64,000 nucleotides of DNA, taken from Azospirillum lipoferum 4B (GTDB taxonomy: Bacteria > Pseudomonadota > Alphaproteobacteria > Azospirillales > Azospirillaceae). The stretch spans positions 1,624,501 to 1,688,500 of the forward strand of contig NC_016622.1 of NCBI RefSeq assembly GCF_000283655.1, read 5' to 3'. Below, piece after piece: positions 1 to 64,000 of this stretch. The stretch's first letter is position 1. Each line of letters begins with the position of its first letter. The translations under genes and the position numbers were made by a program. The notes beneath the pieces were generated by a model that was not told the origin of the DNA, searched no databases, and was given only the letters and a program-made list of their open reading frames with translations.

Positions 1-26
1 GACCGGGAGATCGAGGGGTTTGGCGG

Positions 27-998
27 ATGCGTCGCTGGCGCGGGGTGGGCAGGATCGTCGTGCTGGTCGGCGTGGCAACGCTCGCCGCCTGTGCGCAGAA
101 GCCGGCCGGCACCGGCTCGGGCCTGCCGACCAGCGGCATCTACAAGGTGGGAAAGCCTTATCAGATCAATGGCGTCTGGTATTATCCCAAGGAAGACTAC
201 AGCTATGACGAGACGGGCATCGCGTCCTGGTACGGGCCCGGCTTCCATGAGAAGAATACCGCCAACGGCGAGATCTACGACCAGAACGAACTGACCGCCG
301 CGCACAGGACCCTGCCGATGCCGAGCCTGGTGCGCGTCACCAACCTGGACAACGGCCGGTCAATCGTGGTTCGGGTGAACGACCGCGGCCCCTTCGCCAA
401 TGGCCGCATCATCGACATGTCGCGCCGCGGCGCCCAGTTGCTGGGCTTCGACGGTCCCGGCACGGCGAAGGTCCGCGTGCAGATCCTGGCGGAGGAAAGC
501 CGCGCCATCGCCGCCGCCGCGCGCCAGGGAACCCCGGCGCCGCTGCTGGCGGAAATCGACGGCCCGCCGCCGAAGGCCGCCCCGCGCGGCCGGATCGAGG
601 TGAGCGGACCGTCGGGTCCGGTGACGACGGTTTCGGCCTCGGCAGGCGCGCCGCGCCCGGCGGTGGTCGGCGCCCCGGTGCCGCCGCCCGCCACCGTCGC
701 CGGCAGCATGTCGGAAGGCCGCTTCGTGCCGGCGCCGGTGGTGGCGCAGTTGCCGGTGAAGCCGCAGGAGGCGATCTATGTGCAGGTCGGCGCCTTCGGC
801 AGCGAAGAGAATGTGGCGAAGGCCCGCGCCCGGCTGTCCGCCATGGGCCAGCGTGCCAGCGTCAGCCTGACGCGGTCGGGCGGCATGTCCCTGCATCGCG
901 TCAGGGTCGGGCCGCTGGACAGCGTCGATCGTGCCGACACCCTGCTCAACCAGATCATACAGGCCGGCCTTACGGAGGCCAAAATCGTGGTGGATTGA
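27..998 (+). CDS. rlpA: RlpA-type septal lytic transglycosylase lipoprotein with SPOR domain
   Basis: RlpA proteins cleave denuded glycan strands of peptidoglycan at the division septum and are anchored in the outer membrane. The 323-residue product starts with a hydrophobic signal and a lipobox ending at Cys22 (LAAC). Residues about 60-155 form the double-psi beta-barrel domain, with the SWYGPGFH start and the conserved NDRGPF motif at 118-123. A proline/alanine-rich linker leads to a SPOR domain in the last 75 residues, which in this family binds glycan strands at septa. It lies directly upstream of a PBP5-type carboxypeptidase, a common pairing in alphaproteobacteria that suggests joint work on cell-wall maturation. 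The gene is complete. Confidence 0.93.
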   Translation: MRRWRGVGRIVVLVGVATLAACAQKPAGTGSGLPTSGIYKVGKPYQINGVWYYPKEDYSYDETGIASWYGPGFHEKNTANGEIYDQNELTAAHRTLPMPSLVRVTNLDNGRSIVVRVNDRGPFANGRIIDMSRRGAQLLGFDGPGTAKVRVQILAEESRAIAAAARQGTPAPLLAEIDGPPPKAAPRGRIEVSGPSGPVTTVSASAGAPRPAVVGAPVPPPATVAGSMSEGRFVPAPVVAQLPVKPQEAIYVQVGAFGSEENVAKARARLSAMGQRASVSLTRSGGMSLHRVRVGPLDSVDRADTLLNQIIQAGLTEAKIVVD

Positions 999-1071
999 AC
1001 CGGCCAGCCGAAACCCACCTCGACCGCTCTGCCGAGCGCCTGTGACCGAGTGCCCTTGGAGGATTGTTGCC

Positions 1072-2262
1072 ATGAACGCTGTTGTCGTCCGCCTGTGCGC
1101 CGTTTTCGGCCGTTCCGTCGCTGTCGCGGCCGGAATCGCGATGGCCGGGGCCACGATAGGCGCCGGCATGACCGCGGCCCAGGTCCAGGCCGCGACCATC
1201 GACACCATCGCCAAGCAGGCGATCCTGCTCGACCTGACCTCGAACACCGTGCTGTTCGAGAAGAACGCCGACGAGCGCATGGCGCCGTCGTCGATGAGCA
1301 AGATCATGACCGCCTATCTGACCTTCGAGGCGATCAAGGCCGGCCGCCTGACGCTGGAGAGTTCGCTGCCGGTCAGCGAGCGGGCGTGGCGGATGCAGGG
1401 CTCCAAGATGTTCGTGGAGCTTCACAACAACATCAAGGTCGACGACCTGATCAAAGGCATGATCGTCCAGTCCGGCAACGACGCCTGCATCGTGCTGGCC
1501 GAGGGTCTGGCCGGGTCGGAAGGCTCCTTCGCCGAGCAGGCGAACCGCAAGGCGCGCGAGCTGGGGCTGAAGAACACCAACCTCGTCAACTCCACCGGCT
1601 GGCCCGACCCCAACCACTACATGACGGCCCGCGATCTGGCGCTGCTGGCCGAGCATCTGATCAAGGACTTCCCGGAATACTACCATTATTATTCGATCCG
1701 GGAGTTCAAGTACCACGGCATCAACCAGGGCAACCGCAACCCGCTGCTGTATCGCGGCATGGACGTGGACGGCATGAAGACCGGCCACACCGACGCCGGC
1801 GGCTATGGCCTGACCGCGTCGGGCGAGCGCGAGGGGCGCCGCCTGCTGCTGGTCGTCAACGGCCTGCCCAGCATGCAGGCGCGCGCCGACGAATCGGCCC
1901 GCCTGATCGAATGGGGCTTCCGCGAGTTCGCCTCCTACACGCTCTACAAGGGCGGCGAGACCATCGAGCAGGTGCCGGTCTGGCTGGGCGAGCAGGAGAC
2001 CGTTCCCGTCACCGTGCCGCAGAATCTGAGCGTCACCATGGGCCGCGCCGACCGCCCCGGCATGAAGGTGTCGCTGGTCAGCAACGCCCCCGTCGCCGCG
2101 CCGATCAAGAAGGGCGACACGGTGGGCAAGCTGGTGATCTCCGCCCCCGGCTTCCCGGGCAAGGAGGTGCCGGTGGTGGCCGCCCAGGACGTGCCGAAGG
2201 CCGGCATCTTCGGCCGCGCCTTCGCCGCCGCCAAGTACCTCGTCTTCGGCAACAGCCTGTGA
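1072..2262 (+). CDS. D-alanyl-D-alanine carboxypeptidase, PBP5/DacF family
   Basis: Removes the terminal D-alanine from peptidoglycan pentapeptides in the periplasm. All three penicilloyl-serine transferase motifs are visible in the 396-residue protein: SxxK at Ser74-Lys77, SGN at 134-136 and KTG at 236-238. A signal peptide ends near residue 41 (VQA/ATID). The beta-rich PBP5 C-terminal domain follows from about residue 290, and a hydrophobic C-terminus could act as a membrane-binding helix. The start is chosen because GGAGGA lies just upstream of this ATG; the open frame upstream has no ribosome site. The stop is followed within 12 nt by tmk. Confidence 0.95.
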   Translation: MNAVVVRLCAVFGRSVAVAAGIAMAGATIGAGMTAAQVQAATIDTIAKQAILLDLTSNTVLFEKNADERMAPSSMSKIMTAYLTFEAIKAGRLTLESSLPVSERAWRMQGSKMFVELHNNIKVDDLIKGMIVQSGNDACIVLAEGLAGSEGSFAEQANRKARELGLKNTNLVNSTGWPDPNHYMTARDLALLAEHLIKDFPEYYHYYSIREFKYHGINQGNRNPLLYRGMDVDGMKTGHTDAGGYGLTASGEREGRRLLLVVNGLPSMQARADESARLIEWGFREFASYTLYKGGETIEQVPVWLGEQETVPVTVPQNLSVTMGRADRPGMKVSLVSNAPVAAPIKKGDTVGKLVISAPGFPGKEVPVVAAQDVPKAGIFGRAFAAAKYLVFGNSL

Positions 2263-2273
2263 CCGTGACGACC

Positions 2274-2948
2274 ATGCCGACCGCCTCAATTCCCGGCCAT
2301 CGCGGGCGCTTCATCACGCTGGAAGGCGGCGAAGGGGCCGGCAAGTCGACGCAGCTGCGCCGGCTGGCCGAGACCCTGCGCGAGGCCCTGCGCGCCCGCG
2401 GCCTTGAGTTGGTGACGACGCGCGAGCCGGGCGGGTCGCCGGGAGCCGAGGAGATCCGCGGCCTGCTGGTGACCGGCGAGACCGGACGCTGGAGCCCGGT
2501 GACGGAGGCGCTGCTGCACACCGCCGCCCGCCGCGACCATCTGGAACGCACGGTCTGGCCGGCGCTGGAGGCCGGGAACTGGGTGCTGTGCGACCGCTTC
2601 TTCGACAGCACCATGGCCTATCAGGGCTATGGGCTGGGGCTGGGGCGCGAGCTGGTGGAGACCTTGCAGACGGCTGCGCTGGGCGGTTTCCGCCCCGACC
2701 TGACGCTGATCCTCGACATCGACGTGGAGACCGGGCTGCGCCGGGCGGTGGCGCGCCATGGCGGCGAGGACCGCTATGAGCGGATGGACATCGGCTTTCA
2801 CCAGCGGCTGCGCGACGGCTTCCTCGACATCGCCCGGCGGGAGCCGGAGCGCTGCGCCGTGGTCGATGCCGACGCCGACCTCGACACCGTGCAGGCCCGC
2901 ATCCGGGACGCGGTGGCCGGGCGGCTGGGGCTGGAGCTGACGCCGTGA
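2274..2948 (+). CDS. tmk: Thymidylate kinase
   Basis: Phosphorylates dTMP to dTDP in the cytoplasm, an essential step of dTTP supply. The 224-residue protein has the P-loop GGEGAGKST at residues 18-26, the dTMP-binding region with EPGGSPGAEEIR, the DRFFDSTMAYQG segment and a lid with ARHGGEDRYERMD. An in-frame GTG at 2259 that overlaps the stop of the preceding gene (GTGA) is an alternative start and would add five residues. The 3' end overlaps the GTG start of holB by four bases, so the two are probably translationally coupled. The tmk-holB pairing is common in bacteria and joins two replication-related functions. Confidence 0.95.
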   Translation: MPTASIPGHRGRFITLEGGEGAGKSTQLRRLAETLREALRARGLELVTTREPGGSPGAEEIRGLLVTGETGRWSPVTEALLHTAARRDHLERTVWPALEAGNWVLCDRFFDSTMAYQGYGLGLGRELVETLQTAALGGFRPDLTLILDIDVETGLRRAVARHGGEDRYERMDIGFHQRLRDGFLDIARREPERCAVVDADADLDTVQARIRDAVAGRLGLELTP

Positions 2949-4078
2949 GCAAGGCGCGCACCCCTGCCCCGGCGGCACCCGCCGCCGAAGAGGCGCTCGC
3001 ACCCCGGCGCAACCCGGACCTCGTCGGTCATGGGGAGGCGGAACGGCTGCTGCTGGAGGCGTGGAACTCCGGCCGGCTGCCGCATGCCTGGCTGATCGGC
3101 GGGACGCCGGGGATCGGCAAGGCGACGCTGGCCTTCCGCTTCGCCCGCTTCGTCCTGGCGCAGGAGCAGGCGGGCGACAGCCTGTTTGGCGGGGCCGCGC
3201 CCGTCACCTCGCTGCATATCGGGCCGGACCATCCGGTGTTCCGGCGGGTGGCGTCGGGCGGGCATGCCGACATGCTGACCATCGAGCGCCAGCGCGACGA
3301 GAAGAAGGGCCGGCTGAAGCGCGACATCGCGGTGGACGACGTGCGCAAGATCGGCCCCTTCCTGCGCCGCACCTCGGCGGAAGGCGGCTGGCGCGTCGCG
3401 GTGATCGACGGCGCCGACCGCATGAACCTGAGCGGCCTGAACGCCATCCTGAAGATCCTGGAGGAGCCGCCGCCCGGCGCCCTGCTGCTGCTGGTCAGCG
3501 ACAATCCCGGCGGCATGCTGCCGACCATCCGCTCGCGCTGCCGCAAGCTGACGCTGAAGCCGCTGGCCGAAGAGACGGTGATAGACCTGCTGGGGCAGCA
3601 CCGGCCGGACATCGCCGCCGACGACCGCCCGGCGCTGGCCCGTTTGTCGGAGGGCAGCGTCGGCCGCGCCATCGATCTGGCCGACGCCGGCGGGCTGGCA
3701 CTCTACCGCGAGATGATCGGGCTGCTGTCCGACCTGCCGCGCCTCGACATCGTCGCGGCGCATGCCTTCGGCGACAAGCTGACCCGCAAGCAGGACGACG
3801 GGATGTTCGAGACGGCGACGGAACTGCTGGTCTGGTGGCTGGCCCGCTTCGCCCGGTCGCTCGCCCGCGGCTCCTGGCCGGCGGAGGTGGTGCCGGGAGA
3901 GGCCGCCCTGATGACCCGGTTGGCCAATGCCCCCAACCCCAATGTTCGTAGTCTTGAACGTTGGGTGGAGGTGTGGGAAAAGGTTCAGCGTCTTTTCGCG
4001 CGCGCGGAATCCGCAAACCTGGACCGCAAGCAGGTGGTCCTGAACGCCCTGTCGGCGCTGGAAACGGCCGCCGCCTAG
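2945..4078 (+). CDS. holB: DNA polymerase III subunit delta'
   Basis: Component of the clamp-loader complex that places the beta clamp on primed DNA. The 377-residue AAA+ protein has a Walker A-like segment GGTPGIGKA near 52-60, the segment ILKILEEPP at 168-176 and the SRC arginine-finger motif at 197-199. The four-cysteine zinc module seen in many clamp-loader subunits is absent, and a charged insertion lies at about 115-128. The GTG start overlaps the tmk stop (GTGA). Downstream comes metG after a short gap, the usual order in this bacterial group. Confidence 0.93.
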   Translation: MSKARTPAPAAPAAEEALAPRRNPDLVGHGEAERLLLEAWNSGRLPHAWLIGGTPGIGKATLAFRFARFVLAQEQAGDSLFGGAAPVTSLHIGPDHPVFRRVASGGHADMLTIERQRDEKKGRLKRDIAVDDVRKIGPFLRRTSAEGGWRVAVIDGADRMNLSGLNAILKILEEPPPGALLLLVSDNPGGMLPTIRSRCRKLTLKPLAEETVIDLLGQHRPDIAADDRPALARLSEGSVGRAIDLADAGGLALYREMIGLLSDLPRLDIVAAHAFGDKLTRKQDDGMFETATELLVWWLARFARSLARGSWPAEVVPGEAALMTRLANAPNPNVRSLERWVEVWEKVQRLFARAESANLDRKQVVLNALSALETAAA

Positions 4079-4126
4079 CGTTCCTTGAGACGAGCCGACA
4101 AACCTTTTTGGAAGAAAGTGCCGCAA

Positions 4127-5677
4127 ATGGCCGGGCCGAAGACCTTCTACCTGACGACGCCGATCTATTACGTGAACGACGTGCCGCACATCGGCCACGC
4201 CTACACGACGCTTGCCTGCGACGTCCTCGCCCGGTTCATGCGCCTCGACGGCTATGACGTGAAGTTCCTGACCGGCACCGACGAGCATGGCCAGAAGGTG
4301 GAGAAGTCGGCGGAGAAGGCCGGCATCGCGCCGCAGGACTTCACCGACCGGGTGTCGCAGAACTTCCGCGATCTCGTCTCGCTGATGAACTACTCCAACG
4401 ACGACTTCATCCGCACCACCGAGCCGCGCCACGTCAAGTCGGTGCAGGCGTTGTGGACGGTGCTGAAGGATCGCGGCGAGATTTATCTGGGATCCTACGC
4501 CGGCTGGTATTCGGTCCGCGACGAGGCTTTCTATGGCGAGGACGAGCTGACCACCAGCCCGACCGGCAAGAAGATCGCCCCGACCGGCGCTGAATGCGAG
4601 TGGGTGGAGGAGCCGTCCTACTTCTTCAAGCTCTCGGCCTGGCAGGACCGGCTGATCGAGTTCTATGAGCAGAACCCGGATTTCATCGCGCCGGCCGGCA
4701 AGCGCAACGAGGTGATGGCCTTCGTCAAGTCGGGGCTGAAGGATTTGTCGGTCAGCCGCACCACCTTCAAGTGGGGCATCCCGGTGCCGGGCGACGACGC
4801 CCACATCATGTATGTCTGGCTCGACGCGCTGGCGAACTACATCACCGCCGTCGGCTATCCCGACACCACCGGCGAGTATGCGAAGTACTGGCCGGCCGAC
4901 CTGCACATGGTCGGCAAGGACATCCTGCGCTTCCACGCCGTCTATTGGCCGGCCTTCCTGATGGCCGCCGGCCTGCAGCCGCCGAAGAGGGTGTTCGCCC
5001 ACGGCTGGTGGACCATCGAAGGCCAGAAGATGTCGAAGTCTCTCGGCAACGTCATCGCGCCGGAGACGCTGGTCGACACCTATGGCCTCGACCAGACCCG
5101 CTATTTCCTGCTGCGCGAAGTGCCGTTCGGCAATGACGGCGATTTCTCGCACAAGCAGATGGTCAACCGGATCAACGGCAACCTCGCCAACGATTACGGC
5201 AATCTGGTGCAGCGCGTGCTGTCGATGATCGGCAAGAACTGCGGCGCCGCGGTGCCGACGCCGGGCGAGTTCACCGAAGCGGACAACGCGCTGCTGGGTG
5301 CCGCCTACGGCATGATCGACATCGTGCGGGCGGAGATCAGGGCGCAGGCCTTCCACAAGGCGCTGGATGCCATCTGGGCCGTGGTCGGCGATGCCAACCG
5401 CTATGTCGACGAACAGGCCCCCTGGGCGTTGAAGAAGACCGATCCGGCGCGCATGGCGACCGTGCTGTATGTGCTGGCCGAGACGATCCGCCATCTCGCC
5501 ATCCTGACCCAGCCGGTGATGCCGGACAGCTCCGCCCGGATCCTCGACCTGCTGGCGCTGGGTCCGGATGCGCGCGGCTTCGGCACGCTGGGTCCGGCGG
5601 GGGCGCTGGTCGCCGGCACGCCGCTGCCGACGCCGCAGGGCGTCTTCCCGCGTTACGTCGAAGAACCGAAGGCCTGA
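4127..5677 (+). CDS. metG: Methionyl-tRNA synthetase
   Basis: Class I aminoacyl-tRNA synthetase that charges tRNA-Met. The 516-residue protein has the HIGH signature exactly at residues 21-24 and KMSKS at 301-305. The connective peptide lacks the four-cysteine knuckle, so this is the short zinc-free type, and there is no C-terminal EMAP/Trbp111-like dimerisation domain. The ATG giving MAGPKTFYLTTP is preferred because the homologous core begins at residue 5; a TTG at 4085 would add 14 residues. It belongs to the co-directional tmk-holB-metG-tatD run. Confidence 0.96.
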   Translation: MAGPKTFYLTTPIYYVNDVPHIGHAYTTLACDVLARFMRLDGYDVKFLTGTDEHGQKVEKSAEKAGIAPQDFTDRVSQNFRDLVSLMNYSNDDFIRTTEPRHVKSVQALWTVLKDRGEIYLGSYAGWYSVRDEAFYGEDELTTSPTGKKIAPTGAECEWVEEPSYFFKLSAWQDRLIEFYEQNPDFIAPAGKRNEVMAFVKSGLKDLSVSRTTFKWGIPVPGDDAHIMYVWLDALANYITAVGYPDTTGEYAKYWPADLHMVGKDILRFHAVYWPAFLMAAGLQPPKRVFAHGWWTIEGQKMSKSLGNVIAPETLVDTYGLDQTRYFLLREVPFGNDGDFSHKQMVNRINGNLANDYGNLVQRVLSMIGKNCGAAVPTPGEFTEADNALLGAAYGMIDIVRAEIRAQAFHKALDAIWAVVGDANRYVDEQAPWALKKTDPARMATVLYVLAETIRHLAILTQPVMPDSSARILDLLALGPDARGFGTLGPAGALVAGTPLPTPQGVFPRYVEEPKA

Positions 5678-5686
5678 GTTCCGCTT

Positions 5687-6481
5687 ATGCTCGTCGACAG
5701 CCATTGCCATCTGGACTTTCCCGATTTCGCCGAAGAGCTGGACGCGGTCGTCGACCGCGCCCGGCAGGCCGGCATCGGGCGGATGGTCACCATCTGCACC
5801 TATATCAGCCGGTTCGACCGCATCCTGGCGGTGGCGGAGCGCTATGACGACATCCTCTGCTCGGTTGGGGTCCATCCCCATCAGGCGGCGGAGGAGTTCG
5901 CCATCACCACCGTCGAGAAGCTGGTGGAGCTGTCGCGCCATCCCAAGGTGATCGGGCTGGGCGAGACCGGGCTCGATTACTTCTATGACAAGAGCCCCCG
6001 CGACCAGCAGCAGGAATGCTTCCGCCGGCATATCCGCGCCAGCCTGGAAACCGGCCTGCCGCTGATCATCCATACCCGCGACGCCGACGACGACACCATG
6101 CGCATCGTCAAGGAGGAAGCCGCCGGACAAACGGTGAAGGGGCTGCTGCACTGCTTCAGCTCTGGCCGCGCGCTGGCGGAAGAGGCGGTGGAGTACGGTT
6201 TCAGCCTGTCGCTGTCGGGGATCGTCACCTTCAAGAAGTCGGAAGACCTGCGCGCCATCGTGAAGGACGTGCCGCTCGACCGCATCCTGGTGGAGACGGA
6301 CGCGCCCTATCTGGCGCCGATCCCCTTCCGCGGCAAGCGCAACGAGCCGGCCTATGTCGCCCACACCGCGGCCTGCGTGGCGGAGGTGAAGGGGGTGTCG
6401 GCCGAGGAGCTGGCGCGCGTGACCACCGACAACTTCTTCCGCCTGTTCGACAAGGCCGCCCCAGGCAAGGCGGCTGCATGA
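5687..6481 (+). CDS. tatD: TatD-family metal-dependent hydrolase/DNase
   Basis: TatD proteins are TIM-barrel, metal-dependent hydrolases with 3'-5' exonuclease activity on DNA. The 264-residue product has the HxH metal motif at His6/His8, the GLGETGLDYFYD strand with the metal-bridging Glu, the LHCFSSG motif and the C-terminal ETDAPYLAP segment. It starts nine nt after the metG stop and its own stop overlaps the next start by ATGA, so the genes are very probably one transcript. The role of TatD beyond nuclease activity (DNA repair, quality control) is not settled for this family. Confidence 0.93.
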   Translation: MLVDSHCHLDFPDFAEELDAVVDRARQAGIGRMVTICTYISRFDRILAVAERYDDILCSVGVHPHQAAEEFAITTVEKLVELSRHPKVIGLGETGLDYFYDKSPRDQQQECFRRHIRASLETGLPLIIHTRDADDDTMRIVKEEAAGQTVKGLLHCFSSGRALAEEAVEYGFSLSLSGIVTFKKSEDLRAIVKDVPLDRILVETDAPYLAPIPFRGKRNEPAYVAHTAACVAEVKGVSAEELARVTTDNFFRLFDKAAPGKAAA

Positions 6482-7287
6482 CGCTGGACGGCGCATCAAC
6501 CGGCGCGATGCGCGTGACCGTCCTCGGCTGCGGCGGGTCGCGCGGCGTTCCGGTGATCGCCGGTGTGCCGGGTGGCCAGTGGGGCCGCTGCGATCCTGCC
6601 AACCCGAAGAACCGCCGCATGCGCCCGTCGGTGCTGGTCGAGAGCGGCGGGGTGTCGGTTCTGGTCGACACCTCCCCCGACCTGCGGCAGCAGTTGCTGG
6701 ACAGCGGCTGTGCGCGGCTGGATGCCGTGCTGTGGACGCACCAGCATGCCGACCATTGCCACGGCATCGACGAGCTGCGCGAGATCTGCCGGCAGATGCA
6801 TGCGCCCATCGACGCCTATGGCTGGGACGAGCATCTGCGCGACATCGAGATCCGCTTCCCCTATTGCTTCGATCCGCTGCCGGAGGGGTATCCGTTCTAC
6901 CGGCCGGTGCTGAAGACGCACCGCATCACCGGCCCGTTCAGCGTGAAGGGGCTGGAGGTGACGCCGTTCGAGCAGGACCACGGCTATATGCGGACGGTGG
7001 GCTACCGGTTCGGCGGCTTCGCCTATTCGACCGACGTGGTGCGGCTGGACGAGCGGGCCTTCGCGGCGCTGGCGGGGGTGGACACCTGGGTGGTCGATTG
7101 CGGCCGGATCGAGCCGCCGCATCCGGTGCATGCGCATCTGGCGCTGACGCTGGAATGGATCGAACGGGTGCAGCCGCGGCGGGCCTATCTGACCCACATG
7201 GACAACACGATGGATTACGACAGCCTGCGGCGGATTCTGCCGGAGGGGGTCGAGCCGGCGTATGACGGGATGGTGATCGAGGTGTGA
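6478..7287 (+). CDS. MBL-fold metallo-hydrolase (PhnP/PqqB-like)
   Basis: Metallo-beta-lactamase fold phosphodiesterase of the PhnP-like group. The 269-residue protein has the motif HQHADH (His88, His90, Asp92, His93), an N-terminal GCGGSRGVP turn and a late THMDNTMDYDSL metal-ligand segment. The family cleaves phosphodiester bonds in small molecules; no phn genes are nearby, so a PhnP role in phosphonate breakdown is not implied. It overlaps tatD by ATGA, a conserved pairing in alphaproteobacteria. An internal ATG at 6508 (MRVTVLGCGG) would give a core-only protein and is a possible true start. Confidence 0.85.
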   Translation: MTLDGASTGAMRVTVLGCGGSRGVPVIAGVPGGQWGRCDPANPKNRRMRPSVLVESGGVSVLVDTSPDLRQQLLDSGCARLDAVLWTHQHADHCHGIDELREICRQMHAPIDAYGWDEHLRDIEIRFPYCFDPLPEGYPFYRPVLKTHRITGPFSVKGLEVTPFEQDHGYMRTVGYRFGGFAYSTDVVRLDERAFAALAGVDTWVVDCGRIEPPHPVHAHLALTLEWIERVQPRRAYLTHMDNTMDYDSLRRILPEGVEPAYDGMVIEV

Positions 7288-7298
7288 GGGTGGCTAGC

Positions 7299-7422
7299 CC
7301 CCTCCCCATCCCTCCCCCGCTTCGCGGGAGAGGGGGTAGGACGCTTGTCGGAGTGACTTAACTGCCGAAGCGGCGGCAGTCCCCTCTCCCGCCAAAGGCG
7401 GGGGAGGGTTAGGGAGGGGGCA
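7299..7422. repeat. Intergenic hairpin repeat, copy 1
   Basis: GC-rich repeat filling the gap between two convergent genes. The right half holds a 12-bp stem (7382-7393 with 7397-7408) around an AAA loop; the left half holds a second hairpin around CTCCC...GCGGGAG. The last 52 bases match the repeat ending at 14950 at 49 of 52 positions, and the differences in the stem are compensatory. It probably acts as a bidirectional transcription terminator or is a REP/MITE-like dispersed element. Confidence 0.75.
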
Positions 7423-7452
7423 AAAGCCTGAACCTCCCCACCCAAAAGCCCC

Positions 7453-8596
<1,144 letters not shown>

Positions 8597-9026
8597 CTTG
8601 TCACCGGACCGCGACCGGACGGCCCGCAACCGGCAGGACCGGCCGCTGGCTGCAGCCGGCCGCAGCAGGTCGAGCGAAAAAGCAAAATGGCTGGATTCTA
8701 AGCCCGGCCAAGCGGACGGCACGGCAAGGGGGCGTCTTGAGGCGGGAAGTCATGGGGCAGGCGTCACGGGAACCTGATGCGTCCGCGCATGGCCAGCCCA
8801 ATCGGTCCCCCGGAGTTCCGCCATGTTCCTTGCGCGTCCTCCCAACCATCCGGGTTTGCAGCCGGCCTTCCGGCCGATCCGTCCCAGCTTTCTTTCGCTG
8901 TTCGGATTATGCAGGAAGCGAACGGTCGCGATCAAGCGCGAAGCGGAATTGACGTCCGTATTTCAGGGGTTTAACGGTGCGGCGGGAAGCCGCGGAGTCC
9001 ATTCGGCCGGGCCGGCGGAGCGCAGG

Positions 9027-9044
9027 GCGACGCCGGGGCGTCGC
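9027..9044 (-). terminator. Hairpin after the YkgJ-type gene
   Basis: A perfect 8-bp stem (GCGACGCC / GGCGTCGC) with a two-base spacer starts 10 bases beyond the stop codon of the leftward gene. There is no T-tract, so it may be a weak terminator or an mRNA 3'-end stabiliser. Confidence 0.4.
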
Positions 9045-9053
9045 TCCGGCTCA

Positions 9054-9437
9054 TCACCGCTGCATCATCGCGCTTTCCTTGCCGCAGAGGAAGAACACCT
9101 TCGAATAGACCTTCAGCAGCGCGTCGGTCAGCGCCTGCACTTCCGGGCTGCCCATGGCGCGCGGCTTGGCGGGGTCGACATGCAGGACGCAGCTGTCCTT
9201 CACGTCGTTGAAGGCGGCCAGCGCATGGATGCGGTCGGGGCGGAACTCGTCGGGGAAATTCTCGTCCATCAGCCAGAAGCACTGGAAGTTCCGGCAGGAT
9301 TGCGGCCGCTCCTCGTAGATCGAGCAGCCCTTGCCCTGGTCGCAGGACGCGCACCATTTGGCCGAAGGCTTCTTCAATTCCGGCACCCCCATCAGCTTGC
9401 AGCAGAGGGTGCATTCACCGCAGTTGCGGTCGGACAT
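9054..9437 (-). CDS. YkgJ-family cysteine cluster (zinc/iron-chelating) protein
   Basis: Small protein of the CxxCxxCC family. The 127-residue product has Cys6, Cys9, Cys12-Cys13, then Cys29, Cys32, Cys38, Cys48 and Cys53, the full ligand set for an Fe-S or zinc site. The family has no firmly established role. The start is set by GGAG six bases upstream of the ATG; the longer frame upstream runs antisense-like through the neighbouring EAL gene and is ignored. It lies 32 bases downstream of the cyclic-di-GMP gene on the same strand and may be co-transcribed with it. Confidence 0.85.
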   Translation of the reverse strand: MSDRNCGECTLCCKLMGVPELKKPSAKWCASCDQGKGCSIYEERPQSCRNFQCFWLMDENFPDEFRPDRIHALAAFNDVKDSCVLHVDPAKPRAMGSPEVQALTDALLKVYSKVFFLCGKESAMMQR

Positions 9438-9469
9438 CACAAACTCCAAATCAGCGGCTCGCAACGGCT

Positions 9470-11608
9470 TCAGGCCGGTGCTGGCAGGGCGATGTGCGCG
9501 TCTTCGGCGGCCAGCAGCCGCTCCACCGCGTCCGGCGGGGCCGGGCGGGCGAAGTGATAGCCTTGGGCGTACTTGCACAGACCGCGCAGATACACCGCTT
9601 CGTCCGCCGTTTCCACCCCTTCCGCCACGGCGTCGAGCCGCAAAATGGTGGCAAGGCCGGCGATGACCTGGACGATGGCGGCGTTGCCCTCCCCCGTCGA
9701 CACCGCGCGGACGAAGCTGCGGTCGATCTTCAGCACATCCACCGGCAGCTTGTGCAGGTAGGCCAGCGAGGAATAGCCGGTGCCGAAATCGTCGATGGAC
9801 AGCCGGACATCCATGTCGCGGATGCTCTGCATCAGCATCCGGCATTCGTCCGGGTCCTGCATCAGCAGGCTTTCGGTCAGCTCCAGCTTCAGGCTCGACG
9901 GCGGGATCGGCACGGCGTCCAGCAGGTCGCGCACCGCCCCGACCAGATCGTCGTCGCGGAACTGGCGGGTGGAGACGTTGACGCTCATGAACAGCGGCGC
10001 CGGCCGCGGGAAGCGCGCCTGCCAGAGCGCCAACTGTCGCACCGCCTCGCCCAATGCCCAGCGGCCCATCGGCGCGATCAGGCCGGTCTCCTCGGCCAGC
10101 GGGATGAACTCCGCCGGCGGAACCAGGCCGCGGTCGGGGTGGTTCCAGCGCATCAGCGCCTCGAACCCGGCGATGGCCCCGGTCTCCAGCAGGACGATGG
10201 GCTGGTAATGCAGGCAGAGCTGGCCCTGTTCCAGCGCGGCGCGCAGGTCGGCCTCCATCCGCATGGCGGCCATCGCCTGCCGGCGCAGATTGGCGTCGAA
10301 CACGTCGATGCGCGCCCGCCCGCCGCTCTTGGCGCGGTACATCGACAGGCTGGCGTCGCGCAGCATGTCCTCCGCCCGGTCATAGCCGGTCTGGCTCAGC
10401 GCCACGCCGATGGAGGCAGTCAGCACGAGGTCGCCCCCCTCCTCCAGCGTGATGGGGCGGGAGATGGCGCGGGCCATCCGTTCCGCCGCCTCCAGCGCGT
10501 CGCCGGCATCGTCCAGTTCGTCCACCAGCACGGCGAATTCGTCGGCGGACAGCCGGGCCAGCGTGTCGCCGACGCGGCGGCTGATGTCGAGGCGCTGGGC
10601 GACGATGCGCAGCACGCGGTCGCCGGCGCTGGTGCCAAGCGCGTCGTTGATCGCCTTGAAGCGGTCCAGGTCGATGATGATCGCGGCGAAGGGCCGGGCG
10701 CCGACCCGGCGGTTGCGGTCCAGCGCCTGCCCGATGCGGTCGAGCAGAAGGGTGCGGTTGGGCAGACCGGTCATGGCGTCGTGGACGGCGTCGAACAGGA
10801 TCTGCTGCTCGGCCTTCTTGCGCGCGGTGATGTCGGTCATCGAGCCGGCCATGCGGACGGCGCAGCCCCGGTCGTCGCGCACCGCCAGCCCGCGCACCAG
10901 CATCCACAACTCCGCGCCGGCCTTGTCGCGGATGCGGAATTCATGCTGAAGGTGCGGGCGCTCGCCGGTCAGGTGCAGGTCGATGGCGGAGCGCAGCCCG
11001 TCCAGATCGCCGGGCAGGACATGTTGGAACCATTCGTCGACGGTGTCGCCGATCTCGGCGTCCCCATAGCCCAGCATCGCCTTCCAGCGCGGGGAGTAAT
11101 AGACCTCGCCGCTGTCGATGTGCCAGTCCCACAGCCCGTCGGCGGCACCGGCGGCGGCGAGCGCATAGCGCTCCTCGCTCTGGCGCAGGCGCTGTTCGGC
11201 GAGCTTGCGGTCGGTGATGTCGGCGACGGAGCCGACCAGCCGGATCGGATAGCCCAGATCGTCCATCACCGCCATGCCTCGGCAGACCAGCCAGCGCCAT
11301 TGCGCTTTGTCGGACGCGGCGGAAACGGAATCGGCACGGCGGACGCGGTGTTCGATCTGGAAGGGCACCGACAGCCCGACCATCTGCGCTTCGAACGAGG
11401 CGTGCAGCCAGTCGATGTCCTCCGGGTGGACCAGCGACAGCCAGTCGTTCGGCCGGTTGGTCTCGCGGCTGGGATCGCCCGGGGGCAGACCGAGGAAGTC
11501 CTTGAAGCGGGGGGAGAGATACAGCGTGTCGCTGCGCAGGTCCCAGTCCCAGACGCCTTCGGAGCCGGCCTTCTCCGCCAGCAGATATCGGTCGATGTTG
11601 GTGTTCAA
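9470..11608 (-). CDS. PAS-PAS-GGDEF-EAL cyclic-di-GMP phosphodiesterase
   Basis: Signal protein that probably hydrolyses the second messenger c-di-GMP. The 712-residue protein has no membrane segment, two PAS domains (about 10-135 and 145-262, both with the VWDWDL/LWDWHI start), a GGDEF domain (about 275-435) and an EAL domain (about 450-705). The GGDEF active-site motif reads SADEF, so cyclase activity is unlikely. The EAL domain keeps FEALMRW, the metal ligands in NVSTRQF and LELTES, DDFGTGYSSL, LKIDRSF and AEGVET, so it should be active. Its proximity to flagellar genes fits a motility/biofilm role, but the sensed signal is unknown. Confidence 0.92.
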   Translation of the reverse strand: MNTNIDRYLLAEKAGSEGVWDWDLRSDTLYLSPRFKDFLGLPPGDPSRETNRPNDWLSLVHPEDIDWLHASFEAQMVGLSVPFQIEHRVRRADSVSAASDKAQWRWLVCRGMAVMDDLGYPIRLVGSVADITDRKLAEQRLRQSEERYALAAAGAADGLWDWHIDSGEVYYSPRWKAMLGYGDAEIGDTVDEWFQHVLPGDLDGLRSAIDLHLTGERPHLQHEFRIRDKAGAELWMLVRGLAVRDDRGCAVRMAGSMTDITARKKAEQQILFDAVHDAMTGLPNRTLLLDRIGQALDRNRRVGARPFAAIIIDLDRFKAINDALGTSAGDRVLRIVAQRLDISRRVGDTLARLSADEFAVLVDELDDAGDALEAAERMARAISRPITLEEGGDLVLTASIGVALSQTGYDRAEDMLRDASLSMYRAKSGGRARIDVFDANLRRQAMAAMRMEADLRAALEQGQLCLHYQPIVLLETGAIAGFEALMRWNHPDRGLVPPAEFIPLAEETGLIAPMGRWALGEAVRQLALWQARFPRPAPLFMSVNVSTRQFRDDDLVGAVRDLLDAVPIPPSSLKLELTESLLMQDPDECRMLMQSIRDMDVRLSIDDFGTGYSSLAYLHKLPVDVLKIDRSFVRAVSTGEGNAAIVQVIAGLATILRLDAVAEGVETADEAVYLRGLCKYAQGYHFARPAPPDAVERLLAAEDAHIALPAPA

Positions 11609-11759
11609 GACCCCTCGTCGGACCCGTTGGCGGCGAGCGATTGGTGGGGCCTCCCACCGTTGAGGTCACGATTGTAGGGAGCGTTCGGTGAAGAATCCGT
11701 GAATGCTCTCAATGCGGGCGGGACCGCTTGTCATGACCGGTTCCCTTGGGGAGATTTTT

Positions 11760-11772
11760 TCCTATATTAGGA
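11760..11772. promoter_or_regulatory. Palindrome upstream of recO
   Basis: TCCTATATTAGGA has perfect 5-bp arms around TAT and sits 31 bases before the recO start in an AT-rich patch. It could overlap a -10 element or be an operator. Only the symmetry supports it. Confidence 0.25.
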
Positions 11773-11803
11773 TAGCTCGCCACCTCATCCGCGAACGGCA
11801 CCG

Positions 11804-12526
11804 ATGGATTGGTCCGATCAGGCAATCGTTCTGTCCGCCCGCCCCCAGGGGGAAGGGTCCGCCGTCGCGACCCTGCTGACGCGCGAGCACGGCCGCCATG
11901 CCGGCATGGTGATGGGTGGCCGGTCGGCGCGCCAGCGCGGCACTCTGGAACCGGGGACGCTGGTCCACGCCCGTTGGCGCGGGCGTCTGCCGGAGCATCT
12001 CGGCCATTTCACGCTGGAGTCGGTGAAGGGCTATGCCGCCAATTTCTTCGACGACGCCCAGGCGCTGGCCGCGCTGATCAGCGCCTGCGCCCTGTTGGAG
12101 GCGGCATTGCCGGAGCGGGAGGCCCACCCCGCCCTGTTCGACGGGCTGCTCGCCCTGTTCGACCTGCTGGACAGCCCGGCCTGGGCGGAAAGCTATGTCC
12201 GGTGGGAGATCGGGCTGCTGGCGGAGCTTGGATTCGGCCTCGACCTCGACCGCTGCGCGGTGTCGGGGGCCAACGACTATCTCGCCTATGTCAGCCCGCG
12301 CACCGGCCGCGCGGTGACCGCGTCGGTGGGCGAGCCCTATCGCGACCGGCTGCTTCCCCTGCCCGATTTCCTGGCCGGGCGCGGCGGCGGCGGGCCGGCT
12401 TCGGTGTCCGACGGGCTGCGGCTGACCGCGCATTTCCTGGAACGCCACGTGCTGAACGGGCCGCTGCCGCCCGCGCGCGAAAGGCTGAGAGAACGTTACG
12501 CGAACGCGGTAGCGCGTTCCGCCTGA
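11804..12526 (+). CDS. recO: DNA repair protein RecO
   Basis: Recombination mediator that helps load RecA on SSB-covered DNA in the RecFOR pathway and anneals complementary strands. The 240-residue protein has the N-terminal OB-fold with the typical start [20 protein letters not shown] and an alpha-helical C-terminal domain with [21 protein letters not shown] and the CAVSG segment. The four zinc cysteines of some RecO proteins are largely absent, as in many alphaproteobacteria. parC follows after 20 bases on the same strand. Confidence 0.92.
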
Positions 12527-12546
12527 AACTGCTAGACCCCATCATC

Positions 12547-14772
<2,226 letters not shown>

Positions 14773-14800
14773 GGGGGGGGAGTTGGGGGTGCTTGCTGGT

Positions 14801-14950
14801 GCCCCCACCCTCCCACGGCTTCGCCGCGGGTCCCTCCCTCCCCCGCCCTCGGCCGACCGAAGGTCGGTTCGATCGCGGGAGAGGGTAGATTCGCAAGACG
14901 GCGGCAGTCCCCTCTCCCACCGAAGGTGGGGGAGGGTTAGGGAGGGGGCA
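14801..14950. repeat. Intergenic hairpin repeat, copy 2
   Basis: Second copy of the repeat that ends at 7422, again between two convergent genes (parC and motE). The 12-bp stem is formed by 14910-14921 and 14925-14936 around a GAA loop; an internal G-C pair of copy 1 is an A-T pair here. The left half contains an extra hairpin (CCGACC/GGTCGG) that copy 1 lacks. It is likely a bidirectional terminator and/or a mobile palindromic repeat. Confidence 0.75.
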
Positions 14951-14981
14951 CCGCTGAGTGCCCCACCAAGTAAAATCGTCC

Positions 14982-16004
14982 CTACTTCGGCGCCGTGATC
15001 GTTGCCGACAGCGGCACGCGGCGCTCGACCAATGCCGAGGTGACTTCCTTGGCCTTCACCGGGTCCATGGCGGCCAGGATCGGCGCGGTCTTCTGTTCCT
15101 TCATCTTCTGGATGACGCCCAGCAGAACCGGCATGTCGAGTTCCTCGAAGATGCGGGCCGCTTCCTTCGGCTTCATCGTCTCGTAGATCTTCACCAGACT
15201 TTCCAGCTGGGCCGACTGCTTCTCGTCGCCCTGGGCCATCAGCTTCTGGATGTCGGCGCGGGTCTTCTCCATCTCCGCGACCTTCTGGTCGATCCGCTTC
15301 TCGGCGGCGGCCAGCAGGGCCTCGCGCTGCTCCATCTCCTTGGTGCGGCGCTCGATCTCGGCGCGGCGCTCGGCGAAATGCTGGAGCAGTTCCTGGTTGT
15401 CGATGGGACCGAGCGGAGCCAGGGGCGCGTTCGCCGGGCCGCTCGACCCGCCGGGGGCCGGAGGAGCCTCCTTGCCGGGCTGGCCGGCGCCGGCGTTTGC
15501 AACCGGCTTGGTGGTGGCGGCAGGAGCCTGACCCGGCGGCACCTGACCCGGCGGAACCTGGGCGGGCGGCGTCGCCGGGGTGGAGCTCTGCGGCCCCTGG
15601 GCGAGGCTGACCGGGAAGTCCGGCAGGCGGGCATCATGGGTGGCGAGGCGCCACAAATCGCCGACCCGGACCCCCAGCATCATCACCGCGACGAAGATGG
15701 TCAGCGGCAACAGGCGGAAACGGAAGCCGCGCAGCCGCGCCCGCAACCGCTCGGTCAGCGGCACGCGCGGCGACGCCGGCTTGCGCGGCTTGCCCTTGGC
15801 CTTGGCCTTGCCCTTCTTCGCCGGGAGCTTGGTGCCCGCGGCGGAACGCACCGCCGGCAGTTGCGCCTGCTGGGCCTGTTGGGTCGCCAGCGTGGAGGAG
15901 GTGCGGACGCCGGTCGGCGCGGCACCGGCCGGGCGGATCACGACCTTCTGTTCCTGAGAAGCTGCCGCCGTGGCGGGCTTGCCGTCATTGGTGCGCATGG
16001 TCAT
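14982..16004 (-). CDS. motE: MotE-family flagellar motor chaperone (MgtE-N-like)
   Basis: In rhizobia MotE is a periplasmic chaperone that targets and stabilises MotC for flagellar rotation. The 340-residue protein has a basic N-terminus, one membrane segment at about 100-118 (LLPLTIFVAVMMLGVRVG), a proline-rich linker, a coiled coil rich in E/R/K and a C-terminal MgtE-N-like domain (IYETMKPKEAARIFEELDMPVLLGVIQKM). This order matches MotE. It is the last gene of the leftward fliL-fliM-DUF6468 run and overlaps its upstream neighbour by ATGA. Assignment rests on domain order and context. Confidence 0.8.
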   Translation of the reverse strand: MTMRTNDGKPATAAASQEQKVVIRPAGAAPTGVRTSSTLATQQAQQAQLPAVRSAAGTKLPAKKGKAKAKGKPRKPASPRVPLTERLRARLRGFRFRLLPLTIFVAVMMLGVRVGDLWRLATHDARLPDFPVSLAQGPQSSTPATPPAQVPPGQVPPGQAPAATTKPVANAGAGQPGKEAPPAPGGSSGPANAPLAPLGPIDNQELLQHFAERRAEIERRTKEMEQREALLAAAEKRIDQKVAEMEKTRADIQKLMAQGDEKQSAQLESLVKIYETMKPKEAARIFEELDMPVLLGVIQKMKEQKTAPILAAMDPVKAKEVTSALVERRVPLSATITAPK

Positions 16005-16663
16005 CCAAGCCCCTTACCGGCATTCTCGATCGCCTGCAGAAGTTCGCGTTCGGCCCTGGACAGGCTCTCGCCATCTCTGGTGATCGGATCCCGGGCAATG
16101 GGATCGCGCGGCTCGGCAGCCGGTTCGGCACGCGCGGCGGCGCGGCGCGGCGGCGCGTCCAGCCGGGCCGGCGGCGGGGCATGGTCGTGCTCGTCCTCGG
16201 CCGGCAGGCTGCGCAGGGCCGGACGCGGCGCCACCAGCGGCGTCTTGGCCGGGATGCGCGAGGCCAGCGCCGGAGCCACGGCATTGGAGCGCCCGCCATC
16301 ACGCCCGCCGCCATCGCGCCCACTGTCGCGCCGGCCGCCGTCCCGCTCGCCGACACTGCCCAGCCGGTTGGCCAGCGCGTCGGCCGCCTCGATCATGAAC
16401 TCCAGCTCGTCGCGCAGGGTCTGCGCCTTGTTGACGGTGCGCTGAAGATCCTCGCCGGTGTCGCTGGCCGCCTTCTTCAGCGTGCGCACGCCGGTCTCCG
16501 CCCGCGCCATCGCATCGTTCAGGCCCTGGATCAGCTCGGCCATCTCGCCGCGACTCTCGCGCAGCGCGATGATCTGCCGGTTCAGGATGATCGCATAGGC
16601 GATGGTCGCGGCCAGCAGGCCGACCATCACGACGTCGATGACGATGGAGATCAGCGGACTCAT
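16001..16663 (-). CDS. DUF6468 membrane-anchored coiled-coil protein of the flagellar operon
   Basis: Unknown function. The 220-residue protein has an N-terminal membrane helix (about 4-28), a coiled-coil segment with the repeated pattern LIQGLNDAMARAETGVRTLKK, and a low-complexity, arginine/proline-rich tail. It matches the DUF6468 type found between fliM and motE in Rhodospirillales. The start overlaps the fliM stop and its stop overlaps the motE start, so translation is probably coupled, suggesting a motor-associated role. Confidence 0.75.
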   Translation of the reverse strand: MSPLISIVIDVVMVGLLAATIAYAIILNRQIIALRESRGEMAELIQGLNDAMARAETGVRTLKKAASDTGEDLQRTVNKAQTLRDELEFMIEAADALANRLGSVGERDGGRRDSGRDGGGRDGGRSNAVAPALASRIPAKTPLVAPRPALRSLPAEDEHDHAPPPARLDAPPRRAAARAEPAAEPRDPIARDPITRDGESLSRAERELLQAIENAGKGLG

Positions 16664-17733
16664 AGCCTCATGACCTCCTGCTTGGGCAGTTCCTTTTCCA
16701 GGCGGACGGCGATATGCCCGCCCTTGCGCCCCATCCGCCCCTGGAACATCGACACGTCGCCGCAGCGCAGCTCGATGGCGCCGTCGGGTGTGGCGTTCAG
16801 CAGGATACGGGTGCCGACGCGCCAGTTCAGCACGTCGTGCAGGGTCATCGTCACCTCGTCGAGCACGGCCGACAGGTCGACGTCCGTCACCATCAGTTCG
16901 GACGCCAGGTGGGTTTCCCAGATCGAGTCACGGCCGAACTTCTCGCCCATGAACATCTGGAGCAGCAGCTCACGCACCGGCTCCAGCGTCGCGTAGGGGA
17001 TCATCAGCTCCAGCCGGCCGCCGCGATCCTCCATGTCGATGCGCAGCTTGACCAGCACCGCCGCGTTGGCGGGCCGCGCGATGGTGGCGAAGCGCGGATT
17101 GGTCTCCAGCCGGTCGAAGCGGAAGGTGACGGGCGACAGCGGATCGAAGGCGGCGGACAGGTCGGACAGCACCACATGGACCATGCGTTCCACGAGGTTG
17201 CGTTCGATGGTGGTGTAGGGGCGCCCTTCGATGCGCATCGCCGCGGTGCCGCGCCGGCCGCCCAGCAGCACGTCGACGATGGAATAGATCAGGGCGGAGT
17301 CGACGACCATCAGGCCGTAATTGTCCCACTCCTCCGCCTTGAAGACCGACAGCATCGCCGGCAGCGGGATGGAGTTCAGGTAATCGCCGAAACGGACCGA
17401 GGAAATCTGGTCGAGGCTGACCTCGACGTTGTCGGAGGTGAAGTTGCGGAGGCTGGTCGACATCATGCGGACGAGGCGGTCGAACACCACCTCCAGCATC
17501 GGCAGGCGTTCGTAGTTGACCAGCGCCGAGTTGACCAGCGCCATGATGCCGGAGTTGTCGCCGTCGCCGGCGCCACCCTGGTCGAAGCCCAGCAGGCTGT
17601 CGATCTCGTCCTGGTTCAGGACGCGGGTCGACCCGCCGCCGCCCACTTCGCCGACATCGCCGCTGTCCTCGGCCAATGCCGCCCATTCCGCGGCAAGCCG
17701 TTCCTCTTCGCTCAGTTCACCGGTGTCGCTCAT
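16660..17733 (-). CDS. fliM: Flagellar motor switch protein FliM
   Basis: C-ring protein that binds phospho-CheY and sets the direction of flagellar rotation. The 357-residue product has the N-terminal CheY-binding EIDSLLG motif, preceded by VLNQD at about 40, a CheC-like middle domain (about 85-275) and a C-terminal SpoA-like domain (about 285-357). An acidic stretch of about 35 residues precedes the EIDSLLG motif, longer than in E. coli FliM. It follows fliL after 28 bases. Confidence 0.95.
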   Translation of the reverse strand: MSDTGELSEEERLAAEWAALAEDSGDVGEVGGGGSTRVLNQDEIDSLLGFDQGGAGDGDNSGIMALVNSALVNYERLPMLEVVFDRLVRMMSTSLRNFTSDNVEVSLDQISSVRFGDYLNSIPLPAMLSVFKAEEWDNYGLMVVDSALIYSIVDVLLGGRRGTAAMRIEGRPYTTIERNLVERMVHVVLSDLSAAFDPLSPVTFRFDRLETNPRFATIARPANAAVLVKLRIDMEDRGGRLELMIPYATLEPVRELLLQMFMGEKFGRDSIWETHLASELMVTDVDLSAVLDEVTMTLHDVLNWRVGTRILLNATPDGAIELRCGDVSMFQGRMGRKGGHIAVRLEKELPKQEVMRL

Positions 17734-17761
17734 CGGTCCACATCCCCACCTGACCGGACCC

Positions 17762-18313
17762 TCACTGGACCAGCATTTCCTTGAACAGCACGTCCTTCAC
17801 CTTCACCGGATAGGCAGCGGCGGTGATGCGCAGAAGCAGTTCCTGTCGCAGCCGGTACATGCCGGCCGACCCGCGCAAATCCTCCAGCCGCAATTCGCGC
17901 AGATAGACCTGGAAGTTGTCGATGATGCGCGGCAGCACATGTTCCACCGCACCGACATCCTCCGGCTTCGACAGCTGGATGGAGATCTTGATCTTCAGGA
18001 AGGCCGGACGCTTGTTACCGGTGTTCAGGTTCACCAGCATGTCCGGCAGATCGTAGAAGACCGGGGCCGCATGCGGATCGGGCTTGCCGGGCTCGGCCGC
18101 ATGCTCGCCTTCCGCCGCGGCATGTTCGCCCTCGGCCGCCTGTTCCTCCTTGCCCAGCAGGCTGTCGAGCAGGCCGGAGAAATAGACGCCGGCACCGGCG
18201 CCGATCAGCAGGACCAGGGGAAGGACGACGAACAGGACCAGCTTCTTGCCGCTGAATTTCTTCCGCGGCAGGCCGTCGGTCGAAAGTTCCCCGGCGTCGG
18301 TTTCGGCAGCCAT
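17762..18313 (-). CDS. fliL: Flagellar basal body-associated protein FliL
   Basis: Inner-membrane protein that surrounds the stator units and supports motor torque. The 183-residue protein has a short cytoplasmic N-terminus with KKFSGKK, a membrane helix at about 25-45, an E/A/H-rich linker with repeated GEHAA units, and the periplasmic FliL domain (FLKIKISIQL ... DVLFKEMLV). The start is set at MAAETDAG; a longer frame upstream begins with a cysteine-rich stretch unlike FliL. It is the first gene of the leftward operon. Confidence 0.92.
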   Translation of the reverse strand: MAAETDAGELSTDGLPRKKFSGKKLVLFVVLPLVLLIGAGAGVYFSGLLDSLLGKEEQAAEGEHAAAEGEHAAEPGKPDPHAAPVFYDLPDMLVNLNTGNKRPAFLKIKISIQLSKPEDVGAVEHVLPRIIDNFQVYLRELRLEDLRGSAGMYRLRQELLLRITAAAYPVKVKDVLFKEMLVQ

Positions 18314-18842
18314 GACATCCTGGTTCGTTCGAGGTGCGCAACAGGTGCAGGCATCCGCCGCCCGCCCCACCGTCTGTCCATGCCAAAGCTACTTTTGGGA
18401 TAGTTAATAACTCCTTTCGAGTGGCTGATGGGACACCCCGGGCGAGCAGGTTTCACCCCGTTGTGGCGGTTTCGGCACGGTTCTTGATTGGGCCTGCCCG
18501 GCAGTCCGCCACCGCCCTGCCGCGCAAGGCCCAACCGCGCCCGGACTCCGCCCCCCGGCTGCCCGCCGCCCCCTCGGGATCGCGGGCTTGCCGTCCATCG
18601 CCCTGCCGCACCAGCCCTGCGGCGGGAACGGGAGAGTCTTGCCCGGCGGAACCCGGCAAGGAACGCCCGTACCCCGGCAGATTCTGCCCGGCATCCCCTG
18701 CCCCATGCGGCGGGATTGCCCCCGGCTTGCCCGGAGTCACGGGATTTCAGGGCTTCGGCGACGTTGGCACGGCACCTGCATTACCCCTTTCGCCGGTCGG
18801 ACGCAGTCGCCCGATCCGTTCGCAAGGTGAAGAGGCCGCAAG
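18314..18842. other. Divergent control region of the two flagellar operons
   Basis: About 530 bases between the divergent fliL and flgF starts. Apart from a sigma-54 promoter match next to flgF, it is GC-rich with short direct repeats of CCCGGC/CCCCGG and contains no credible gene. An AT-rich patch (GATAGTTAATAACTCC at about 18399-18414) lies about 90 bases from the fliL start and may be part of its promoter. Confidence 0.6.
18765..18780 (+). promoter_or_regulatory. Sigma-54 (-24/-12) promoter for flgF operon
   Basis: TGGCACGGCACCTGCA matches the -24/-12 consensus TGGCACG-N4-TTGCA except for one base. The GG (18766-18767) and GC (18778-18779) are separated by exactly ten bases. It lies 62 bases upstream of the flgF start, leaving room for a transcription start near 18791. 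RpoN is known to be needed for motility in several alphaproteobacteria. Confidence 0.7.
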
Positions 18843-19565
18843 ATGGAAAATTCGATCTACGTCGCCCTGTCGCACCAGATGGCCCTGCGGCGCCAGCTGG
18901 ACGTGACGTCGAACAACATCGCGAACGTCAACACGACCGGCTACAAGAACCAGCGGATGCTGTTCACCGAGTTCCTGGAAAAGCCCGGCCTTCACGAGAA
19001 GCTCAGCTTCGTCCAGGACCGCGCGGTGGTGCGCGACCTGTCCAACGGCGCCATGACCCAGACCGGCAATCCGCTGGATCTGGCGCTGACCGGCCAGGGT
19101 TACTTCACCGTCGATACGGCCAGCGGCCCCCGCTACACCCGTGCCGGCAATTTCCGCCTGAACGACGAGCGCCAGCTGGTGGATGCCGGAGGCCTGCCGG
19201 TCCTGGCCAACAACGGCCAGCCCATCACCATCCCGGCCGGCACCAGCGACGTGAAGGTCAGCGGCGACGGCACCGTCGCCACCGAGCTGGGCCCGGTGGG
19301 CAAGCTGAACATCGTCACCTTCAAGAACGAGCAGCTGATGACCGAGGTCGGCAACGGCCTGTACGTCACCGACGAGCAGCCCGAGCCCGCCCCGGCCGAG
19401 ACCAAAGTGGCACAGGGATTGCTTGAAGGTTCGAACGTGAAGCCAGTGGTCGAGATGACGCAGATGATCGAACTTCAGCGCCAGTACATGTCCGCACAGC
19501 GGATGATGGACAACGAACACGAGCGCATCCGCACGATGCTTCAGCGTCTGGGCCGTACGGCCTGA
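18843..19565 (+). CDS. flgF: Flagellar basal-body rod protein FlgF
   Basis: Proximal rod component of the flagellum. The 240-residue protein has the family N-terminus with TSNNIANVNTTGYK, a beta-rich middle domain around GYFTVDTASGPRYTRAGNF, and the amphipathic C-terminal helix (MIELQRQYMSAQRMM) used for axial packing. No cleavable signal is present; export is through the flagellar type III system. First gene of the rightward flgF-G-A-H operon. Confidence 0.94.
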   Translation: MENSIYVALSHQMALRRQLDVTSNNIANVNTTGYKNQRMLFTEFLEKPGLHEKLSFVQDRAVVRDLSNGAMTQTGNPLDLALTGQGYFTVDTASGPRYTRAGNFRLNDERQLVDAGGLPVLANNGQPITIPAGTSDVKVSGDGTVATELGPVGKLNIVTFKNEQLMTEVGNGLYVTDEQPEPAPAETKVAQGLLEGSNVKPVVEMTQMIELQRQYMSAQRMMDNEHERIRTMLQRLGRTA

Positions 19566-19596
19566 CCCCGACCGACGACGAGAGGAGAAGACCACC

Positions 19597-20382
19597 ATGC
19601 GCAGCCTCGCCATCGGCGCCACCGGCATGATCGCCCAGCAGCTCAACGTCGAGACGATCTCCAACAACATCGCCAACTCGACCACCACTGGCTACAAGAA
19701 GCAGCGGGCGGAATTCCAGGACCTGCTGTACCAGAATTTCCGCCGCATCGGCTCGACCTCGTCGGATGCGGGCACCGTCGTGCCGACCGGCGTGCAGGTG
19801 GGTGCCGGCGTGCGCGTCGCCGCGGTGGCCCGCGTGCTGGAACAGGGCAACCTGAACATCACCGACAACAAGCTGGACGTCGCGATCAACGGATCGGGTT
19901 ACTTCCAGGTGACTCTGCCCAGCGGTGACACCGCCTACACCCGCGCCGGCAATTTCAAGCTGTCGCCGGAAGGCATGATCGTCACCGCCGACGGCTATCC
20001 GGTCCAGCCGAACATCACCATCCCGAACAACGCGGTGGACATCTCCATCAACTCGTCGGGCGAGGTGCTGATCAAGCTGGACGGCCAGACCGCCACGCAG
20101 AATGTCGGTCAGATCCAGCTCGCCACCTTCGCCAACGCCGCCGGCCTGGAAGCCACCGGCGACAACCTGTTCATGGAATCCGGCGCCTCCGGCCAGGCGG
20201 TGACCGGCAACCCCGGCGCCCCCGGCTTCGGCCGCGTCACCCAGGGCGCCCTGGAGACCTCCAACGTCAACGTCGTGCAGGAGATCACCACCCTGATCAC
20301 CGCACAGCGCGCGTACGAGATGAACTCCAAGGTCATCAAGACCACCGACGAGATGATGCAGCAGGCCAGCCAGATGAAGTAA
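19597..20382 (+). CDS. flgG: Flagellar distal rod protein FlgG
   Basis: Forms the distal rod that crosses the periplasm. The 261-residue length matches FlgG. It has SNNIANSTTTGYKKQRAEFQDLLYQNF at the N-terminus, the FlgG-specific GTVVPTGVQVGAGVR segment, the YTRAGNFKL strand and the C-terminal EITTLITAQRAYEMNSKVIKT helix. GAGGAG lies ahead of the ATG. Follows flgF after 31 bases. Confidence 0.96.
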   Translation: MRSLAIGATGMIAQQLNVETISNNIANSTTTGYKKQRAEFQDLLYQNFRRIGSTSSDAGTVVPTGVQVGAGVRVAAVARVLEQGNLNITDNKLDVAINGSGYFQVTLPSGDTAYTRAGNFKLSPEGMIVTADGYPVQPNITIPNNAVDISINSSGEVLIKLDGQTATQNVGQIQLATFANAAGLEATGDNLFMESGASGQAVTGNPGAPGFGRVTQGALETSNVNVVQEITTLITAQRAYEMNSKVIKTTDEMMQQASQMK

Positions 20383-20433
20383 CGCCGGCACCGCCGGCGC
20401 CTCGCTTCAGCCTCGAATTCGGGAACCACCGCC

Positions 20434-21216
20434 ATGATCCGCCACCTCGCCACCCGCCGCCTGCCCGCCCTGATCCTCGGCGCCGCCCTGCTGACCGCCC
20501 CGGTCGCCGCGCCGGCCGCCACGGCTCCGGGCGCGGGTGCGGCGGCAACCGGTACGACGGCGCCGGTTCCGGACGTCGTCTATGGCATGCCGCATGTGGA
20601 GGCGGTGCTGTCGGACGCGCTGTCGCGGATCGTCACCGTCGGCCGGCTCCAGATGGAGCTGGACAGCCGCGCGGTCGAGCTGCGGGCGCCCCAGGGCGCC
20701 GGCGGTCTGGCGGTGGAGAATCTCTATTACAGCCCGGTCCAGGGCCGCTTCGCCGCGGAGATCGTGGCAACGGGCAGCCAGGTCCGCCTGCCGGTGTCGG
20801 GCCGCGCCTTCGGCGTGGTGCAGATCCCGGTGCTGTCGCGCCGCGTCATCCCCGGCGACATCATCGGCCCGGGCGACATCGACTGGCTGGACGTGCGCGC
20901 CGACCAGACCACCAGCGACACCGCCGCCACCGACGCGCAGCTGATCGGCATGACGCCCAGGCGCGGCGTGTCCACCAACCAGCCCGTCCGCCTGCGCGAC
21001 CTGCAATCGCCGCGCATGGTCGACAAGGGATCCCTGGTGACCATCACCCTGTCGACGCCGTCCATGACGCTGACCACCCAGGGCAAGGCCCTGCAGGACG
21101 GCGGCAGGGGCGAGGTCATCCGCGTCGTGAACACCCAATCCAACCGCATCGTCGAAGCGACGGTCGCGGGCCCCAACGTCGTCGCCGTGGCAAAGCCCGG
21201 CACCATCGCGCAGTGA
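20434..21216 (+). CDS. flgA: Flagellar P-ring assembly chaperone FlgA
   Basis: Periplasmic chaperone that assists assembly of the P ring from FlgI. The 260-residue protein has a Sec signal peptide ending near APAAT (about residue 29), a variable N-terminal part and a SAF-type C-terminal domain with the conserved RRVIPGDIIGPGDID and GMTPRRGVSTNQPVRLRDLQ segments. It sits between flgG and flgH, as usual in this class. flgI, its client, is not in the window. Confidence 0.92.
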   Translation: MIRHLATRRLPALILGAALLTAPVAAPAATAPGAGAAATGTTAPVPDVVYGMPHVEAVLSDALSRIVTVGRLQMELDSRAVELRAPQGAGGLAVENLYYSPVQGRFAAEIVATGSQVRLPVSGRAFGVVQIPVLSRRVIPGDIIGPGDIDWLDVRADQTTSDTAATDAQLIGMTPRRGVSTNQPVRLRDLQSPRMVDKGSLVTITLSTPSMTLTTQGKALQDGGRGEVIRVVNTQSNRIVEATVAGPNVVAVAKPGTIAQ

Positions 21217-21229
21217 GGAGAAAGCTCCA

Positions 21230-21994
21230 ATGTCCGCCACCAAGACCGCCCGTCTGATCCGCTTCGCGATGATCGCCGCCGCCGCCACCTCGCTGACCGC
21301 CTGCGGCGCCGCCTCGCGCATCGCCGACATCGGCAAGGCGCCGGAACTGTCGACCATCCAGGACCCGCAGGCCAAGGCCGGCTATCAGCCGATCAGCCTG
21401 CCGATGCCGACCCCGCTGCCGACGGAGCGCAACCCGAACTCGCTGTGGCGGAACGGCTCGAAGGCCTTCTTCAAGGACCAGCGCGCCAACAAGGTGGGCG
21501 ACATCCTGACCATCAACATCTCGATCTCCGACCAGGCCAAGCTGTCGAACGAGAGCAAGCGGTCGCGCGCCAACACCGAAGCGGCCGGAATGCCGAACCT
21601 GTTCGGCCTGGAGGGCGACACGCTGAGCCGCGTGCTGCCGTCGGGCGCCTCGGCGTCGAACCTCGTGAACCTGAACAGTTCCACCAACAATGACGGCAAG
21701 GGGTCGGTCGACCGCAACGAGCAGATCGAACTGAAGGTGGCGGCGCTGGTGACCCAGACCTTGCCCAACGGCAATCTCGTCATCCAGGGCCGTCAGGAGG
21801 TCCGCGTCAATTACGAGCTGCGCGACCTGCAGATCCACGGCGTGATCCGCCCCGAGGACATCACCGCCCAGAACACCATCAGCTACGAAAAGATCGCCGA
21901 GGCCCGCATCTCCTACGGCGGCCGCGGCCAGATCACCGACGTCCAGCAGCCGCGCTATGGCCAGCAGCTGTACGACATCATCATGCCGTTCTGA
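21230..21994 (+). CDS. flgH: Flagellar L-ring lipoprotein FlgH
   Basis: Outer-membrane ring of the basal body. The 254-residue protein has a lipoprotein signal with LTAC and lipidated Cys25, the typical SLWRNGSKAFFKDQRANKVGDILTI segment and a beta-rich C-terminus ending in QQLYDIIMPF. AGGAG lies seven bases upstream of the ATG. It is the last flagellar gene before the prophage; the operon ends with a hairpin and then the left attachment region. Confidence 0.95.
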   Translation: MSATKTARLIRFAMIAAAATSLTACGAASRIADIGKAPELSTIQDPQAKAGYQPISLPMPTPLPTERNPNSLWRNGSKAFFKDQRANKVGDILTINISISDQAKLSNESKRSRANTEAAGMPNLFGLEGDTLSRVLPSGASASNLVNLNSSTNNDGKGSVDRNEQIELKVAALVTQTLPNGNLVIQGRQEVRVNYELRDLQIHGVIRPEDITAQNTISYEKIAEARISYGGRGQITDVQQPRYGQQLYDIIMPF

Positions 21995-22037
21995 GGACGT
22001 TTCGCGAACTGAGCGACGGAAATCGCAGAAGAAACAA

Positions 22038-22067
22038 GGCCATAGCGGGAGAAATCCCCCTATGGCC
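22038..22067 (+). terminator. Hairpin downstream of flgH
   Basis: GGCCATAG and CTATGGCC form a perfect 8-bp stem, extended by GGG/CCC across one mismatch, 44 bases after the flgH stop. There is no T-run, so termination may be partial. It lies directly beside the proposed attachment site. Confidence 0.55.
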
Positions 22068-22145
22068 GTGTTGCATGCCGTTTCATGACGAAACCCAGCA
22101 AATCCGCCGTTTTCCGATCATTCCCGAAAACTCCATGCAACACGG
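22066..22145. repeat. 12-bp inverted repeat at the left phage junction
   Basis: CCGTGTTGCATG (22066-22077) is perfectly repeated in inverted orientation as CATGCAACACGG (22134-22145). The second arm overlaps the proposed attL core. Such arms could bind the integrase. Confidence 0.5.
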
Positions 22146-22155
22146 ACGCAACACG
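22136..22155 (+). repeat. Proposed left attachment site (attL)
   Basis: TGCAACACGGACGCAACACG matches the sequence just after the integrase gene at 18 of 20 positions and contains GCAACACG twice. Phage genes begin at once to its right and host flagellar genes end to its left. The imperfect match leaves open that the true crossover core is elsewhere nearby. Confidence 0.45.
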
Positions 22156-22186
22156 GGCCGGCCGATTGTTCGCGCCCTGTTCCCGT

Positions 22187-22233
22187 GGGAAATTGCTGCC
22201 GCCCGGTGGGTTGTGCCGGGCCGATGTTGCCGG
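22187..22233 (+). repeat. 47-nt element with hairpin, left copy
   Basis: Matches 61811-61857 at 41 of 47 positions in the same orientation. It contains GCCCGG/CCGGGC that can pair around a nine-base loop. In one frame both copies read LPPGG-CR-DVAG, but no ORF with a ribosome site includes it. Probably a dispersed host repeat or an att-linked element. Confidence 0.5.
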
Positions 22234-22384
22234 GGCGCATTGTCGACATGGATCAGGCCGGCGGCACAGCAAGCCGGCCCTGTACCGCTTCTGTCGGCTC
22301 GGCTATCCCGCCAACACGCCCGGCCGGATCACGATCATTAACCGCGCTGGGCTGGCGCGCGAGTGGGGGGCTGAGTTCAGGCGC

Positions 22385-22415
22385 AAGAAAGCCCGCCGGC
22401 CGGGTGGCGGCGGGC
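22385..22415 (-). terminator. Terminator of the leftmost phage operon
   Basis: Stem GCCCGCCG/CGGCGGGC followed, in the leftward direction, by TTTCTT. It lies 22 bases after the stop of the last leftward gene and is built like the other prophage terminators. Confidence 0.65.
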
Positions 22416-22436
22416 CATGGTGGGGTATGGATAGCT

Positions 22437-22820
22437 TTAGGCCTTCAGCAGAGCGATGATCAGGCCGGCGACCGCAACGATACCCGCATTTATCGCCAGC
22501 ATGGTCCCGCCTATCGACCACAGCGTAGGGACCTGCCGAAGCTGGCCCTCGATGCCAGTCAAGCGCCCTTTCATCTCCGCGAGATCCTCCCGAACCTTCG
22601 GCATGCCGTCAGCGATCTGCTTGATTGATGGCACGAGCTCGCGAAGGGCCTTGTCGATGCCCTGAACCGTCTCTTCGAGCTTTGCAACGCGCTGTTCCAT
22701 ACCAGGATCATGGGGGCCACCCCCGCCGCCGTCAAGCGGGAGGGCGTCCAACCCGCGCGCCCTGCGGCGCCCTTCGGTCTCCGCCATCCGGCGCTCCCAC
22801 CTTTCAAGTGGTTGCGTCAT
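22437..22820 (-). CDS. Small phage membrane protein with coiled coil
   Basis: 127-residue protein of unknown function. A charged N-terminus (QPLERWERRMAETEGRRR) is followed by a coiled coil of heptads (about 42-95; VAKLEETVQGIDKALRELV) and a C-terminal membrane helix (about 103-125, ending LIIALLKA). This layout resembles small phage tail-anchored proteins. The ATG is preceded by GGGGG; it overlaps the upstream gene by 17 bases. It is the last gene before the left phage end. Confidence 0.6.
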   Translation of the reverse strand: MTQPLERWERRMAETEGRRRARGLDALPLDGGGGGPHDPGMEQRVAKLEETVQGIDKALRELVPSIKQIADGMPKVREDLAEMKGRLTGIEGQLRQVPTLWSIGGTMLAINAGIVAVAGLIIALLKA

Positions 22821-23088
22821 TTTTTCCCCCAATAGCTCTCGCGATTTTCTCAATATTCCCGACTACATTGTAAGCGCGCTCAACCTCATCCCTGTCTGCT
22901 TCTATCAGTTTTTCTATTCTGCCCATGAATTCCACTAAGCCTTTATCTGTCTCTTTCTCTTTAGCCAGCATCAACATGAATTCCGCGAACATCGTAAGCG
23001 CATCAATCTTGTTGATACTTCTCTCGGCAAGTGCACTGAGCGCAAGTACCGCCTCAGACAACAACTTTTCTTTTTCCATATCTGCCAT
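22804..23088 (-). CDS. Hypothetical helical phage protein
   Basis: 94-residue, highly charged, all-helical protein (for example EKLLSEAVLALSALAERSIN) without a recognised domain or signal. The MADMEKEK start is preferred because AAGAAG lies eight bases upstream; a start six codons earlier is possible. The gene is visibly AT-richer than the chromosome around it, suggesting separate acquisition. Confidence 0.5.
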   Translation of the reverse strand: MADMEKEKLLSEAVLALSALAERSINKIDALTMFAEFMLMLAKEKETDKGLVEFMGRIEKLIEADRDEVERAYNVVGNIEKIARAIGGKNDATT

Positions 23089-23150
23089 AATAGGCTTCTT
23101 TCGCATATTGACCCGGTGGATGATGGTAGGCCCTGCTTGCCGTATTCTCC

Positions 23151-23369
23151 TTACCCGTCCCCCAGCCTGTTCATCACCCGCTCCAGCACGTCGGCAATCG
23201 TGCCTACCGTCTCCGGCGGCGCACCCGGCCGCTCGGAAGCAAGCCGCGTCCTCCCGCCCATTGCCTGACGCAGCGCTCCGGCCGGATCGTCAGCCATCAT
23301 CACGCGCTCCAGGATCAGCTGCTCGACCAGCAGTTCGAGCGCGGCCACGCGGGCGGGGAGGTTGGTCAT
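23151..23369 (-). CDS. Hypothetical small phage protein
   Basis: 72-residue protein starting MTNLPARVAALELLVEQL, with an N-terminal amphipathic helix that may form a coiled coil and a C-terminal helix (TIADVLERVMNRLGDG). No known domain. It lies between the lipoprotein gene and the two small genes at the phage end, on the same strand. Confidence 0.5.
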   Translation of the reverse strand: MTNLPARVAALELLVEQLILERVMMADDPAGALRQAMGGRTRLASERPGAPPETVGTIADVLERVMNRLGDG

Positions 23370-23392
23370 GGGGAGGTTGCCCGCCGCGAGGG

Positions 23393-24403
23393 TCAGCGTT
23401 TGAATGGTACGGAGCCCATCACCTGCTTGGAGCCGGCATCGTAGACGATGGCGCACTCCGGGGTAAATTTCAGGGCCTCAACCTTCGTGGCCGATTCGAT
23501 TGGGAGGCTGATGGTCGCCCCCTGATAAGCCTCCCCGGTAACAACGAATGGCGGCAAAAGGCGACCGGCCATCATCACGTACATGCTGTTCTTGGCAACC
23601 ATTGCATCTCGCGGGGCCATGGCCTTCGTTATCGCTGAAAATTCAGATGGCCAACCGCTCAGGGCCTTGCCGGGAACGAGGACGCCAGTATCCATCGTGG
23701 CAATCTTGATCACGTTCTTCTTCACGCCGAACGCATTGGAACCGACATAGGTTGAGGAGCCGACGCGCTTTGAAGAAGTCGGGATATACCCCTCTGCCCC
23801 GAGCGCCCACTTCGAAGGCAACAGCCCTATATACCGGGAGACGGTTGAGCCGATTGTGATCTGCCCCTTGTCAGCATCGTACGACATGCTGCTGGGCCGG
23901 AGCGGGAAGGCGAGGATAACGCGCTCCTGATCGGTTGTTGCTCTTGCCTTTGCGGCGATCTTCTCCAGGGCGGGCGTGAATTTCCCCTCATACTCGGCCG
24001 TCGTTTCGAACTCACCTTTCTTCCGTGCGAGCGGCCGCAGGGCTGCCAACAGGTCGTCGACCTTCATCGCCTTCGCCGGCCCCAGAGCCGCTGCCTCCTC
24101 ACAAGACAAGCCGCGCTGAGGTTGAGCGGCTGTTGGCGTGGCCAATGGCGGAATTGCCGCCGACGTAGTCGCAATCGAAGAGTCAGCAGCCCCTTGCGGT
24201 ACCGGCGTATCGCCTTTGGAGCAGTTGGCGCCATGGACCGTATAGATGATTCCTGTTAGGCCAGAACGGCATGTTGCAGCCCCACCGACATTGGAAGCGG
24301 CTGCTCCTGAATAGAATGCCTGGTTCGCTGCACCACGCGGCGATTGGCAAGCGCTCAGCGCCACTGCCGTTAGGCCCAATCCAACCGTCCAGGCACACTG
24401 CAT
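23393..24403 (-). CDS. Prophage-encoded lipoprotein of unknown function
   Basis: 336-residue protein with a lipoprotein signal and LSAC lipobox (Cys19). The mature part has a threonine/alanine/proline-rich linker to about residue 95, then a soluble domain with a helical start (CEEAAALGPAKAMKVDDLLAALRPLARKKGEFETTAEYEGKF is the region 100-142) and a beta-rich remainder. The FETTAEYEGK pattern recalls small host proteins in which a peptide-like YEKR/YEAK motif begins a beta-sandwich, but no family can be named. As a non-structural prophage gene it is a candidate lysogenic-conversion or superinfection-exclusion factor. Confidence 0.6.
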   Translation of the reverse strand: MQCAWTVGLGLTAVALSACQSPRGAANQAFYSGAAASNVGGAATCRSGLTGIIYTVHGANCSKGDTPVPQGAADSSIATTSAAIPPLATPTAAQPQRGLSCEEAAALGPAKAMKVDDLLAALRPLARKKGEFETTAEYEGKFTPALEKIAAKARATTDQERVILAFPLRPSSMSYDADKGQITIGSTVSRYIGLLPSKWALGAEGYIPTSSKRVGSSTYVGSNAFGVKKNVIKIATMDTGVLVPGKALSGWPSEFSAITKAMAPRDAMVAKNSMYVMMAGRLLPPFVVTGEAYQGATISLPIESATKVEALKFTPECAIVYDAGSKQVMGSVPFKR

Positions 24404-24557
24404 CCCCGCCCCCTATCCCATGGCGAGAGCCGGAGCGGCTCAGCGCAACCAACATTATGAAGGGGCAATAGCCGGGAGTCGATATCGGGAAGAAACTGTG
24501 GCGAAAGAGCGCGGGCTGGACCGGAAGTGAGCTTGGTGCGTTCATTCTCCACCACGC

Positions 24558-25217
24558 TCATTCGGACGAGGCTCCGGCGGACGGGACAACTTGGCGAAGG
24601 CGCACACCAGGCGCGCCGTGATTCAGAAGCTCCAGGCCTGCATCCATCAGCGCGCGTTCAACCTTCCGCAGCGTCTCCGCATTTGCCTTGATCGGACCGT
24701 CACCTGCCTCCATTCGCCGGATGGTGTTGATCGCAACTCCAGCCGCATCGGCAAGCTGCTGTTGCTCCCATCCGATCAATGCGCGCGCCGCCTTCATCTG
24801 GCGGCTTAACGTGAGCGACATTCCTGTCCGCTGATGCTCTGACCTAAGCGAAAGTATTTCGGGTGCTGGCTTAGCAATGAACCTGGAATGCGCGCGCTTC
24901 GGTGCTGCATTCGCTATCAGTTGCTCTACCAGCGACTTCTTCGTAATGGCACGAGCAACAAGGATACCAAGATAGGTCTCTGGCAAGAGAAGAGCGCGTT
25001 TCTTTCCATTACACGCCGCACATGCCAATGTCAGATTTACCAGATCATTTTCACCACCAGCAGAAACCGGGATTATGTGATCGACGTGATTTGAATTTTC
25101 ATCTCCACAATACTGACATTTCCCGGCATATGCTTTGATAATGGCATTCCTTACAATTGAAGGAATGGGCTGACGCGGCCCAAACTCGATTCGGTTCGCG
25201 TTGTCCTCTCCGTCCAT
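24558..25217 (-). CDS. HNH endonuclease fused to XRE-type HTH
   Basis: 219-residue two-domain protein. Residues 30-75 form a McrA-like HNH site: Cys34/Cys37, HVDH at 44-47, Asn61, Cys66/Cys69 and Asn70. Residues about 138-210 are a Cro/C1-type helix-turn-helix (MKAARALIGWEQQQLADAAG...NTIRRMEAG) ending in HGAPGVRLRQV. That HTH is clearly related to the separate 76-residue regulator encoded just upstream. The start follows the upstream stop by four bases with GGGGTGAG ahead of the ATG. The HNH part could be a functional nuclease in a regulator, or an HNH insertion into a duplicated repressor gene. An internal Met133 could yield the HTH alone. Confidence 0.75.
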   Translation of the reverse strand: MDGEDNANRIEFGPRQPIPSIVRNAIIKAYAGKCQYCGDENSNHVDHIIPVSAGGENDLVNLTLACAACNGKKRALLLPETYLGILVARAITKKSLVEQLIANAAPKRAHSRFIAKPAPEILSLRSEHQRTGMSLTLSRQMKAARALIGWEQQQLADAAGVAINTIRRMEAGDGPIKANAETLRKVERALMDAGLELLNHGAPGVRLRQVVPSAGASSE

Positions 25218-25221
25218 GGGC

Positions 25222-25452
25222 TCACCCCTTGATCTTACGCAAGCGAACCCCCGGCTCACCACCGTTGAAAAACTCAATGCCCACCGCCTCCAGCGCCTGC
25301 TGAATGGAGTTCATGGTGCTGACCCGAGGATCGGTTGCACCACGCTCTATGTTGGCAAGGGCGGTTTCGGAGATGCCGGCGGCGGCAGCCAGATCGGATT
25401 GCTTCCAATCGAGAAGCACGCGGGCGGCTTTGATATGTTTCGGCGTTATCAT
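25222..25452 (-). CDS. XRE-family transcriptional regulator
   Basis: 76-residue Cro/C1-type HTH protein (KAARVLLDWKQSDLAAAAGISETALANIERGATDP) with the same C-terminal tail type (FFNGGEPGVRLRKI) as the HTH half of its downstream neighbour. Transcribed divergently from the excisionase-like gene across a region with two near-identical palindromes, so it is probably an autoregulating phage repressor or Cro-like protein. Confidence 0.82.
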   Translation of the reverse strand: MITPKHIKAARVLLDWKQSDLAAAAGISETALANIERGATDPRVSTMNSIQQALEAVGIEFFNGGEPGVRLRKIKG

Positions 25453-25492
25453 AGGGGCATCCTAGCGCATACGGCCCCCAGGCACAACGGCG

Positions 25493-25509
25493 GTGAAGTT
25501 TATCTTCAC
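25493..25509. promoter_or_regulatory. Palindromic operator 1
   Basis: GTGAAGTTTATCTTCAC has perfect 6-bp arms. It lies 41 bases upstream of the XRE gene start in the divergent control region. The same symmetry occurs 39 bases away, so both are likely bound by the XRE protein(s). Confidence 0.7.
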
Positions 25510-25531
25510 TTCCCGCTTGACCGCCTCGAAA

Positions 25532-25548
25532 ATGAAGTTTAACTTCAC
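25532..25548. promoter_or_regulatory. Palindromic operator 2
   Basis: TGAAGTTTAACTTCA (25533-25547) is a perfect 15-bp palindrome, sharing the TGAAGTTTA half with operator 1. It lies 40 bases before the GTG of the excisionase-like gene. Confidence 0.7.
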
Positions 25549-25587
25549 TTTCGGAAAGTCCATCAACTCTTATGAAAGGAGCATCTC

Positions 25588-25830
25588 GTGAAAGCCCGAG
25601 TCGTACCGGCCGCGCAACTTGCTCCACCCACCCTCGCCGACGACATCCTGCAAGGTGCCGACAGCATCGCGAAGTTCATGGGCGTCACGCGTCGGCAGGC
25701 TTACCATTTCGTCGCCGATGGCCGCATCCCGACCTTCAGGATCGGCGCCATCATCTGCGCGCGGAAGTCCACCATCCTGAATTGGATCGCCGATCAAGAG
25801 CGTCACGCCACCAGTTCCGCCATCGGCTGA
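25588..25830 (+). CDS. Excisionase/AlpA-like HTH protein, copy 1
   Basis: 80-residue DNA-binding protein with a MerR/excisionase-like winged HTH (ADSIAKFMGVTRRQAYHFVADG, then RIPTFRIG). It starts with GTG, seven bases after AAAGGAG. The core is almost identical to the protein encoded at 56878-57168 on the other strand, and the DNA is about 91 percent identical there with a 44-base exact run. It may control integration/excision or early transcription; divergent from the XRE regulator across shared operators. Confidence 0.75.
   Translation: MKARVVPAAQLAPPTLADDILQGADSIAKFMGVTRRQAYHFVADGRIPTFRIGAIICARKSTILNWIADQERHATSSAIG
25657..25700 (+). repeat. 44-bp exact inverted repeat, left copy
   Basis: Identical on the opposite strand to 57008-57051, within the paralogous HTH genes. 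The two copies could support inversion of about 31 kb by homologous recombination. Confidence 0.85.
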
Positions 25831-25922
25831 CCGCCGCCTGACGCTGCCCACACCAATGACCAGCCACCACGCAACGCGCCGTCCGGCGTGAACGCCCCTG
25901 CCTTGCCTGGAGGATCCAGCCC

Positions 25923-26768
25923 ATGAGCCGCCTCGCCCTGATCGCCACCGCCGCGGCCGTCGCCGCCACCATCGCCGCCGGCGCCGCCTCCTTCGCCAAC
26001 CAGCAGCCGGAGCCTGAGCCGGTGCTGCGGATCGCCACCGAGGGCGCCTTCGCCCCGTGGAACGCTACCACCGCCGACGGTAAGCTTGTTGGCTTCGAGG
26101 TTGACCTTGCGCAAGACCTCTGCCGCCGGATGCGGGTCCGCTGCGCCATCGTCGCCGAGGACTGGACCGGCATCCTGCCCGGCCTGCAGCAGGGCCGGTA
26201 TGACGCTGTCATGGCGGGTGTCACGGCCACCGCCGAACGCGCCGCCGTGGTCGACTTCAGCGCCGCCTATGCCGCCGACCCCGCCGTGTTCGCGGTGCGG
26301 CCGGGCTCCGAGCTGGCCGGCGCGCTGCCTGACGTGGCGCACGCAGACCTCTCCGCCCCGGCCGGTCAGCGCATCGTCGGCAGCGCCGCGCGCGTCCTGG
26401 ACGGGAAGGTGATCGCCGTGCAGGCCTCGACCATCCACGCCCACATGCTCGAGACGCTGTTCCCCCGCGCCCGGGTGCGCTTCTACGAGACGGTGGATGC
26501 TGCCGCCCTGGACCTCGCCGCCGGCCGCGTCGACGCGATGCTGACCGCCCTGACATCCATCGAGGCCCTGCGCGCCGCCGGCGGGAACCTGATCCCGGCC
26601 GGCCCCGCCTTCAGCGGCGGTGCGTTGGGCGGTGGCGTGGCTGTCGCCGTCCGCAAGGGCGACCAGCTGTCCGCCCACTTCACCCAGGCCATCGCCAGCG
26701 CCGCCGAGGACGGCACCACCGCGCGCCTGTCCGGCCGCTGGTTCGGCGCCGACCTGTCGGCAAAATAG
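25923..26768 (+). CDS. Amino-acid-type periplasmic solute-binding protein
   Basis: 281-residue family 3 solute-binding protein. A signal peptide (to about residue 25) precedes the mature protein, which begins RIATEGAFAPWNATTADGKL, followed by GFEVDLAQDLCRRM, the DWTGILPGLQQGRYDAVMAG strand-helix and a second lobe. These are the ligand-binding features of ABC-type polar amino acid receptors. GGAGG precedes the ATG. No permease or ATPase gene is adjacent, so it is an orphan carried by the prophage; it could feed a host transporter or serve in sensing. Confidence 0.85.
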   Translation: MSRLALIATAAAVAATIAAGAASFANQQPEPEPVLRIATEGAFAPWNATTADGKLVGFEVDLAQDLCRRMRVRCAIVAEDWTGILPGLQQGRYDAVMAGVTATAERAAVVDFSAAYAADPAVFAVRPGSELAGALPDVAHADLSAPAGQRIVGSAARVLDGKVIAVQASTIHAHMLETLFPRARVRFYETVDAAALDLAAGRVDAMLTALTSIEALRAAGGNLIPAGPAFSGGALGGGVAVAVRKGDQLSAHFTQAIASAAEDGTTARLSGRWFGADLSAK

Positions 26769-26994
26769 GTGCCATCCGCCAATCCCCCACTCTTCGATGG
26801 AATGCCCGAGTGCGAGCGACAATCCATCAGGCGTTGGACAAGCTCTCAACTGGCATTGAGGAGAAATCCTTTCAGTAAACGTACTATTTAGGAACTCAAC
26901 GCACCTCTGTGTTCAGCGGTTTTATTGGGAACGCGCACCGGCTCTCACACCCCGGTCGTCGACTTTCCTGCATCGCTCAATCATGGAGGCAGCT

Positions 26995-28509
26995 ATGCCC
27001 GACACCCATCTCGTCATGCCCCGCACCCTGTCGGCTCCCTACGCCGAGTTGCTGGAGGCAGAAACGCCCCAAACTATGACGGCGAGCGATGCACCCCCGA
27101 ACGGCACGGCTGCAGCAGCAGTTGCGTTCGCGCGGCTCCTCGCGTCCGGAGATCACGCAATGCAGCCGGAAACCACCACCGATAAGCCTGCGGCCAATGC
27201 GCCAGCCAGAGATACCGCGCATCCCCCGCATAGTCTGCGCGCCATGCTGCTGGGCAGCAGCACCCTTCCGGCACTCGGCATGACGATTGCCGAGGCCAGC
27301 CAGAAGACTGCGGAGCTGCTGGCGGAGAACGACGGACCCGCCCCGCTGAACGACGAGCAGGCCGACGCCCTCGCCGCCCGGTGGAGCGCGTTGGAGAACG
27401 CCGTCATACGCGCCGCGGCGGCGCTCTGCCGGGCCGTACGGCAGATGCTCAGTGTGACCAACGACGCCGAGGTGCTCGGGGTGTTCGTTCTGTCCCTCCG
27501 TCGCCACGCGCAGATGCTTGAGGCGAACATAAAGCGGTCTCAGTCGTTGATCGTCGGGCCTGACCTTTCCGTTCCTGAAGCTGGAGAAGAGGCGCCACAG
27601 GACACCCTTGCCAGCCTCTATGTACGGTGGGTCCAAGCGCGCGCTCGTTACCTTGATGAAGGGCTGTCCGAAGAAGACCACGAAGCCGCGGAAGCGGCTC
27701 TCGACGAACTCGAAGACCGGCTGGAACTGGAACCGGTGCAGCATCTTAGTGGCGCCATTGTAAAGCTGGGCTATTTTCTCAAGAGATCGAACGATCTGCT
27801 TGATGATGAGCTTCTGCCGAATATCGACGAGAGCAGCTCACGTCCATGGCCGCGCCTGCTTTTCCTGATCGAGGGCGGTGCCGACCAACTGCCCGCCAAT
27901 ATGCGGGAACCGTTCCGGGCGATGGTCACGGGGCTGCGGCAGCTGATGCAGCGGCATGTGAAGTTGGCGGAGGAGGCTGAACGAAGGGAGGAAGTCTATC
28001 AACTCCCCGAGGAGATTTCCCGAGCCATGCAGGCCGTATGCACGCGCAACAGGGCAGCGAGTGCGGATGAGGAGGTTCGGGCGCCTGATCTGGCACAGGG
28101 GCAGCGCGATGAAGCACTCAGGCGCTTCTGTGCGCTGAAGCCGGAACGGCGGGAAGCGTTCCTGTCGTTCATGCGCTTCTTGCCCGTTTCGTCCCATCTG
28201 CACAGCGCCATGCTGGACTTTGCTCGCGAGCATGGAATGACCTGGGAATACCGCCAATGGATGGAGGACCATCTCGCCGACATCCCGGCCGAACAAGGCG
28301 GTGCCAACGATCAGCACCAGGACGCCGACGCCTTCGCCGATACGGTCGCCGCCTTCGAGGCCGAGGCGCCCGCCACTCTGGCCCTGCCGCTGGAGCCGAC
28401 CGGCCGCATGGTCGACGCCGGGGCCAGCGCCGCCGGCATCACCCCGGAGCAGTTCCAGGCCGCCTATGCCGCCGCGGTGGAGGCCCTGAAGCTGGAGCGC
28501 GCGGCATGA
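26995..28509 (+). CDS. Large helical protein of unknown function (accessory gene 1)
   Basis: 504-residue protein with no recognised catalytic motif, no signal and no membrane segment. The first 90 residues are low-complexity; the rest is strongly helical and acidic. Residues about 208-260 (ASLYVRWVQARARYLDEGL ... GAIVKLGYF) resemble a module also present in the unknown early-operon protein encoded at 57168-57686. The start is fixed by GGAGG six bases upstream. The stop overlaps the next gene's ATG, so the two probably form a coupled pair. It lies in the accessory region between the solute-binding protein and the lysis genes. Confidence 0.65.
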   Translation: MPDTHLVMPRTLSAPYAELLEAETPQTMTASDAPPNGTAAAAVAFARLLASGDHAMQPETTTDKPAANAPARDTAHPPHSLRAMLLGSSTLPALGMTIAEASQKTAELLAENDGPAPLNDEQADALAARWSALENAVIRAAAALCRAVRQMLSVTNDAEVLGVFVLSLRRHAQMLEANIKRSQSLIVGPDLSVPEAGEEAPQDTLASLYVRWVQARARYLDEGLSEEDHEAAEAALDELEDRLELEPVQHLSGAIVKLGYFLKRSNDLLDDELLPNIDESSSRPWPRLLFLIEGGADQLPANMREPFRAMVTGLRQLMQRHVKLAEEAERREEVYQLPEEISRAMQAVCTRNRAASADEEVRAPDLAQGQRDEALRRFCALKPERREAFLSFMRFLPVSSHLHSAMLDFAREHGMTWEYRQWMEDHLADIPAEQGGANDQHQDADAFADTVAAFEAEAPATLALPLEPTGRMVDAGASAAGITPEQFQAAYAAAVEALKLERAA

Positions 28510-29714
28510 CCATCCTCGCCTTCCCCACTCAGGACCGGGGCGCCCAGCGCCCCGCCGTCCCGCCGGAGACAACCATCGTCCGGCTGACGCTCGCCGAGGC
28601 GACGGACTGGCAGCGCAACATCGTGGCGGAGTGCCGGCGCCAGCGCGTGCTGACGCCCTCCCTGCCCGCCTTCCTGAAGCGCGCCGGTCTGATGGACCGC
28701 TGCACCTTCCTGTCCAGCGCCGGCCCGGCCGAACCTCTGTGCTTCCGGCACCTGGGGGTGCCGACCCTGTCGGTTCTCGGCCGCGCCTGGGGCCGGGCCG
28801 TCATCAACCAACCCGACGAAGCGGATCCCCATGTCGAGTTCGCGCACAGCATCGGGGCGCAGTATGCCGAGAGCATCGGCGCCGGCGAGGCGGTCTTCAA
28901 CCGGGTGACGGTCTCGGGCGTCGGCCGGCCCTTCGTCTACACCCACGCCCTCTATGGGTGGGAGGACCGGGGCCGCCGCGCCGTCCTGTCTGCCGTCAAC
29001 ATCCAGACCCTGCATTGAGCGCGCCCGCGCCGCGTCCCGCAGGTCGAGCAGCACCGCCGGCCAGCTCCACCGCATGAAGTGGAGCGGCAGCCGCCCGACG
29101 CCCGCCTGCTGGTAGAGCACCGCGGGCAGGTGCTCCAACAGCGCCCGGCCGGCGCAGCGGCGCACCCACACCGGCACAGATTCCGGATCGACCAGCCCGA
29201 CCACCCACCGCGGCGACCAGCGATCCAGTGCCACCAGCCGCGCTACGGCACCCAGCAGGTGGAACAACCCCCTGCCCCGCCAGTCCGGCCGGTTCCAGCC
29301 AGCGACGATCCACGCCACCGCCCCGCGCGTCTCATGTGCAGCCGGCGAGGCACAGAACCCGAACTCTTCCGACGGAGCAGCACCAGGATCATGGAACGCC
29401 GTCAGGTCACCGACTCGGGCGCCGAAGCTGACCGCCGAGCAGTCGAGCAGCACCACACCATGGGTGGCGACGAACTCGCCGTCAGCATCGACCGCAGCCA
29501 CCCAGAAGGACGGTGCCGCCGCCGGCCGGGGAAGGAGGGGGAACCAATCGCCGCGGTGCCGGGCGTTCAGCCGCTGCAGCGCCTCCCATTCCTCAACCAG
29601 CACCAGGGTAACGCCGGCCGCCAGCCCGGCCGCGCACAGGGCATCTCGCGCCGCGCGCAGCACCGGCCCGTGCGGGCTCCCTTGCAGGGGCATCGTCTCG
29701 ACAAGCCGCCGCAT
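28464..29714 (-). CDS. Putative GNAT-like acetyltransferase in the lysis region
   Basis: The first 235 residues look genuine: a helix-strand N-terminus, VAAVDADGEFVATHGVVLLD, and DWRGRGLFHLLG, which resembles the acetyl-CoA pyrophosphate-binding loop of GNAT enzymes. After LHFMRWSWPAVLLDLRDAARARSMQG the frame continues for 180 codons antisense to the accessory gene on the other strand and has arginine/glutamine-rich, shadow-like composition. So either the protein is 416 residues or the true end has been lost. The start overlaps the holin stop (TGATG), indicating translational coupling with lysis genes. Confidence 0.5.
   Translation of the reverse strand: MRRLVETMPLQGSPHGPVLRAARDALCAAGLAAGVTLVLVEEWEALQRLNARHRGDWFPLLPRPAAAPSFWVAAVDADGEFVATHGVVLLDCSAVSFGARVGDLTAFHDPGAAPSEEFGFCASPAAHETRGAVAWIVAGWNRPDWRGRGLFHLLGAVARLVALDRWSPRWVVGLVDPESVPVWVRRCAGRALLEHLPAVLYQQAGVGRLPLHFMRWSWPAVLLDLRDAARARSMQGLDVDGRQDGAAAPVLPPIEGVGVDEGPADARDRHPVEDRLAGADALGILRPDAVRELDMGIRFVGLVDDGPAPGAAENRQGRHPQVPEAQRFGRAGAGQEGAAVHQTGALQEGGQGGRQHALAPALRHDVALPVRRLGERQPDDGCLRRDGGALGAPVLSGEGEDGHAARSSFRASTAAA
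28506..29018 (+). CDS. Hypothetical protein, possibly PAS-like (accessory gene 2)
   Basis: 170-residue soluble protein. The N-terminal 55 residues are helical; residues about 80-170 alternate strands and helices with LGVPTLSVLGRAWGRAVI, an EFAHSIGAQYAESI helix and GRPFVYTHALYGWED, a layout reminiscent of a small PAS-type sensor domain, but I cannot confirm it. Start overlaps the preceding stop (ATGA). Its 3' region runs into a gene on the opposite strand whose open frame passes antisense through the whole of it. Confidence 0.6.
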   Translation: MTILAFPTQDRGAQRPAVPPETTIVRLTLAEATDWQRNIVAECRRQRVLTPSLPAFLKRAGLMDRCTFLSSAGPAEPLCFRHLGVPTLSVLGRAWGRAVINQPDEADPHVEFAHSIGAQYAESIGAGEAVFNRVTVSGVGRPFVYTHALYGWEDRGRRAVLSAVNIQTLH

Positions 29715-30121
29715 CACCGCGTTACCCCTTTCACCTTCTCGAAGGTGCGGTAAGCCCCGATGCCCAGCATCGGCACCAGAAGCCCCATCAGCGTATCCGT
29801 GTCGATCTGGGGCATGGGCGTGCCCGGCGACCAGATCGACAGGCCCCAGCCCATAAGCGGATAGCCGACGGTCTGGACCAGAAGGCCGAGGACGCAGACC
29901 CAGCCGACGGCCGGGCGCCAGCCGCTGACGAACAGGCTGGGATTGGCGGCCTCGGCGGTGTTGACGGCGAGCTGCGCCGTGTCGCCGGTCTGGAGCAGGG
30001 CGACGAGTTGGGCATTCGCCGACGCGGCGGCCTTCGCCTTGGCGTCCGGGTCGGGGATCTTGTCGATCAGGTCGGCGATGACGGGGGTCAGGGCGGTGAT
30101 GAGGGGGATGGCTACGGCCAT
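29714..30121 (-). CDS. Holin of the 3-TM (GTA-type) family
   Basis: Small membrane protein expected to permeabilise the inner membrane and release the endolysin. The 135-residue protein has a short hydrophobic helix at the N-terminus (ITALTPVIADLI), a charged segment rich in Ala/Lys (about 22-50), then GWRPAVGWVCVLGLLVQTVGYPLMGWGL (about 68-95) and a third hydrophobic segment near MGLLVPMLGIGAYRTFEKVKG. The GWRP...VGW signature is typical of the GTA holin group. Confidence 0.8.
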   Translation of the reverse strand: MAVAIPLITALTPVIADLIDKIPDPDAKAKAAASANAQLVALLQTGDTAQLAVNTAEAANPSLFVSGWRPAVGWVCVLGLLVQTVGYPLMGWGLSIWSPGTPMPQIDTDTLMGLLVPMLGIGAYRTFEKVKGVTR

Positions 30122-30143
30122 GAGATGCCTCCTTCAGGACATG

Positions 30144-30173
30144 AAAAAAGCCCGCAGCCGGGATGGCGCGGGC
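30144..30173 (-). terminator. Rho-independent terminator after endolysin
   Basis: Stem GCCCGC/GCGGGC with a 12-base loop, followed leftwards by six T. It lies between endolysin and holin, so holin may need its own promoter or read-through. Confidence 0.75.
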
Positions 30174-30215
30174 GGTCAGAAGCTCAATCACTGGGAGTCG
30201 GTCAAACCGGAAAGG

Positions 30216-30899
30216 TCACAGCCCCATCTTCGCGCGGGTCAGCGGCCCGACGATTCCATCCGGCTCCAGATTGTGCAGGAACTGCCACTTCTTCACTGCC
30301 AGGGTGGTAGCCGGCCCGAACGCGCCGTCAGCCTTTGCGCCGACGATCCGCTGGATCGCGCGCACCTCGTCGTCTTCGGCGCCGGCCGGCGCGTTGCCCA
30401 TCTGCGGCATGGGGTGGGGCTGTTCGGACGGCATGGTCGCGGCGGCGCCGGAGAACAGCGCCGCCTCGGCCGCGCGACGGGCGACGAGGCCCGGCAGTCG
30501 GGTCGGCTTGCCGTTCACCGTGGCGTTGACCCAGCGGCCGAACTGGCCTGCGGCCTCGTCATAGTTGCCGGCGTTCAGCAGCTTCAGCAGGGTGGAACTG
30601 CCCAGGCTGCCAGCCCCCAGGTTGAAGACGAAGGAGGACAGGGCGCCGCGCTGATTGTCGTTCAGCGGCACTTTGACCAGGGCGTCGACGCGGGCGAGCG
30701 CGTCGGACAGGTCGTCCAGGAGCAGCTGCTCAGCCTGATCGGCGGTGATGGTCTGGCCCATCTTCACCCCGGCCGTGTGGCCGTAGCCGATGGTGGGAAC
30801 GCCCGCCGGGCAGAGATAGGCTTTGAGATACAGACCTTCGAAATGCTTCACGAGGTCGACCGCGGCTTGGCAGACCGGCTTGGTGGTGATCGTCACCAT
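30216..30899 (-). CDS. Endolysin: GH24 lysozyme with peptidoglycan-binding domain
   Basis: T4-type muramidase that degrades host peptidoglycan. The 227-residue protein has the catalytic Glu in KHFEG (about residue 21), the GYGHT strand with the Thr of the E-D-T triad, and FNLGAGSLGSSTLLKLLN. A PG_binding_1 domain (about 160-227; ...IQRIVGAKADGAFGPATTLAVKKWQ) follows, unusual for T4 lysozyme but common in alphaproteobacterial phages. There is no export signal, so it needs the holin. Confidence 0.92.
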   Translation of the reverse strand: MVTITTKPVCQAAVDLVKHFEGLYLKAYLCPAGVPTIGYGHTAGVKMGQTITADQAEQLLLDDLSDALARVDALVKVPLNDNQRGALSSFVFNLGAGSLGSSTLLKLLNAGNYDEAAGQFGRWVNATVNGKPTRLPGLVARRAAEAALFSGAAATMPSEQPHPMPQMGNAPAGAEDDEVRAIQRIVGAKADGAFGPATTLAVKKWQFLHNLEPDGIVGPLTRAKMGL

Positions 30900-30902
30900 G
30901 GT

Positions 30903-31082
30903 TCAGGTCCTTCTGGTGGTGGACTCGGCCGGCTGACCGAGCCGGAGGAACCCGCCGCAGATCGCGCGGCGGGCGTTGCAAAACAGGTGGGCGAGCAGCA
31001 GGAGGGCGGCGTCACGGTCGCCGCCACAGGCGGCCAGCGCCTGCTGCACCTCCTGCTCTGCGGGGGATGAGCTGTCGGGCAT
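30903..31082 (-). CDS. Small phage protein upstream of endolysin
   Basis: 59-residue protein (MPDSSSPAEQEVQQALAACG ... ending ESTTRRT) with three cysteines and a short hydrophobic patch (AALLLLAHLF). Its stop is three bases before the endolysin start, so translation is likely coupled. It may be an antiholin or lysis accessory factor; no family is recognised. Confidence 0.5.
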   Translation of the reverse strand: MPDSSSPAEQEVQQALAACGGDRDAALLLLAHLFCNARRAICGGFLRLGQPAESTTRRT

Positions 31083-31099
31083 GGCGTGCTCCGGACATG

Positions 31100-31121
31100 A
31101 AAAAGGCCGCGCGAGGCGGCC
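31100..31121 (-). terminator. Rho-independent terminator before the lysis genes
   Basis: Stem GGCCGC/GCGGCC with a five-base loop and a run of five T in the leftward direction, 28 bases after the tail accessory gene. It separates late tail genes from the lysis cassette. Confidence 0.7.
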
Positions 31122-31148
31122 GGTCGGGTGGAGTCTTGTCGCGTGGGG

Positions 31149-31673
31149 TCAGGGCGTTGGGTACGCCGCGCTATCCCGCGCCGCCTGGATCGCCTCCACC
31201 GTGCCGGCAGCGGCGATGGCCTCATTGACCCGCTCGCGCTCGCACTCGATCAGTCGGCCGACGGACTCCCAAGCGGCGGTTACGGCATCCCATTCAGTCA
31301 GTACCTGGGCGACCGTCACGGCGCGCCGCTCCGCGCGGTCGCCAGCCCACGGATAGGCGTCTGCGGCGGCGTCGGCAGGGCGCCCCGCATCGACCCAGCG
31401 ACCCACCTCCGCCTGTTTGGCGGCGTAGGTGGTCGCTTGGCCAGGCACCGCGGTCAGATAGGCCTCACGCGCACGGCCGGCTGCCTCGTTGTTGGCAGTG
31501 ACTGCTAAGGCTCGGGCGGCAGCCAGGGCGGCGGCGATCTCCTCGGGCGGGATCGGCTCCACGCCCCACACCCGGACGATCCGGTCATTGTCCGGGTCCG
31601 GCGTGTCGACGTAGGTGGTGGCCTGACGGTGGGTGCTTGCGTCGAATGACGGCACAGTTTCGAAGATGTCCAT
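31149..31673 (-). CDS. Putative tail fibre assembly/accessory protein
   Basis: 174-residue protein following the tail fibre gene by three bases. The N-terminal 50 residues are beta-rich with IVRVWGVEPIPPEEIAAAL; the rest is helical and alanine-rich. Gene position just downstream of the fibre gene is that of fibre assembly chaperones in siphophages. The assignment rests on position and length only. Confidence 0.5.
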   Translation of the reverse strand: MDIFETVPSFDASTHRQATTYVDTPDPDNDRIVRVWGVEPIPPEEIAAALAAARALAVTANNEAAGRAREAYLTAVPGQATTYAAKQAEVGRWVDAGRPADAAADAYPWAGDRAERRAVTVAQVLTEWDAVTAAWESVGRLIECERERVNEAIAAAGTVEAIQAARDSAAYPTP

Positions 31674-31676
31674 CGC

Positions 31677-33815
31677 TTACACCCCTACGATGCCAAAGCC
31701 TGCCGGAGCCGCGTAAATCGTCGGCCAACGAAAACGGACGCTGTTGTCGACACTGTTGCCGTCCAGATAGCCGGCCGGATACATCGGGGTGCCGGCGGCG
31801 AAGCTGAAGGCGGCGTTGGTGCCGGATGCGGGGTCTCCGCTCGCCTGCCAGACGCCGTTTTTCGCGAACCAAATTTTTCCGGCGGCCACATCGACCGCAA
31901 CAGAAATGATATCTCCGGCCGTGTAGCTGGAACCGAACGCCGTCGAACTTCCGCCACTTGCCTTGTTACCGCTCTTGCTGTAGGCGAAACCAAGCGCGTT
32001 ATCGTAATACCGCGCGCCGGCAGCCAGAGAAACGGAGCCTACGGAAACGCCTATGCCGGGTCCGGTCGAAGGAGTCGTAACTGAAACCACCTCGACTTCA
32101 AAATACCGCTTATCGGTGATTGCCGTCGTCCCGCGACCAGAGCCGTATTGCGAAGTGCCAGTGGCCCCAAGCTTTCGGCCGCTCTCCGACACCACTAGGG
32201 ATGTATCTTTGTCCGTGCTGGACCAGAACGGCCCGACCGTTGACGCCGTGCTGTTCTTCATCCCCTTCCACGTCGATCCGGTCGCTATTGCAATCAGCCA
32301 TTCGCCGGGCGCAAGCGTGATGCTGGCCTGTCCGCTGATCGTGCCGGAGGGCGGGGCAACCGTGATCGTGCCGGCGCCAGAGTTGAGAAAGTAGACTGCG
32401 AACCCATTGCTGACCGCAGCCGCGGAAACCAGAGTGGCAGTGAAGGTGCTGGTGCAGTCGAAGAGCTTTCCAGCATCCGAAGAGGATACCGTGTAGGTGC
32501 TGGATAGGCTCGTAACAGGAAGAGACACAGCGCCCGATCCAGAGCCACCAGACAGCCGCCAATACGCCCCGTCGTATGTCGCCACGTATTTGCTGCCGTA
32601 TGCCACCGCCCCGATCAACAGGGCGTTTCCAGCATAATCAAGCAACGGCTTGGCGGACGTAGAGCCCACGGCAAGTGTCATGTGCCCGTCAGCGACGGAG
32701 GAAGACGTTGCCGCCGTGGTGATTAGCGGCGTGGCGACAGCGCCGGCTTCCAACTGCGCGCCGACAGCGTAGAAGCCATAGCCGGACACGCCTGTGTAAT
32801 TGTCGTTTCCGCTGGCGTCGCGGGAGTTGAGGTACAGGCCGCCAGTCGTCCTAGAGTTGTTCATCCTGCCGGAAATCGATACCCGGTAGATACCGCCCGG
32901 CAAGGCGTCTATGGCCGCTGCGGCATTACTGCCGGCGCCAAGAGTGAATGCCGACACCGTACCGGCGGACAAGTCGAAGGTGGCATACACGCCGTCAGCG
33001 AAACTGCTATCCAAGAACATCAGCCTGCCTTTGGTGCGCTCGGCAGCCTTGACATATATGGATGCGGTATAGGTCGTGCTGGCGCTTAGGCCGGACACCG
33101 AGACATAGTATGCGCCATGCTGGCCTGACACAGCGGTTTCTGCGATCTTGTCCATGACCGACTGACCATCGATCCAGACAGAGGCATCGGCCGTTACCGT
33201 GTTGCCAAGCTTGCCCCATGTTCCATTATCCAACTGCTTGGAATATGGCAGCAGGTTTGTGCGCGTGACGCTCGCGTTCGTGGCGCCAGCGACCCACTCC
33301 ACGGAGGGGTTCCCGGTCAGCACAGACAGAGATCCAGAAAGCGTCTGCGCATTTGCTGTGCCGGCGCTGGTGCCGTACCAGACCGGACCAGCGCCGGCCG
33401 CGCCGGCCGGGCCGGTGGCGCCGGGCTGTCCGCCGATGCCGATCACCCACGACGACGGCGTGCCGCTGCCCGTCGTGCCACCGGTCGGAACGGAGATGAC
33501 CAGCGCACCCGTCGTGGTGTCGTAGCTGGTCACGCGGCCCGTCATGGCGTTGGCGCTATTCGAGGCGTCCGCCACCACCACGTACATCCCCGCCACAAAG
33601 CCCTTGGTGGACGGGCTGGCGACCGTCAGCGTCTTGGTGCCGGTGCCGATGGCGACATCGCTGGTGGAGGACGTGGCGACAAGCGAAGCGCCCAAACCAT
33701 TGCGGCGCGCGTCCATCTCCTCAATGAGGTCGTCGAAAAAGCCGTCCCAATTCTCCACGTACTTGAACGGCAGCATATCGGCCACCGTCCAGTCGCGTCC
33801 GTTGAAGATCGCCAT
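31677..33815 (-). CDS. Tail fibre / receptor-binding protein with SPRY domain
   Basis: 712-residue, glycine/serine/threonine-rich protein. After an N-terminal attachment region (about 1-140) come a short collagen-like run of GXY triplets, a lectin-like beta-sandwich around LLPYSKQLDNGTWGKLG (about 187-360; LDNGTW...YVSVSGLSASTTYTASIYVKA), a beta-rich linker and a C-terminal SPRY-type domain (about 540-705; RYFEVEV, GIGVSVGSVSL, GDIISVAVDVAAGKIWFAKNG). Such domains mediate contact with host surfaces. Start overlaps the preceding gene by TGATG. Confidence 0.8.
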   Translation of the reverse strand: MAIFNGRDWTVADMLPFKYVENWDGFFDDLIEEMDARRNGLGASLVATSSTSDVAIGTGTKTLTVASPSTKGFVAGMYVVVADASNSANAMTGRVTSYDTTTGALVISVPTGGTTGSGTPSSWVIGIGGQPGATGPAGAAGAGPVWYGTSAGTANAQTLSGSLSVLTGNPSVEWVAGATNASVTRTNLLPYSKQLDNGTWGKLGNTVTADASVWIDGQSVMDKIAETAVSGQHGAYYVSVSGLSASTTYTASIYVKAAERTKGRLMFLDSSFADGVYATFDLSAGTVSAFTLGAGSNAAAAIDALPGGIYRVSISGRMNNSRTTGGLYLNSRDASGNDNYTGVSGYGFYAVGAQLEAGAVATPLITTAATSSSVADGHMTLAVGSTSAKPLLDYAGNALLIGAVAYGSKYVATYDGAYWRLSGGSGSGAVSLPVTSLSSTYTVSSSDAGKLFDCTSTFTATLVSAAAVSNGFAVYFLNSGAGTITVAPPSGTISGQASITLAPGEWLIAIATGSTWKGMKNSTASTVGPFWSSTDKDTSLVVSESGRKLGATGTSQYGSGRGTTAITDKRYFEVEVVSVTTPSTGPGIGVSVGSVSLAAGARYYDNALGFAYSKSGNKASGGSSTAFGSSYTAGDIISVAVDVAAGKIWFAKNGVWQASGDPASGTNAAFSFAAGTPMYPAGYLDGNSVDNSVRFRWPTIYAAPAGFGIVGV

Positions 33816-34660
33816 CAGATCAGTTCCTCCGCATTCATCGACCAGCCATAGCGCCGGTGCGACGTCGTGGTGATGCCGGCGGTATCGACCAGCGCAGCGT
33901 AGATGGTTCGGCGGAACTGGATGGATGGATCGTCGTTCTGGTCGTAGACCAGCAGGAAATCCCCATCCTTGCCGAGTTGGTTTTCGATCTCGAAGCCCGT
34001 CGCGAAGGCGTCCCGCTCGGTCATCGCCTCAAAGGTCATCGTCATTGTTCGGTAGCGCGGACGACGTCTGACCAGGCGCCGGCCGCCGCGGGTCCGGCGG
34101 GTTTCGCTCGGGTCCACCGTCCGGACTTGGAACCCGTACTTCACCCGGTGGGACCAAGCCTCCCCCGCCATGAAGCGACCCGCCTGGAAATAGCCGGCCG
34201 GGTTGTCGACGTCGTTCACGTAGGTGAAGAGATATCGGCCGTAGACGGTGGAGGGAGCAAAATGCAGGTCGATGGTGCCGCCCGGATAAGCCGCGGTGTC
34301 GATGCCGTCGAAAGAGAAAGCGCCGAACGGGCGGGCGCCCCAAATCTCGGTGGCCACCCGCATCCGCTCCATGCCGGTATCGTAGACGGGGGCGCCGCTG
34401 TTGGTCGGGCTGTTGGTGACGACGTGCCGGCGCTTGGCCTGGACGGTGCCGTTGTGGTTGAGGATGGCGAAGCAACTCAGCGGCACCAGCCGGCCGAAGT
34501 CGATCCGCCAATAGGTGGAGGTCTCCGCCGCGTCGGTTGACCGGGCAAGCTCCATCACGTCCTGTGTCTTCAGGTTGTTCAGCGACAGCCCGCCCGTGCC
34601 GATCCATGACCCTTCGGAATAGGTCCCGTCATCGGTCGGTTTCTTCCATAGCGCCTGCAT
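33815..34660 (-). CDS. Tail tip/virion structural protein
   Basis: 281-residue protein rich in aromatic residues, with beta-sandwich-like segments (YWRIDFGRLVPLSCFAILNHNG, FGAFSFDGIDTAAYPGG). A short arginine-rich patch lies in the middle (RRTRGGRRLVRRRPRYRT). No named family is recognised; position between a baseplate-type gene and the fibre points to the tail tip. Coupled by overlapping stop/start codons on both sides. Confidence 0.55.
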   Translation of the reverse strand: MQALWKKPTDDGTYSEGSWIGTGGLSLNNLKTQDVMELARSTDAAETSTYWRIDFGRLVPLSCFAILNHNGTVQAKRRHVVTNSPTNSGAPVYDTGMERMRVATEIWGARPFGAFSFDGIDTAAYPGGTIDLHFAPSTVYGRYLFTYVNDVDNPAGYFQAGRFMAGEAWSHRVKYGFQVRTVDPSETRRTRGGRRLVRRRPRYRTMTMTFEAMTERDAFATGFEIENQLGKDGDFLLVYDQNDDPSIQFRRTIYAALVDTAGITTTSHRRYGWSMNAEELI

Positions 34661-36174
34661 CAGCCCATCACCTTCATGGTCAGGGTTTCATCGTTGGCGT
34701 TCCTCTCGATCTCCAGGGCGATGCCGCGCCAGCCGGCCGACAGTCCATAGCGGCCATCGGTCAGCTTGACCGTGTGGCCGACGGTCAGCCCTGGAGTGAT
34801 CGGCACCGTGACGGAGAAGCCTTTCCGCTTGGCGGCATAGAGCGAAAGGCGCCGGTCCCGCTCGGCCACGGCGTCCGCTTCCGCATCGAAAAGGGTCTGC
34901 GCCTCTTCTTCGGTGGCCAGCAGCGACGCCGCTTCAGCCGCCGCATCGGTGGCCACGGCGGTCCACCGGTATTCATTTTGGAACGCCTCCCGGTTAGCCG
35001 CGGTGACGTTGACTTGGTCCAGCTCGTCGGCGGTGAACACGACGCCGAAGGGGCGATAGCCCAGCTTGAGGGACTTCATGCGCCGTTCCACCGGTTCCGG
35101 TGTCAGGTCGATGATGTCCCGCGCGTCGAACTCATAGTCGGCGGTTGCCGCCGGCCCCTCGTAGCGGCCGAGAGACAGGAGCCGGTCATCCCCGAACCCC
35201 CAATACGCCCCGACGGTGGCCGACAGTTCGTCGATGACGTCGCGCACCTTCGGCACGCTGGAGCCGTCGCACCAGTAACCCAGCACCGCGGGTTGCTTGA
35301 GGCTGAAGGCGGTGAAGGAGTCGCTGTCCAGGTCGTCGTCGGACAGCGTCGTCATGGTGGCGACCAGATGGCGCACCAGATCGGCGAAGCGGCAAATCCA
35401 GGTGCCGGAGACCGTCACCCCGTCCGCGTCGATGGTGAAGCGCCCGGACGGCTTCTGCCCGAGACGGATCAGCCCGGCGGCCTTGGCCGTTGCCACGTTG
35501 TTGCCGGTGATCGACGCGGCAACCAGGGTGTCGTAGGAGCCATAGTCCCCGACCGCCGCCGGATAGTCGACGCCCTTGTCACGGGCGGCCAGAAGGGTGG
35601 AGAAGCCCAGCGGGTCGACCATGTAGACGTTGTTGGCCGCGTCGATCAGAACCGGCTCAATCTGCCGGCGCCGGCCGATCAGCCACGGCTTTTCCCGCCC
35701 CTTCAGTTCCGCCGTCCCGTCGATGCCGCCGGCCCCGCCGAACTGCCCGCGGCTGGCGGGGGTGTCCAGCAACACCAGCAGGTCGCGAAGCTGGATTTCG
35801 ATGGCGTCGCCAAGGACCAGTTGCTCCGCGGCGCCGGAGAACAACACCCCGAAGTCGGCCAGTGCCGGCCGCTCCAGGGGCGAATAGAGGACTTCGACCA
35901 GCCGGCCGTCCCAATCCAGATCGGAAAGCCAATCGTCGGCTCCGTCGTCATTGCCGAGCGTGACGGAGCCGAAGGACGTCTCCGAATAGCCGCCGATGGC
36001 GGTCCCATTGAAAAGGCTCCGCTTGACGGTCAATGGAGTGTCGATCCGCCGCACGAAGTAGGTGTTTGAAGGGCTGTCTTCCGGCTCCGTCGTGAACCCG
36101 ACGTCGGATCGGTAGACGGGCCGGACGGCGCCAAGATCGGCGTCGTACGGCTCCGCGCGCATCAGGTAGGGCAT
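34660..36174 (-). CDS. Tail tip/baseplate component
   Basis: 504-residue protein with beta-rich N-terminal half (RRIDTPLTVKRSLFNGTAIGG) and an Ala/Glu-rich helical segment around 415-450, then a C-terminal barrel-like part ending in ERNANDETLTMKVMG. This layout is that of central tail-tip proteins that follow the tape measure in siphophages. No catalytic motif is seen. The TGATG overlap with the next gene suggests coupled translation. Confidence 0.6.
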   Translation of the reverse strand: MPYLMRAEPYDADLGAVRPVYRSDVGFTTEPEDSPSNTYFVRRIDTPLTVKRSLFNGTAIGGYSETSFGSVTLGNDDGADDWLSDLDWDGRLVEVLYSPLERPALADFGVLFSGAAEQLVLGDAIEIQLRDLLVLLDTPASRGQFGGAGGIDGTAELKGREKPWLIGRRRQIEPVLIDAANNVYMVDPLGFSTLLAARDKGVDYPAAVGDYGSYDTLVAASITGNNVATAKAAGLIRLGQKPSGRFTIDADGVTVSGTWICRFADLVRHLVATMTTLSDDDLDSDSFTAFSLKQPAVLGYWCDGSSVPKVRDVIDELSATVGAYWGFGDDRLLSLGRYEGPAATADYEFDARDIIDLTPEPVERRMKSLKLGYRPFGVVFTADELDQVNVTAANREAFQNEYRWTAVATDAAAEAASLLATEEEAQTLFDAEADAVAERDRRLSLYAAKRKGFSVTVPITPGLTVGHTVKLTDGRYGLSAGWRGIALEIERNANDETLTMKVMG

Positions 36175-36177
36175 GGA

Positions 36178-39100
36178 TTACCTCACACCTGCCACCCGCC
36201 GCCCGAGTGGTTCGGGCGACCGGGCGGCTTGTCTAGCCAGGGTCTTGAGCGCCGGGAGCGCTTCGTCGTTGCCGGAGTCGATGGCCTCCACCACCCGCTC
36301 CAGGACCGCAATGGCACGGTCCAGACGTTGCTCGATGCCGCGGGTGTTGACAGTGGAGGCGCCGGCCGACCGGAGAGGGGTGACGTTGCCGGACCAACGG
36401 TCATTGGCCGCTTCGAAGGCTCGCGCGATGCGCAGACTATCGACGGAGGAGGCGACTGCCGCCGCCCCGCCCTGCCACAGCAGTTCCGGCCCTTGCTCGC
36501 CCACCCACACGGCACCAGGCGGCGTGGACAGGGTGCCGGCGGCGAAACCGGGCACGCCAGCGGCGTGAGCCTGCGCCCGGATGGCCGCTTCGAAGGCGGC
36601 TTGGTGCCCGAGCTTCACCCAGGCATTCAGGCCGGCGTCAATCCCGCTGTCATAGCCGGCGGCACGGACTGCGGCGGCCTGCTGGTTGCCCGACAGGGCA
36701 TCCCATGCGGCCTGGATATCGCCAGGGGCGCCGTAGCGCGCGCCGCCGGCAATCGAGGTGACGTTGCCCTCGAAGGCCGCCGCCCGCGTGCCGCTGGTCG
36801 CCAGCCAGATATTGAACGCCTCGTCGACCTGCCCGCCCCAGCCCATCGCGCGAGCAACGCCGAACTGCTGCTCGGACGACAGGCCATCCCATGCCGACTG
36901 GACCGCCGCCGGTGCGCTGTAATGCGGCCTGTTGTCGTTGGCGCCGGTGCGGGCCAGCAGGGGGCCGAGAGTGCCTTGCCAGTAGGCAAAGGACTGGTCC
37001 ATCACGTCTTTCAGCCCGACCAGCGCGCCATACTGACGCTCCCCGAGCCGGGCGGCGTCTGCCCGTTGACGCTGCATCTCCTTCAGCGTCTCGTTGGCGG
37101 CCTTTAGTTGCTGTTCGGCCGTATCCACACCAAGCGCGGTGGTGTCGCCAAGCTCCGCGAACACGGAGCGGACATAATCGTAATCCGTGGTGGAGGTGGA
37201 GCCGAGAAAGCCCTTCGCCAGTTGAACCAGGGAGGGGCCAAGCGACAGCAGGGTTTGCTTGGCGGCGTCCCGGTCTTCCGCGGCGGAAGCAACGTCACGG
37301 TAAGTGGTGAGCGCGGTTCCGAACTGCCGACGCGCCTCCTCCAACCGATCCTTGGCGTTCAGAGGCGAATTGTCGTTGAGCGCCAAAGCATCGTAGGCCG
37401 ACCGGAACTCACGCGCCGATTGTGCCAGTTTTACCGCACCGTCGGTGAGTGAGGCAATATAGTCCTGCTGCGCCGTGATTTGCTGGTCATAGGCGGCCAG
37501 AACGTCAGCCTGCGCCAACTTGAAGGCTTGCAACGCCCGCTCGGCCGCCTGGACCTGCTGGAGCTGCGTCGTGTCGTAGCCGCTGGCGGTGGCGAGTGCC
37601 GCCGCCTGTTGCGCGTCCAGCGCGATCAGGCCGGCGCCGCGGGCGTTGCCTACTGCGGCCTGCATCCGGGCGTTCAGGTCGGCGGCATAGGCCGTCCGCT
37701 CCGCCGCCGCTGCCGCCGCGTCGGATGCCGCCGCCGCATCGCGCATGCTGACGGCCAAGTCGCGGACGCTGCCGGTGAACAGGGTCGCCACCACGTCGAG
37801 ATCCGAAGACGACAGGCCCTCAAGCACGCCGCGCAGCGATGCGTCGAAGATTTCCGCCGCCCGTGCGGTGTCGGCCCCAACCGCCGCGAGATTGCGGGCG
37901 TTGATGTCCCGCGCGCTGACAAGATCGTTGATGCTGTTGACGTAATCCCTGCCCAGGGCGGCGTTCAGCGCACGGTTCGCGTCGTTCTCCGCGTTCGACT
38001 TGATCCGGGCGCGGGTCTCCGCCTCGATCTGGTCGGTATAGGCCGCCATCTCCGGCTTGAGCTGCACCACAGCCTCCCGGATCGCCGCGAACTGACCGGT
38101 CAGCGCCGCCATTTCCTGTTCGCGCTGGGTGAAGTCGACCGGGTTGCGGAGTTGGTCCAGGTACGCCTTGAGCTGGTCGGTTGCGGCCGAAACATATTCG
38201 GCCCCGAGGTCCAGCTTCTTCGCCCTCTCGAACTCCTCCAGCATCGGCTTCATCGCGTCCGCCGTGGCTTCCTTGGCGGACTTCGTGAAGCTGGCCAGCG
38301 ACTTGTCCAGGGCGGCCAGAGCGGTGTTGCCCGCATCGATGGCCGCACCAAGGGCGATGTCCTTCGCGGCCTCTTCGAAATCCTTGGCTTTGCTGTTTCT
38401 GATAGCCTTGGTCGTGGACGCGCCAGCATCCTTCAGCGTGCCCGAGTCCAGCAGCGCATAGCGGTACATGGCCGCCACATCGTCGCCGAACTCGCGATAC
38501 GGGAGGCTGCCGCTGACATACAGCCCTTTGTTCGCGGTCCTGCCGATACCAAGGTCACGGGTCAGAGACCCACCACCCAGCAGCGCCGCATTCACGGTCA
38601 GGGCAATCGCATCGCCAAGTTTCTGGGCTTCTGCGATGTCACCGCCATTGTCGGTCAGGTATCCGCCGGAGGTGACGGATTTGCCGTCTGCGCTGCGGTT
38701 GATACCGCTGGAAACGGTCGGGCCAACGGTCGCCTTCTGCGTGCCGAGCATGCCCATGATCGCGCCGACCACCGCGGAAATGGCAATGCCCCACGGGCCA
38801 CCCATTGCACCGAGACCCATCAGACTGGACAGATATCCCGCACCAGCCCCGGCCGCGGCGCCGGACAGACCGCCGACGAGCTTCGAATTGGTCGCCGTGC
38901 CAAGAGCGCCGCCGACCAAGCCACCACCGAAGGCGCCCGCGCCGGCGGCCCCCAAAACGCCGCTCAGCGTGCCGCCCGCCGTGCCGGCCGCGCCGCTGGC
39001 GGTGCCGCTGTAGGACGCGTTCAAGGCCGCGGTGTTGCCGGCGTTCACGATGCCGTTGGCCGCGTTCAGGCTGCCGGCCTGGATCGCTCCGGTGGACGCG

Positions 39101-41172
39101 CCGATGATCGGATTTGCCGTGCCGATGACGGTGGCACCGCCGCCGACGCTCGACATGCTGACGGCCGAACCCCACAACGGGGTGTTCATGATGTTGCCGG
39201 TGATGTTGGACAGGCCCAGCTTGTCCATGGCCCAACCGCCGGCCTTCGACAGGGCGGTGTTGGTCAGGCTGCCGGTCAGGCCGTTGGTGGCGGCCCCTGC
39301 CGCACCGGCGGGCGCCTGGATGCCGAACAGCGACGGCATCGACCCGACGATCTGCATGGTGATCGGCAGGACGATGTTCTGGTTCAGCATCTCCACCCCG
39401 AGACGCTTCGCCCAGTTCTTGAAGAACTGGAGCGCGTCCCCGGCCTTGGCTTCGCCGGTGATCTGGTCCCACAGGTTTTGAGAGATATCCTTGCCGATAT
39501 CGGTCGCAACGCGGGTGACGTCCTGCTGGTACTTCTCCAACGCGCGGAGCGCCTCCACGTCCGCCTTGGCCTTGGCGTTACGCGCTTCCGTGCTGTCGTA
39601 GAGCGCGCCGGCCTCCTCCTTTACCTTGGCGAGATAGGCGTCCATTTCCGCGCCGGACAGCTTCCCGCGGTTCTGCAGCTCGAACTCCATCGCCTTGTTG
39701 GCGACGAACCGCTCGCGCTCCGACAGTCCGAGCGCGTCAGCTTCGCTCTTCAGCCGGTCGATGTACTTGTCGGCCTGCTCGATGGTCTTCGCATGCTGTT
39801 TCGTCTGCCGCTCGGCCTCCCCCGCACCCTGTTCCGCGGCGCGGGTGGCCTCTTCCTGTGCCTTCTTCTGTTTCTCCAGCGTGTCGATCTGTTCTTGCCG
39901 GGCGACGGCTTGGTCGATCAGCGTGCGGGTGCCGGCATCCACCGCCCTGTAGTCGGACACCCCGGCCGCGGTCATCGCTTCCGTCTGCAACTTCGCCCGG
40001 AGCTTCGCGGCGTTGGACCGGTCGAAGGTGTCGACCTGGACGCCAAGGTCTTTAATCTGACCGCGCAGGCTTTCCCGCAGCTTCTCCGTCTGCTCGGCCA
40101 AGGACTTGGTGGAGCCGGCGGCTTGCCCGGTCGTCTCCGCGGCGGTGCGGGCGCCGTCGTTGAACTCGCCATAGGTGCCGCGCAGGACCAGCAGCTCCTT
40201 CCGCAACTCGGCCACCCGCTTGCGCCGCGTCTCGACCACGTCGTCCAGCGTTCCGGCGCCAAGCGCACGGCGGGCGCCCAAATCGTTGCGGGCGTTGGTC
40301 TCGGCGGCCTGCGCCGCGACAAGATCGGCCTCTGCCTTGCGCAACACCTCTTCGCGGGCCGCAATGACGCTGCGCCGTTCCGCCTCCATGGCGGTGCGGA
40401 CGGTTCCGGACGCCGTCGCCAGTTCGCCGCTGACCTTGGCCGCCAGCTCCATCGCCTTGGCGTAGCTGGTGAAGGCCGTCTCGGCATCGTCCGCGCTTTT
40501 GCCCATCCCGAAGATGACACCGGCCGCCACCGACGCCACGGCGATCAGCGCGCCGATTGCCGCGCCGGCCGGGCCGAAGGCGCCCGCGATCTGCGGCCCC
40601 TGCTGCGCCATGATGATGAAGGCATTCGTCCCCATCTGTGCCTGAACGGCGACGTCCTGGATCTGATAGCCGAGATTGCCCATCACGCCGCGCAGCCGGC
40701 CGGCGCTTTCCCCCGCGGCGTCCTGTGCCGCCGCCGCCATCTTCGTCGCCGCAGCCCCCGCCTGGATGTCCGCCCCGGCTTGGCGCGCAGCCTGCCCGGT
40801 CCGGGTATAGGCGGCGGCAAGCTGCGGCTGCAGCCGGGCGGCCTCCTCCATCGACCGCCAGCCGTTCTTCACCTGGACGTCCAGCGTCTCCAGCGCGCCC
40901 TCCAGGGTCTTGTAGGTGCGGCGGAGCTTGTCGACCTGCTGCGCATCCTGTTCGCGCTGCTGGTAGGCCTTGCGCTGGTCCTCCGTCAGGGCGGTGTAGC
41001 CGGCCGACAGCTTGGACGTGCTGGCGTTCAGTTGCTCCAATTCCTGCCGGGCGCCGTCGACGCGGGTTTTGCCGAGCTGGTCGATCTGCTGCGTCACCGC
41101 CTCAAGGTCGCGCTTCGCCTGCGCGACGTCGGCCTCTACAGCAAAGCGAGCGGTGACGTTGCGGCCAGCCAT
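36178..41172 (-). CDS. Tail tape measure protein
   Basis: Sets tail length and takes part in DNA injection. The 1,664-residue protein is largely helical/coiled coil, with hydrophobic segments near 205-230 and glycine/alanine-rich membrane-like stretches near 720-820 (AIGALIAVASVAAGVIFGM; GIAISAVVGAIMGMLG). Its C-terminal half has repeated Trp-containing units around GYDSGIDAGLNAWVKLG. It is nearly twice the length of lambda gpH, suggesting a long tail. The second of two close ATGs (MAGRN) is chosen because GGAG is seven bases ahead of it and only one base ahead of the first. Confidence 0.9.
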   Translation of the reverse strand: MAGRNVTARFAVEADVAQAKRDLEAVTQQIDQLGKTRVDGARQELEQLNASTSKLSAGYTALTEDQRKAYQQREQDAQQVDKLRRTYKTLEGALETLDVQVKNGWRSMEEAARLQPQLAAAYTRTGQAARQAGADIQAGAAATKMAAAAQDAAGESAGRLRGVMGNLGYQIQDVAVQAQMGTNAFIIMAQQGPQIAGAFGPAGAAIGALIAVASVAAGVIFGMGKSADDAETAFTSYAKAMELAAKVSGELATASGTVRTAMEAERRSVIAAREEVLRKAEADLVAAQAAETNARNDLGARRALGAGTLDDVVETRRKRVAELRKELLVLRGTYGEFNDGARTAAETTGQAAGSTKSLAEQTEKLRESLRGQIKDLGVQVDTFDRSNAAKLRAKLQTEAMTAAGVSDYRAVDAGTRTLIDQAVARQEQIDTLEKQKKAQEEATRAAEQGAGEAERQTKQHAKTIEQADKYIDRLKSEADALGLSERERFVANKAMEFELQNRGKLSGAEMDAYLAKVKEEAGALYDSTEARNAKAKADVEALRALEKYQQDVTRVATDIGKDISQNLWDQITGEAKAGDALQFFKNWAKRLGVEMLNQNIVLPITMQIVGSMPSLFGIQAPAGAAGAATNGLTGSLTNTALSKAGGWAMDKLGLSNITGNIMNTPLWGSAVSMSSVGGGATVIGTANPIIGASTGAIQAGSLNAANGIVNAGNTAALNASYSGTASGAAGTAGGTLSGVLGAAGAGAFGGGLVGGALGTATNSKLVGGLSGAAAGAGAGYLSSLMGLGAMGGPWGIAISAVVGAIMGMLGTQKATVGPTVSSGINRSADGKSVTSGGYLTDNGGDIAEAQKLGDAIALTVNAALLGGGSLTRDLGIGRTANKGLYVSGSLPYREFGDDVAAMYRYALLDSGTLKDAGASTTKAIRNSKAKDFEEAAKDIALGAAIDAGNTALAALDKSLASFTKSAKEATADAMKPMLEEFERAKKLDLGAEYVSAATDQLKAYLDQLRNPVDFTQREQEMAALTGQFAAIREAVVQLKPEMAAYTDQIEAETRARIKSNAENDANRALNAALGRDYVNSINDLVSARDINARNLAAVGADTARAAEIFDASLRGVLEGLSSSDLDVVATLFTGSVRDLAVSMRDAAAASDAAAAAAERTAYAADLNARMQAAVGNARGAGLIALDAQQAAALATASGYDTTQLQQVQAAERALQAFKLAQADVLAAYDQQITAQQDYIASLTDGAVKLAQSAREFRSAYDALALNDNSPLNAKDRLEEARRQFGTALTTYRDVASAAEDRDAAKQTLLSLGPSLVQLAKGFLGSTSTTDYDYVRSVFAELGDTTALGVDTAEQQLKAANETLKEMQRQRADAARLGERQYGALVGLKDVMDQSFAYWQGTLGPLLARTGANDNRPHYSAPAAVQSAWDGLSSEQQFGVARAMGWGGQVDEAFNIWLATSGTRAAAFEGNVTSIAGGARYGAPGDIQAAWDALSGNQQAAAVRAAGYDSGIDAGLNAWVKLGHQAAFEAAIRAQAHAAGVPGFAAGTLSTPPGAVWVGEQGPELLWQGGAAAVASSVDSLRIARAFEAANDRWSGNVTPLRSAGASTVNTRGIEQRLDRAIAVLERVVEAIDSGNDEALPALKTLARQAARSPEPLGRRVAGVR

Positions 41173-41232
41173 GGGCATGCTCCGGTTTCGATGGGAAAGG
41201 CGGTTTTGACCCAGGTCAAAACCAGGACGTAG

Positions 41233-41248
41233 CTACGTGCGTACGTAG
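41233..41248. other. Small perfect hairpin before tape measure gene
   Basis: CTACGT-GCGT-ACGTAG lies between the end of the tail chaperone extension and the tape measure start. It could tune tape measure translation or message stability; no T-tract is present. Confidence 0.35.
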
Positions 41249-41279
41249 ACCGCCGGTATGGGTGCCGGCGGCCTTCGCA

Positions 41280-41609
41280 TCAGCGTTCCGTTGCGAGGAG
41301 TTCGGCCTCGGCCCCGCTCATGATCTCGAAAGCGTCGAGCATGATCGCGGCTTGGTCGCCGTAGCCGCCGGACTCCGGAAGGTGCCCGGTGGCGGGGATG
41401 ATGCCGGCGGCCATGCCGCCGATGCGTCCGGGATGGGGACGGTAGGCGCGCCAGTAGCGCACCATTTCCAGATCCCCGTCGGACAGGGTCAGGCGGGGGT
41501 TGCGGCTGTACCGTTCGCCGAAGATTTCCCACGCCGAACCGTCGGGCGCTTCTTCTTCGCCGTCGGGGAAAGCGTCCGGCTGGAGGCTGACCGCGACGGC
41601 GATACGGAG
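41280..41609 (-). CDS. Tail assembly chaperone -1 frame extension (gpT-like)
   Basis: Open frame of 109 codons reached by a -1 shift from the upstream chaperone, giving a 332-residue fusion. It begins LRIAVAVSLQPDAF after the slip site and has no ribosome site or start of its own. The extension contains AWEIFGERYSRNPRLTLSDGDLEMVRYWRAYRP, a compact helical domain. In lambda this T domain contacts the tail tube protein. Confidence 0.75.
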   Translation of the reverse strand, partial: LRIAVAVSLQPDAFPDGEEEAPDGSAWEIFGERYSRNPRLTLSDGDLEMVRYWRAYRPHPGRIGGMAAGIIPATGHLPESGGYGDQAAIMLDAFEIMSGAEAELLATER

Positions 41610-42277
41610 TTTTTTTCCATGGCCTTGGCCGGCTGCATCAGGTTCAGGATTTTGAACCCAACCGCCCGCATCTCGTTTTCGTCCAGATGGCCAAGCGTTT
41701 CGTCCGTGGTGAGATTGCCCCGGCGGCCGAACGGCGCGGCGTTGCCGTCGGCGTCCTTCACGCCTTCCCATCCCAGCAGGAAGTGACGGCAAGCGATGAA
41801 GGGTGCGACCGACAGGTAATATTCAAAGTCGCCCTCCACCCCGGCATAGCGCCCGCCAAGCCCGCGGGCGATGCGGGCGATTTCCGTGTATCGGTCGCGC
41901 AGTTCCGGGTCCGCGTCGGCCGGCTTGCCAACCGCTTCCACGGCGTCGACGATCTCCAGCGCTTCCGCCAGATTGTCGGGGGAAATAGCCTCGATATCGG
42001 CGCGCAGAGCGGCGTAGAGCGCCTTGTCGCCGGCATAGGTGGCGCCGGTGGCCAGCAGGTCGCGGCGGAATGCGGCGCGCTGGAGGTGGCTCGGCACGGC
42101 GAGACGATAGACCGGCTGCGGCGCCGCGTCGATCTCGGCTTGCACGGCGTCGATCATGGCTCGGAAGTCGGACCGCGCCTTATCGCTTTCCGCCTTGCTC
42201 AGCAGGTCACGCAGAGTGGCGAGAAAATCGAGCCGCGGGGTGAAATGGACGACGTCCTTGGACGAAATGGGGAGCAT
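41489..42277 (-). CDS. Tail assembly chaperone, zero-frame product (gpG-like)
   Basis: 262-residue protein, in the place of lambda gpG. The helical domain (about 1-215; FTPRLDFLATLRDLLSKAES) is followed by a short tail after the slippery sequence in codons 221-223. After the slip point the zero frame continues with a basic low-complexity tail ending GTAATPA. The chaperone binds the tape measure during tail assembly in known siphophages. Both frames together give the gpG/gpGT pair. Confidence 0.8.
   Translation of the reverse strand: MLPISSKDVVHFTPRLDFLATLRDLLSKAESDKARSDFRAMIDAVQAEIDAAPQPVYRLAVPSHLQRAAFRRDLLATGATYAGDKALYAALRADIEAISPDNLAEALEIVDAVEAVGKPADADPELRDRYTEIARIARGLGGRYAGVEGDFEYYLSVAPFIACRHFLLGWEGVKDADGNAAPFGRRGNLTTDETLGHLDENEMRAVGFKILNLMQPAKAMEKNSVSPSRSASSRTLSPTAKKKRPTVRRGKSSANGTAATPA
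41609..41615 (-). promoter_or_regulatory. Programmed -1 frameshift slippery site
   Basis: On the leftward strand the heptamer A AAA AAC lies in the zero frame (GAA AAA AAC), the canonical X XXY YYZ form. A -1 slip joins the two chaperone frames. The seven-A run is preceded by the codons ATG GAA. A GC-rich region follows that could form a stimulatory structure. Confidence 0.8.
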
Positions 42278-42398
42278 GAAAGGTGTCCTCTGCCGGGAAG
42301 GGGGCGGGTGGCGCCGGCAACACCACCCGCGACAGGCGCACGAAGGCGCCCAGTCGGCCGTCGCCGACCGGTTGCCCGGTTGCCGCCGGGGTCTCGGG

Positions 42399-43553
42399 TC
42401 AGAAAATGCAGATGAAGCCGCCCGCGTCCTGACCGGTGCAGGCGAACTGATGGGTCAGCGTCATCAACCCGTTGCGGTCGCCCGGCTGCAGGTTGGTGTA
42501 CTGCGTCGCCGGGAGGGTCAGGCCGATCCGGTTCCCCGCCACCGCGCCATAGCTGGCGTGGACGATCTGCGCCGCGCCGGAGCGGAAGGCGGCCATGCTG
42601 TCGCGCGTGGCGACCAGCAACTCCAGGGGATCGCAGGAACCCGTCATGTTGCGGGCGGTGATGATGGAAGGGTCGTAGCCTTCGGCGGCGTTCGGGTTGT
42701 CCGGGTTGGTCAGGCTGTTGCCGAACTCGACGGACAAGCTGGACATGGCCGATGCAACACGGTTGACCAGCGCCTTGCCGCCCTTCCAGATCGGCGGGCG
42801 GGTGGCGTCGTAGACCAGCCCGGCCGGGACGCTCGCATCCCCCTTCGACACGAACATACCGGTGAAGGTGAAGCTGAACCGGCCGGCGTTGCCGCTGGTC
42901 AGCCGCATGGTCGCGTTGCCGCGGGCGCCCACCACCTTGTAGAGCAAGCCGTCCATGTAGAGGTACAGGGTCAGCGACGGAATGGAGGTGGAGGCGGGCC
43001 GATACAGCACGTTCACCGGAACCTGATAGCTGGTCCCGGTCGACAGGGCCGTCCCGAACTGGTCGGTCAGGGTGGCGACCTTGCCGGCGGTGTAGTCGGC
43101 CACGAAGGACGTGGCGCCGGCCGCCGGATTGCCGGTCAGCAGCAACGGCATCCCGCGGTAGGTCTGCGCCGTACCGCTGGCGCCGGCCCCCAGCGTCAGG
43201 CTGGTGGTGGTGCCGGCGGTGGCGGCTTCCGCCGATGCAGGAACGGCGGTGCTGGTGATGATCTCGGCCCATCCACTGGCCTTCAGCAGCTTGCCCCACT
43301 CCGGCGCTGTGCCGGGGGCGCCGGAGCCTTTCAGGTAGACGTCACAGGTGATCTGTACCGTCATGCCGCCGGTGATCGGGCCGCGCCCGTCCAGGCTGCC
43401 CGTCGCCTCGTTGGTCTGGACGATGTTGGGGTTGAAGCTGATTTGCGGGTTTTCGACCAGCACGGCATCGGTGCCGGCCACCGGGGAGGCGTCTTCGCCT
43501 TCCGTGGTCTCGATCTTCGCCAGCAGGGCGGCGTTACGGGTGCGCAGTGCCAT
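42399..43553 (-). CDS. Major tail tube protein
   Basis: 384-residue, glycine/threonine-rich beta protein. N-terminal VENPQISFNPNIVQTNEATGSLDGRGPITGG is a typical tube-protein start; later segments alternate strands (GRFSFTFTGMFVSKG, SMSSLSVEFGNS). Position ahead of the chaperone pair and tape measure supports the call. No Ig-like domain is evident. Confidence 0.8.
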   Translation of the reverse strand: MALRTRNAALLAKIETTEGEDASPVAGTDAVLVENPQISFNPNIVQTNEATGSLDGRGPITGGMTVQITCDVYLKGSGAPGTAPEWGKLLKASGWAEIITSTAVPASAEAATAGTTTSLTLGAGASGTAQTYRGMPLLLTGNPAAGATSFVADYTAGKVATLTDQFGTALSTGTSYQVPVNVLYRPASTSIPSLTLYLYMDGLLYKVVGARGNATMRLTSGNAGRFSFTFTGMFVSKGDASVPAGLVYDATRPPIWKGGKALVNRVASAMSSLSVEFGNSLTNPDNPNAAEGYDPSIITARNMTGSCDPLELLVATRDSMAAFRSGAAQIVHASYGAVAGNRIGLTLPATQYTNLQPGDRNGLMTLTHQFACTGQDAGGFICIF

Positions 43554-43565
43554 GGGGGCAGCTCC

Positions 43566-43778
43566 TTACTGGTCGGCCGACGGGACGGCCCCGGCGGGCG
43601 CATCGCTGGCGGGACGGCGGGACTTGGCGACAGGCGCCGCGGCGGTTTCGGGTGCTTCAGCGGCCTTGCGCGCGGCCTCCTCCACCCCCGTCGGGTTGAC
43701 GAGTTCGCCATTGCGAAGCTCGAAGGTGTGGGCAGGCGTCGGCACCTCCGCCGCCGCCCGGTGGGACGGGATGGTCAT
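43566..43778 (-). CDS. Hypothetical small tail-region protein
   Basis: 70-residue Ala/Pro-rich protein with a short core HTFELRNGELVNPTGVEEAARKAAE. The disordered rest suggests an accessory or assembly role. It lies 12 bases upstream of the tube gene. No family recognised. Confidence 0.5.
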   Translation of the reverse strand: MTIPSHRAAAEVPTPAHTFELRNGELVNPTGVEEAARKAAEAPETAAAPVAKSRRPASDAPAGAVPSADQ

Positions 43779-43805
43779 GGGGATGGTCTCCAGGTTGAAG
43801 AGAGG

Positions 43806-44279
43806 TCAGGGGGCGAAGGCGTAGGGGTCGCCCGGCCGGGTCCAATACTCGACGTCATAGGCGGCGAAGACGTCGCCAACTCCGCCGATGCCGTCGCCGT
43901 CGGCCGCGCTCTGGTCGGCGTCGGCAAGGTTCACGTCCACCGCCACGCCCCCTAGCGTCGGGTCGGCTTCAACGGCGCGCTGCAGGGCGGCCCACAGATC
44001 GGCAAGGGCTTGGTCCAGCCCTTCGTCGGTGTCGGCCTTCAGCACGGCGGTGACGGTGATCCGCTCCAGATTGCGGGTTACCGCGGCGCTGGTCTGTTCG
44101 GAGGCGCCGGGGGCCGACCGCATCAGCAGGGCCGGCAACTGGTCCAAGTCGTCGTCGTCGGACAGCGGCTTGCGGCGCGCCCGATAGACCTTGATCGTGC
44201 CGGGGACGTTCTCCGCCGCGACGGTGCCGAGCATCGTCGCGAATGCGGACAAGACCTGTTCACGGACGGAGATGGGCAT
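43806..44279 (-). CDS. Tail terminator/minor tail protein (gpU-like position)
   Basis: 157-residue alpha/beta protein with a helical start (REQVLSAFATMLGTVAAE), a strand-rich core (LERITVTAVLKAD), helix (LDQALADLWAALQRAVEA) and a final strand EYWTRPGDPYAF. The ferredoxin-like layout, length and position between connector and tail tube match tail terminator proteins. Starts on TAATG overlap. Confidence 0.6.
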   Translation of the reverse strand: MPISVREQVLSAFATMLGTVAAENVPGTIKVYRARRKPLSDDDDLDQLPALLMRSAPGASEQTSAAVTRNLERITVTAVLKADTDEGLDQALADLWAALQRAVEADPTLGGVAVDVNLADADQSAADGDGIGGVGDVFAAYDVEYWTRPGDPYAFAP

Positions 44280-44590
44280 TACCGCAACTCCAGGCGCCAG
44301 AGGAGCCGATCAGCGTCCGACCGGCCGGCCTTCTGGATCGTGTAGGATTTCCCGCCGATGGCGAGCGTTCCCGCCTCCTTCATCATCGGGACTTCCGAGA
44401 CCCGCACCTCTGCAATCCGGCTGGGCGTCGTCACGTCCACGCCATCGCCGCGCCAGTCCGTATCGGGCTGGCGGAAGACGGCGCGGCAGGGGGTGGGAAC
44501 GCCACCGGGGCCGGGAGCGGTATAGGTGGCGTCCGACGCCATGTTCGGATCAGCGAACAGGACGCCGAACATGGCGTCGAAGACGCTCAC
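44279..44590 (-). CDS. Head-tail connector, gpFII-like
   Basis: 103-residue beta-rich protein starting at GTG (V-SVFDAMFGVLFADPNMA), two bases after the upstream stop. Segments TPCRAVFRQPDTDWRG, EVRVSEVP and GGKSYTIQKA resemble the small beta-barrel joiners (gpFII type) that link portal neck to tail. A longer open frame upstream has no start signals. Confidence 0.6.
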   Translation of the reverse strand: MSVFDAMFGVLFADPNMASDATYTAPGPGGVPTPCRAVFRQPDTDWRGDGVDVTTPSRIAEVRVSEVPMMKEAGTLAIGGKSYTIQKAGRSDADRLLWRLELR

Positions 44591-44592
44591 GG

Positions 44593-44922
44593 TCAGGCCG
44601 TGCCGTTGAGGCGGACGGTGCCGGTGGCGGACGGGTTGGCGGCCACCTCCAGGGCGCAGCCGATCAGCGTGTTGCTGGTCGCCGTGGTGGTGGCCACCTT
44701 GTTGGTGTCGTCCCAATAGACCTTCGCGCCGACGGTCCAGGCCTGCGCGCTGGTCTTGGCCAGGGTGAATACGCCTTCGGTGCAGATGTCGACGCTGGCG
44801 CCGCTGACGGCGTCCATGGTGGCGACGCCGAACAGGGAGCCGACCAGACAGCCGGCGCCGCTGGCCACGTCGTAGGGGGCGGAAACGGTCACAGTCTTGC
44901 CGGGCTGAACGAAGTTCTTCAT
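44593..44922 (-). CDS. DUF2190-type capsid decoration protein
   Basis: 109-residue beta protein: a start PGKTVTVSAPYDVASG, then GCLVGSLFGVATMDAVSGASVDICTEGVFTL and KVYWDDTNKVATT. This is the pattern of DUF2190 proteins, which lie next to the major capsid gene and are thought to decorate or stabilise heads (as lambda gpD does). It lies 70 bases downstream of the capsid gene. Confidence 0.75.
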   Translation of the reverse strand: MKNFVQPGKTVTVSAPYDVASGAGCLVGSLFGVATMDAVSGASVDICTEGVFTLAKTSAQAWTVGAKVYWDDTNKVATTTATSNTLIGCALEVAANPSATGTVRLNGTA

Positions 44923-44992
44923 CTCGGGATCTCCAGAAACGGCGAAGGCGCCGCAGCGGGCGCCCTCATGCCGTCGTTATGGGGGTGGTGGA

Positions 44993-46897
44993 TCAGTTGC
45001 CGGCGTTGCGGTAGGCGCCGCGGTAGTCGACCGCGCCGCAGCCGAAGTCCAGGGTGACGCGCAGCGACACGCCGTCGGTCCGGAAACCCTCTTCGGTCAC
45101 GAAGCGGGGGCCGGGGTTGCCCGCCAGATAGCCGTAGACGAACACTTCGGCGACCGACGGGTCCGCGAACAGCCACCAAGCGTTGCCGGTGATGTTGGCG
45201 TCCGCCACGGTGGACAGGCGGCCCGAGAACGGGTTGACGTTGCCGGCCTGCTGCGGCTGGATCGCCGCAATGAGCTGTTCGGCCTCCGTTTCCTTGTCCG
45301 GACCGCACACGATCGTGGACGGGGTGATGTTCAGCTTCAGCCCGTCGATGCTGGTCTGTTTGCGCATCGCGGCGCGGCCATCGCTCACGGTCGAAACGCC
45401 GATGGCGCCACCCGACGCGGCAAGGTTGCCGTGGCCCGAGTGGAAGACAGCCTTGTTGTCCGACAGGGTCGGGCCGGCGCCGCTGTTCTTCAGCATCATG
45501 GCGTAGAAGGTGGCGTTTTCGAAGTCGGCCACACGGCGCGACGCCATGTTGATGAGGTCGTTGAAGGCGCCCAGGTCATCGTTGATGAACACCCGGCGGC
45601 TGATGTTCACGATGCGGCCGAAGCTGGACAGCGTGACGGTTTCCCGGCCCTCCGAAACGGTGCCGTCCTTGATCTCGCCGGTCTCGCCATACTCCAGCAG
45701 CGGCGGGAAGTCGCCGGCCTGGAGGAACTTGGTCGGCTTGAAGTCGTTGAAGTCGCGGCGCCGCGCGATTCTGCGATAGGTCGGGGTCGCGGCCTGATAG
45801 GTGCGCAGCAGCACCTTGTTGGCGGCGGCCTCCAGCAGCAGCGGGAAGTCCGACGTGCTGTGCATCGCACGCCGCATGATCTCGTCCGGATTGCGGGAAC
45901 GGATGCCGCACAGGTCGGCCGCCATCTCCAGCATGCTGGCGCCCATGTAGCCGCGCGCCCGCTCGTTTTCCGGGGCCGTGTAGGTGGCGCGGGCGACGAT
46001 GGCGTCGGCCATGGCCGAACGGACCGCTTCCGGGTCGTCATGGGAGACGCCGACGCGGATCGAGGAGGACGGGGACTGTTCCGACCGGGCGGCAAGCGCG
46101 GTCAGGGCGGCGGCGTTGACCGCTTCGGCCGTAGAACCGCCGTCGACATGGGCGCGGACGAAGTCGGCACCCAGCGCGTGACGCTGCGCCACGTCGTTGA
46201 CATGGGCGATGCGGGCGCGCTCGGCCGCGATGGCGGCATTCAGAGCGGCGGCATCGGTGGCGCGGGTGTTGTTGGCGGGCATCTCGTGGCCCGGCTCGTG
46301 CTGGACGCTGTCCGGCATGGTGGCACTCTCCTTGTTGGCGGGCGACGCCCGGTTGATAATCTCGCAGGGGGTGGTAGACAGATCGGCGGAGCGGGTGCCC
46401 GCGCCGGCATCGGCACCGATCGGCACCATGGACAGTTCCATCGGCATCCAGTCGATGGCGCGGTAGGTGGCGGGCTTGCCCTCTTCCTGCGTCACCTCGA
46501 ATTTGCGGACGGCGTAGCCGACGGAAACGTTCCGGATGATCCCGTTCTTGATGTCGTTCCAATACGGATCGACGTCCGGCCGATCCGAAAAGCGCACCGT
46601 GGCCGTTCCCTGCGTACCGTCGACCGCGGCACGCTCCACTACGCCCAGGACTTGGCTCAGGTCATATTGGCCGTGGTTGTTCAGGACCGGCGCGCCGCTG
46701 TTGAGGCGGGTCAGGTCGCAGTGTTCCGGATCGAGGGACAGCACCTCCATGAAGCGCTCCCCGGTGCGGTAGTTGACGCGGGGAACCGCGGCGCCCGTCG
46801 ACCAGACCAGCTCGATGGTGCGCGCGGCTTCGTCCACCGTCTGGACAGCCGCCGCGCGCGTCTGCATCGGCATGTCCATGGTCAGGCTATCAGGCAT
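44993..46897 (-). CDS. Prohead protease-major capsid fusion protein
   Basis: 634-residue protein. Residues 1-185 form a caudovirus prohead protease (VNYRTGERFMEVL, RLNSGAPVLNNHGQYDLSQVLG with the likely His, and IIRNVSVGYAVRKFE with the likely Ser). A charged helical, scaffold-like stretch spans about 190-270 (ALNAAIAAERARIAHVNDV). The HK97-fold major capsid domain follows (about 275-634; ARRRDFNDFKPTKFLQAG, GDFPPLLEYGE, FGRIVNISRRVFINDDLGAF). The protease would release the capsid during maturation. No separate scaffold gene is visible. Confidence 0.88.
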   Translation of the reverse strand: MPDSLTMDMPMQTRAAAVQTVDEAARTIELVWSTGAAVPRVNYRTGERFMEVLSLDPEHCDLTRLNSGAPVLNNHGQYDLSQVLGVVERAAVDGTQGTATVRFSDRPDVDPYWNDIKNGIIRNVSVGYAVRKFEVTQEEGKPATYRAIDWMPMELSMVPIGADAGAGTRSADLSTTPCEIINRASPANKESATMPDSVQHEPGHEMPANNTRATDAAALNAAIAAERARIAHVNDVAQRHALGADFVRAHVDGGSTAEAVNAAALTALAARSEQSPSSSIRVGVSHDDPEAVRSAMADAIVARATYTAPENERARGYMGASMLEMAADLCGIRSRNPDEIMRRAMHSTSDFPLLLEAAANKVLLRTYQAATPTYRRIARRRDFNDFKPTKFLQAGDFPPLLEYGETGEIKDGTVSEGRETVTLSSFGRIVNISRRVFINDDLGAFNDLINMASRRVADFENATFYAMMLKNSGAGPTLSDNKAVFHSGHGNLAASGGAIGVSTVSDGRAAMRKQTSIDGLKLNITPSTIVCGPDKETEAEQLIAAIQPQQAGNVNPFSGRLSTVADANITGNAWWLFADPSVAEVFVYGYLAGNPGPRFVTEEGFRTDGVSLRVTLDFGCGAVDYRGAYRNAGN

Positions 46898-48377
46898 CTT
46901 GCGGGTCTCCTTGCTGCGCCTGCTGTGCCCCGCCGGCCTTCGTCACCTTGCGGGGATCGGTATCGAGCGTGACGCCCACGTCATCCATGGCGGCATTGAT
47001 CCGGGCGATATCCGCGAGCTGCTGTTTCGGATCGAAGCCCCACAGGCCGACGAAGTGGTCCCACGTCATCCGGCCGGTGCGGACCGCGAGAATATCGGCC
47101 TGCATGTCCTTCAGCGGGTCGATGGGCTCATGTGCCGGCGTCGCCCATTCGACCGGATAGTCCCCGGCCGGAAGCGCGCCGGAGAGGACCGCCGTCTCGA
47201 TGAAGCGCCGCCAGACCGGCGCGCAGAACATCGGGATCAGCATTTGCCATTGCGCCTGTTCGACCAGCCGGCGGAATTCCACCTTGCCGGCGCGAAGGCT
47301 GGAGTAGTTGGCCTGCCGGAGGTCTCCGGTCATCTGGTCGTAGGTGACGCCCGTCCCCACCGCCATCGCCATGAGGGTATGCAGGGTGAAGGGATCGAAG
47401 GACGGCGACGCGGTCGGGTTCAGGAATTGGACGGTTTCGCCGGGCTTCAGGTACGGGACCATGCCCGGCTCCATCCCCTCCACCCGCCGGCCGTTCTCCG
47501 TCTCGCTGCCGATACCGATGGGGTTTTGCCCGCCGTCATCGGTGGACGTCACCACCATTCCGATACAGGCCTCCATCCGCGCCCGGACGATGGCGGCCTC
47601 GTGGAAGTCGTCCAGGTCGCGCGCCTTCAGCAGCACGGGCGCGAACCACGGCACGCCGCGAACCTGACCGGACCGCAGCTTGCGATAGACGTGCATCACC
47701 TCCGATGCCGGCACCAGGGCGCTCGTCAGGCCTTCCGCCGTGACGCTGTAAGGGTCGCCGGGGTGGGTGCGGAACAACCAATAGCCGATCCGCCGGTCCA
47801 GTGCGTCGAACTCCACGCCCTGAATGGTGCGGCGACCGGTCAACGTGCTGTCGCGGGAGGAGTCCAGGAAGTCGCCCTCCAGGACTTGCACCTGATAGGG
47901 GACCGGCAAGCCATCTCCCGGCCGGCGGTTGCGGTGGCGGGGGAGCACTTCGCCACCCTCCACCACCGTCCGCATGATGAGGGTCTGGAGACCGGCAAAG
48001 TCCAACTGCCCTTCGGCGTCGCATTGCTCGCACCAGCGCCGGAACAGGGCGTTGGTCCGCTTGTCCAACTCCTCATTGCCGGTGCGGCTCTGCGGCATGA
48101 TGCCGGTTCCGACCACGTTCGCGGCCCAAATGTCGACCACGCGGGCGGCATAGGGGTTGTTGCGCACCAGATCGCGGGAGCGGGCGCGCAGGCGGGCAAG
48201 GGCGGGTCCGATTTCGGCGTTCGCCGACGTGCCGCTGGTGTTCCAGCCGTCCGTCCGCCGGCCGGTGGTGGCGCCGTCGTAGCTGCGCCGCATCATTTCC
48301 ATGGCAACGCGCGCACGCGCACGCTTGGCGCCGGACTCCGGGGCAATCCAGCCGATGGCCTTGTCCAGAATGTTCAT
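46890..48377 (-). CDS. Portal protein, lambda gpB family
   Basis: Forms the dodecameric ring through which DNA enters the head. The 495-residue protein has the family's landmarks: RARVAMEMMRRSYDGA near the N-terminus, SRDLVRNNPYAARVVDIWAANVVGTG, the crown/stem region with VPASEVMHVYRKLRSGQVRGVPWFAPVL, and YDQMTGDLRQANYSSLRAGKVEF. The MNILDKAIGW start follows the gpW stop; the frame is open further upstream but only antisense to other genes. Its end overlaps the capsid gene by eight bases. Confidence 0.92.
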   Translation of the reverse strand: MNILDKAIGWIAPESGAKRARARVAMEMMRRSYDGATTGRRTDGWNTSGTSANAEIGPALARLRARSRDLVRNNPYAARVVDIWAANVVGTGIMPQSRTGNEELDKRTNALFRRWCEQCDAEGQLDFAGLQTLIMRTVVEGGEVLPRHRNRRPGDGLPVPYQVQVLEGDFLDSSRDSTLTGRRTIQGVEFDALDRRIGYWLFRTHPGDPYSVTAEGLTSALVPASEVMHVYRKLRSGQVRGVPWFAPVLLKARDLDDFHEAAIVRARMEACIGMVVTSTDDGGQNPIGIGSETENGRRVEGMEPGMVPYLKPGETVQFLNPTASPSFDPFTLHTLMAMAVGTGVTYDQMTGDLRQANYSSLRAGKVEFRRLVEQAQWQMLIPMFCAPVWRRFIETAVLSGALPAGDYPVEWATPAHEPIDPLKDMQADILAVRTGRMTWDHFVGLWGFDPKQQLADIARINAAMDDVGVTLDTDPRKVTKAGGAQQAQQGDPQDA

Positions 48378-48379
48378 GC

Positions 48380-48595
48380 TCAGCCCCGCGAAAACTTGGT
48401 GACGCTGGTCCGGGAGACGGGCCGCGCCGGGTGGAGCGGGTTCGCCGCGCCGATTGCTTTCGCCGTGACGGCGATTGCCGTCTCCAGGTCGCGCATAGAG
48501 CGGTAGTCCACCCGCTTGCCGTCGATGGTGACGCTGGTCGTGCCGGCGGCCCATGCTTCGACCAGGGTGTTAAGGTGCGTCTGCGTCAGTGCCAT
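48380..48595 (-). CDS. Head-tail joining protein gpW-like
   Basis: 71-residue protein starting MALTQTHLNTLVEAWAAG, followed by VTIDGKRVDYRSMRDLETAI: two helices around a beta-hairpin, the fold and motif of lambda gpW. In lambda, gpW completes the head after packaging. It lies between terminase and portal, the lambda order. Confidence 0.85.
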   Translation of the reverse strand: MALTQTHLNTLVEAWAAGTTSVTIDGKRVDYRSMRDLETAIAVTAKAIGAANPLHPARPVSRTSVTKFSRG

Positions 48596-48598
48596 GCT

Positions 48599-50548
48599 CT
48601 ACCGCCTTCCCCATCCGCCACCGCGCCCGCCAAGCCAGCCGCCGCCGGCCGGGCGCCGTTCTTCCTGCCGGGGCTGTTCCTGCTCGGCCACCGGTGCCGG
48701 CGCCTCTGTCGCTTTTACCCGCGGCTGCTCGGCCTTCACCGGCACCGCAAGCGCCTTCCGCAGTTCGGCCCATCGCGCGGCGGTCCAGCGCTCCAACCCC
48801 ATGGCCACGGTACAGGCGCGGGCATATTTCCAGCCGTCCAGTGCCTCCGTGGCGTGGACTTGTTTCCACTCGCCCCGGCCCTCGATCCACTGGTCGCCGA
48901 CAAGCTGTTTGCACACCTCTTCGGTGGCCAGCCTGTTGAGGTGGACATAGCCGGCCGGGAACCCGGCGCCGTCGGCCGCCTCTTCATCGGTGGGCGGCTG
49001 CAGGCTCAGCTTGCCGTAAAGTTCCAGGGTCAGGACGTGGCCGCCGACCATGCCGAGTTGGAGACCGCGCCTGCGCCTGCCGCCCGTGGGGTTGGCCTCT
49101 CGCACGCTGGACCACGCGAAGGACGGCGCGCCTATCGTGCTGGCGCCCTTCACCGGAATGACCAAGCCCGGATGCCGCTTCGCCCATGCCTCCACCTGCG
49201 TGGTGGCAAAGCCCGTGTCGGCCCCGACCTTCGACAGCCGCAGATCGACGCCCGACGGATGCCGCCATGTGCCGTGAATGACGCTGGACGCTTCGTCCCA
49301 CACCGCGGCGTCGTAGGGGTTGCCGGGGATCACGACGTGATCGACCAGCCAACATTGGAAGTCCTGCCCCCACGCCCACACGAACAGCTCAAGGCGACCG
49401 GGGCTTTTCTGAACGTCGAGACCGGCGGTCAACACCAGCCCGTCGACCGGCACGCCCTGATAGTCCTCCCGGCGGTCATAGAGGACGCGCCATTGCGGCG
49501 CCTCTCCCTTCACCTCGTAGGTCTCGGCCAACACCTGATTGACGAAGACGCGGAGCTTGTTCGGGTCCTTTCGCGCCCGGACGAACTCCTTGGCGATCTC
49601 CAGCCACGCGGCGCCGGGAAACTGACTGTAGGCGGCCCAAATGTGGAAGGACCGATGCGGCCAGTTCTGCGGCGCATGCGCCCGCCACTCGCCGCGTTCA
49701 TCCATGTCCGCCTTGTGATCCTCCTCGATCACACAGCCGTTGACGCAGACGTACCAAGCCTTGGTCGGCGCATCCTTCGGCTCAAAGCGGATGCCGGCGC
49801 CGGTGCCATCGCCGAAGGTGAGGATCTGCATCTCGCCGCAGTGCGGACAGGGGACATACCGGTATTCCTGCGTCCCCTGCTCGAACAGCGCGTCGATCTT
49901 GGAATGCCCCTTGATCGTCGGGGTGGAGCCGGCCGCCTTCAGCGGATCGTCGGAGGTGAGGCACCGCTTGAAGGCAAGCTCCACTTGATCGCCTTCGACA
50001 CCAGCCGTCGGGGGGTAGCCGTCCGGTTCCTCCAGGATGACCTTGTCGGCGGTGATGCGGCGGAACTCCTTCGGGCTGTTCGCCCCCTTGATCTTGATCC
50101 ACCCGCCGGGAAACCGCTTCGACCGGATGGTGTTGCTGCTGTTCCGCGTCTTGGTGGAGAACAGCCGCCGCACCGCCGGCCAGAGGATCAGCTTGGCCAC
50201 GTCATCCTTGGCGAAGTCCTCTGCGTCGTCGATGGTCGGCTGATAGACCAGCACCCGGCTGGGCAGCTGGTCGGCGCAATAGGCGATGTAGTTCTTGACG
50301 ATCTGCGAATAGCCGATGCGGCTCGATTTCTTCGCCGTGATCTGCCGGACGTCCGTCTCGGTGAAAGCGTCCATCATGCCGATCTGGAAAGGGAACGGGC
50401 GATAGCGCGTGCCGTCCTCCAGCCGGGCATTCTTGAGCGACCATTCCGACAGCGTCATCCGCCGGCGGGGCTTCAGCGCCAGCAGCCACCGGGCGACATG
50501 CTCGGCCAGCAGGGCGCCGCGGACGCGGAGGATGTCATTCGTCTGCAT
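48599..50548 (-). CDS. Terminase large subunit, GpA family
   Basis: ATP-driven packaging motor and cos-cleaving nuclease. The 649-residue protein has the ATPase domain with TAKKSSRIGYSQ near 72-84 (modified Walker A of this family), a zinc finger with CPHCGE and a second Cys pair (about 232-265) and the nuclease domain with TAGLDVQ near 390 and later acidic segments (KVGADTGFAT). The glycine/arginine-rich tail is typical for the portal-contact end. It overlaps the small subunit gene by 14 bases. Confidence 0.93.
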   Translation of the reverse strand: MQTNDILRVRGALLAEHVARWLLALKPRRRMTLSEWSLKNARLEDGTRYRPFPFQIGMMDAFTETDVRQITAKKSSRIGYSQIVKNYIAYCADQLPSRVLVYQPTIDDAEDFAKDDVAKLILWPAVRRLFSTKTRNSSNTIRSKRFPGGWIKIKGANSPKEFRRITADKVILEEPDGYPPTAGVEGDQVELAFKRCLTSDDPLKAAGSTPTIKGHSKIDALFEQGTQEYRYVPCPHCGEMQILTFGDGTGAGIRFEPKDAPTKAWYVCVNGCVIEEDHKADMDERGEWRAHAPQNWPHRSFHIWAAYSQFPGAAWLEIAKEFVRARKDPNKLRVFVNQVLAETYEVKGEAPQWRVLYDRREDYQGVPVDGLVLTAGLDVQKSPGRLELFVWAWGQDFQCWLVDHVVIPGNPYDAAVWDEASSVIHGTWRHPSGVDLRLSKVGADTGFATTQVEAWAKRHPGLVIPVKGASTIGAPSFAWSSVREANPTGGRRRRGLQLGMVGGHVLTLELYGKLSLQPPTDEEAADGAGFPAGYVHLNRLATEEVCKQLVGDQWIEGRGEWKQVHATEALDGWKYARACTVAMGLERWTAARWAELRKALAVPVKAEQPRVKATEAPAPVAEQEQPRQEERRPAGGGWLGGRGGGWGRR

Positions 50549-51032
50549 CGTCGTCCCCGTCGTCGTCTCCGCCGCCCATTTCTTCGGTGATCCGAGCCGC
50601 GCTCAATTCGTCCAGCGCATCCTCCAGCGCATCGGCGATGCGGTCTTTCAGCCGGCCGTCGGTCTTGGCCACCTTCGCGGGAATGCGGTTCAGCTTCGCC
50701 TTGACCATTTCGATGACGGACACCACCGCGGCGGTGTAATCGGCAATCGGCACCAACTCGCCCCGCTTCTCCGCGTTGCGCATGGCGTAGTGGTCGGCCT
50801 GTTCCTTCGCCAGCCGGGCTTTCTCCGCGACAAGGTCCAGGCCTTCCGCTTCAGCGCCATCCGACGCCCGGCCGGCTGCCCGCTCCCGAAGGTGCCGGAT
50901 GTAGGCCACCCGGCAGGCGTCCAGGTCCATCTGACTGCGCGCGTCAGCGTTGAAAACGCCCCGCGCTTTGAGGTCCCGGACGGAGCGGTCGGTCAGATCG
51001 AGGTGTTCGGCGACTTCCTTTTGAGTTGCCAT
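50535..51032 (-). CDS. Terminase small subunit, Nu1-like
   Basis: 165-residue DNA-recognition subunit of the packaging terminase. The N-terminus MATQKEVAEHLDLTDRSVRDLKARGV is a winged HTH, as in lambda Nu1; a helical linker (EKARLAKEQADHYAMRNAEKRGELVP) and an acidic C-terminus (DDDGDDD) follow. The start at MATQKEV is supported by homology-like sequence beginning here. A cluster of TAGGGG repeats lies upstream. Confidence 0.88.
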   Translation of the reverse strand: MATQKEVAEHLDLTDRSVRDLKARGVFNADARSQMDLDACRVAYIRHLRERAAGRASDGAEAEGLDLVAEKARLAKEQADHYAMRNAEKRGELVPIADYTAAVVSVIEMVKAKLNRIPAKVAKTDGRLKDRIADALEDALDELSAARITEEMGGGDDDGDDDADE

Positions 51033-51055
51033 GACCACACCCCACCCACACGCCA

Positions 51056-51180
51056 TAGGGGAAGCGGAACCCCCTTCTGGAATTTTCACACCTGGACGAT
51101 GATCGGACTTGTCCCACCCGTTATAGGGGGGCCACCCGGAGGGACCCACGATACCCCCCTACCCCACCCCATCCCCCTAG
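51056..51180. promoter_or_regulatory. Candidate cos/terminase-binding region
   Basis: Upstream of the terminase small subunit, TAGGGG occurs twice on the top strand (51056-51061 and 51125-51130) and twice on the bottom strand (51157-51162, 51175-51180). TAGGGGGG and CCCCCCTA form a perfect inverted repeat. In lambda-like phages cos and its terminase-binding repeats sit here. The cohesive-end cut cannot be identified by eye. Confidence 0.45.
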
Positions 51181-51301
51181 GGTGCCCTGCCCTGCCCGTC
51201 AGGCGGCCCGTGGTTGGCCTCTGGCGCATCGGACGCGCGATGGAGCGTCCCCACGGACGGCGCATCAGCGGCCATCCTGTGGGCCGGCCCTATGGGGAGG
51301 G

Positions 51302-51460
51302 TCAGTCTCCCGTGGTCGGGCTGGTCAGGGTCCGGACGATGGGGCGGACTGCCCGACGGTGGACCCGACCGGCCGGGAACGTCCGGTCGACCAGCAGCAG
51401 GTCGCCGTAGACCAGGGCCAGCACCACCATTGCCGCACCCCACGCCTTCGCCCGATCCAT
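51302..51460 (-). CDS. Small phage membrane protein
   Basis: 52-residue protein (starts MDRAKAWGAAMVVLALVYGD) with one N-terminal membrane helix and a basic tail. It starts two bases after the stop of another small membrane protein, so they are likely coupled. Could be a lysis or superinfection-exclusion factor; no family recognised. Confidence 0.5.
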   Translation of the reverse strand: MDRAKAWGAAMVVLALVYGDLLLVDRTFPAGRVHRRAVRPIVRTLTSPTTGD

Positions 51461-51462
51461 GG

Positions 51463-51693
51463 TCACCACCCCACCATGACCCACCACCCTACGGTGATGA
51501 CAGCCGCAGCGGTGAGGATGCCGGCGGCGTAGCCGGTGGCGAGACCGATGGTGAAGGCGTCCCTGTCGGGGAGGCGGTGAGTTGCCGTCCCCTGCGTCGG
51601 GATGGAAGGAGTGGCCAAAGCGTCCACCGCGGCGATGGTCGACCGCATGGAGCGGCGGGGAGGCTGCGGCCATTCGGTCAGAGGCTCGAGCAT
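51463..51693 (-). CDS. Small phage membrane protein
   Basis: 76-residue protein with a polar N-terminal half (LEPLTEWPQPPRRSMR) and a C-terminal membrane segment (about 50-76, ILTAAAVITVGWWVMVGW). Function unknown. It lies between the DUF6441-type gene and another small membrane protein, on the same strand. Confidence 0.5.
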   Translation of the reverse strand: MLEPLTEWPQPPRRSMRSTIAAVDALATPSIPTQGTATHRLPDRDAFTIGLATGYAAGILTAAAVITVGWWVMVGW

Positions 51694-51706
51694 CTGGCGG
51701 TCTCCG

Positions 51707-52354
51707 TCACTCGGCCTTCAGCACGTCAGCGATCATGGCGGGGAAGCGGGTCTCCCACTGCCGGATGACGCTGTCCAGGTCCAGGCGCTTGCGGATGGTC
51801 GCTTCCTTCACCAGGACGAACATCAGCGTGAGCTTGGACTGTCGGCCTTGTGCGAGGCGCCCAGCCGTGGCCTTGCGGACGCCGCCGGACTTGCCCGCGA
51901 TGACGTCAGCGAACAGCAGGACCGACTTGCCGGCGGCGATGGACCGCAACGGGCCGAACCGCTCGGCCACCTGTTCCGGGGTGAGAAAGCGACCGCGCGC
52001 ACCCTTGGGGCAGTTCTTCGTTGGGATGGCCAGCCAGCCCCGCTTGGAGCGGATCGTCGCCCCGTCGTTGAAGGCGTCGATGATCCCTTCCCACTTCACA
52101 GCCGATGCGGCCTTGCCCCGGACGAACACCTCTGCGGCGGGGTGAATGCTGTAGTTGCCGCCCCCTGGATAGCCGGCATAGCCCAGCGCCCGGCCCAGCT
52201 TGCCGAGACCGGCGTTCGCCATGGCGGTCCGCATCTCGTCACGCATGGTGGACGCGGCGTGTTCCGTGGTGTCGGTCAGCCGACGGGCGGTCGACTCCGT
52301 CCATTCGTTGAAGGCGTCGTTCAAGCTGCCGGTGATGGTGACGCTGGCGCGCAC
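51707..52354 (-). CDS. DUF6441-type phage protein
   Basis: 215-residue protein with a helical N-terminus (LNDAFNEWTESTARRLTDTTEHAASTMRDE) and a core with GYPGGGNYSIHPAAEVFVRGKAASAV, WLAIPTKNCPKG and LLFADVIAGKSGG. This matches the DUF6441 family of tail/head-region phage proteins of unknown role. It is placed to the right of terminase, outside the main tail operon. Confidence 0.65.
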   Translation of the reverse strand: MRASVTITGSLNDAFNEWTESTARRLTDTTEHAASTMRDEMRTAMANAGLGKLGRALGYAGYPGGGNYSIHPAAEVFVRGKAASAVKWEGIIDAFNDGATIRSKRGWLAIPTKNCPKGARGRFLTPEQVAERFGPLRSIAAGKSVLLFADVIAGKSGGVRKATAGRLAQGRQSKLTLMFVLVKEATIRKRLDLDSVIRQWETRFPAMIADVLKAE

Positions 52355-52355
52355 G

Positions 52356-52655
52356 TCAGCTCACCTTCTCCACCGCGCCCACCTGCAACCGGGCAAGGAT
52401 GGCGGCGTTCTGCTCCACCACCCGCTCGACCTGCTCGGCCAAGGCGTTCGTGGCCTTGGCCTGCTCGGTCATGCTGGTGATGACAAGTTGAAAGGTCTCA
52501 TTGCCGGGGCCGGGCTGCGGCCTGCGCGTCCAGATCCAGGCGACCGCAACACAGCCGAGCACGATGACCGCTGCGACCTGCGCGGCCGGAGACAGGATGG
52601 AGATACGGGTCAGCGTTTCCCCAACATCGGGGATCGGTAAGGGCAGATTGTCCAT
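52356..52655 (-). CDS. Small phage membrane protein
   Basis: 99-residue protein with one membrane helix (about 24-42, AAQVAAVIVLGCVAVAWIW), then a basic turn and a C-terminal coiled coil (TEQAKATNALAEQVERVVEQNAAI). It is the first gene leftward of the two terminators, so it probably opens a transcript. Layout resembles spanin-like or holin-associated proteins, but that is a guess. Confidence 0.5.
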   Translation of the reverse strand: MDNLPLPIPDVGETLTRISILSPAAQVAAVIVLGCVAVAWIWTRRPQPGPGNETFQLVITSMTEQAKATNALAEQVERVVEQNAAILARLQVGAVEKVS

Positions 52656-52678
52656 GTGCGGTGATCCCCGAAACGACG

Positions 52679-52706
52679 AAACCCGCCACAGCTGAGCCGG
52701 GCGGGC
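52679..52706 (-). terminator. Terminator hairpin (left of pair)
   Basis: CCCGCC/GGCGGG stem with a 12-base loop, followed leftwards by TTT. Same design as the hairpin about 200 bases to the right. Confidence 0.55.
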
Positions 52707-52880
52707 AAAGGATGGCGGTCGAAGCTGACCGATGGGTGTATGCTGGTGGCGCTTGCGGCCTCGACAACCGGGAAACCGCCGGTCCGGTTCGGTGGGCGGG
52801 AAGCCGTCGACCGCTACGGGGAGAGTGGCGTACCCCCAGGCCGCAGGCACCGCCCCGTGTTGCCCGCGGCCCCGGAACAG

Positions 52881-52910
52881 AAAACCCGCCGCGGCAGGAC
52901 CGGGCGGGTT
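52881..52910 (-). terminator. Terminator hairpin of the early operon
   Basis: AACCCGCC/GGCGGGTT stem with a 12-base loop, followed leftwards by TT and part of the stem's own T-run. It lies 59 bases after the last early gene. Confidence 0.65.
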
Positions 52911-52968
52911 GAGATCAGGCTGGCGGATTAAGTCGAGCCTGAATTAATGACACATTCACCTCTACCCC

Positions 52969-53637
52969 TTATCCGTTAACAAATTCTGAAGACCGATTCA
53001 TTTTCGACTTCCCCGGCTCGTTTCCCTCGAGCGGCAGGCGGAAGTGCTCGGCCACCCGATCCAGGCCCAGCCGCAGCAGCGGCAACCACTCGCGCACTGC
53101 CGGCGCCGCTTCCTCGACGCACACCGCCTCCAGCACGGCCAACGCCTCCCCCGGCCCGATCAGCCGCTGAAGCTTGCGGAGATGAAGTTTTGCCCGAAGC
53201 CACGCACCGTCGATGTCGGATTCCCGTTCCAGCGCCAGCAGGTCGATCACCTGCGGAGCGAGGTCCTGCGGGCATTCCGACGCAATCGGCAGCCGCGCGA
53301 CCTTGGCGTGTCGGCTCGGCGCTTCGGCCAGGCGGTCCCAGCGCCGGCGGAGGATGGCGTAGCTGGAGCCGGCCCGGAACTGGCGGTCGGTGATCTCCCC
53401 CAGCAGGCGCAGCCGACCGAGGGGGTAGCCGGCCCATTCGTCCTGCATCGCCTTCCGGAGCTTCGCGTCGACGGTCATGCATGCCATCCCCATCGCCCTT
53501 GCCCGCTGCGCCAGCGCCTCGTCGGGGATCACCGGCCCCTGCTGTTCCCGATTCGCCCGGCTGATCCTGCCGCTCGGTTCCCGGATCCCCACGGACCGCT
53601 TGCGGCCACGGCGACGTGCGGCCTTCTTCGCCTTCAT
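52969..53637 (-). CDS. Hypothetical early-operon protein
   Basis: 222-residue protein with a very basic start (KAKKAARRRGRKRSVG) and a helical remainder with DLLALERESDIDGAWLRAKLHLRKLQRLIGPGEALAVLEAV. The last gene of the early operon before terminators; in lambdoid phages this position often holds a late-gene regulator or antiterminator, and the basic N-terminus fits nucleic-acid binding. No family can be named. The MKAKKA start is chosen since it follows the upstream stop by two bases. Confidence 0.55.
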   Translation of the reverse strand: MKAKKAARRRGRKRSVGIREPSGRISRANREQQGPVIPDEALAQRARAMGMACMTVDAKLRKAMQDEWAGYPLGRLRLLGEITDRQFRAGSSYAILRRRWDRLAEAPSRHAKVARLPIASECPQDLAPQVIDLLALERESDIDGAWLRAKLHLRKLQRLIGPGEALAVLEAVCVEEAAPAVREWLPLLRLGLDRVAEHFRLPLEGNEPGKSKMNRSSEFVNG

Positions 53638-53639
53638 GC

Positions 53640-53963
53640 TCAATGCGATTCCCCCGCTTTGGCAGGCACTTCGTCGAAGCCGTTCTGTCCGCCGAACAGG
53701 TCCCGCACTGCCAGCTGTTCGGTTCTGCGACGGCGTCGAATCGGGCGCGGCAGGTACACGACGCGCTCCCGCTCGACGATCCGCTCCACCGGTACCAGCA
53801 CTCGGCGGACGGTCGGCTCCGGAGCCTGCTGGACCAACCGGCGCAGGTCGGCGATCAGCTCGGACTTCGCCTCGTGGAACCGCTCGGGATTGTTCCAACA
53901 GGGGGTAAGGCGGCGGAGACGGCCGACCAGTTCGTTCAGCGCCTCGGGTAACGGGGCCGTCAT
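53640..53963 (-). CDS. Hypothetical early-operon protein
   Basis: 107-residue protein with N-terminal helices (LPEALNELVGRLRRLTPCWNN, ERFHEAKSELIADLRRLV) and a basic strand-rich middle (RRVLVPVERIVERERVVYLPRPIRRRRR). The start overlaps the stop of the replication gene upstream, so it is translationally coupled. May assist replication; unknown. Confidence 0.5.
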   Translation of the reverse strand: MTAPLPEALNELVGRLRRLTPCWNNPERFHEAKSELIADLRRLVQQAPEPTVRRVLVPVERIVERERVVYLPRPIRRRRRTEQLAVRDLFGGQNGFDEVPAKAGESH

Positions 53964-54964
53964 GCGGCACCTCCGGCGCTGCCGGCTGCGGCGGGAGGGA
54001 GCCAGCCGGGCTTGAAATCCGGAATGACCTCCAGGATCACCCGGTCGGGGATCATGCAGCTGCGGTGCCCCGGAATCTCGCCCCACCGCGGCTCCCACCA
54101 GCCGGTGCGGATCCAGTGCCGCAGCCGCTGGCGGGACTGGTCGTGCGGATCGACCTCGTGCGGGTCTCCAGCCGAACCGGACGACGCCCGGCTGCCACCG
54201 CCGTCCAGCGCTCGGCGATGCTGGGCGACCCGGTCTGCAAGCGAGTTCTTCAGCGCGGCAAGGCTGGTCGGCGGGGTCGGGTTCTTCCAGTCCCGCACGG
54301 CGCGCTGGATGACCTCGGTCAGCAGCTCGACCGTGCCGCCAGCGTCGAGGTGCTGCTGGGCCAGCGCCTCCAGGGTCATCCGGGGAGCGATCTGCTCGGC
54401 ATGCTCCGGCCATCGGGCGTCCTTGGCCGCGACGAACGCATCGACCACCGCCACCGCCCCCGGCGATGCGCGCCCGGCGGTCGGAGGAGGGGTAGGGGGT
54501 GGTGGTTCTTTCCTCTTCCTTTCCCCTTCCCTTCCCTTCCCTTCCCCTTGATCTTGCACAAGAGGCGTGGGGCACGCGTCCACCACGCGTGCGGCACGCG
54601 TCAATTCTTCAGCATTCTCAACGCCTTCCGGCGGCGCGGGTAAAATTGAGGCAGTTTCGCGGTTGTTGATGATCTGATGCCGCGTGAAGCCCGGAATGAA
54701 GCCGTATTCACGCCCCTGTGACGCGTAACGCACGAGAAAGCCACGCGTGGTCAACGCGTCGAGCACGCGTGAAAAATCGACATCGTCATAGGGCAGGCAG
54801 TCGAGCTTCAACTCGTCCGGCTCCCATCGGAACCGCCCTTCGCGGTCGGCCACCGTCCACAGCCCGGCGAAGGCGACGCGGAGCGGCAGACCGGTGTCGC
54901 GCTCGGCCAGATAGAGGCGCCGGTGCCGAAAGAAGTCGGGCTTGATGCTGCGGATCCTTGCCAT
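53960..54964 (-). CDS. O-like phage replication initiator
   Basis: 334-residue protein beginning ARIRSIKPDFFRHRRLYLAERDTGLPLRVAFAGLW, the start seen in phage replisome organisers with an N-terminal winged helix. A low-complexity charged linker (GEGKGREGERKRKEPPPPTPPP, about 140-162) follows, then a C-terminal helical part that could contact the helicase encoded just upstream. The gene contains a cluster of phased ACGCGT repeats, as lambda O carries its own origin. The end overlaps the next gene by ATGA. Confidence 0.7.
   Translation of the reverse strand: MARIRSIKPDFFRHRRLYLAERDTGLPLRVAFAGLWTVADREGRFRWEPDELKLDCLPYDDVDFSRVLDALTTRGFLVRYASQGREYGFIPGFTRHQIINNRETASILPAPPEGVENAEELTRAARVVDACPTPLVQDQGEGKGREGERKRKEPPPPTPPPTAGRASPGAVAVVDAFVAAKDARWPEHAEQIAPRMTLEALAQQHLDAGGTVELLTEVIQRAVRDWKNPTPPTSLAALKNSLADRVAQHRRALDGGGSRASSGSAGDPHEVDPHDQSRQRLRHWIRTGWWEPRWGEIPGHRSCMIPDRVILEVIPDFKPGWLPPAAAGSAGGAA
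54574..54770. repeat. Phased ACGCGT iterons: candidate phage replication origin
   Basis: ACGCGT occurs seven times, at 54574, 54585, 54596, 54721, 54743, 54754 and 54765. Spacing inside the clusters is 11 or 22 bp, one and two helical turns. Between the clusters lies an AT-richer patch (TAAAATTGAG near 54641). The repeats are inside the O-like gene, beside a pyrimidine-rich tract (54511-54548). Confidence 0.65.
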
Positions 54965-54967
54965 GCT

Positions 54968-56401
54968 TCAGGCGTTCCCGTGGTCGCGGTAGAGGTTGCT
55001 GAAGAGCGTGCGCGGCCCGTCGAAATGGGCACGGATGGTGCCGATCGGACCATCGCGGTTCTTCTCGATGATGATCTCGGCGATGCCGCGGGCCTCGTCG
55101 GAGCGGCGGGTCCAGCGCTCGTAACGCTCGTTGAACTTGTCGTCGGATTCGTCCGGCCGGCGGCCGGGTTCGGTGCGCGAGAGGTAGTATTCCTCGCGGT
55201 AGAGGAAGGCGATGACGTCGGCGTCCTGCTCGATGGAGCCGGACTGCCGGAGGTCGGCCATGCTGGGGCGCTTGTCCTCCCGCATCTCCAGCCCGCGGTT
55301 CAGCTGTGCCAGCAGCAGGACCGGCGCCTGGAACTCTTTCCAGATCGAGCACAGCGCAGCGGTGATCTCGGTGATCTTGGCCGTCTCGCCTTGCTTCTCG
55401 GCCTGCGGCGAAGCGCGCATGCGGTGGAGGTGGTCGACGATGATCAGGTCCAGGCCGTGGCGCCGCTTGTGCCGACGGCAGGTCCGCCGGATGTGGGAGA
55501 CGGTGACGCCCGGCGTATCGTCGAGATGAATGGGCAGCGCGCCCAACTCCGCCTTCGCGTCGATCAGCCGGCACCACTCCTCGTCGGTCAGATCGCCCTG
55601 GGCCTGTCGGTCGGCCGGAATCCCGGTGTGGGCGGCGAGATGCCGGCGGGACACCTTCTCCGCCGCCATCTCGGTGGAGAAGCCCAGGACGCGGGCACCG
55701 GTGCGCGCGGCCGCCAGCATGATGGTGTTGAAGGCCAGCGCCGACTTGCCCATCGAGGGGCGAGCGCCCAGCACATAGAGGCCGGGCAGAAGACCGCCCA
55801 GCTTCGCGTCGAGATCCGCCAGCCCCGTCGTGATGCCGAGCGGCTGACCACGGTTCCGCCAGGCGCGTTCGGTGGCGGCCAGCGCAGCCTCCACCCCTTC
55901 GGCCGATGACAGCACCGGGCGCAGGGCGCCCCCGCGCTCGCCCAGCTCGAAGAGCTGCGATTCGGCCTCCTCGATCAGGACGGCCGCATCCTTGTCCACC
56001 CCCGGCCGGCCGGCGGTTTCGATCATATCGAACCCGATCTCGATCAGCTGCCGGCAGAGGAAGGCATCGCGGATGGTGCGACCATAGTCAGCGGCGTTCA
56101 CCACCGTCACGACATTGCCGACCAGCTCCGCGAGATAGCCGACCTCGTCCCGGCCGCCGTCGCCCTGGCGCTCGAAGGCGGACTGCAGTGTCACCGGGTT
56201 GGCCGTCTGGCCGCGGTCGATCATCGCCGCGATGGCGGCGAAGATGCGCTGGTGGAGAGGATCGTGGAAATGCTCCGGCCGCAGGAAATCGGCGACCCGC
56301 TCGAAAGCACGGTTGTTGACCAGGATCGCGCCGAGAAGCGCCTGTTCGGCCTCTTCGTTGCTCGGGACCCTGACTTCCGGCAGGGCGATGGCATGGCTCA
56401 C
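54968..56401 (-). CDS. dnaB: Replicative DNA helicase DnaB
   Basis: Phage-encoded hexameric helicase that opens the replication fork. The 477-residue protein has an N-terminal DnaB domain (VPSNEEAEQALLGAILVNNRAF), Walker A near 210 (GARPSMGKSALA), Walker B LIIVDHLHRM, LLAQLNRGLEMREDKRPSMADLRQSG and IEQDADVIAFLYREEYY, all typical of DnaB. It overlaps the small gene upstream by four bases and is followed by the O-like protein after three bases. Confidence 0.94.
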   Translation of the reverse strand: MSHAIALPEVRVPSNEEAEQALLGAILVNNRAFERVADFLRPEHFHDPLHQRIFAAIAAMIDRGQTANPVTLQSAFERQGDGGRDEVGYLAELVGNVVTVVNAADYGRTIRDAFLCRQLIEIGFDMIETAGRPGVDKDAAVLIEEAESQLFELGERGGALRPVLSSAEGVEAALAATERAWRNRGQPLGITTGLADLDAKLGGLLPGLYVLGARPSMGKSALAFNTIMLAAARTGARVLGFSTEMAAEKVSRRHLAAHTGIPADRQAQGDLTDEEWCRLIDAKAELGALPIHLDDTPGVTVSHIRRTCRRHKRRHGLDLIIVDHLHRMRASPQAEKQGETAKITEITAALCSIWKEFQAPVLLLAQLNRGLEMREDKRPSMADLRQSGSIEQDADVIAFLYREEYYLSRTEPGRRPDESDDKFNERYERWTRRSDEARGIAEIIIEKNRDGPIGTIRAHFDGPRTLFSNLYRDHGNA

Positions 56402-56607
56402 GTCGGCAAGCCCTCCAGATCGCGAGCGAGCGCATCCAGACGCTGGGCGATGACACGCAACTCGTCGCGGCTGACGGCACGCTCCGCGATGGCCTCGCGC
56501 AGGTCGGCGGCGATGCCCCGCGCCCGCTCGGCCGGAGGGTGGCGCGCGACGATCCGGCGCGTGGGCTGTACCGGGAGGCGCGTGACAACGTTCGGCCGGT
56601 CAGGCAA
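56398..56607 (-). CDS. Hypothetical small early protein
   Basis: 69-residue helical, arginine-rich protein (RRIVARHPPAERARGIAADLREAIAERA). Starts within the previous gene and ends in the ATGA overlap with dnaB. Unknown function; its place next to helicase suggests a replication accessory. Confidence 0.5.
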   Translation of the reverse strand: MPDRPNVVTRLPVQPTRRIVARHPPAERARGIAADLREAIAERAVSRDELRVIAQRLDALARDLEGLPT

Positions 56608-56881
56608 GGGCGCCTCCCATGAAGGACGAGATGAGGAACGGAGACGATTCGTTCGCCGGCTCCGGCAGGCCCATCGGCGGAGCCGGGTCCAGTGCTTCCC
56701 AGATCATCTCGTCCAGGCATCCGGCGATCAGCCGGGCGCCCATCGGGGAAATGAATGGGGCCGTCGGATCGGTCGGTCGGCGGCGCGGATGGGTGATCCG
56801 CAGCCGGTCCGCCAATCGCGGGAAGCGCGCCCGGCGGCGCGGGCGCGGTGGCTCCTTCAGGGCGGGAATCCTGCGCTTCAC
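56600..56881 (-). CDS. Hypothetical small early protein
   Basis: 93-residue protein with a basic start (KRRIPALKEPPRPRRRARFPRL) and a C-terminal half with FISPMGARLIAGCLDEMIWEAL. GTG start overlapping the upstream TGA. No known family. Confidence 0.5.
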   Translation of the reverse strand: MKRRIPALKEPPRPRRRARFPRLADRLRITHPRRRPTDPTAPFISPMGARLIAGCLDEMIWEALDPAPPMGLPEPANESSPFLISSFMGGALA

Positions 56882-57168
56882 AGCGTGCCTCCCCCGCCCT
56901 GGGCGGCTTCCTGTTGGGCGATCCAGTTCAGGATCGTGGACTTCCGGGCGCAGATGATAGCGCCGATCCTGAACGTCGGGATGCGGCCATCGGCGACGAA
57001 GTGATAGGCCTGCCGACGCGTGACGCCCATGAACTTCGCGATGCTGTCGGCGCCCTGGAGGAGGTCGTCGGCGAGCGTGGGCGGGGCGGCGGGAGGGGCG
57101 ATCTGGGCGACCGGTGCGGGGCTGGGCGTGGCGACCAGAGCCGCCGTCTTTGTCGAGACGCGGCGCAT
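56878..57168 (-). CDS. Excisionase/AlpA-like HTH protein, copy 2
   Basis: 96-residue DNA-binding protein. Residues about 33-78 match the protein at 25588-25830 almost residue for residue (DSIAKFMGVTRRQAYHFVADG and the following RIPTFRIGAIICARKS); only the tails differ. The DNA differs mostly at third codon positions, which shows that both copies have been kept under selection. It sits early in the replication operon, suggesting a Xis-like or transcriptional role. Confidence 0.75.
   Translation of the reverse strand: MRRVSTKTAALVATPSPAPVAQIAPPAAPPTLADDLLQGADSIAKFMGVTRRQAYHFVADGRIPTFRIGAIICARKSTILNWIAQQEAAQGGGGTL
57008..57051 (-). repeat. 44-bp exact inverted repeat, right copy
   Basis: Inverted copy of 25657-25700 within the second excisionase-like gene. 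Confidence 0.85.
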
Positions 57169-57686
57169 CAAGCGGCCCTCCCCCACTGCCCGGCGGCGAT
57201 CAGCTGGCGCAGGTCGTTGGCGGCGGCGCAGGCGAGACGGTGGTCGGAATCGCCATCCGCCGGAACGCCTTGCTCGGTCTGCCAGATGACCAGCTTCGCC
57301 AGCACGCCGGCCGGGGTGGTCGCGGGGGTGGCGGCGATTTCGGCGCGGACGGCGTCGAGCGTCCATCCCTGTGCGTCGAGTTCGGCATTCAGCTCCACCA
57401 TGGCCGGATCGTCGTCCAGCGGCGCGCCACGCTCCCGCAGTTCAGCGGCGCGGACGGAGAGCTGATCGTCCAGCGCCTTTGCCTGGGCTTCCACCTCCAG
57501 CCAGTGCAGGCAGAGGGCGACGGCTCGGTCGGGAAGCTGGGCCAGCAGGGCGCGGGCTTCCGCCTCGAAAGCCGCAGTGGCGGCGTCGAAGGGGAAAGCA
57601 GCCGCACCTCCATCCTGTTGAAAGCCCGCGTGCAAAGGCTGAGCATCCTTGCGCCGCGGGCGTGCCGAGGGCACATTCACTTTCAT
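57168..57686 (-). CDS. Hypothetical early protein
   Basis: 172-residue acidic helical protein (ATAAFEAEARALLAQLPDRAVAL, LDDQLSVRAAELRERGAPLDD). The segment VRAEIAATPATTPAGVLAKLVIWQTE matches, in pattern, part of the 504-residue accessory protein, with the shared form of Leu/Ile-x-x-P...G...KL. The start overlaps the upstream stop by ATGA; the stop overlaps the excisionase-like start by TGATG. No known function. Confidence 0.6.
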   Translation of the reverse strand: MKVNVPSARPRRKDAQPLHAGFQQDGGAAAFPFDAATAAFEAEARALLAQLPDRAVALCLHWLEVEAQAKALDDQLSVRAAELRERGAPLDDDPAMVELNAELDAQGWTLDAVRAEIAATPATTPAGVLAKLVIWQTEQGVPADGDSDHRLACAAANDLRQLIAAGQWGRAA

Positions 57687-57922
57687 CGCTTGTCCTCCTC
57701 TTGGGTAAGCGGACGGTCAGCGGTGGGGTGGTCGCCAAACTCACCCCCACCGCTGGCCACCTTTGCGACCATCTGACGAATGGCTTCTGCGCGGCTGAGA
57801 GTTGACGACCGCTTGCTCCGCCAATCATCAACCTGAGCGAGAAACAACGCGTCAGTTCTCATTTGAAATGAACGGTCGTTATCCAGTGAATTCGGTTCTT
57901 TTTTTCTGATCATTCGCTTCAT
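57683..57922 (-). CDS. Ribbon-helix-helix regulator (Arc/MetJ-like)
   Basis: 79-residue protein. DRSFQMRTDALFLAQVDDWR and LSRAEAIRQMVAKV give the strand-helix-helix layout of a ribbon-helix-helix DNA-binding domain. Preceded by GAGGGG; starts two bases after the stop of a second such regulator. An autoregulatory role in the early operon is likely. Confidence 0.65.
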   Translation of the reverse strand: MKRMIRKKEPNSLDNDRSFQMRTDALFLAQVDDWRSKRSSTLSRAEAIRQMVAKVASGGGEFGDHPTADRPLTQEEDKR

Positions 57923-57924
57923 GA

Positions 57925-58119
57925 TCAGCCCCTCATTTCAACTTTCTTCACTGCATGGTCATTCAATCCTTTTCGGATGAAGTGTCTGATTGCAGCGCCT
58001 CTTGCTGGAATTTCGTGCTGCTCACGCCGCCAACGATCAACAGCTTCGATGTCAGCTTCTTCGAGTACCACTTGAACCACCTTCGTGGTTCCTGCCTTTC
58101 GCCCTTGATCTCGTTCCAT
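57925..58119 (-). CDS. Ribbon-helix-helix regulator (Arc-like), first gene of early operon
   Basis: 64-residue protein with TTKVVQVVLEEADIEAVDRWRREQ and GAAIRHFIRKGL, an Arc/CopG-like fold. The ATG is preferred over an upstream TTG because GGAG is placed five bases ahead. It starts 18 bases from an operator-like palindrome and is transcribed away from a related regulator on the other strand. Confidence 0.72.
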   Translation of the reverse strand: MERDQGRKAGTTKVVQVVLEEADIEAVDRWRREQHEIPARGAAIRHFIRKGLNDHAVKKVEMRG

Positions 58120-58137
58120 GTGAACTCCCAACCGATA

Positions 58138-58191
58138 GTGATATCACAATCTATTCTGATGACTCGAAACCGTCAATGTGATTGTGATATC
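58138..58191. promoter_or_regulatory. Divergent operator pair of the immunity region
   Basis: GATATCACAAT (58140-58150) is repeated in inverted orientation as ATTGTGATATC (58181-58191), 41 bp between centres. The left arm also contains the perfect 10-bp palindrome GTGATATCAC. The region separates divergent ribbon-helix-helix genes and is AT-rich, as expected for overlapping promoters. Confidence 0.7.
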
Positions 58192-58237
58192 TTATTGAAT
58201 GTTGAAGTTAGTATGTTGTTGGGATTAAGCTCCGCCT

Positions 58238-59116
58238 ATGAGCAGGCCAAAAACCATGGACGCCCGAATTGCGCTGTCGATAACCAATGAACTGGTTGGC
58301 GCAGTGGATGAATGGCGTCGTCAGGAACCCGACATCCCTCCCCGATCTGAAGCGATTCGCCGTTTAGTGGAACGGGGCCTCGTTCAAGAACGCGATGGCC
58401 TTTGGGCAAATTGCGCTGAAGAACTCTACAAAATTCTCTCGGGCCTTCATGATGAAGGCGCAATTACTGATGCAACAATGGAGAGCGCCAACGAGATATT
58501 TGGCGGGACCACAGGCGAAGCAGTTGCAAGCCTCAGGGTATCCAGAGCAACGTACGGAGCGCCGCAGCCGGATTTTCATGGCGCAATTGAAAAATCTTTG
58601 ATTGAGCAAGTCAGTAGATGCCAAGACTTGTTCGCAATAAATAAACTATGGAAATCAAGCGCGAACACTATTTTCTCTCTTGGGAATGAAAACCGAGCAT
58701 TATTCCACAGAGCGTGCGGGCTTTTCGCACTAAAAAAAGCAGAGCTTTTAACAGGTGAAGAGGCCGCTTTCTTTGAAATGCTCGATCCTCCAGGGCCTTC
58801 ACCTCGGGAAGTCGAGGAGCAGGCAGAAATTGACCGACGTGGTGGTGGAGGTTGGATTTTTCACGAAGGTGCCGAGGCTGGCCTTATTGGCGATCCGGTT
58901 GCTCCACCCTACCGACTGCCTCTTGCCCGCGAGCTGTGGTTTAAGGGCTACATCGACGGACTAGGGAAGCGACAGACGCTGTCCGCAGATGATGCCGCAG
59001 ATTGGCTTCGCGAATATCGCAAGCGTCGCGATCAGAACGTCCAGCGAAGCCCAGACCTGTTGCCTGCATCTGACGATCCAGAGAACCCAGAGGAACTGGA
59101 AGGGCCAAGCCCATGA
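58238..59116 (+). CDS. Ribbon-helix-helix protein with long C-terminal domain; likely phage repressor
   Basis: 292-residue protein. The N-terminus (ARIALSITNELVGAVDEWRR ... RSEAIRRLVERGL) is a ribbon-helix-helix domain clearly related to the two small regulators on the opposite strand. The remaining 240 residues are unlike known repressors: helical around 60-150 and ending in a helix-turn segment WFKGYIDGLGKRQTLSADDAADWLREYRKRRD. Base composition is lower in GC than surrounding genes. Its divergent position across the operators suggests it maintains lysogeny, with the C-terminus possibly for oligomerisation or signal input. No clear ribosome site; Met7 is an alternative start. Confidence 0.6.
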   Translation: MSRPKTMDARIALSITNELVGAVDEWRRQEPDIPPRSEAIRRLVERGLVQERDGLWANCAEELYKILSGLHDEGAITDATMESANEIFGGTTGEAVASLRVSRATYGAPQPDFHGAIEKSLIEQVSRCQDLFAINKLWKSSANTIFSLGNENRALFHRACGLFALKKAELLTGEEAAFFEMLDPPGPSPREVEEQAEIDRRGGGGWIFHEGAEAGLIGDPVAPPYRLPLARELWFKGYIDGLGKRQTLSADDAADWLREYRKRRDQNVQRSPDLLPASDDPENPEELEGPSP

Positions 59117-59183
59117 CTTCCCTTCCTGTCTTCCCAAAATAATGATGGCTCATTCCACAGAGAATATAAAATAGGAGTGGAAA

Positions 59184-59429
59184 ATGCCCCGGAGATCAAA
59201 GAATCACAGAACAATTTACGATTTGCCGATTACGCTTGACTGCAAACATTGTGACGGGAAATTCTCGAATTCGCGCGAATGGTTTTCTAGAAACGATTAC
59301 TTCATATGCCCTAAATGCGCAAAGCCGAGCAGCTTCCGCAAGGATGAAATCCCCTCGATTCACGGCGAACAATTTAAGAGGGTAAAAGATGGCGCGAATG
59401 CTATGCAAAGCGATGGCTCAACAGAATAA
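59184..59429 (+). CDS. Small zinc-ribbon protein
   Basis: 81-residue protein with CKHC and CPKC pairs separated by about 18 residues, a classic zinc ribbon. AGGAG lies seven bases ahead of the ATG. Low-GC like the preceding gene, so the two may have been acquired together. Function unknown; could bind nucleic acid. Confidence 0.6.
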   Translation: MPRRSKNHRTIYDLPITLDCKHCDGKFSNSREWFSRNDYFICPKCAKPSSFRKDEIPSIHGEQFKRVKDGANAMQSDGSTE

Positions 59430-59471
59430 GCCCGACCTCGGCGTCCGGGTGATCGCCTCCCCCGCCCCCTC

Positions 59472-59490
59472 CGGCAGGATGATCCTGCCG
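59472..59490. terminator. 19-bp perfect palindrome
   Basis: CGGCAGGAT and ATCCTGCCG flank one central base, 42 bases after the zinc-ribbon stop. Likely a terminator hairpin or insulating element, although no T-run follows directly (ATTTT occurs 11 bases later). Confidence 0.45.
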
Positions 59491-59515
59491 TCAGCGAGAA
59501 ATTTTCTGTAGCTAC

Positions 59516-59556
59516 GTTTAATCTTGCCTCGCCTATTTTCTGGAGTTACATTAAAC
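59516..59556. promoter_or_regulatory. Inverted repeat ahead of brnT
   Basis: GTTTAAT (59516-59522) and ATTAAAC (59550-59556) form a 7-bp inverted repeat in the AT-rich promoter region; the second arm ends three bases before the brnT start. BrnA antitoxins are known to repress their own promoters, so this is a candidate operator. Confidence 0.5.
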
Positions 59557-59558
59557 CC

Positions 59559-59813
59559 ATGAAGATCGTCTACGACCCTCCGAAGCGCATCACCAACCTG
59601 GACAAGCACGGGCTGGACTTTGCCGATCTGGAGGACGGGGCGTTCTTCGAAACCGCCTTGGTCATCCCGTCGCGCGATGGCCGCTTCAAGGCCGTGGGCT
59701 GGCTGGGCGACGTGCTGGTGGTCGTCGTGGTGTTCAAGCCGCTGGGAACGGAGGCGCTCTCCGTCATCAGCATGCGCCCGGCAAGCATCAAGGAAAGGAA
59801 GCTCCTGACATGA
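59559..59813 (+). CDS. brnT: BrnT-type ribonuclease toxin
   Basis: RelE-like ribonuclease toxin of the type II BrnTA system. The 84-residue protein has the BrnT start YDPPKRITNLDKHGLDFADL, a middle strand block (FKAVGWLGDVLVVVVVFKP) and ends ISMRPASIKERKLL, where family members carry catalytic/structural Arg and Lys. It is slightly shorter than the usual 90 or so residues. The stop overlaps the antitoxin start by ATGA. Confidence 0.85.
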   Translation: MKIVYDPPKRITNLDKHGLDFADLEDGAFFETALVIPSRDGRFKAVGWLGDVLVVVVVFKPLGTEALSVISMRPASIKERKLLT

Positions 59814-60118
59814 CCGAAGACCGGAAGCTGCTGACCGAATTTCAGCCGGGACGCGGATACAGCAAAGAGGACTGGGACGAGGTGTCCGACAACCCGGAAC
59901 TGACCGAGGAGGAAATGCGGCAGGCCCGCCCCTTCGCCGAAGTGTTCCCGCAGCTGGCGGAGAGCCTGAAGCGCGGCCGGGGACGTCCGCCGGTGGAGAA
60001 GCCCAAGCAGCAGGTGACGCTGCGCCTGGACGCCGATGTGATCGAGCGCTTCAAGGCCGGCGGGCCGGGCTGGCAGTCCCGCATCAACGACGAACTGCGC
60101 AAGTCCGTGGGGCTGTAA
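59810..60118 (+). CDS. brnA: BrnA-type antitoxin
   Basis: 102-residue antitoxin with an N-terminal toxin-wrapping part (YSKEDWDEVSDNPELTEEEMRQARPF) and a C-terminal ribbon-helix-helix domain (KQQVTLRLDADVIERFKAGG, then WQSRINDELRKSV). Toxin-first order and overlap are normal for brnTA. Expected to neutralise BrnT and repress the operon. Confidence 0.87.
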   Translation: MTEDRKLLTEFQPGRGYSKEDWDEVSDNPELTEEEMRQARPFAEVFPQLAESLKRGRGRPPVEKPKQQVTLRLDADVIERFKAGGPGWQSRINDELRKSVGL

Positions 60119-60168
60119 CGTCTTGCGCTCACGCACATCGTAGCAGCGCCAACCACCGAGAGGGCGCC

Positions 60169-60426
60169 ATGGGCCGGATGATGTCCAGCCGGGAGTTCAA
60201 CCAGAACCCCAGCGAAGCCAAGCGAGCCGCCAAGGATGGCCCGGTGATCGTCACCGATCGCGGGGAGCCGGCTTTCGTGCTGCTGCGCTATGACACCTAT
60301 CGGCGCCTGTCGGGCGAACAGGGCGGGTCCATCGTCGAGCTGCTGCGCCAGGACGATGCCGGCGCCGACTTCGATTTCGAGCCGCCGCGGATCGGCGACA
60401 TCGCCCGGCCGGCGGTGCTGGACTGA
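60169..60426 (+). CDS. Phd/YefM-family antitoxin
   Basis: 85-residue antitoxin. MSSREFNQNPSEAKRAAKDG and PVIVTDRGEPAFVLLRYDTYRRL form the Phd DNA-binding fold; the C-terminal 40 residues are the toxin-neutralising tail. GAGAGG precedes the start. Its stop overlaps the ATG of only a 10-codon remnant of a VapC-like toxin, so it appears to be an orphan. Confidence 0.85.
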   Translation: MGRMMSSREFNQNPSEAKRAAKDGPVIVTDRGEPAFVLLRYDTYRRLSGEQGGSIVELLRQDDAGADFDFEPPRIGDIARPAVLD

Positions 60427-60458
60427 TGCTCCTGCTCGACACCAGGAACGCCGCCTGA
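60426..60458 (+). pseudogene. Remnant of VapC-type PIN-domain toxin
   Basis: The frame reads MLLLDTRNAA and stops. VapC toxins typically begin with MLLLDTN, where the Asp is catalytic. The ATG overlaps the antitoxin stop as expected for a phd-vapC pair, but the rest of the toxin is missing and the integrase leader follows. Confidence 0.55.
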
Positions 60459-60499
60459 TCGCGGCGCCCGCCCTTTCCCTTCTTCGTCGAGGAATCACC

Positions 60500-61618
60500 A
60501 TGGCGTCGGTCCGAAAGCGCACCCTGCCGAGCGGGGAGATCAGGTGGCAGGTCGACTACCGCGATCAGGCCGGCAAGCGCCGGGCTCGCCAGTTCGCGAC
60601 GAAGCGGGAGGCGGTGGAGTTCGAGACGAAGGCACGGGCGGAGGTCGCCGCTGGCACCCACCTGCCCGCCTCCGACTCGATCACGGTCGCCGAGCTGGCC
60701 AAGCGCTATGTCAAGCATCTGACGGTTCGGCGCGACACCGGCCAGGCCATGGAGCGTGCGACGCTCGCCACCTACGAGAGCTGCATCCGCTGCCACATCA
60801 CGGATCCAGAGGTCGGGATCGGCACGCTGAAGCTGGCGGCGCTGCGCACCGTCACGGTCGCCGAGTTCCGGGACCGGCTGCTGGAGGCCGGCCGCTCGGT
60901 CGCCATGACGAAGCGGATCATCGCGACGCTGGGGTTCATGCTGGCCTTCGCCCGGGCGAACGACCTGATCTTCACCGATCCGACCGAGGGCGTCACCGTG
61001 CGCCGGCCGGGCCGGTCCAGCGCCGCGATCTCGCACGAGTCGGCGCGGCAGCTGCGGACCAACGTCAAGCGGCTGCTGGATGCCGCGGACGATGAGTTCC
61101 GCCCCTACCTGATCGTCGCCTCCCTCGCCGGCCTGCGGGCGTCGGAGCAGCGCGGCCTGCGCTGGGCGCATGTCGATCTGGATGCCGGCTTCATCCATGT
61201 CCGCGAGCGCGCCGACATCTACAACGAGATGGGCGATCCGAAGAGCAGCGCCGGCACCCGCGATATCCCAATCGGCCCGATGGTGGTCAACACGCTGAAG
61301 GCCTGGAAGCTGCGCTGCCCGCAGTCGGAGCTGGGCCTGGTGTTCCCGAACCGGAAGGGCGGCGTGCGTGCCCAGACCGATATCCACCGGCTCTGGTTCC
61401 GGCCGCTGTGCGAGAAGCTGGGGATCGCGATGCGGTGGCACGACCTGCGGCACTTCGCGGTGTCGGCCTGGATCGACCAGGGCTTCAGCGTGAAGGCGGT
61501 GATGACCTTCGCCGGGCACAAGGACTACCGGATGACGATGGAGCGGTACGGGAAGCTGTTCCCGTCCGAGGATCACCACCAGGCGGTCGCCGACATGGAG
61601 CGACGCCTGTTCGGATAG
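60500..61618 (+). CDS. int: Phage tyrosine site-specific integrase
   Basis: Catalyses integration and, with a directionality factor, excision. The 372-residue protein has an N-terminal arm-binding domain (RKRTLPSGEIRWQVDYRDQAGKRRARQF), a SAM-like core-binding domain (about 60-170) and the catalytic domain with Arg in LAGLRASEQRGL, HDLRHFAV, the His of AGHKDYR and the nucleophilic Tyr in ERYGKLF. All active-site residues are present. GAGGA lies eight bases ahead of the ATG. It points outwards to the right attachment site, eleven bases away. Confidence 0.95.
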   Translation: MASVRKRTLPSGEIRWQVDYRDQAGKRRARQFATKREAVEFETKARAEVAAGTHLPASDSITVAELAKRYVKHLTVRRDTGQAMERATLATYESCIRCHITDPEVGIGTLKLAALRTVTVAEFRDRLLEAGRSVAMTKRIIATLGFMLAFARANDLIFTDPTEGVTVRRPGRSSAAISHESARQLRTNVKRLLDAADDEFRPYLIVASLAGLRASEQRGLRWAHVDLDAGFIHVRERADIYNEMGDPKSSAGTRDIPIGPMVVNTLKAWKLRCPQSELGLVFPNRKGGVRAQTDIHRLWFRPLCEKLGIAMRWHDLRHFAVSAWIDQGFSVKAVMTFAGHKDYRMTMERYGKLFPSEDHHQAVADMERRLFG

Positions 61619-61628
61619 CCGGCGCCGG

Positions 61629-61648
61629 TGCAACACGGCTGCAACACG
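61629..61648 (+). repeat. Proposed right attachment site (attR)
   Basis: TGCAACACGGCTGCAACACG begins 11 bases after the integrase stop and matches the left junction at 18 of 20 positions. It contains GCAACACG twice, like the left copy. Confidence 0.45.
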
Positions 61649-61810
61649 AAAATGCTACAGCGTTGATTTTATGTCGCTTCTCACGCCTGAAAATTGGAAT
61701 GCCGTTCTGAGGACAACTCCGGGATCGTCACCGGAATGGACCGGGCGGAGGGAGCCACCCATGCGGGATGGCCCCCTCCGCCTGCCGTCCGTTGGAGCTG
61801 GCGTTCACTC

Positions 61811-61857
61811 GGGAAAAATCTGCCGCCCGGCGGGTCGTGCCGGGGCGATGTTGCCGG
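61811..61857 (+). repeat. 47-nt element with hairpin, right copy
   Basis: Same orientation and 41/47 identity with 22187-22233, with CCCGG/CCGGG able to pair. It lies outside the proposed right attachment site. The surrounding bases (61649-61944) contain no credible gene. Confidence 0.5.
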
Positions 61858-61944
61858 AGACCGCTCCCTCATCGGGATGCTCCGGAACGTCGCTTTTCCG
61901 TCGCCGCGCCCACATCGATCGGCAGGCCGACGGCCCGGCGTCCT

Positions 61945-62100
61945 TTACTGGTAGCCGCCTTCGCGGGCGCGGTCATTTGCCGCCTCTTCCTGGGCTTTCT
62001 CGGTACGGCTGTCGATCTTGCCGGTGTCGCCGGCAGGCTTCCCGGGCTGGTCGTCGCGCTTTGCGTCGTCCGGCTGCTGCTGTTTGGGCTGGTCCGTCAT
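61945..62100 (-). CDS. Small hydrophilic protein
   Basis: 51-residue protein (starts MTDQPKQQQPDDAKRDDQPG, ends AREGGYQ) composed almost only of charged and polar residues, probably disordered. GAGGAG lies a few bases ahead of the ATG. It resembles small stress-type or Gln/Asp-rich proteins in Rhodospirillales, but I cannot name it. Host, not phage, by position. Confidence 0.6.
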   Translation of the reverse strand: MTDQPKQQQPDDAKRDDQPGKPAGDTGKIDSRTEKAQEEAANDRAREGGYQ

Positions 62101-62170
62101 CGGGGCGCTCCTCGGTCGCATGTGGTGTGACGAGGAGAAAACAGCCGGAGTCCGGGATCATCCCGGCCGG

Positions 62171-62305
62171 TCAGCCCACGGGCCGCTCGGCCACGGTGTC
62201 GGACTCGTCGCGGGCGGCGTTGATCTGGTCCAGAGTGCGGCCGCAGCCGGTGCAGATCTCGCCGTCGATGGCGCACATGCCCAGGCAATCGGGATCGTCG
62301 CTCAT
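62171..62305 (-). CDS. DUF1289 small cysteine protein
   Basis: 44-residue protein with CLGMC and CTGC cysteine pairs (Cys7, Cys11, Cys18, Cys21), the DUF1289 pattern that resembles a small Fe-S or zinc knuckle. Family members are conserved in proteobacteria with no settled function. It lies 70 bases upstream of the small hydrophilic gene on the same strand. Confidence 0.75.
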   Translation of the reverse strand: MSDDPDCLGMCAIDGEICTGCGRTLDQINAARDESDTVAERPVG

Positions 62306-62509
62306 GCGGTCGGGCCTTTCCGGCTGGTGGTGGAGCCGTTCCATCCCTAGCCGAAAGCCTCTCGTTCCTCAAGATGTGCGCCGGCATGGATTGTCATGGC
62401 ATGACCTGCCCCGGTTTACATGGCGGCCCTTCGACGGGGTAGCCCGGATTGCGGCACACGCGCGACTGCATTAGAAGCTCTGCGTAGCCTGATGATTGCG
62501 AAGGTATTC

Positions 62510-63655
62510 ATGCCGACGGCGTTGCTGGTGTCCTGCGCGATGTATCGTTACGGCACGGCACGGATGCCGGCGGCACTGAAGGCTGCGGGCTTTCGCGTCT
62601 TCGCGATTTGTCCGCAAAACTCCCTGCTGGAGTTCAGCGACAGCATCGACGGCAGGCACAGTTTTCCTGCCGGAATCAGTCCCGACGACCTGACCGTGAT
62701 CGCAGCGCGGGCCACAGCACAGCTTCGCGCCGATATCGTGATCGCCTGCGAGGAAACCGCCGTCAAAGTGCTGAACTCCGCCGACCGGTTGATCGCGCAG
62801 GTGCCGGCGGACAGTGCCGATGCGCGATGCCTTCGCATGGTCGGGGCGTGGTATGGGGGCCAATGCTGGGAGTCGTTGCGGTCGCAATGCGTGGAGCATG
62901 CCGCCGCCGCCGGTATCCGCACGCCACGGCAGATCATCGTCGAGCCGGGCCGAACCGGCATCGACGATCTGGCCGGACTCGGCACGCCGCTGCTGTTGAA
63001 GTGGGACTACAGCTCGGCCGGCCGCGGGGTTCAACTGGCCCGCTGCCCCCGGAAGGCGCTGGAGCTGGCGGCGCGGGCCGCGACCGGCCGGCCGGAGCAG
63101 GACGCCGCGATGCCCGCCGACGGACGGATCGTCGCGCAGGACTTCATCCGGGGACCGGCGGCGTCGGTGTCGTTCAGCGCGCTGCACGGCCGGATGCTGG
63201 AGGGATTCGCCTATACCGCGCTTCACCACCAGCCGGAGCCCTTCGGTCCGGCGTCCGTGATCGAGGTGGGCGACCATCCCGCGCTGATCGACATGGCCAG
63301 ACGCATAGTGGAGCTGACCGGATATTCCGGCTTCGGCGGCATCGACGCGATCCTGCCGGACGATGGCAGCCCGCCGGTCTTTCTGGAGTTCAATGCCCGT
63401 CCGACCCAGACCGGCCATCTCGGCAGCCTGGTGGGGGCCGATCTGTGCCGGGCGATGGCCTGTGCGCTGGAAGGCCGCCCCTATGACGGCAGCGTCGGCC
63501 GGAGCGCCGCCATGCCGATCGCCCTGTTCCCGGCGGAATGGATCCGCGATGCCAACAGCCGCTACCTCACGACCGCACACCATGATGTGCCATGGAACGA
63601 GCGCCGGATGACGGCAGCGATCCTCACCATCACCCCGCAGCTCCACCCGGCCTGA
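62510..63655 (+). CDS. Stand-alone ATP-grasp ligase of unknown substrate
   Basis: 381-residue ATP-grasp protein. A pre-ATP-grasp domain (about 1-120) starts PTALLVSCAMYRYG; the ATP-binding domain has LLKWDYSSAGRGV with the Lys and the glycine-rich loop, and FLEFNARPTQTGHLG with the metal-binding Glu and Asn near 300. Such enzymes join a carboxylate to an amine or thiol. There are no neighbouring biosynthesis genes. An ATG six codons upstream (62492) is an alternative start. No clear ribosome site was found for either. Confidence 0.8.
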   Translation: MPTALLVSCAMYRYGTARMPAALKAAGFRVFAICPQNSLLEFSDSIDGRHSFPAGISPDDLTVIAARATAQLRADIVIACEETAVKVLNSADRLIAQVPADSADARCLRMVGAWYGGQCWESLRSQCVEHAAAAGIRTPRQIIVEPGRTGIDDLAGLGTPLLLKWDYSSAGRGVQLARCPRKALELAARAATGRPEQDAAMPADGRIVAQDFIRGPAASVSFSALHGRMLEGFAYTALHHQPEPFGPASVIEVGDHPALIDMARRIVELTGYSGFGGIDAILPDDGSPPVFLEFNARPTQTGHLGSLVGADLCRAMACALEGRPYDGSVGRSAAMPIALFPAEWIRDANSRYLTTAHHDVPWNERRMTAAILTITPQLHPA

Positions 63656-63842
63656 CGCCTCACCCCGGCCATCGTTTCAGCGACAGCGCGCCGGAGAGTC
63701 CGCCCGACCGCTGCGCACACGACAAAGGCACCGGTCGGGACGACCGATGCCTTGTTCGGAACTGCGTGACGGCAGCGGCGGCAACGCAGGGCTTCGCCGC
63801 CGGCGACCGGGACCGGCGGCTGTTCCCTGCGGCCGCGCGACG

Positions 63843-64000
63843 TCAGTCGTCGCGCTGGGTGCGTTCCATCCGCTCGTGCCGCTCCTGGGCTTCCAGGCTC
63901 AGCGTCGCGATGGGGCGGGCATCCAGCCGGCGGACGGAGATGGGGTCGCCCGTCTCCTCGCAATAGCCGTAGCTGCCGTCGACGAGACGTTCCAGCGCCG
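63843..64000 (-). CDS. dksA: DksA transcription factor, C-terminal part
   Basis: RNA polymerase-binding factor that works with ppGpp. Only the last 51 residues are in the window: ALERLVDGSYGYCEETGDPI then RRLDARPIATLSLEAQERHERMERTQRDD. A single Cys remains where E. coli DksA has a four-Cys zinc finger, as in many alphaproteobacteria. In relatives dksA lies beside flagellar genes, so the prophage seems to have separated it from flgH. The start is beyond the window. Confidence 0.9.
   Translation of the reverse strand, partial: ALERLVDGSYGYCEETGDPISVRRLDARPIATLSLEAQERHERMERTQRDD

Follow-up and report, generated by a model that had tools for sequence, protein, structure and literature searches.

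The DNA analysed here is a 64-kb stretch of Azospirillum sequence (hereafter the window), in which a phage replication initiator gene lies directly downstream of a DnaB helicase gene, both on the minus strand. The features of the locus are as follows.

54968..56401, minus strand: DnaB-type replicative helicase gene (Pfam DnaB_C, E 1.2e-76)
53960..54964, minus strand: phage replication initiator gene, 334 amino acids, with N-terminal winged helix, iteron-encoded linker and C-terminal domain (PHROG 16167)
54635..54964, minus strand: winged-helix domain, about residues 1-110 (AlphaFold2 model)
54746..54775, minus strand: codons of residues 64-73, the predicted recognition helix (model), which share bases with the first three cluster-1 iterons
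54765..54770, no strand assigned: ACGCGT, putative iteron, cluster 1, codons S-R-V
54754..54759, no strand assigned: ACGCGT, putative iteron, cluster 1, codons D-A-L
54743..54748, no strand assigned: ACGCGT, putative iteron, cluster 1, codons T-R
54721..54726, no strand assigned: ACGCGT, putative iteron, cluster 1, codons Y-A-S, at the first wing strand
54656..54679, minus strand: HQIINNRE, residues 96-103, putative specificity motif (association with iteron class)
54596..54601, no strand assigned: ACGCGT, putative iteron, cluster 2
54585..54590, no strand assigned: ACGCGT, putative iteron, cluster 2
54574..54579, no strand assigned: ACGCGT, putative iteron, cluster 2
54563..54568, no strand assigned: ACGCCT (gene strand), one-mismatch copy 11 bp beyond the last ACGCGT
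54506..54549, minus strand: uninterrupted 44-nt run of purines on the gene strand, with GGGAA repeats; candidate site for unwinding or loading
53960..54502, minus strand: C-terminal domain, approximate border, kept in the chimeras L001, L002 and L051

Residues 1-124 of the initiator match PHROG 16167, "replication initiation protein", with an E value of 6.5e-39. None of its eight PHROG matches is named "O-like", and the comparison with lambda O is via family matches only. There was no Pfam match at E<=1, and hence no RepA_N domain match, and a comparison of ten proteins with NCBIfam gave none above the cut-offs. Sequence searches for solved relatives found none that was convincing (best E 0.095), and a fold search of the PDB returned generic winged helices, none at E<=0.001. 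Among predicted viral structures there were 24 fold matches at E<=0.001, several of them named replication proteins or replisome organizers. An AlphaFold2 model of residues 1-120 (mean pLDDT 92.5, pTM 0.85) is a winged helix: its helices span 28-38, 49-56 and 64-73, its wing strands 78-82 and 85-89. Under the winged-helix convention, modelled helix 64-73 would be the recognition helix. The best plasmid matches of the window were Azospirillum records, with about 80% identity across part of it, and the stretch at about 60168-60444 resembles the Phd/YefM-VapC toxin-antitoxin region of an Azospirillum plasmid (89%).

A preliminary description of this DNA had listed seven ACGCGT hexamers at 54574, 54585, 54596, 54721, 54743, 54754 and 54765, spanning 54574-54770, with gaps of 11, 11, 125, 22, 11 and 11 bp; coordinates and gaps match the window sequence exactly. 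It had also treated the seven as a single array phased at 11 bp. The 11-bp pitch holds inside clusters, but there are two clusters, and 11 does not divide the 125-bp gap evenly. Phasing of one cluster relative to the other in 70 relatives showed no clear periodicity after repeated values were collapsed. The stretch between the clusters (54602-54720) has an AT content of 45%, compared with 33% in the window. ACGCGT occurs 11 times in the window against 24 expected from dinucleotide shuffling of the 64 kb, and the hexamer is thus under-represented overall; seven of the 11 fall within 197 bp, for which the Poisson estimate (at least seven in 197 bp) is 2e-12.

The array is conserved among homologues. 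A protein-homology search of IMG/VR gave 50 relatives, near-duplicates included, and 37 of these carry ACGCGT copies at 11 bp inside the gene, some with a GC content of only 39-50%. The larger set of 175 non-redundant genes includes loci fetched by the ACGCGT pattern, so that the 110 of 175 with at least two copies are a biased proportion; loci fetched by homology alone give 37 of 50. Counting the spacing in related phages, as the preliminary description had proposed, gave 11 bp as the dominant value: 118 non-redundant genes, pattern-fetched loci included, contain 529 ACGCGT compared with 79 in shuffles, and 281 neighbouring pairs at exactly 11 bp compared with 2.6 expected. At least two copies are present in the linker codons (cluster 2) of 106 of the 110 genes and in the DNA-binding-domain codons (cluster 1) of 74; both clusters are present in 72.

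The pitch is mostly kept where the word is changed. Repeats in the 175 relatives recur most often at a lag of 11 bp, both in the 110 genes with at least two ACGCGT (844 vs 36.6 in shuffles) and in the remaining 65 (308 exact hexamer repeats vs 23.6 expected, followed by lags of 22, with 150 vs 14, and 33, with 144 vs 43). Lag 11 is enriched at p<0.05 in 138 of the 175 genes. The 37 genes without significance include L001 (p 0.079, inexact copies), some at 10-bp spacing and a few, for example L120, without a clear array. Listed as the best-scoring repeat per gene, and not by word-by-word significance, other words in relatives are GGGAAGCA/GGGAAACA, GAACGTTC, CCAAGGCA, AAGCACA and GCACCGT, with GTGCATGCAC and GATTAAT at about 10 bp. 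Of 16 named-phage loci fetched, 12 belong to the 175-gene set; VvAW1, HK639, 1.176.O and U9 reach significance at lag 11 (4 of 12), and Mx8, JBD44, Austintatious, F10, yong1, 41E34.2, NL and Aurca01 do not (8 of 12). As a control, the same lag method applied to lambda O returned 20, 44 and 23, in line with the annotation (NC_001416).

A lambda-like AT-rich stretch after the iterons, a feature that the preliminary description had cited for lambda, is absent; the 44-nt purine tract is found there instead. There is no AT-rich unwinding box beside the iterons of the window gene or, judged by mean AT, of 106 genes, in which, 40-100 bp away from the first cluster-2 site, AT averages 0.44-0.48 and the purine fraction reaches 0.88. 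Gene positions 301-700 hold a run of 20 or more purines in 137 of 175 relatives. The median run in the 175 genes is 32 nt compared with 15 in shuffles, and it starts a median of 22 nt after the last ACGCGT (98 genes); 23 of the 175, L001 included, lack a run of 15 nt. The tract likely serves as an opening or loading element. A G-quadruplex was considered as the conserved element and rejected: a four-run G motif is present in only 50 of the 175 genes, and the purine tract itself is therefore the commoner feature. In this minority (the window and the 50 relatives) the G-quadruplex-like pattern lies in the purine tract, and in no case does it occur within the first 300 nt.

The word is associated with residues of the binding domain. 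Among 110 aligned proteins, residues 101, 98 and 100 show the strongest association with iteron class (ranks 1-3); they belong to a motif directly after the wing where HQxINN(R/K)E goes with ACGCGT. NN at residues 100-101 and an ACGCGT array occur together in 53 of the 110 proteins and are both missing from 51. The six discordant cases are NN without an exact array in L120 (no clear repeat) and L329 (inexact CGCGTCA copies at 11 bp), and an array without NN in L079, L005, L155 and L232. L127 combines HQVINNRE with copies that appear degenerate by eye. Independent pairs that differ in NN on well-supported branches number only six, of which three are concordant, none is opposite and three are without change (sign test p 0.25), so that the link between motif and word may partly reflect shared ancestry.

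Natural chimeras help more than this association on the question of whether reader and target move together. In these chimeras the iteron word is exchanged together with the DNA-binding domain. The L001 and L002 contigs encode a C terminus 92-94% identical to that of the window protein, and the N-terminal binding domain of L001 is about 30% identical; their repeats are of the GAACGTTC type instead of ACGCGT. Compared with the window, the DNA of L001 and L002 has an identity of 0.53-0.79 ahead of the purine tract, 0.84-0.85 over the tract and 0.75-0.98 behind it. As L001 and L002 are closely related, we count them as one exchange. In L051, from Azospirillum endophyticum, the C terminus is kept (81%), the N terminus is DUF1376-like (E 5.6e-6, below the curated cut-off), and the repeats read GTCCGsCGGAC, a word assigned by eye, strongest at 22 bp. 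L003 is the reverse case: it is 88% identical over residues 1-136 and has the same ACGCGT array, and DNA identity behind the purine tract is 0.49-0.76.

The conservation of the array, the change of its word with the domain and the chimeras support the reading as an iteron origin. We thus consider it highly probable, on the basis of sequence comparison, that the phage carries its replication origin inside the initiator gene, with the ACGCGT array as the iterons to which the initiator itself binds. The preliminary description had proposed a new iteron family and a phage origin to which the surrounding gene's own protein binds, and this proposal gains support from an array that is kept in homologues and a word that follows the binding domain. 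In the mechanism we propose, the winged-helix N terminus would bind (C/G)ACGCGT(G/C) palindromes, one per helical turn, which would place the bound initiator molecules on one face of the DNA, stacked at two nearby clusters. The nucleoprotein complex may then melt the duplex in or close to the purine tract, and the phage DnaB helicase would be recruited through the C-terminal domain, leading to origin firing.

It could instead be argued that the array is an intragenic operator, through which the initiator or a phage repressor regulates the replication operon, and that the origin lies elsewhere. Initiators often regulate their own genes, and palindromic sites within the gene would fit. The position of the sites argues against such a role, since two or more ACGCGT lie at gene positions 300-480, after the DNA-binding domain and far from the start, in 106 of the 110 genes, mostly with a purine run thereafter. 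The layout, moreover, agrees with the origins of lambda, SPP1 and pSK41. We therefore regard an operator as unlikely.

An IMG/VR search by DNA pattern alone (ACGCGT-N5-ACGCGT-N5-ACGCGT) gave at least 120 stretches. Among the pattern matches listed, the array is inside a gene of the window initiator's family in 104 of 120, in another initiator-like gene in five (L144, L225, L240, L165 and L177) and in no recognised replication gene in 10. L200 was read by eye as a truncated gene of the family. L144 and L240 match PHROG 9474, and L225 matches a primosomal PHROG and DUF1376; by eye, L165 resembles L240 and L177 resembles L225. Palindromic CpG-rich hexamers can be modification targets, and the 10 arrays outside recognised replication genes would be consistent with a role other than initiation by the window protein, as a partition, packaging or DNA-modification site. 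Given the 104 arrays in the initiator family, the five in other initiator-like genes and the change of the word with the DNA-binding domain, we consider any such role very improbable.

The codons at the array were examined by synonymous shuffling. When the codons of the window gene were shuffled synonymously 5000 times, ACGCGT occurred 0.85 times on average and five times at most; seven copies were reached in none of the 5000, nor were four adjacent 11-bp spacings. These shuffles permute the codons of genes that already hold iterons, and the null is thus conservative. The copies in the window gene occupy all three reading frames (peptides TR, DA and RV), which indicates that they are not a protein repeat and that selection acts on the DNA. 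Among those of the 74 cluster-1 genes that have the residue in question, S65 is TCA in 68/68, R66 is CGC in 69/71, A70 is GCG in 70/70, T73 is ACG in 64/66 and R74 is CGT in 65/65, compared with a use of 0.17-0.38 for those codons elsewhere in the same genes. Many of the 74 genes do encode a conserved segment, DFSRVLDALxTRG, where cluster 1 lies. Yet the view that the repeats arise incidentally from codon choice or protein conservation, the codon-usage explanation against which the preliminary description had warned, is effectively ruled out by the shuffles, by the three frames, by codons that are near-fixed in genes of 39% to 69% GC, and by the different residues that relatives with other words have there.

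A broader reading concerns the class as a whole. Predicted recognition-helix codons carry the lineage's own word, one mismatch allowed, also in L050, L044, NL, 41E34.2 and L293. In L293, GCTTCCC copies lie at 11 bp in binding-domain codons (gene positions 199-232); GCTTCCC is the reverse complement of GGGAAGC, the word of the L293 relatives. Where iterons lie partly in recognition-helix codons, binding domain and site would be inherited and exchanged as one cassette. We give an even chance to the proposal that these genes represent a large class of origins in which initiator and target form one inseparable module, with iterons one helical turn apart in the majority of lineages irrespective of word, partly in recognition-helix codons, exchanged as a cassette and with a code readable at residues 98-101. 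In the window gene the same bases encode a DNA site and the helix proposed as its reader. Initiator exchange at a fixed domain border would be explained by a target that travels with its reader. Origin and binding word could be predicted from sequence for many uncharacterised phages, and the relatives would form a natural data set on how winged helices change their DNA specificity.

ACGCGT at 11 bp is also found in initiator-like genes with other N termini, of the DUF1376 type in L225 and L440 and of the PHROG 9474 type in L240 and L144, which suggests that the word is reused by unrelated DNA-binding domains. The DUF1376-type genes L444, L445, L455 and L440 have 11-bp repeats behind the domain, in several of them TAACCA-type or purine repeats; these repeats suggest that initiators also bind DNA through DUF1376, a domain of unknown function.

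Several other loci were observed. L112 (gene 1501-2772) has a T5orf172/MUG113 endonuclease-like domain (Pfam) after the binding domain and ACGCGT at 11 bp further on, at gene positions 620-642 and 739-750. L118 and L138 have, by eye, an HNH-like endonuclease domain after the binding domain. L217, L172 and L182 are similar proteins with an ACGCGT 11-bp array in the coding sequence; for L217, neither PHROG (E<=0.01) nor Pfam (E<=0.1) gave a match. The ATTAAACGCGT array at L142:479-506 has no ORF of at least 80 residues at it or within 100 bp.

The layout of the window gene equals that of lambda O/ori, SPP1 gp38/oriL and pSK41 RepA, which points to an embedded iteron origin. In all three systems the initiator binds repeats located in its own gene (PMC7466680, PMC6316719, PMC5703833). 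In lambda O/ori-lambda and the origins of Stx phages, the iterons lie in the middle of the initiator gene (PMC7466680; NC_001416), and likewise here. An array behind the DNA-binding domain within the initiator gene is a lambda O-type feature that the window gene shares, and from it we infer the origin role. A helicase-loader gene adjoins the initiator gene in lambda, whereas a helicase gene adjoins it here. The iterons of lambda are 18 bp long at a spacing of 20-24 bp, in contrast to palindromes of 6-8 bp mostly at 11 bp in the window family. The AT-rich region beside the lambda iterons (PMC7466680) is replaced by the purine tract in the window.

Similarly, SPP1 gp38/oriL has direct repeats inside the initiator gene that are bound by its product, the layout being what was compared, and SPP1 has a DnaB-family phage helicase, as does the window phage; its oriL has an AT-rich unwinding element, unlike the window (PMC6316719). 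In the pSK41 RepA_N replicon, the winged-helix N terminus binds boxes located centrally in rep, and the linker is encoded by the origin (PMC5703833). The window gene shares this layout, with putative binding boxes central in the initiator gene. In the literature searched, with most subscription papers outside its scope, we found no description of an 11-bp array. As far as that literature goes, the 11-bp pitch across words, the association of residues with words, the sites in recognition-helix codons and the purine tract are new. Exchange of the N terminus, on the other hand, has two precedents. The pPR9 chimera has another N terminus together with its origin and a kept C terminus (PMC5703833), the same as in L001/L002. 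Gordonia phages that are close relatives combine a near-identical C terminus with winged-helix N termini that lack detectable sequence similarity (PMC10684548). The main text of the latter report does not contain "iteron" or "origin of replication"; here we observe that the repeats move with the domain.
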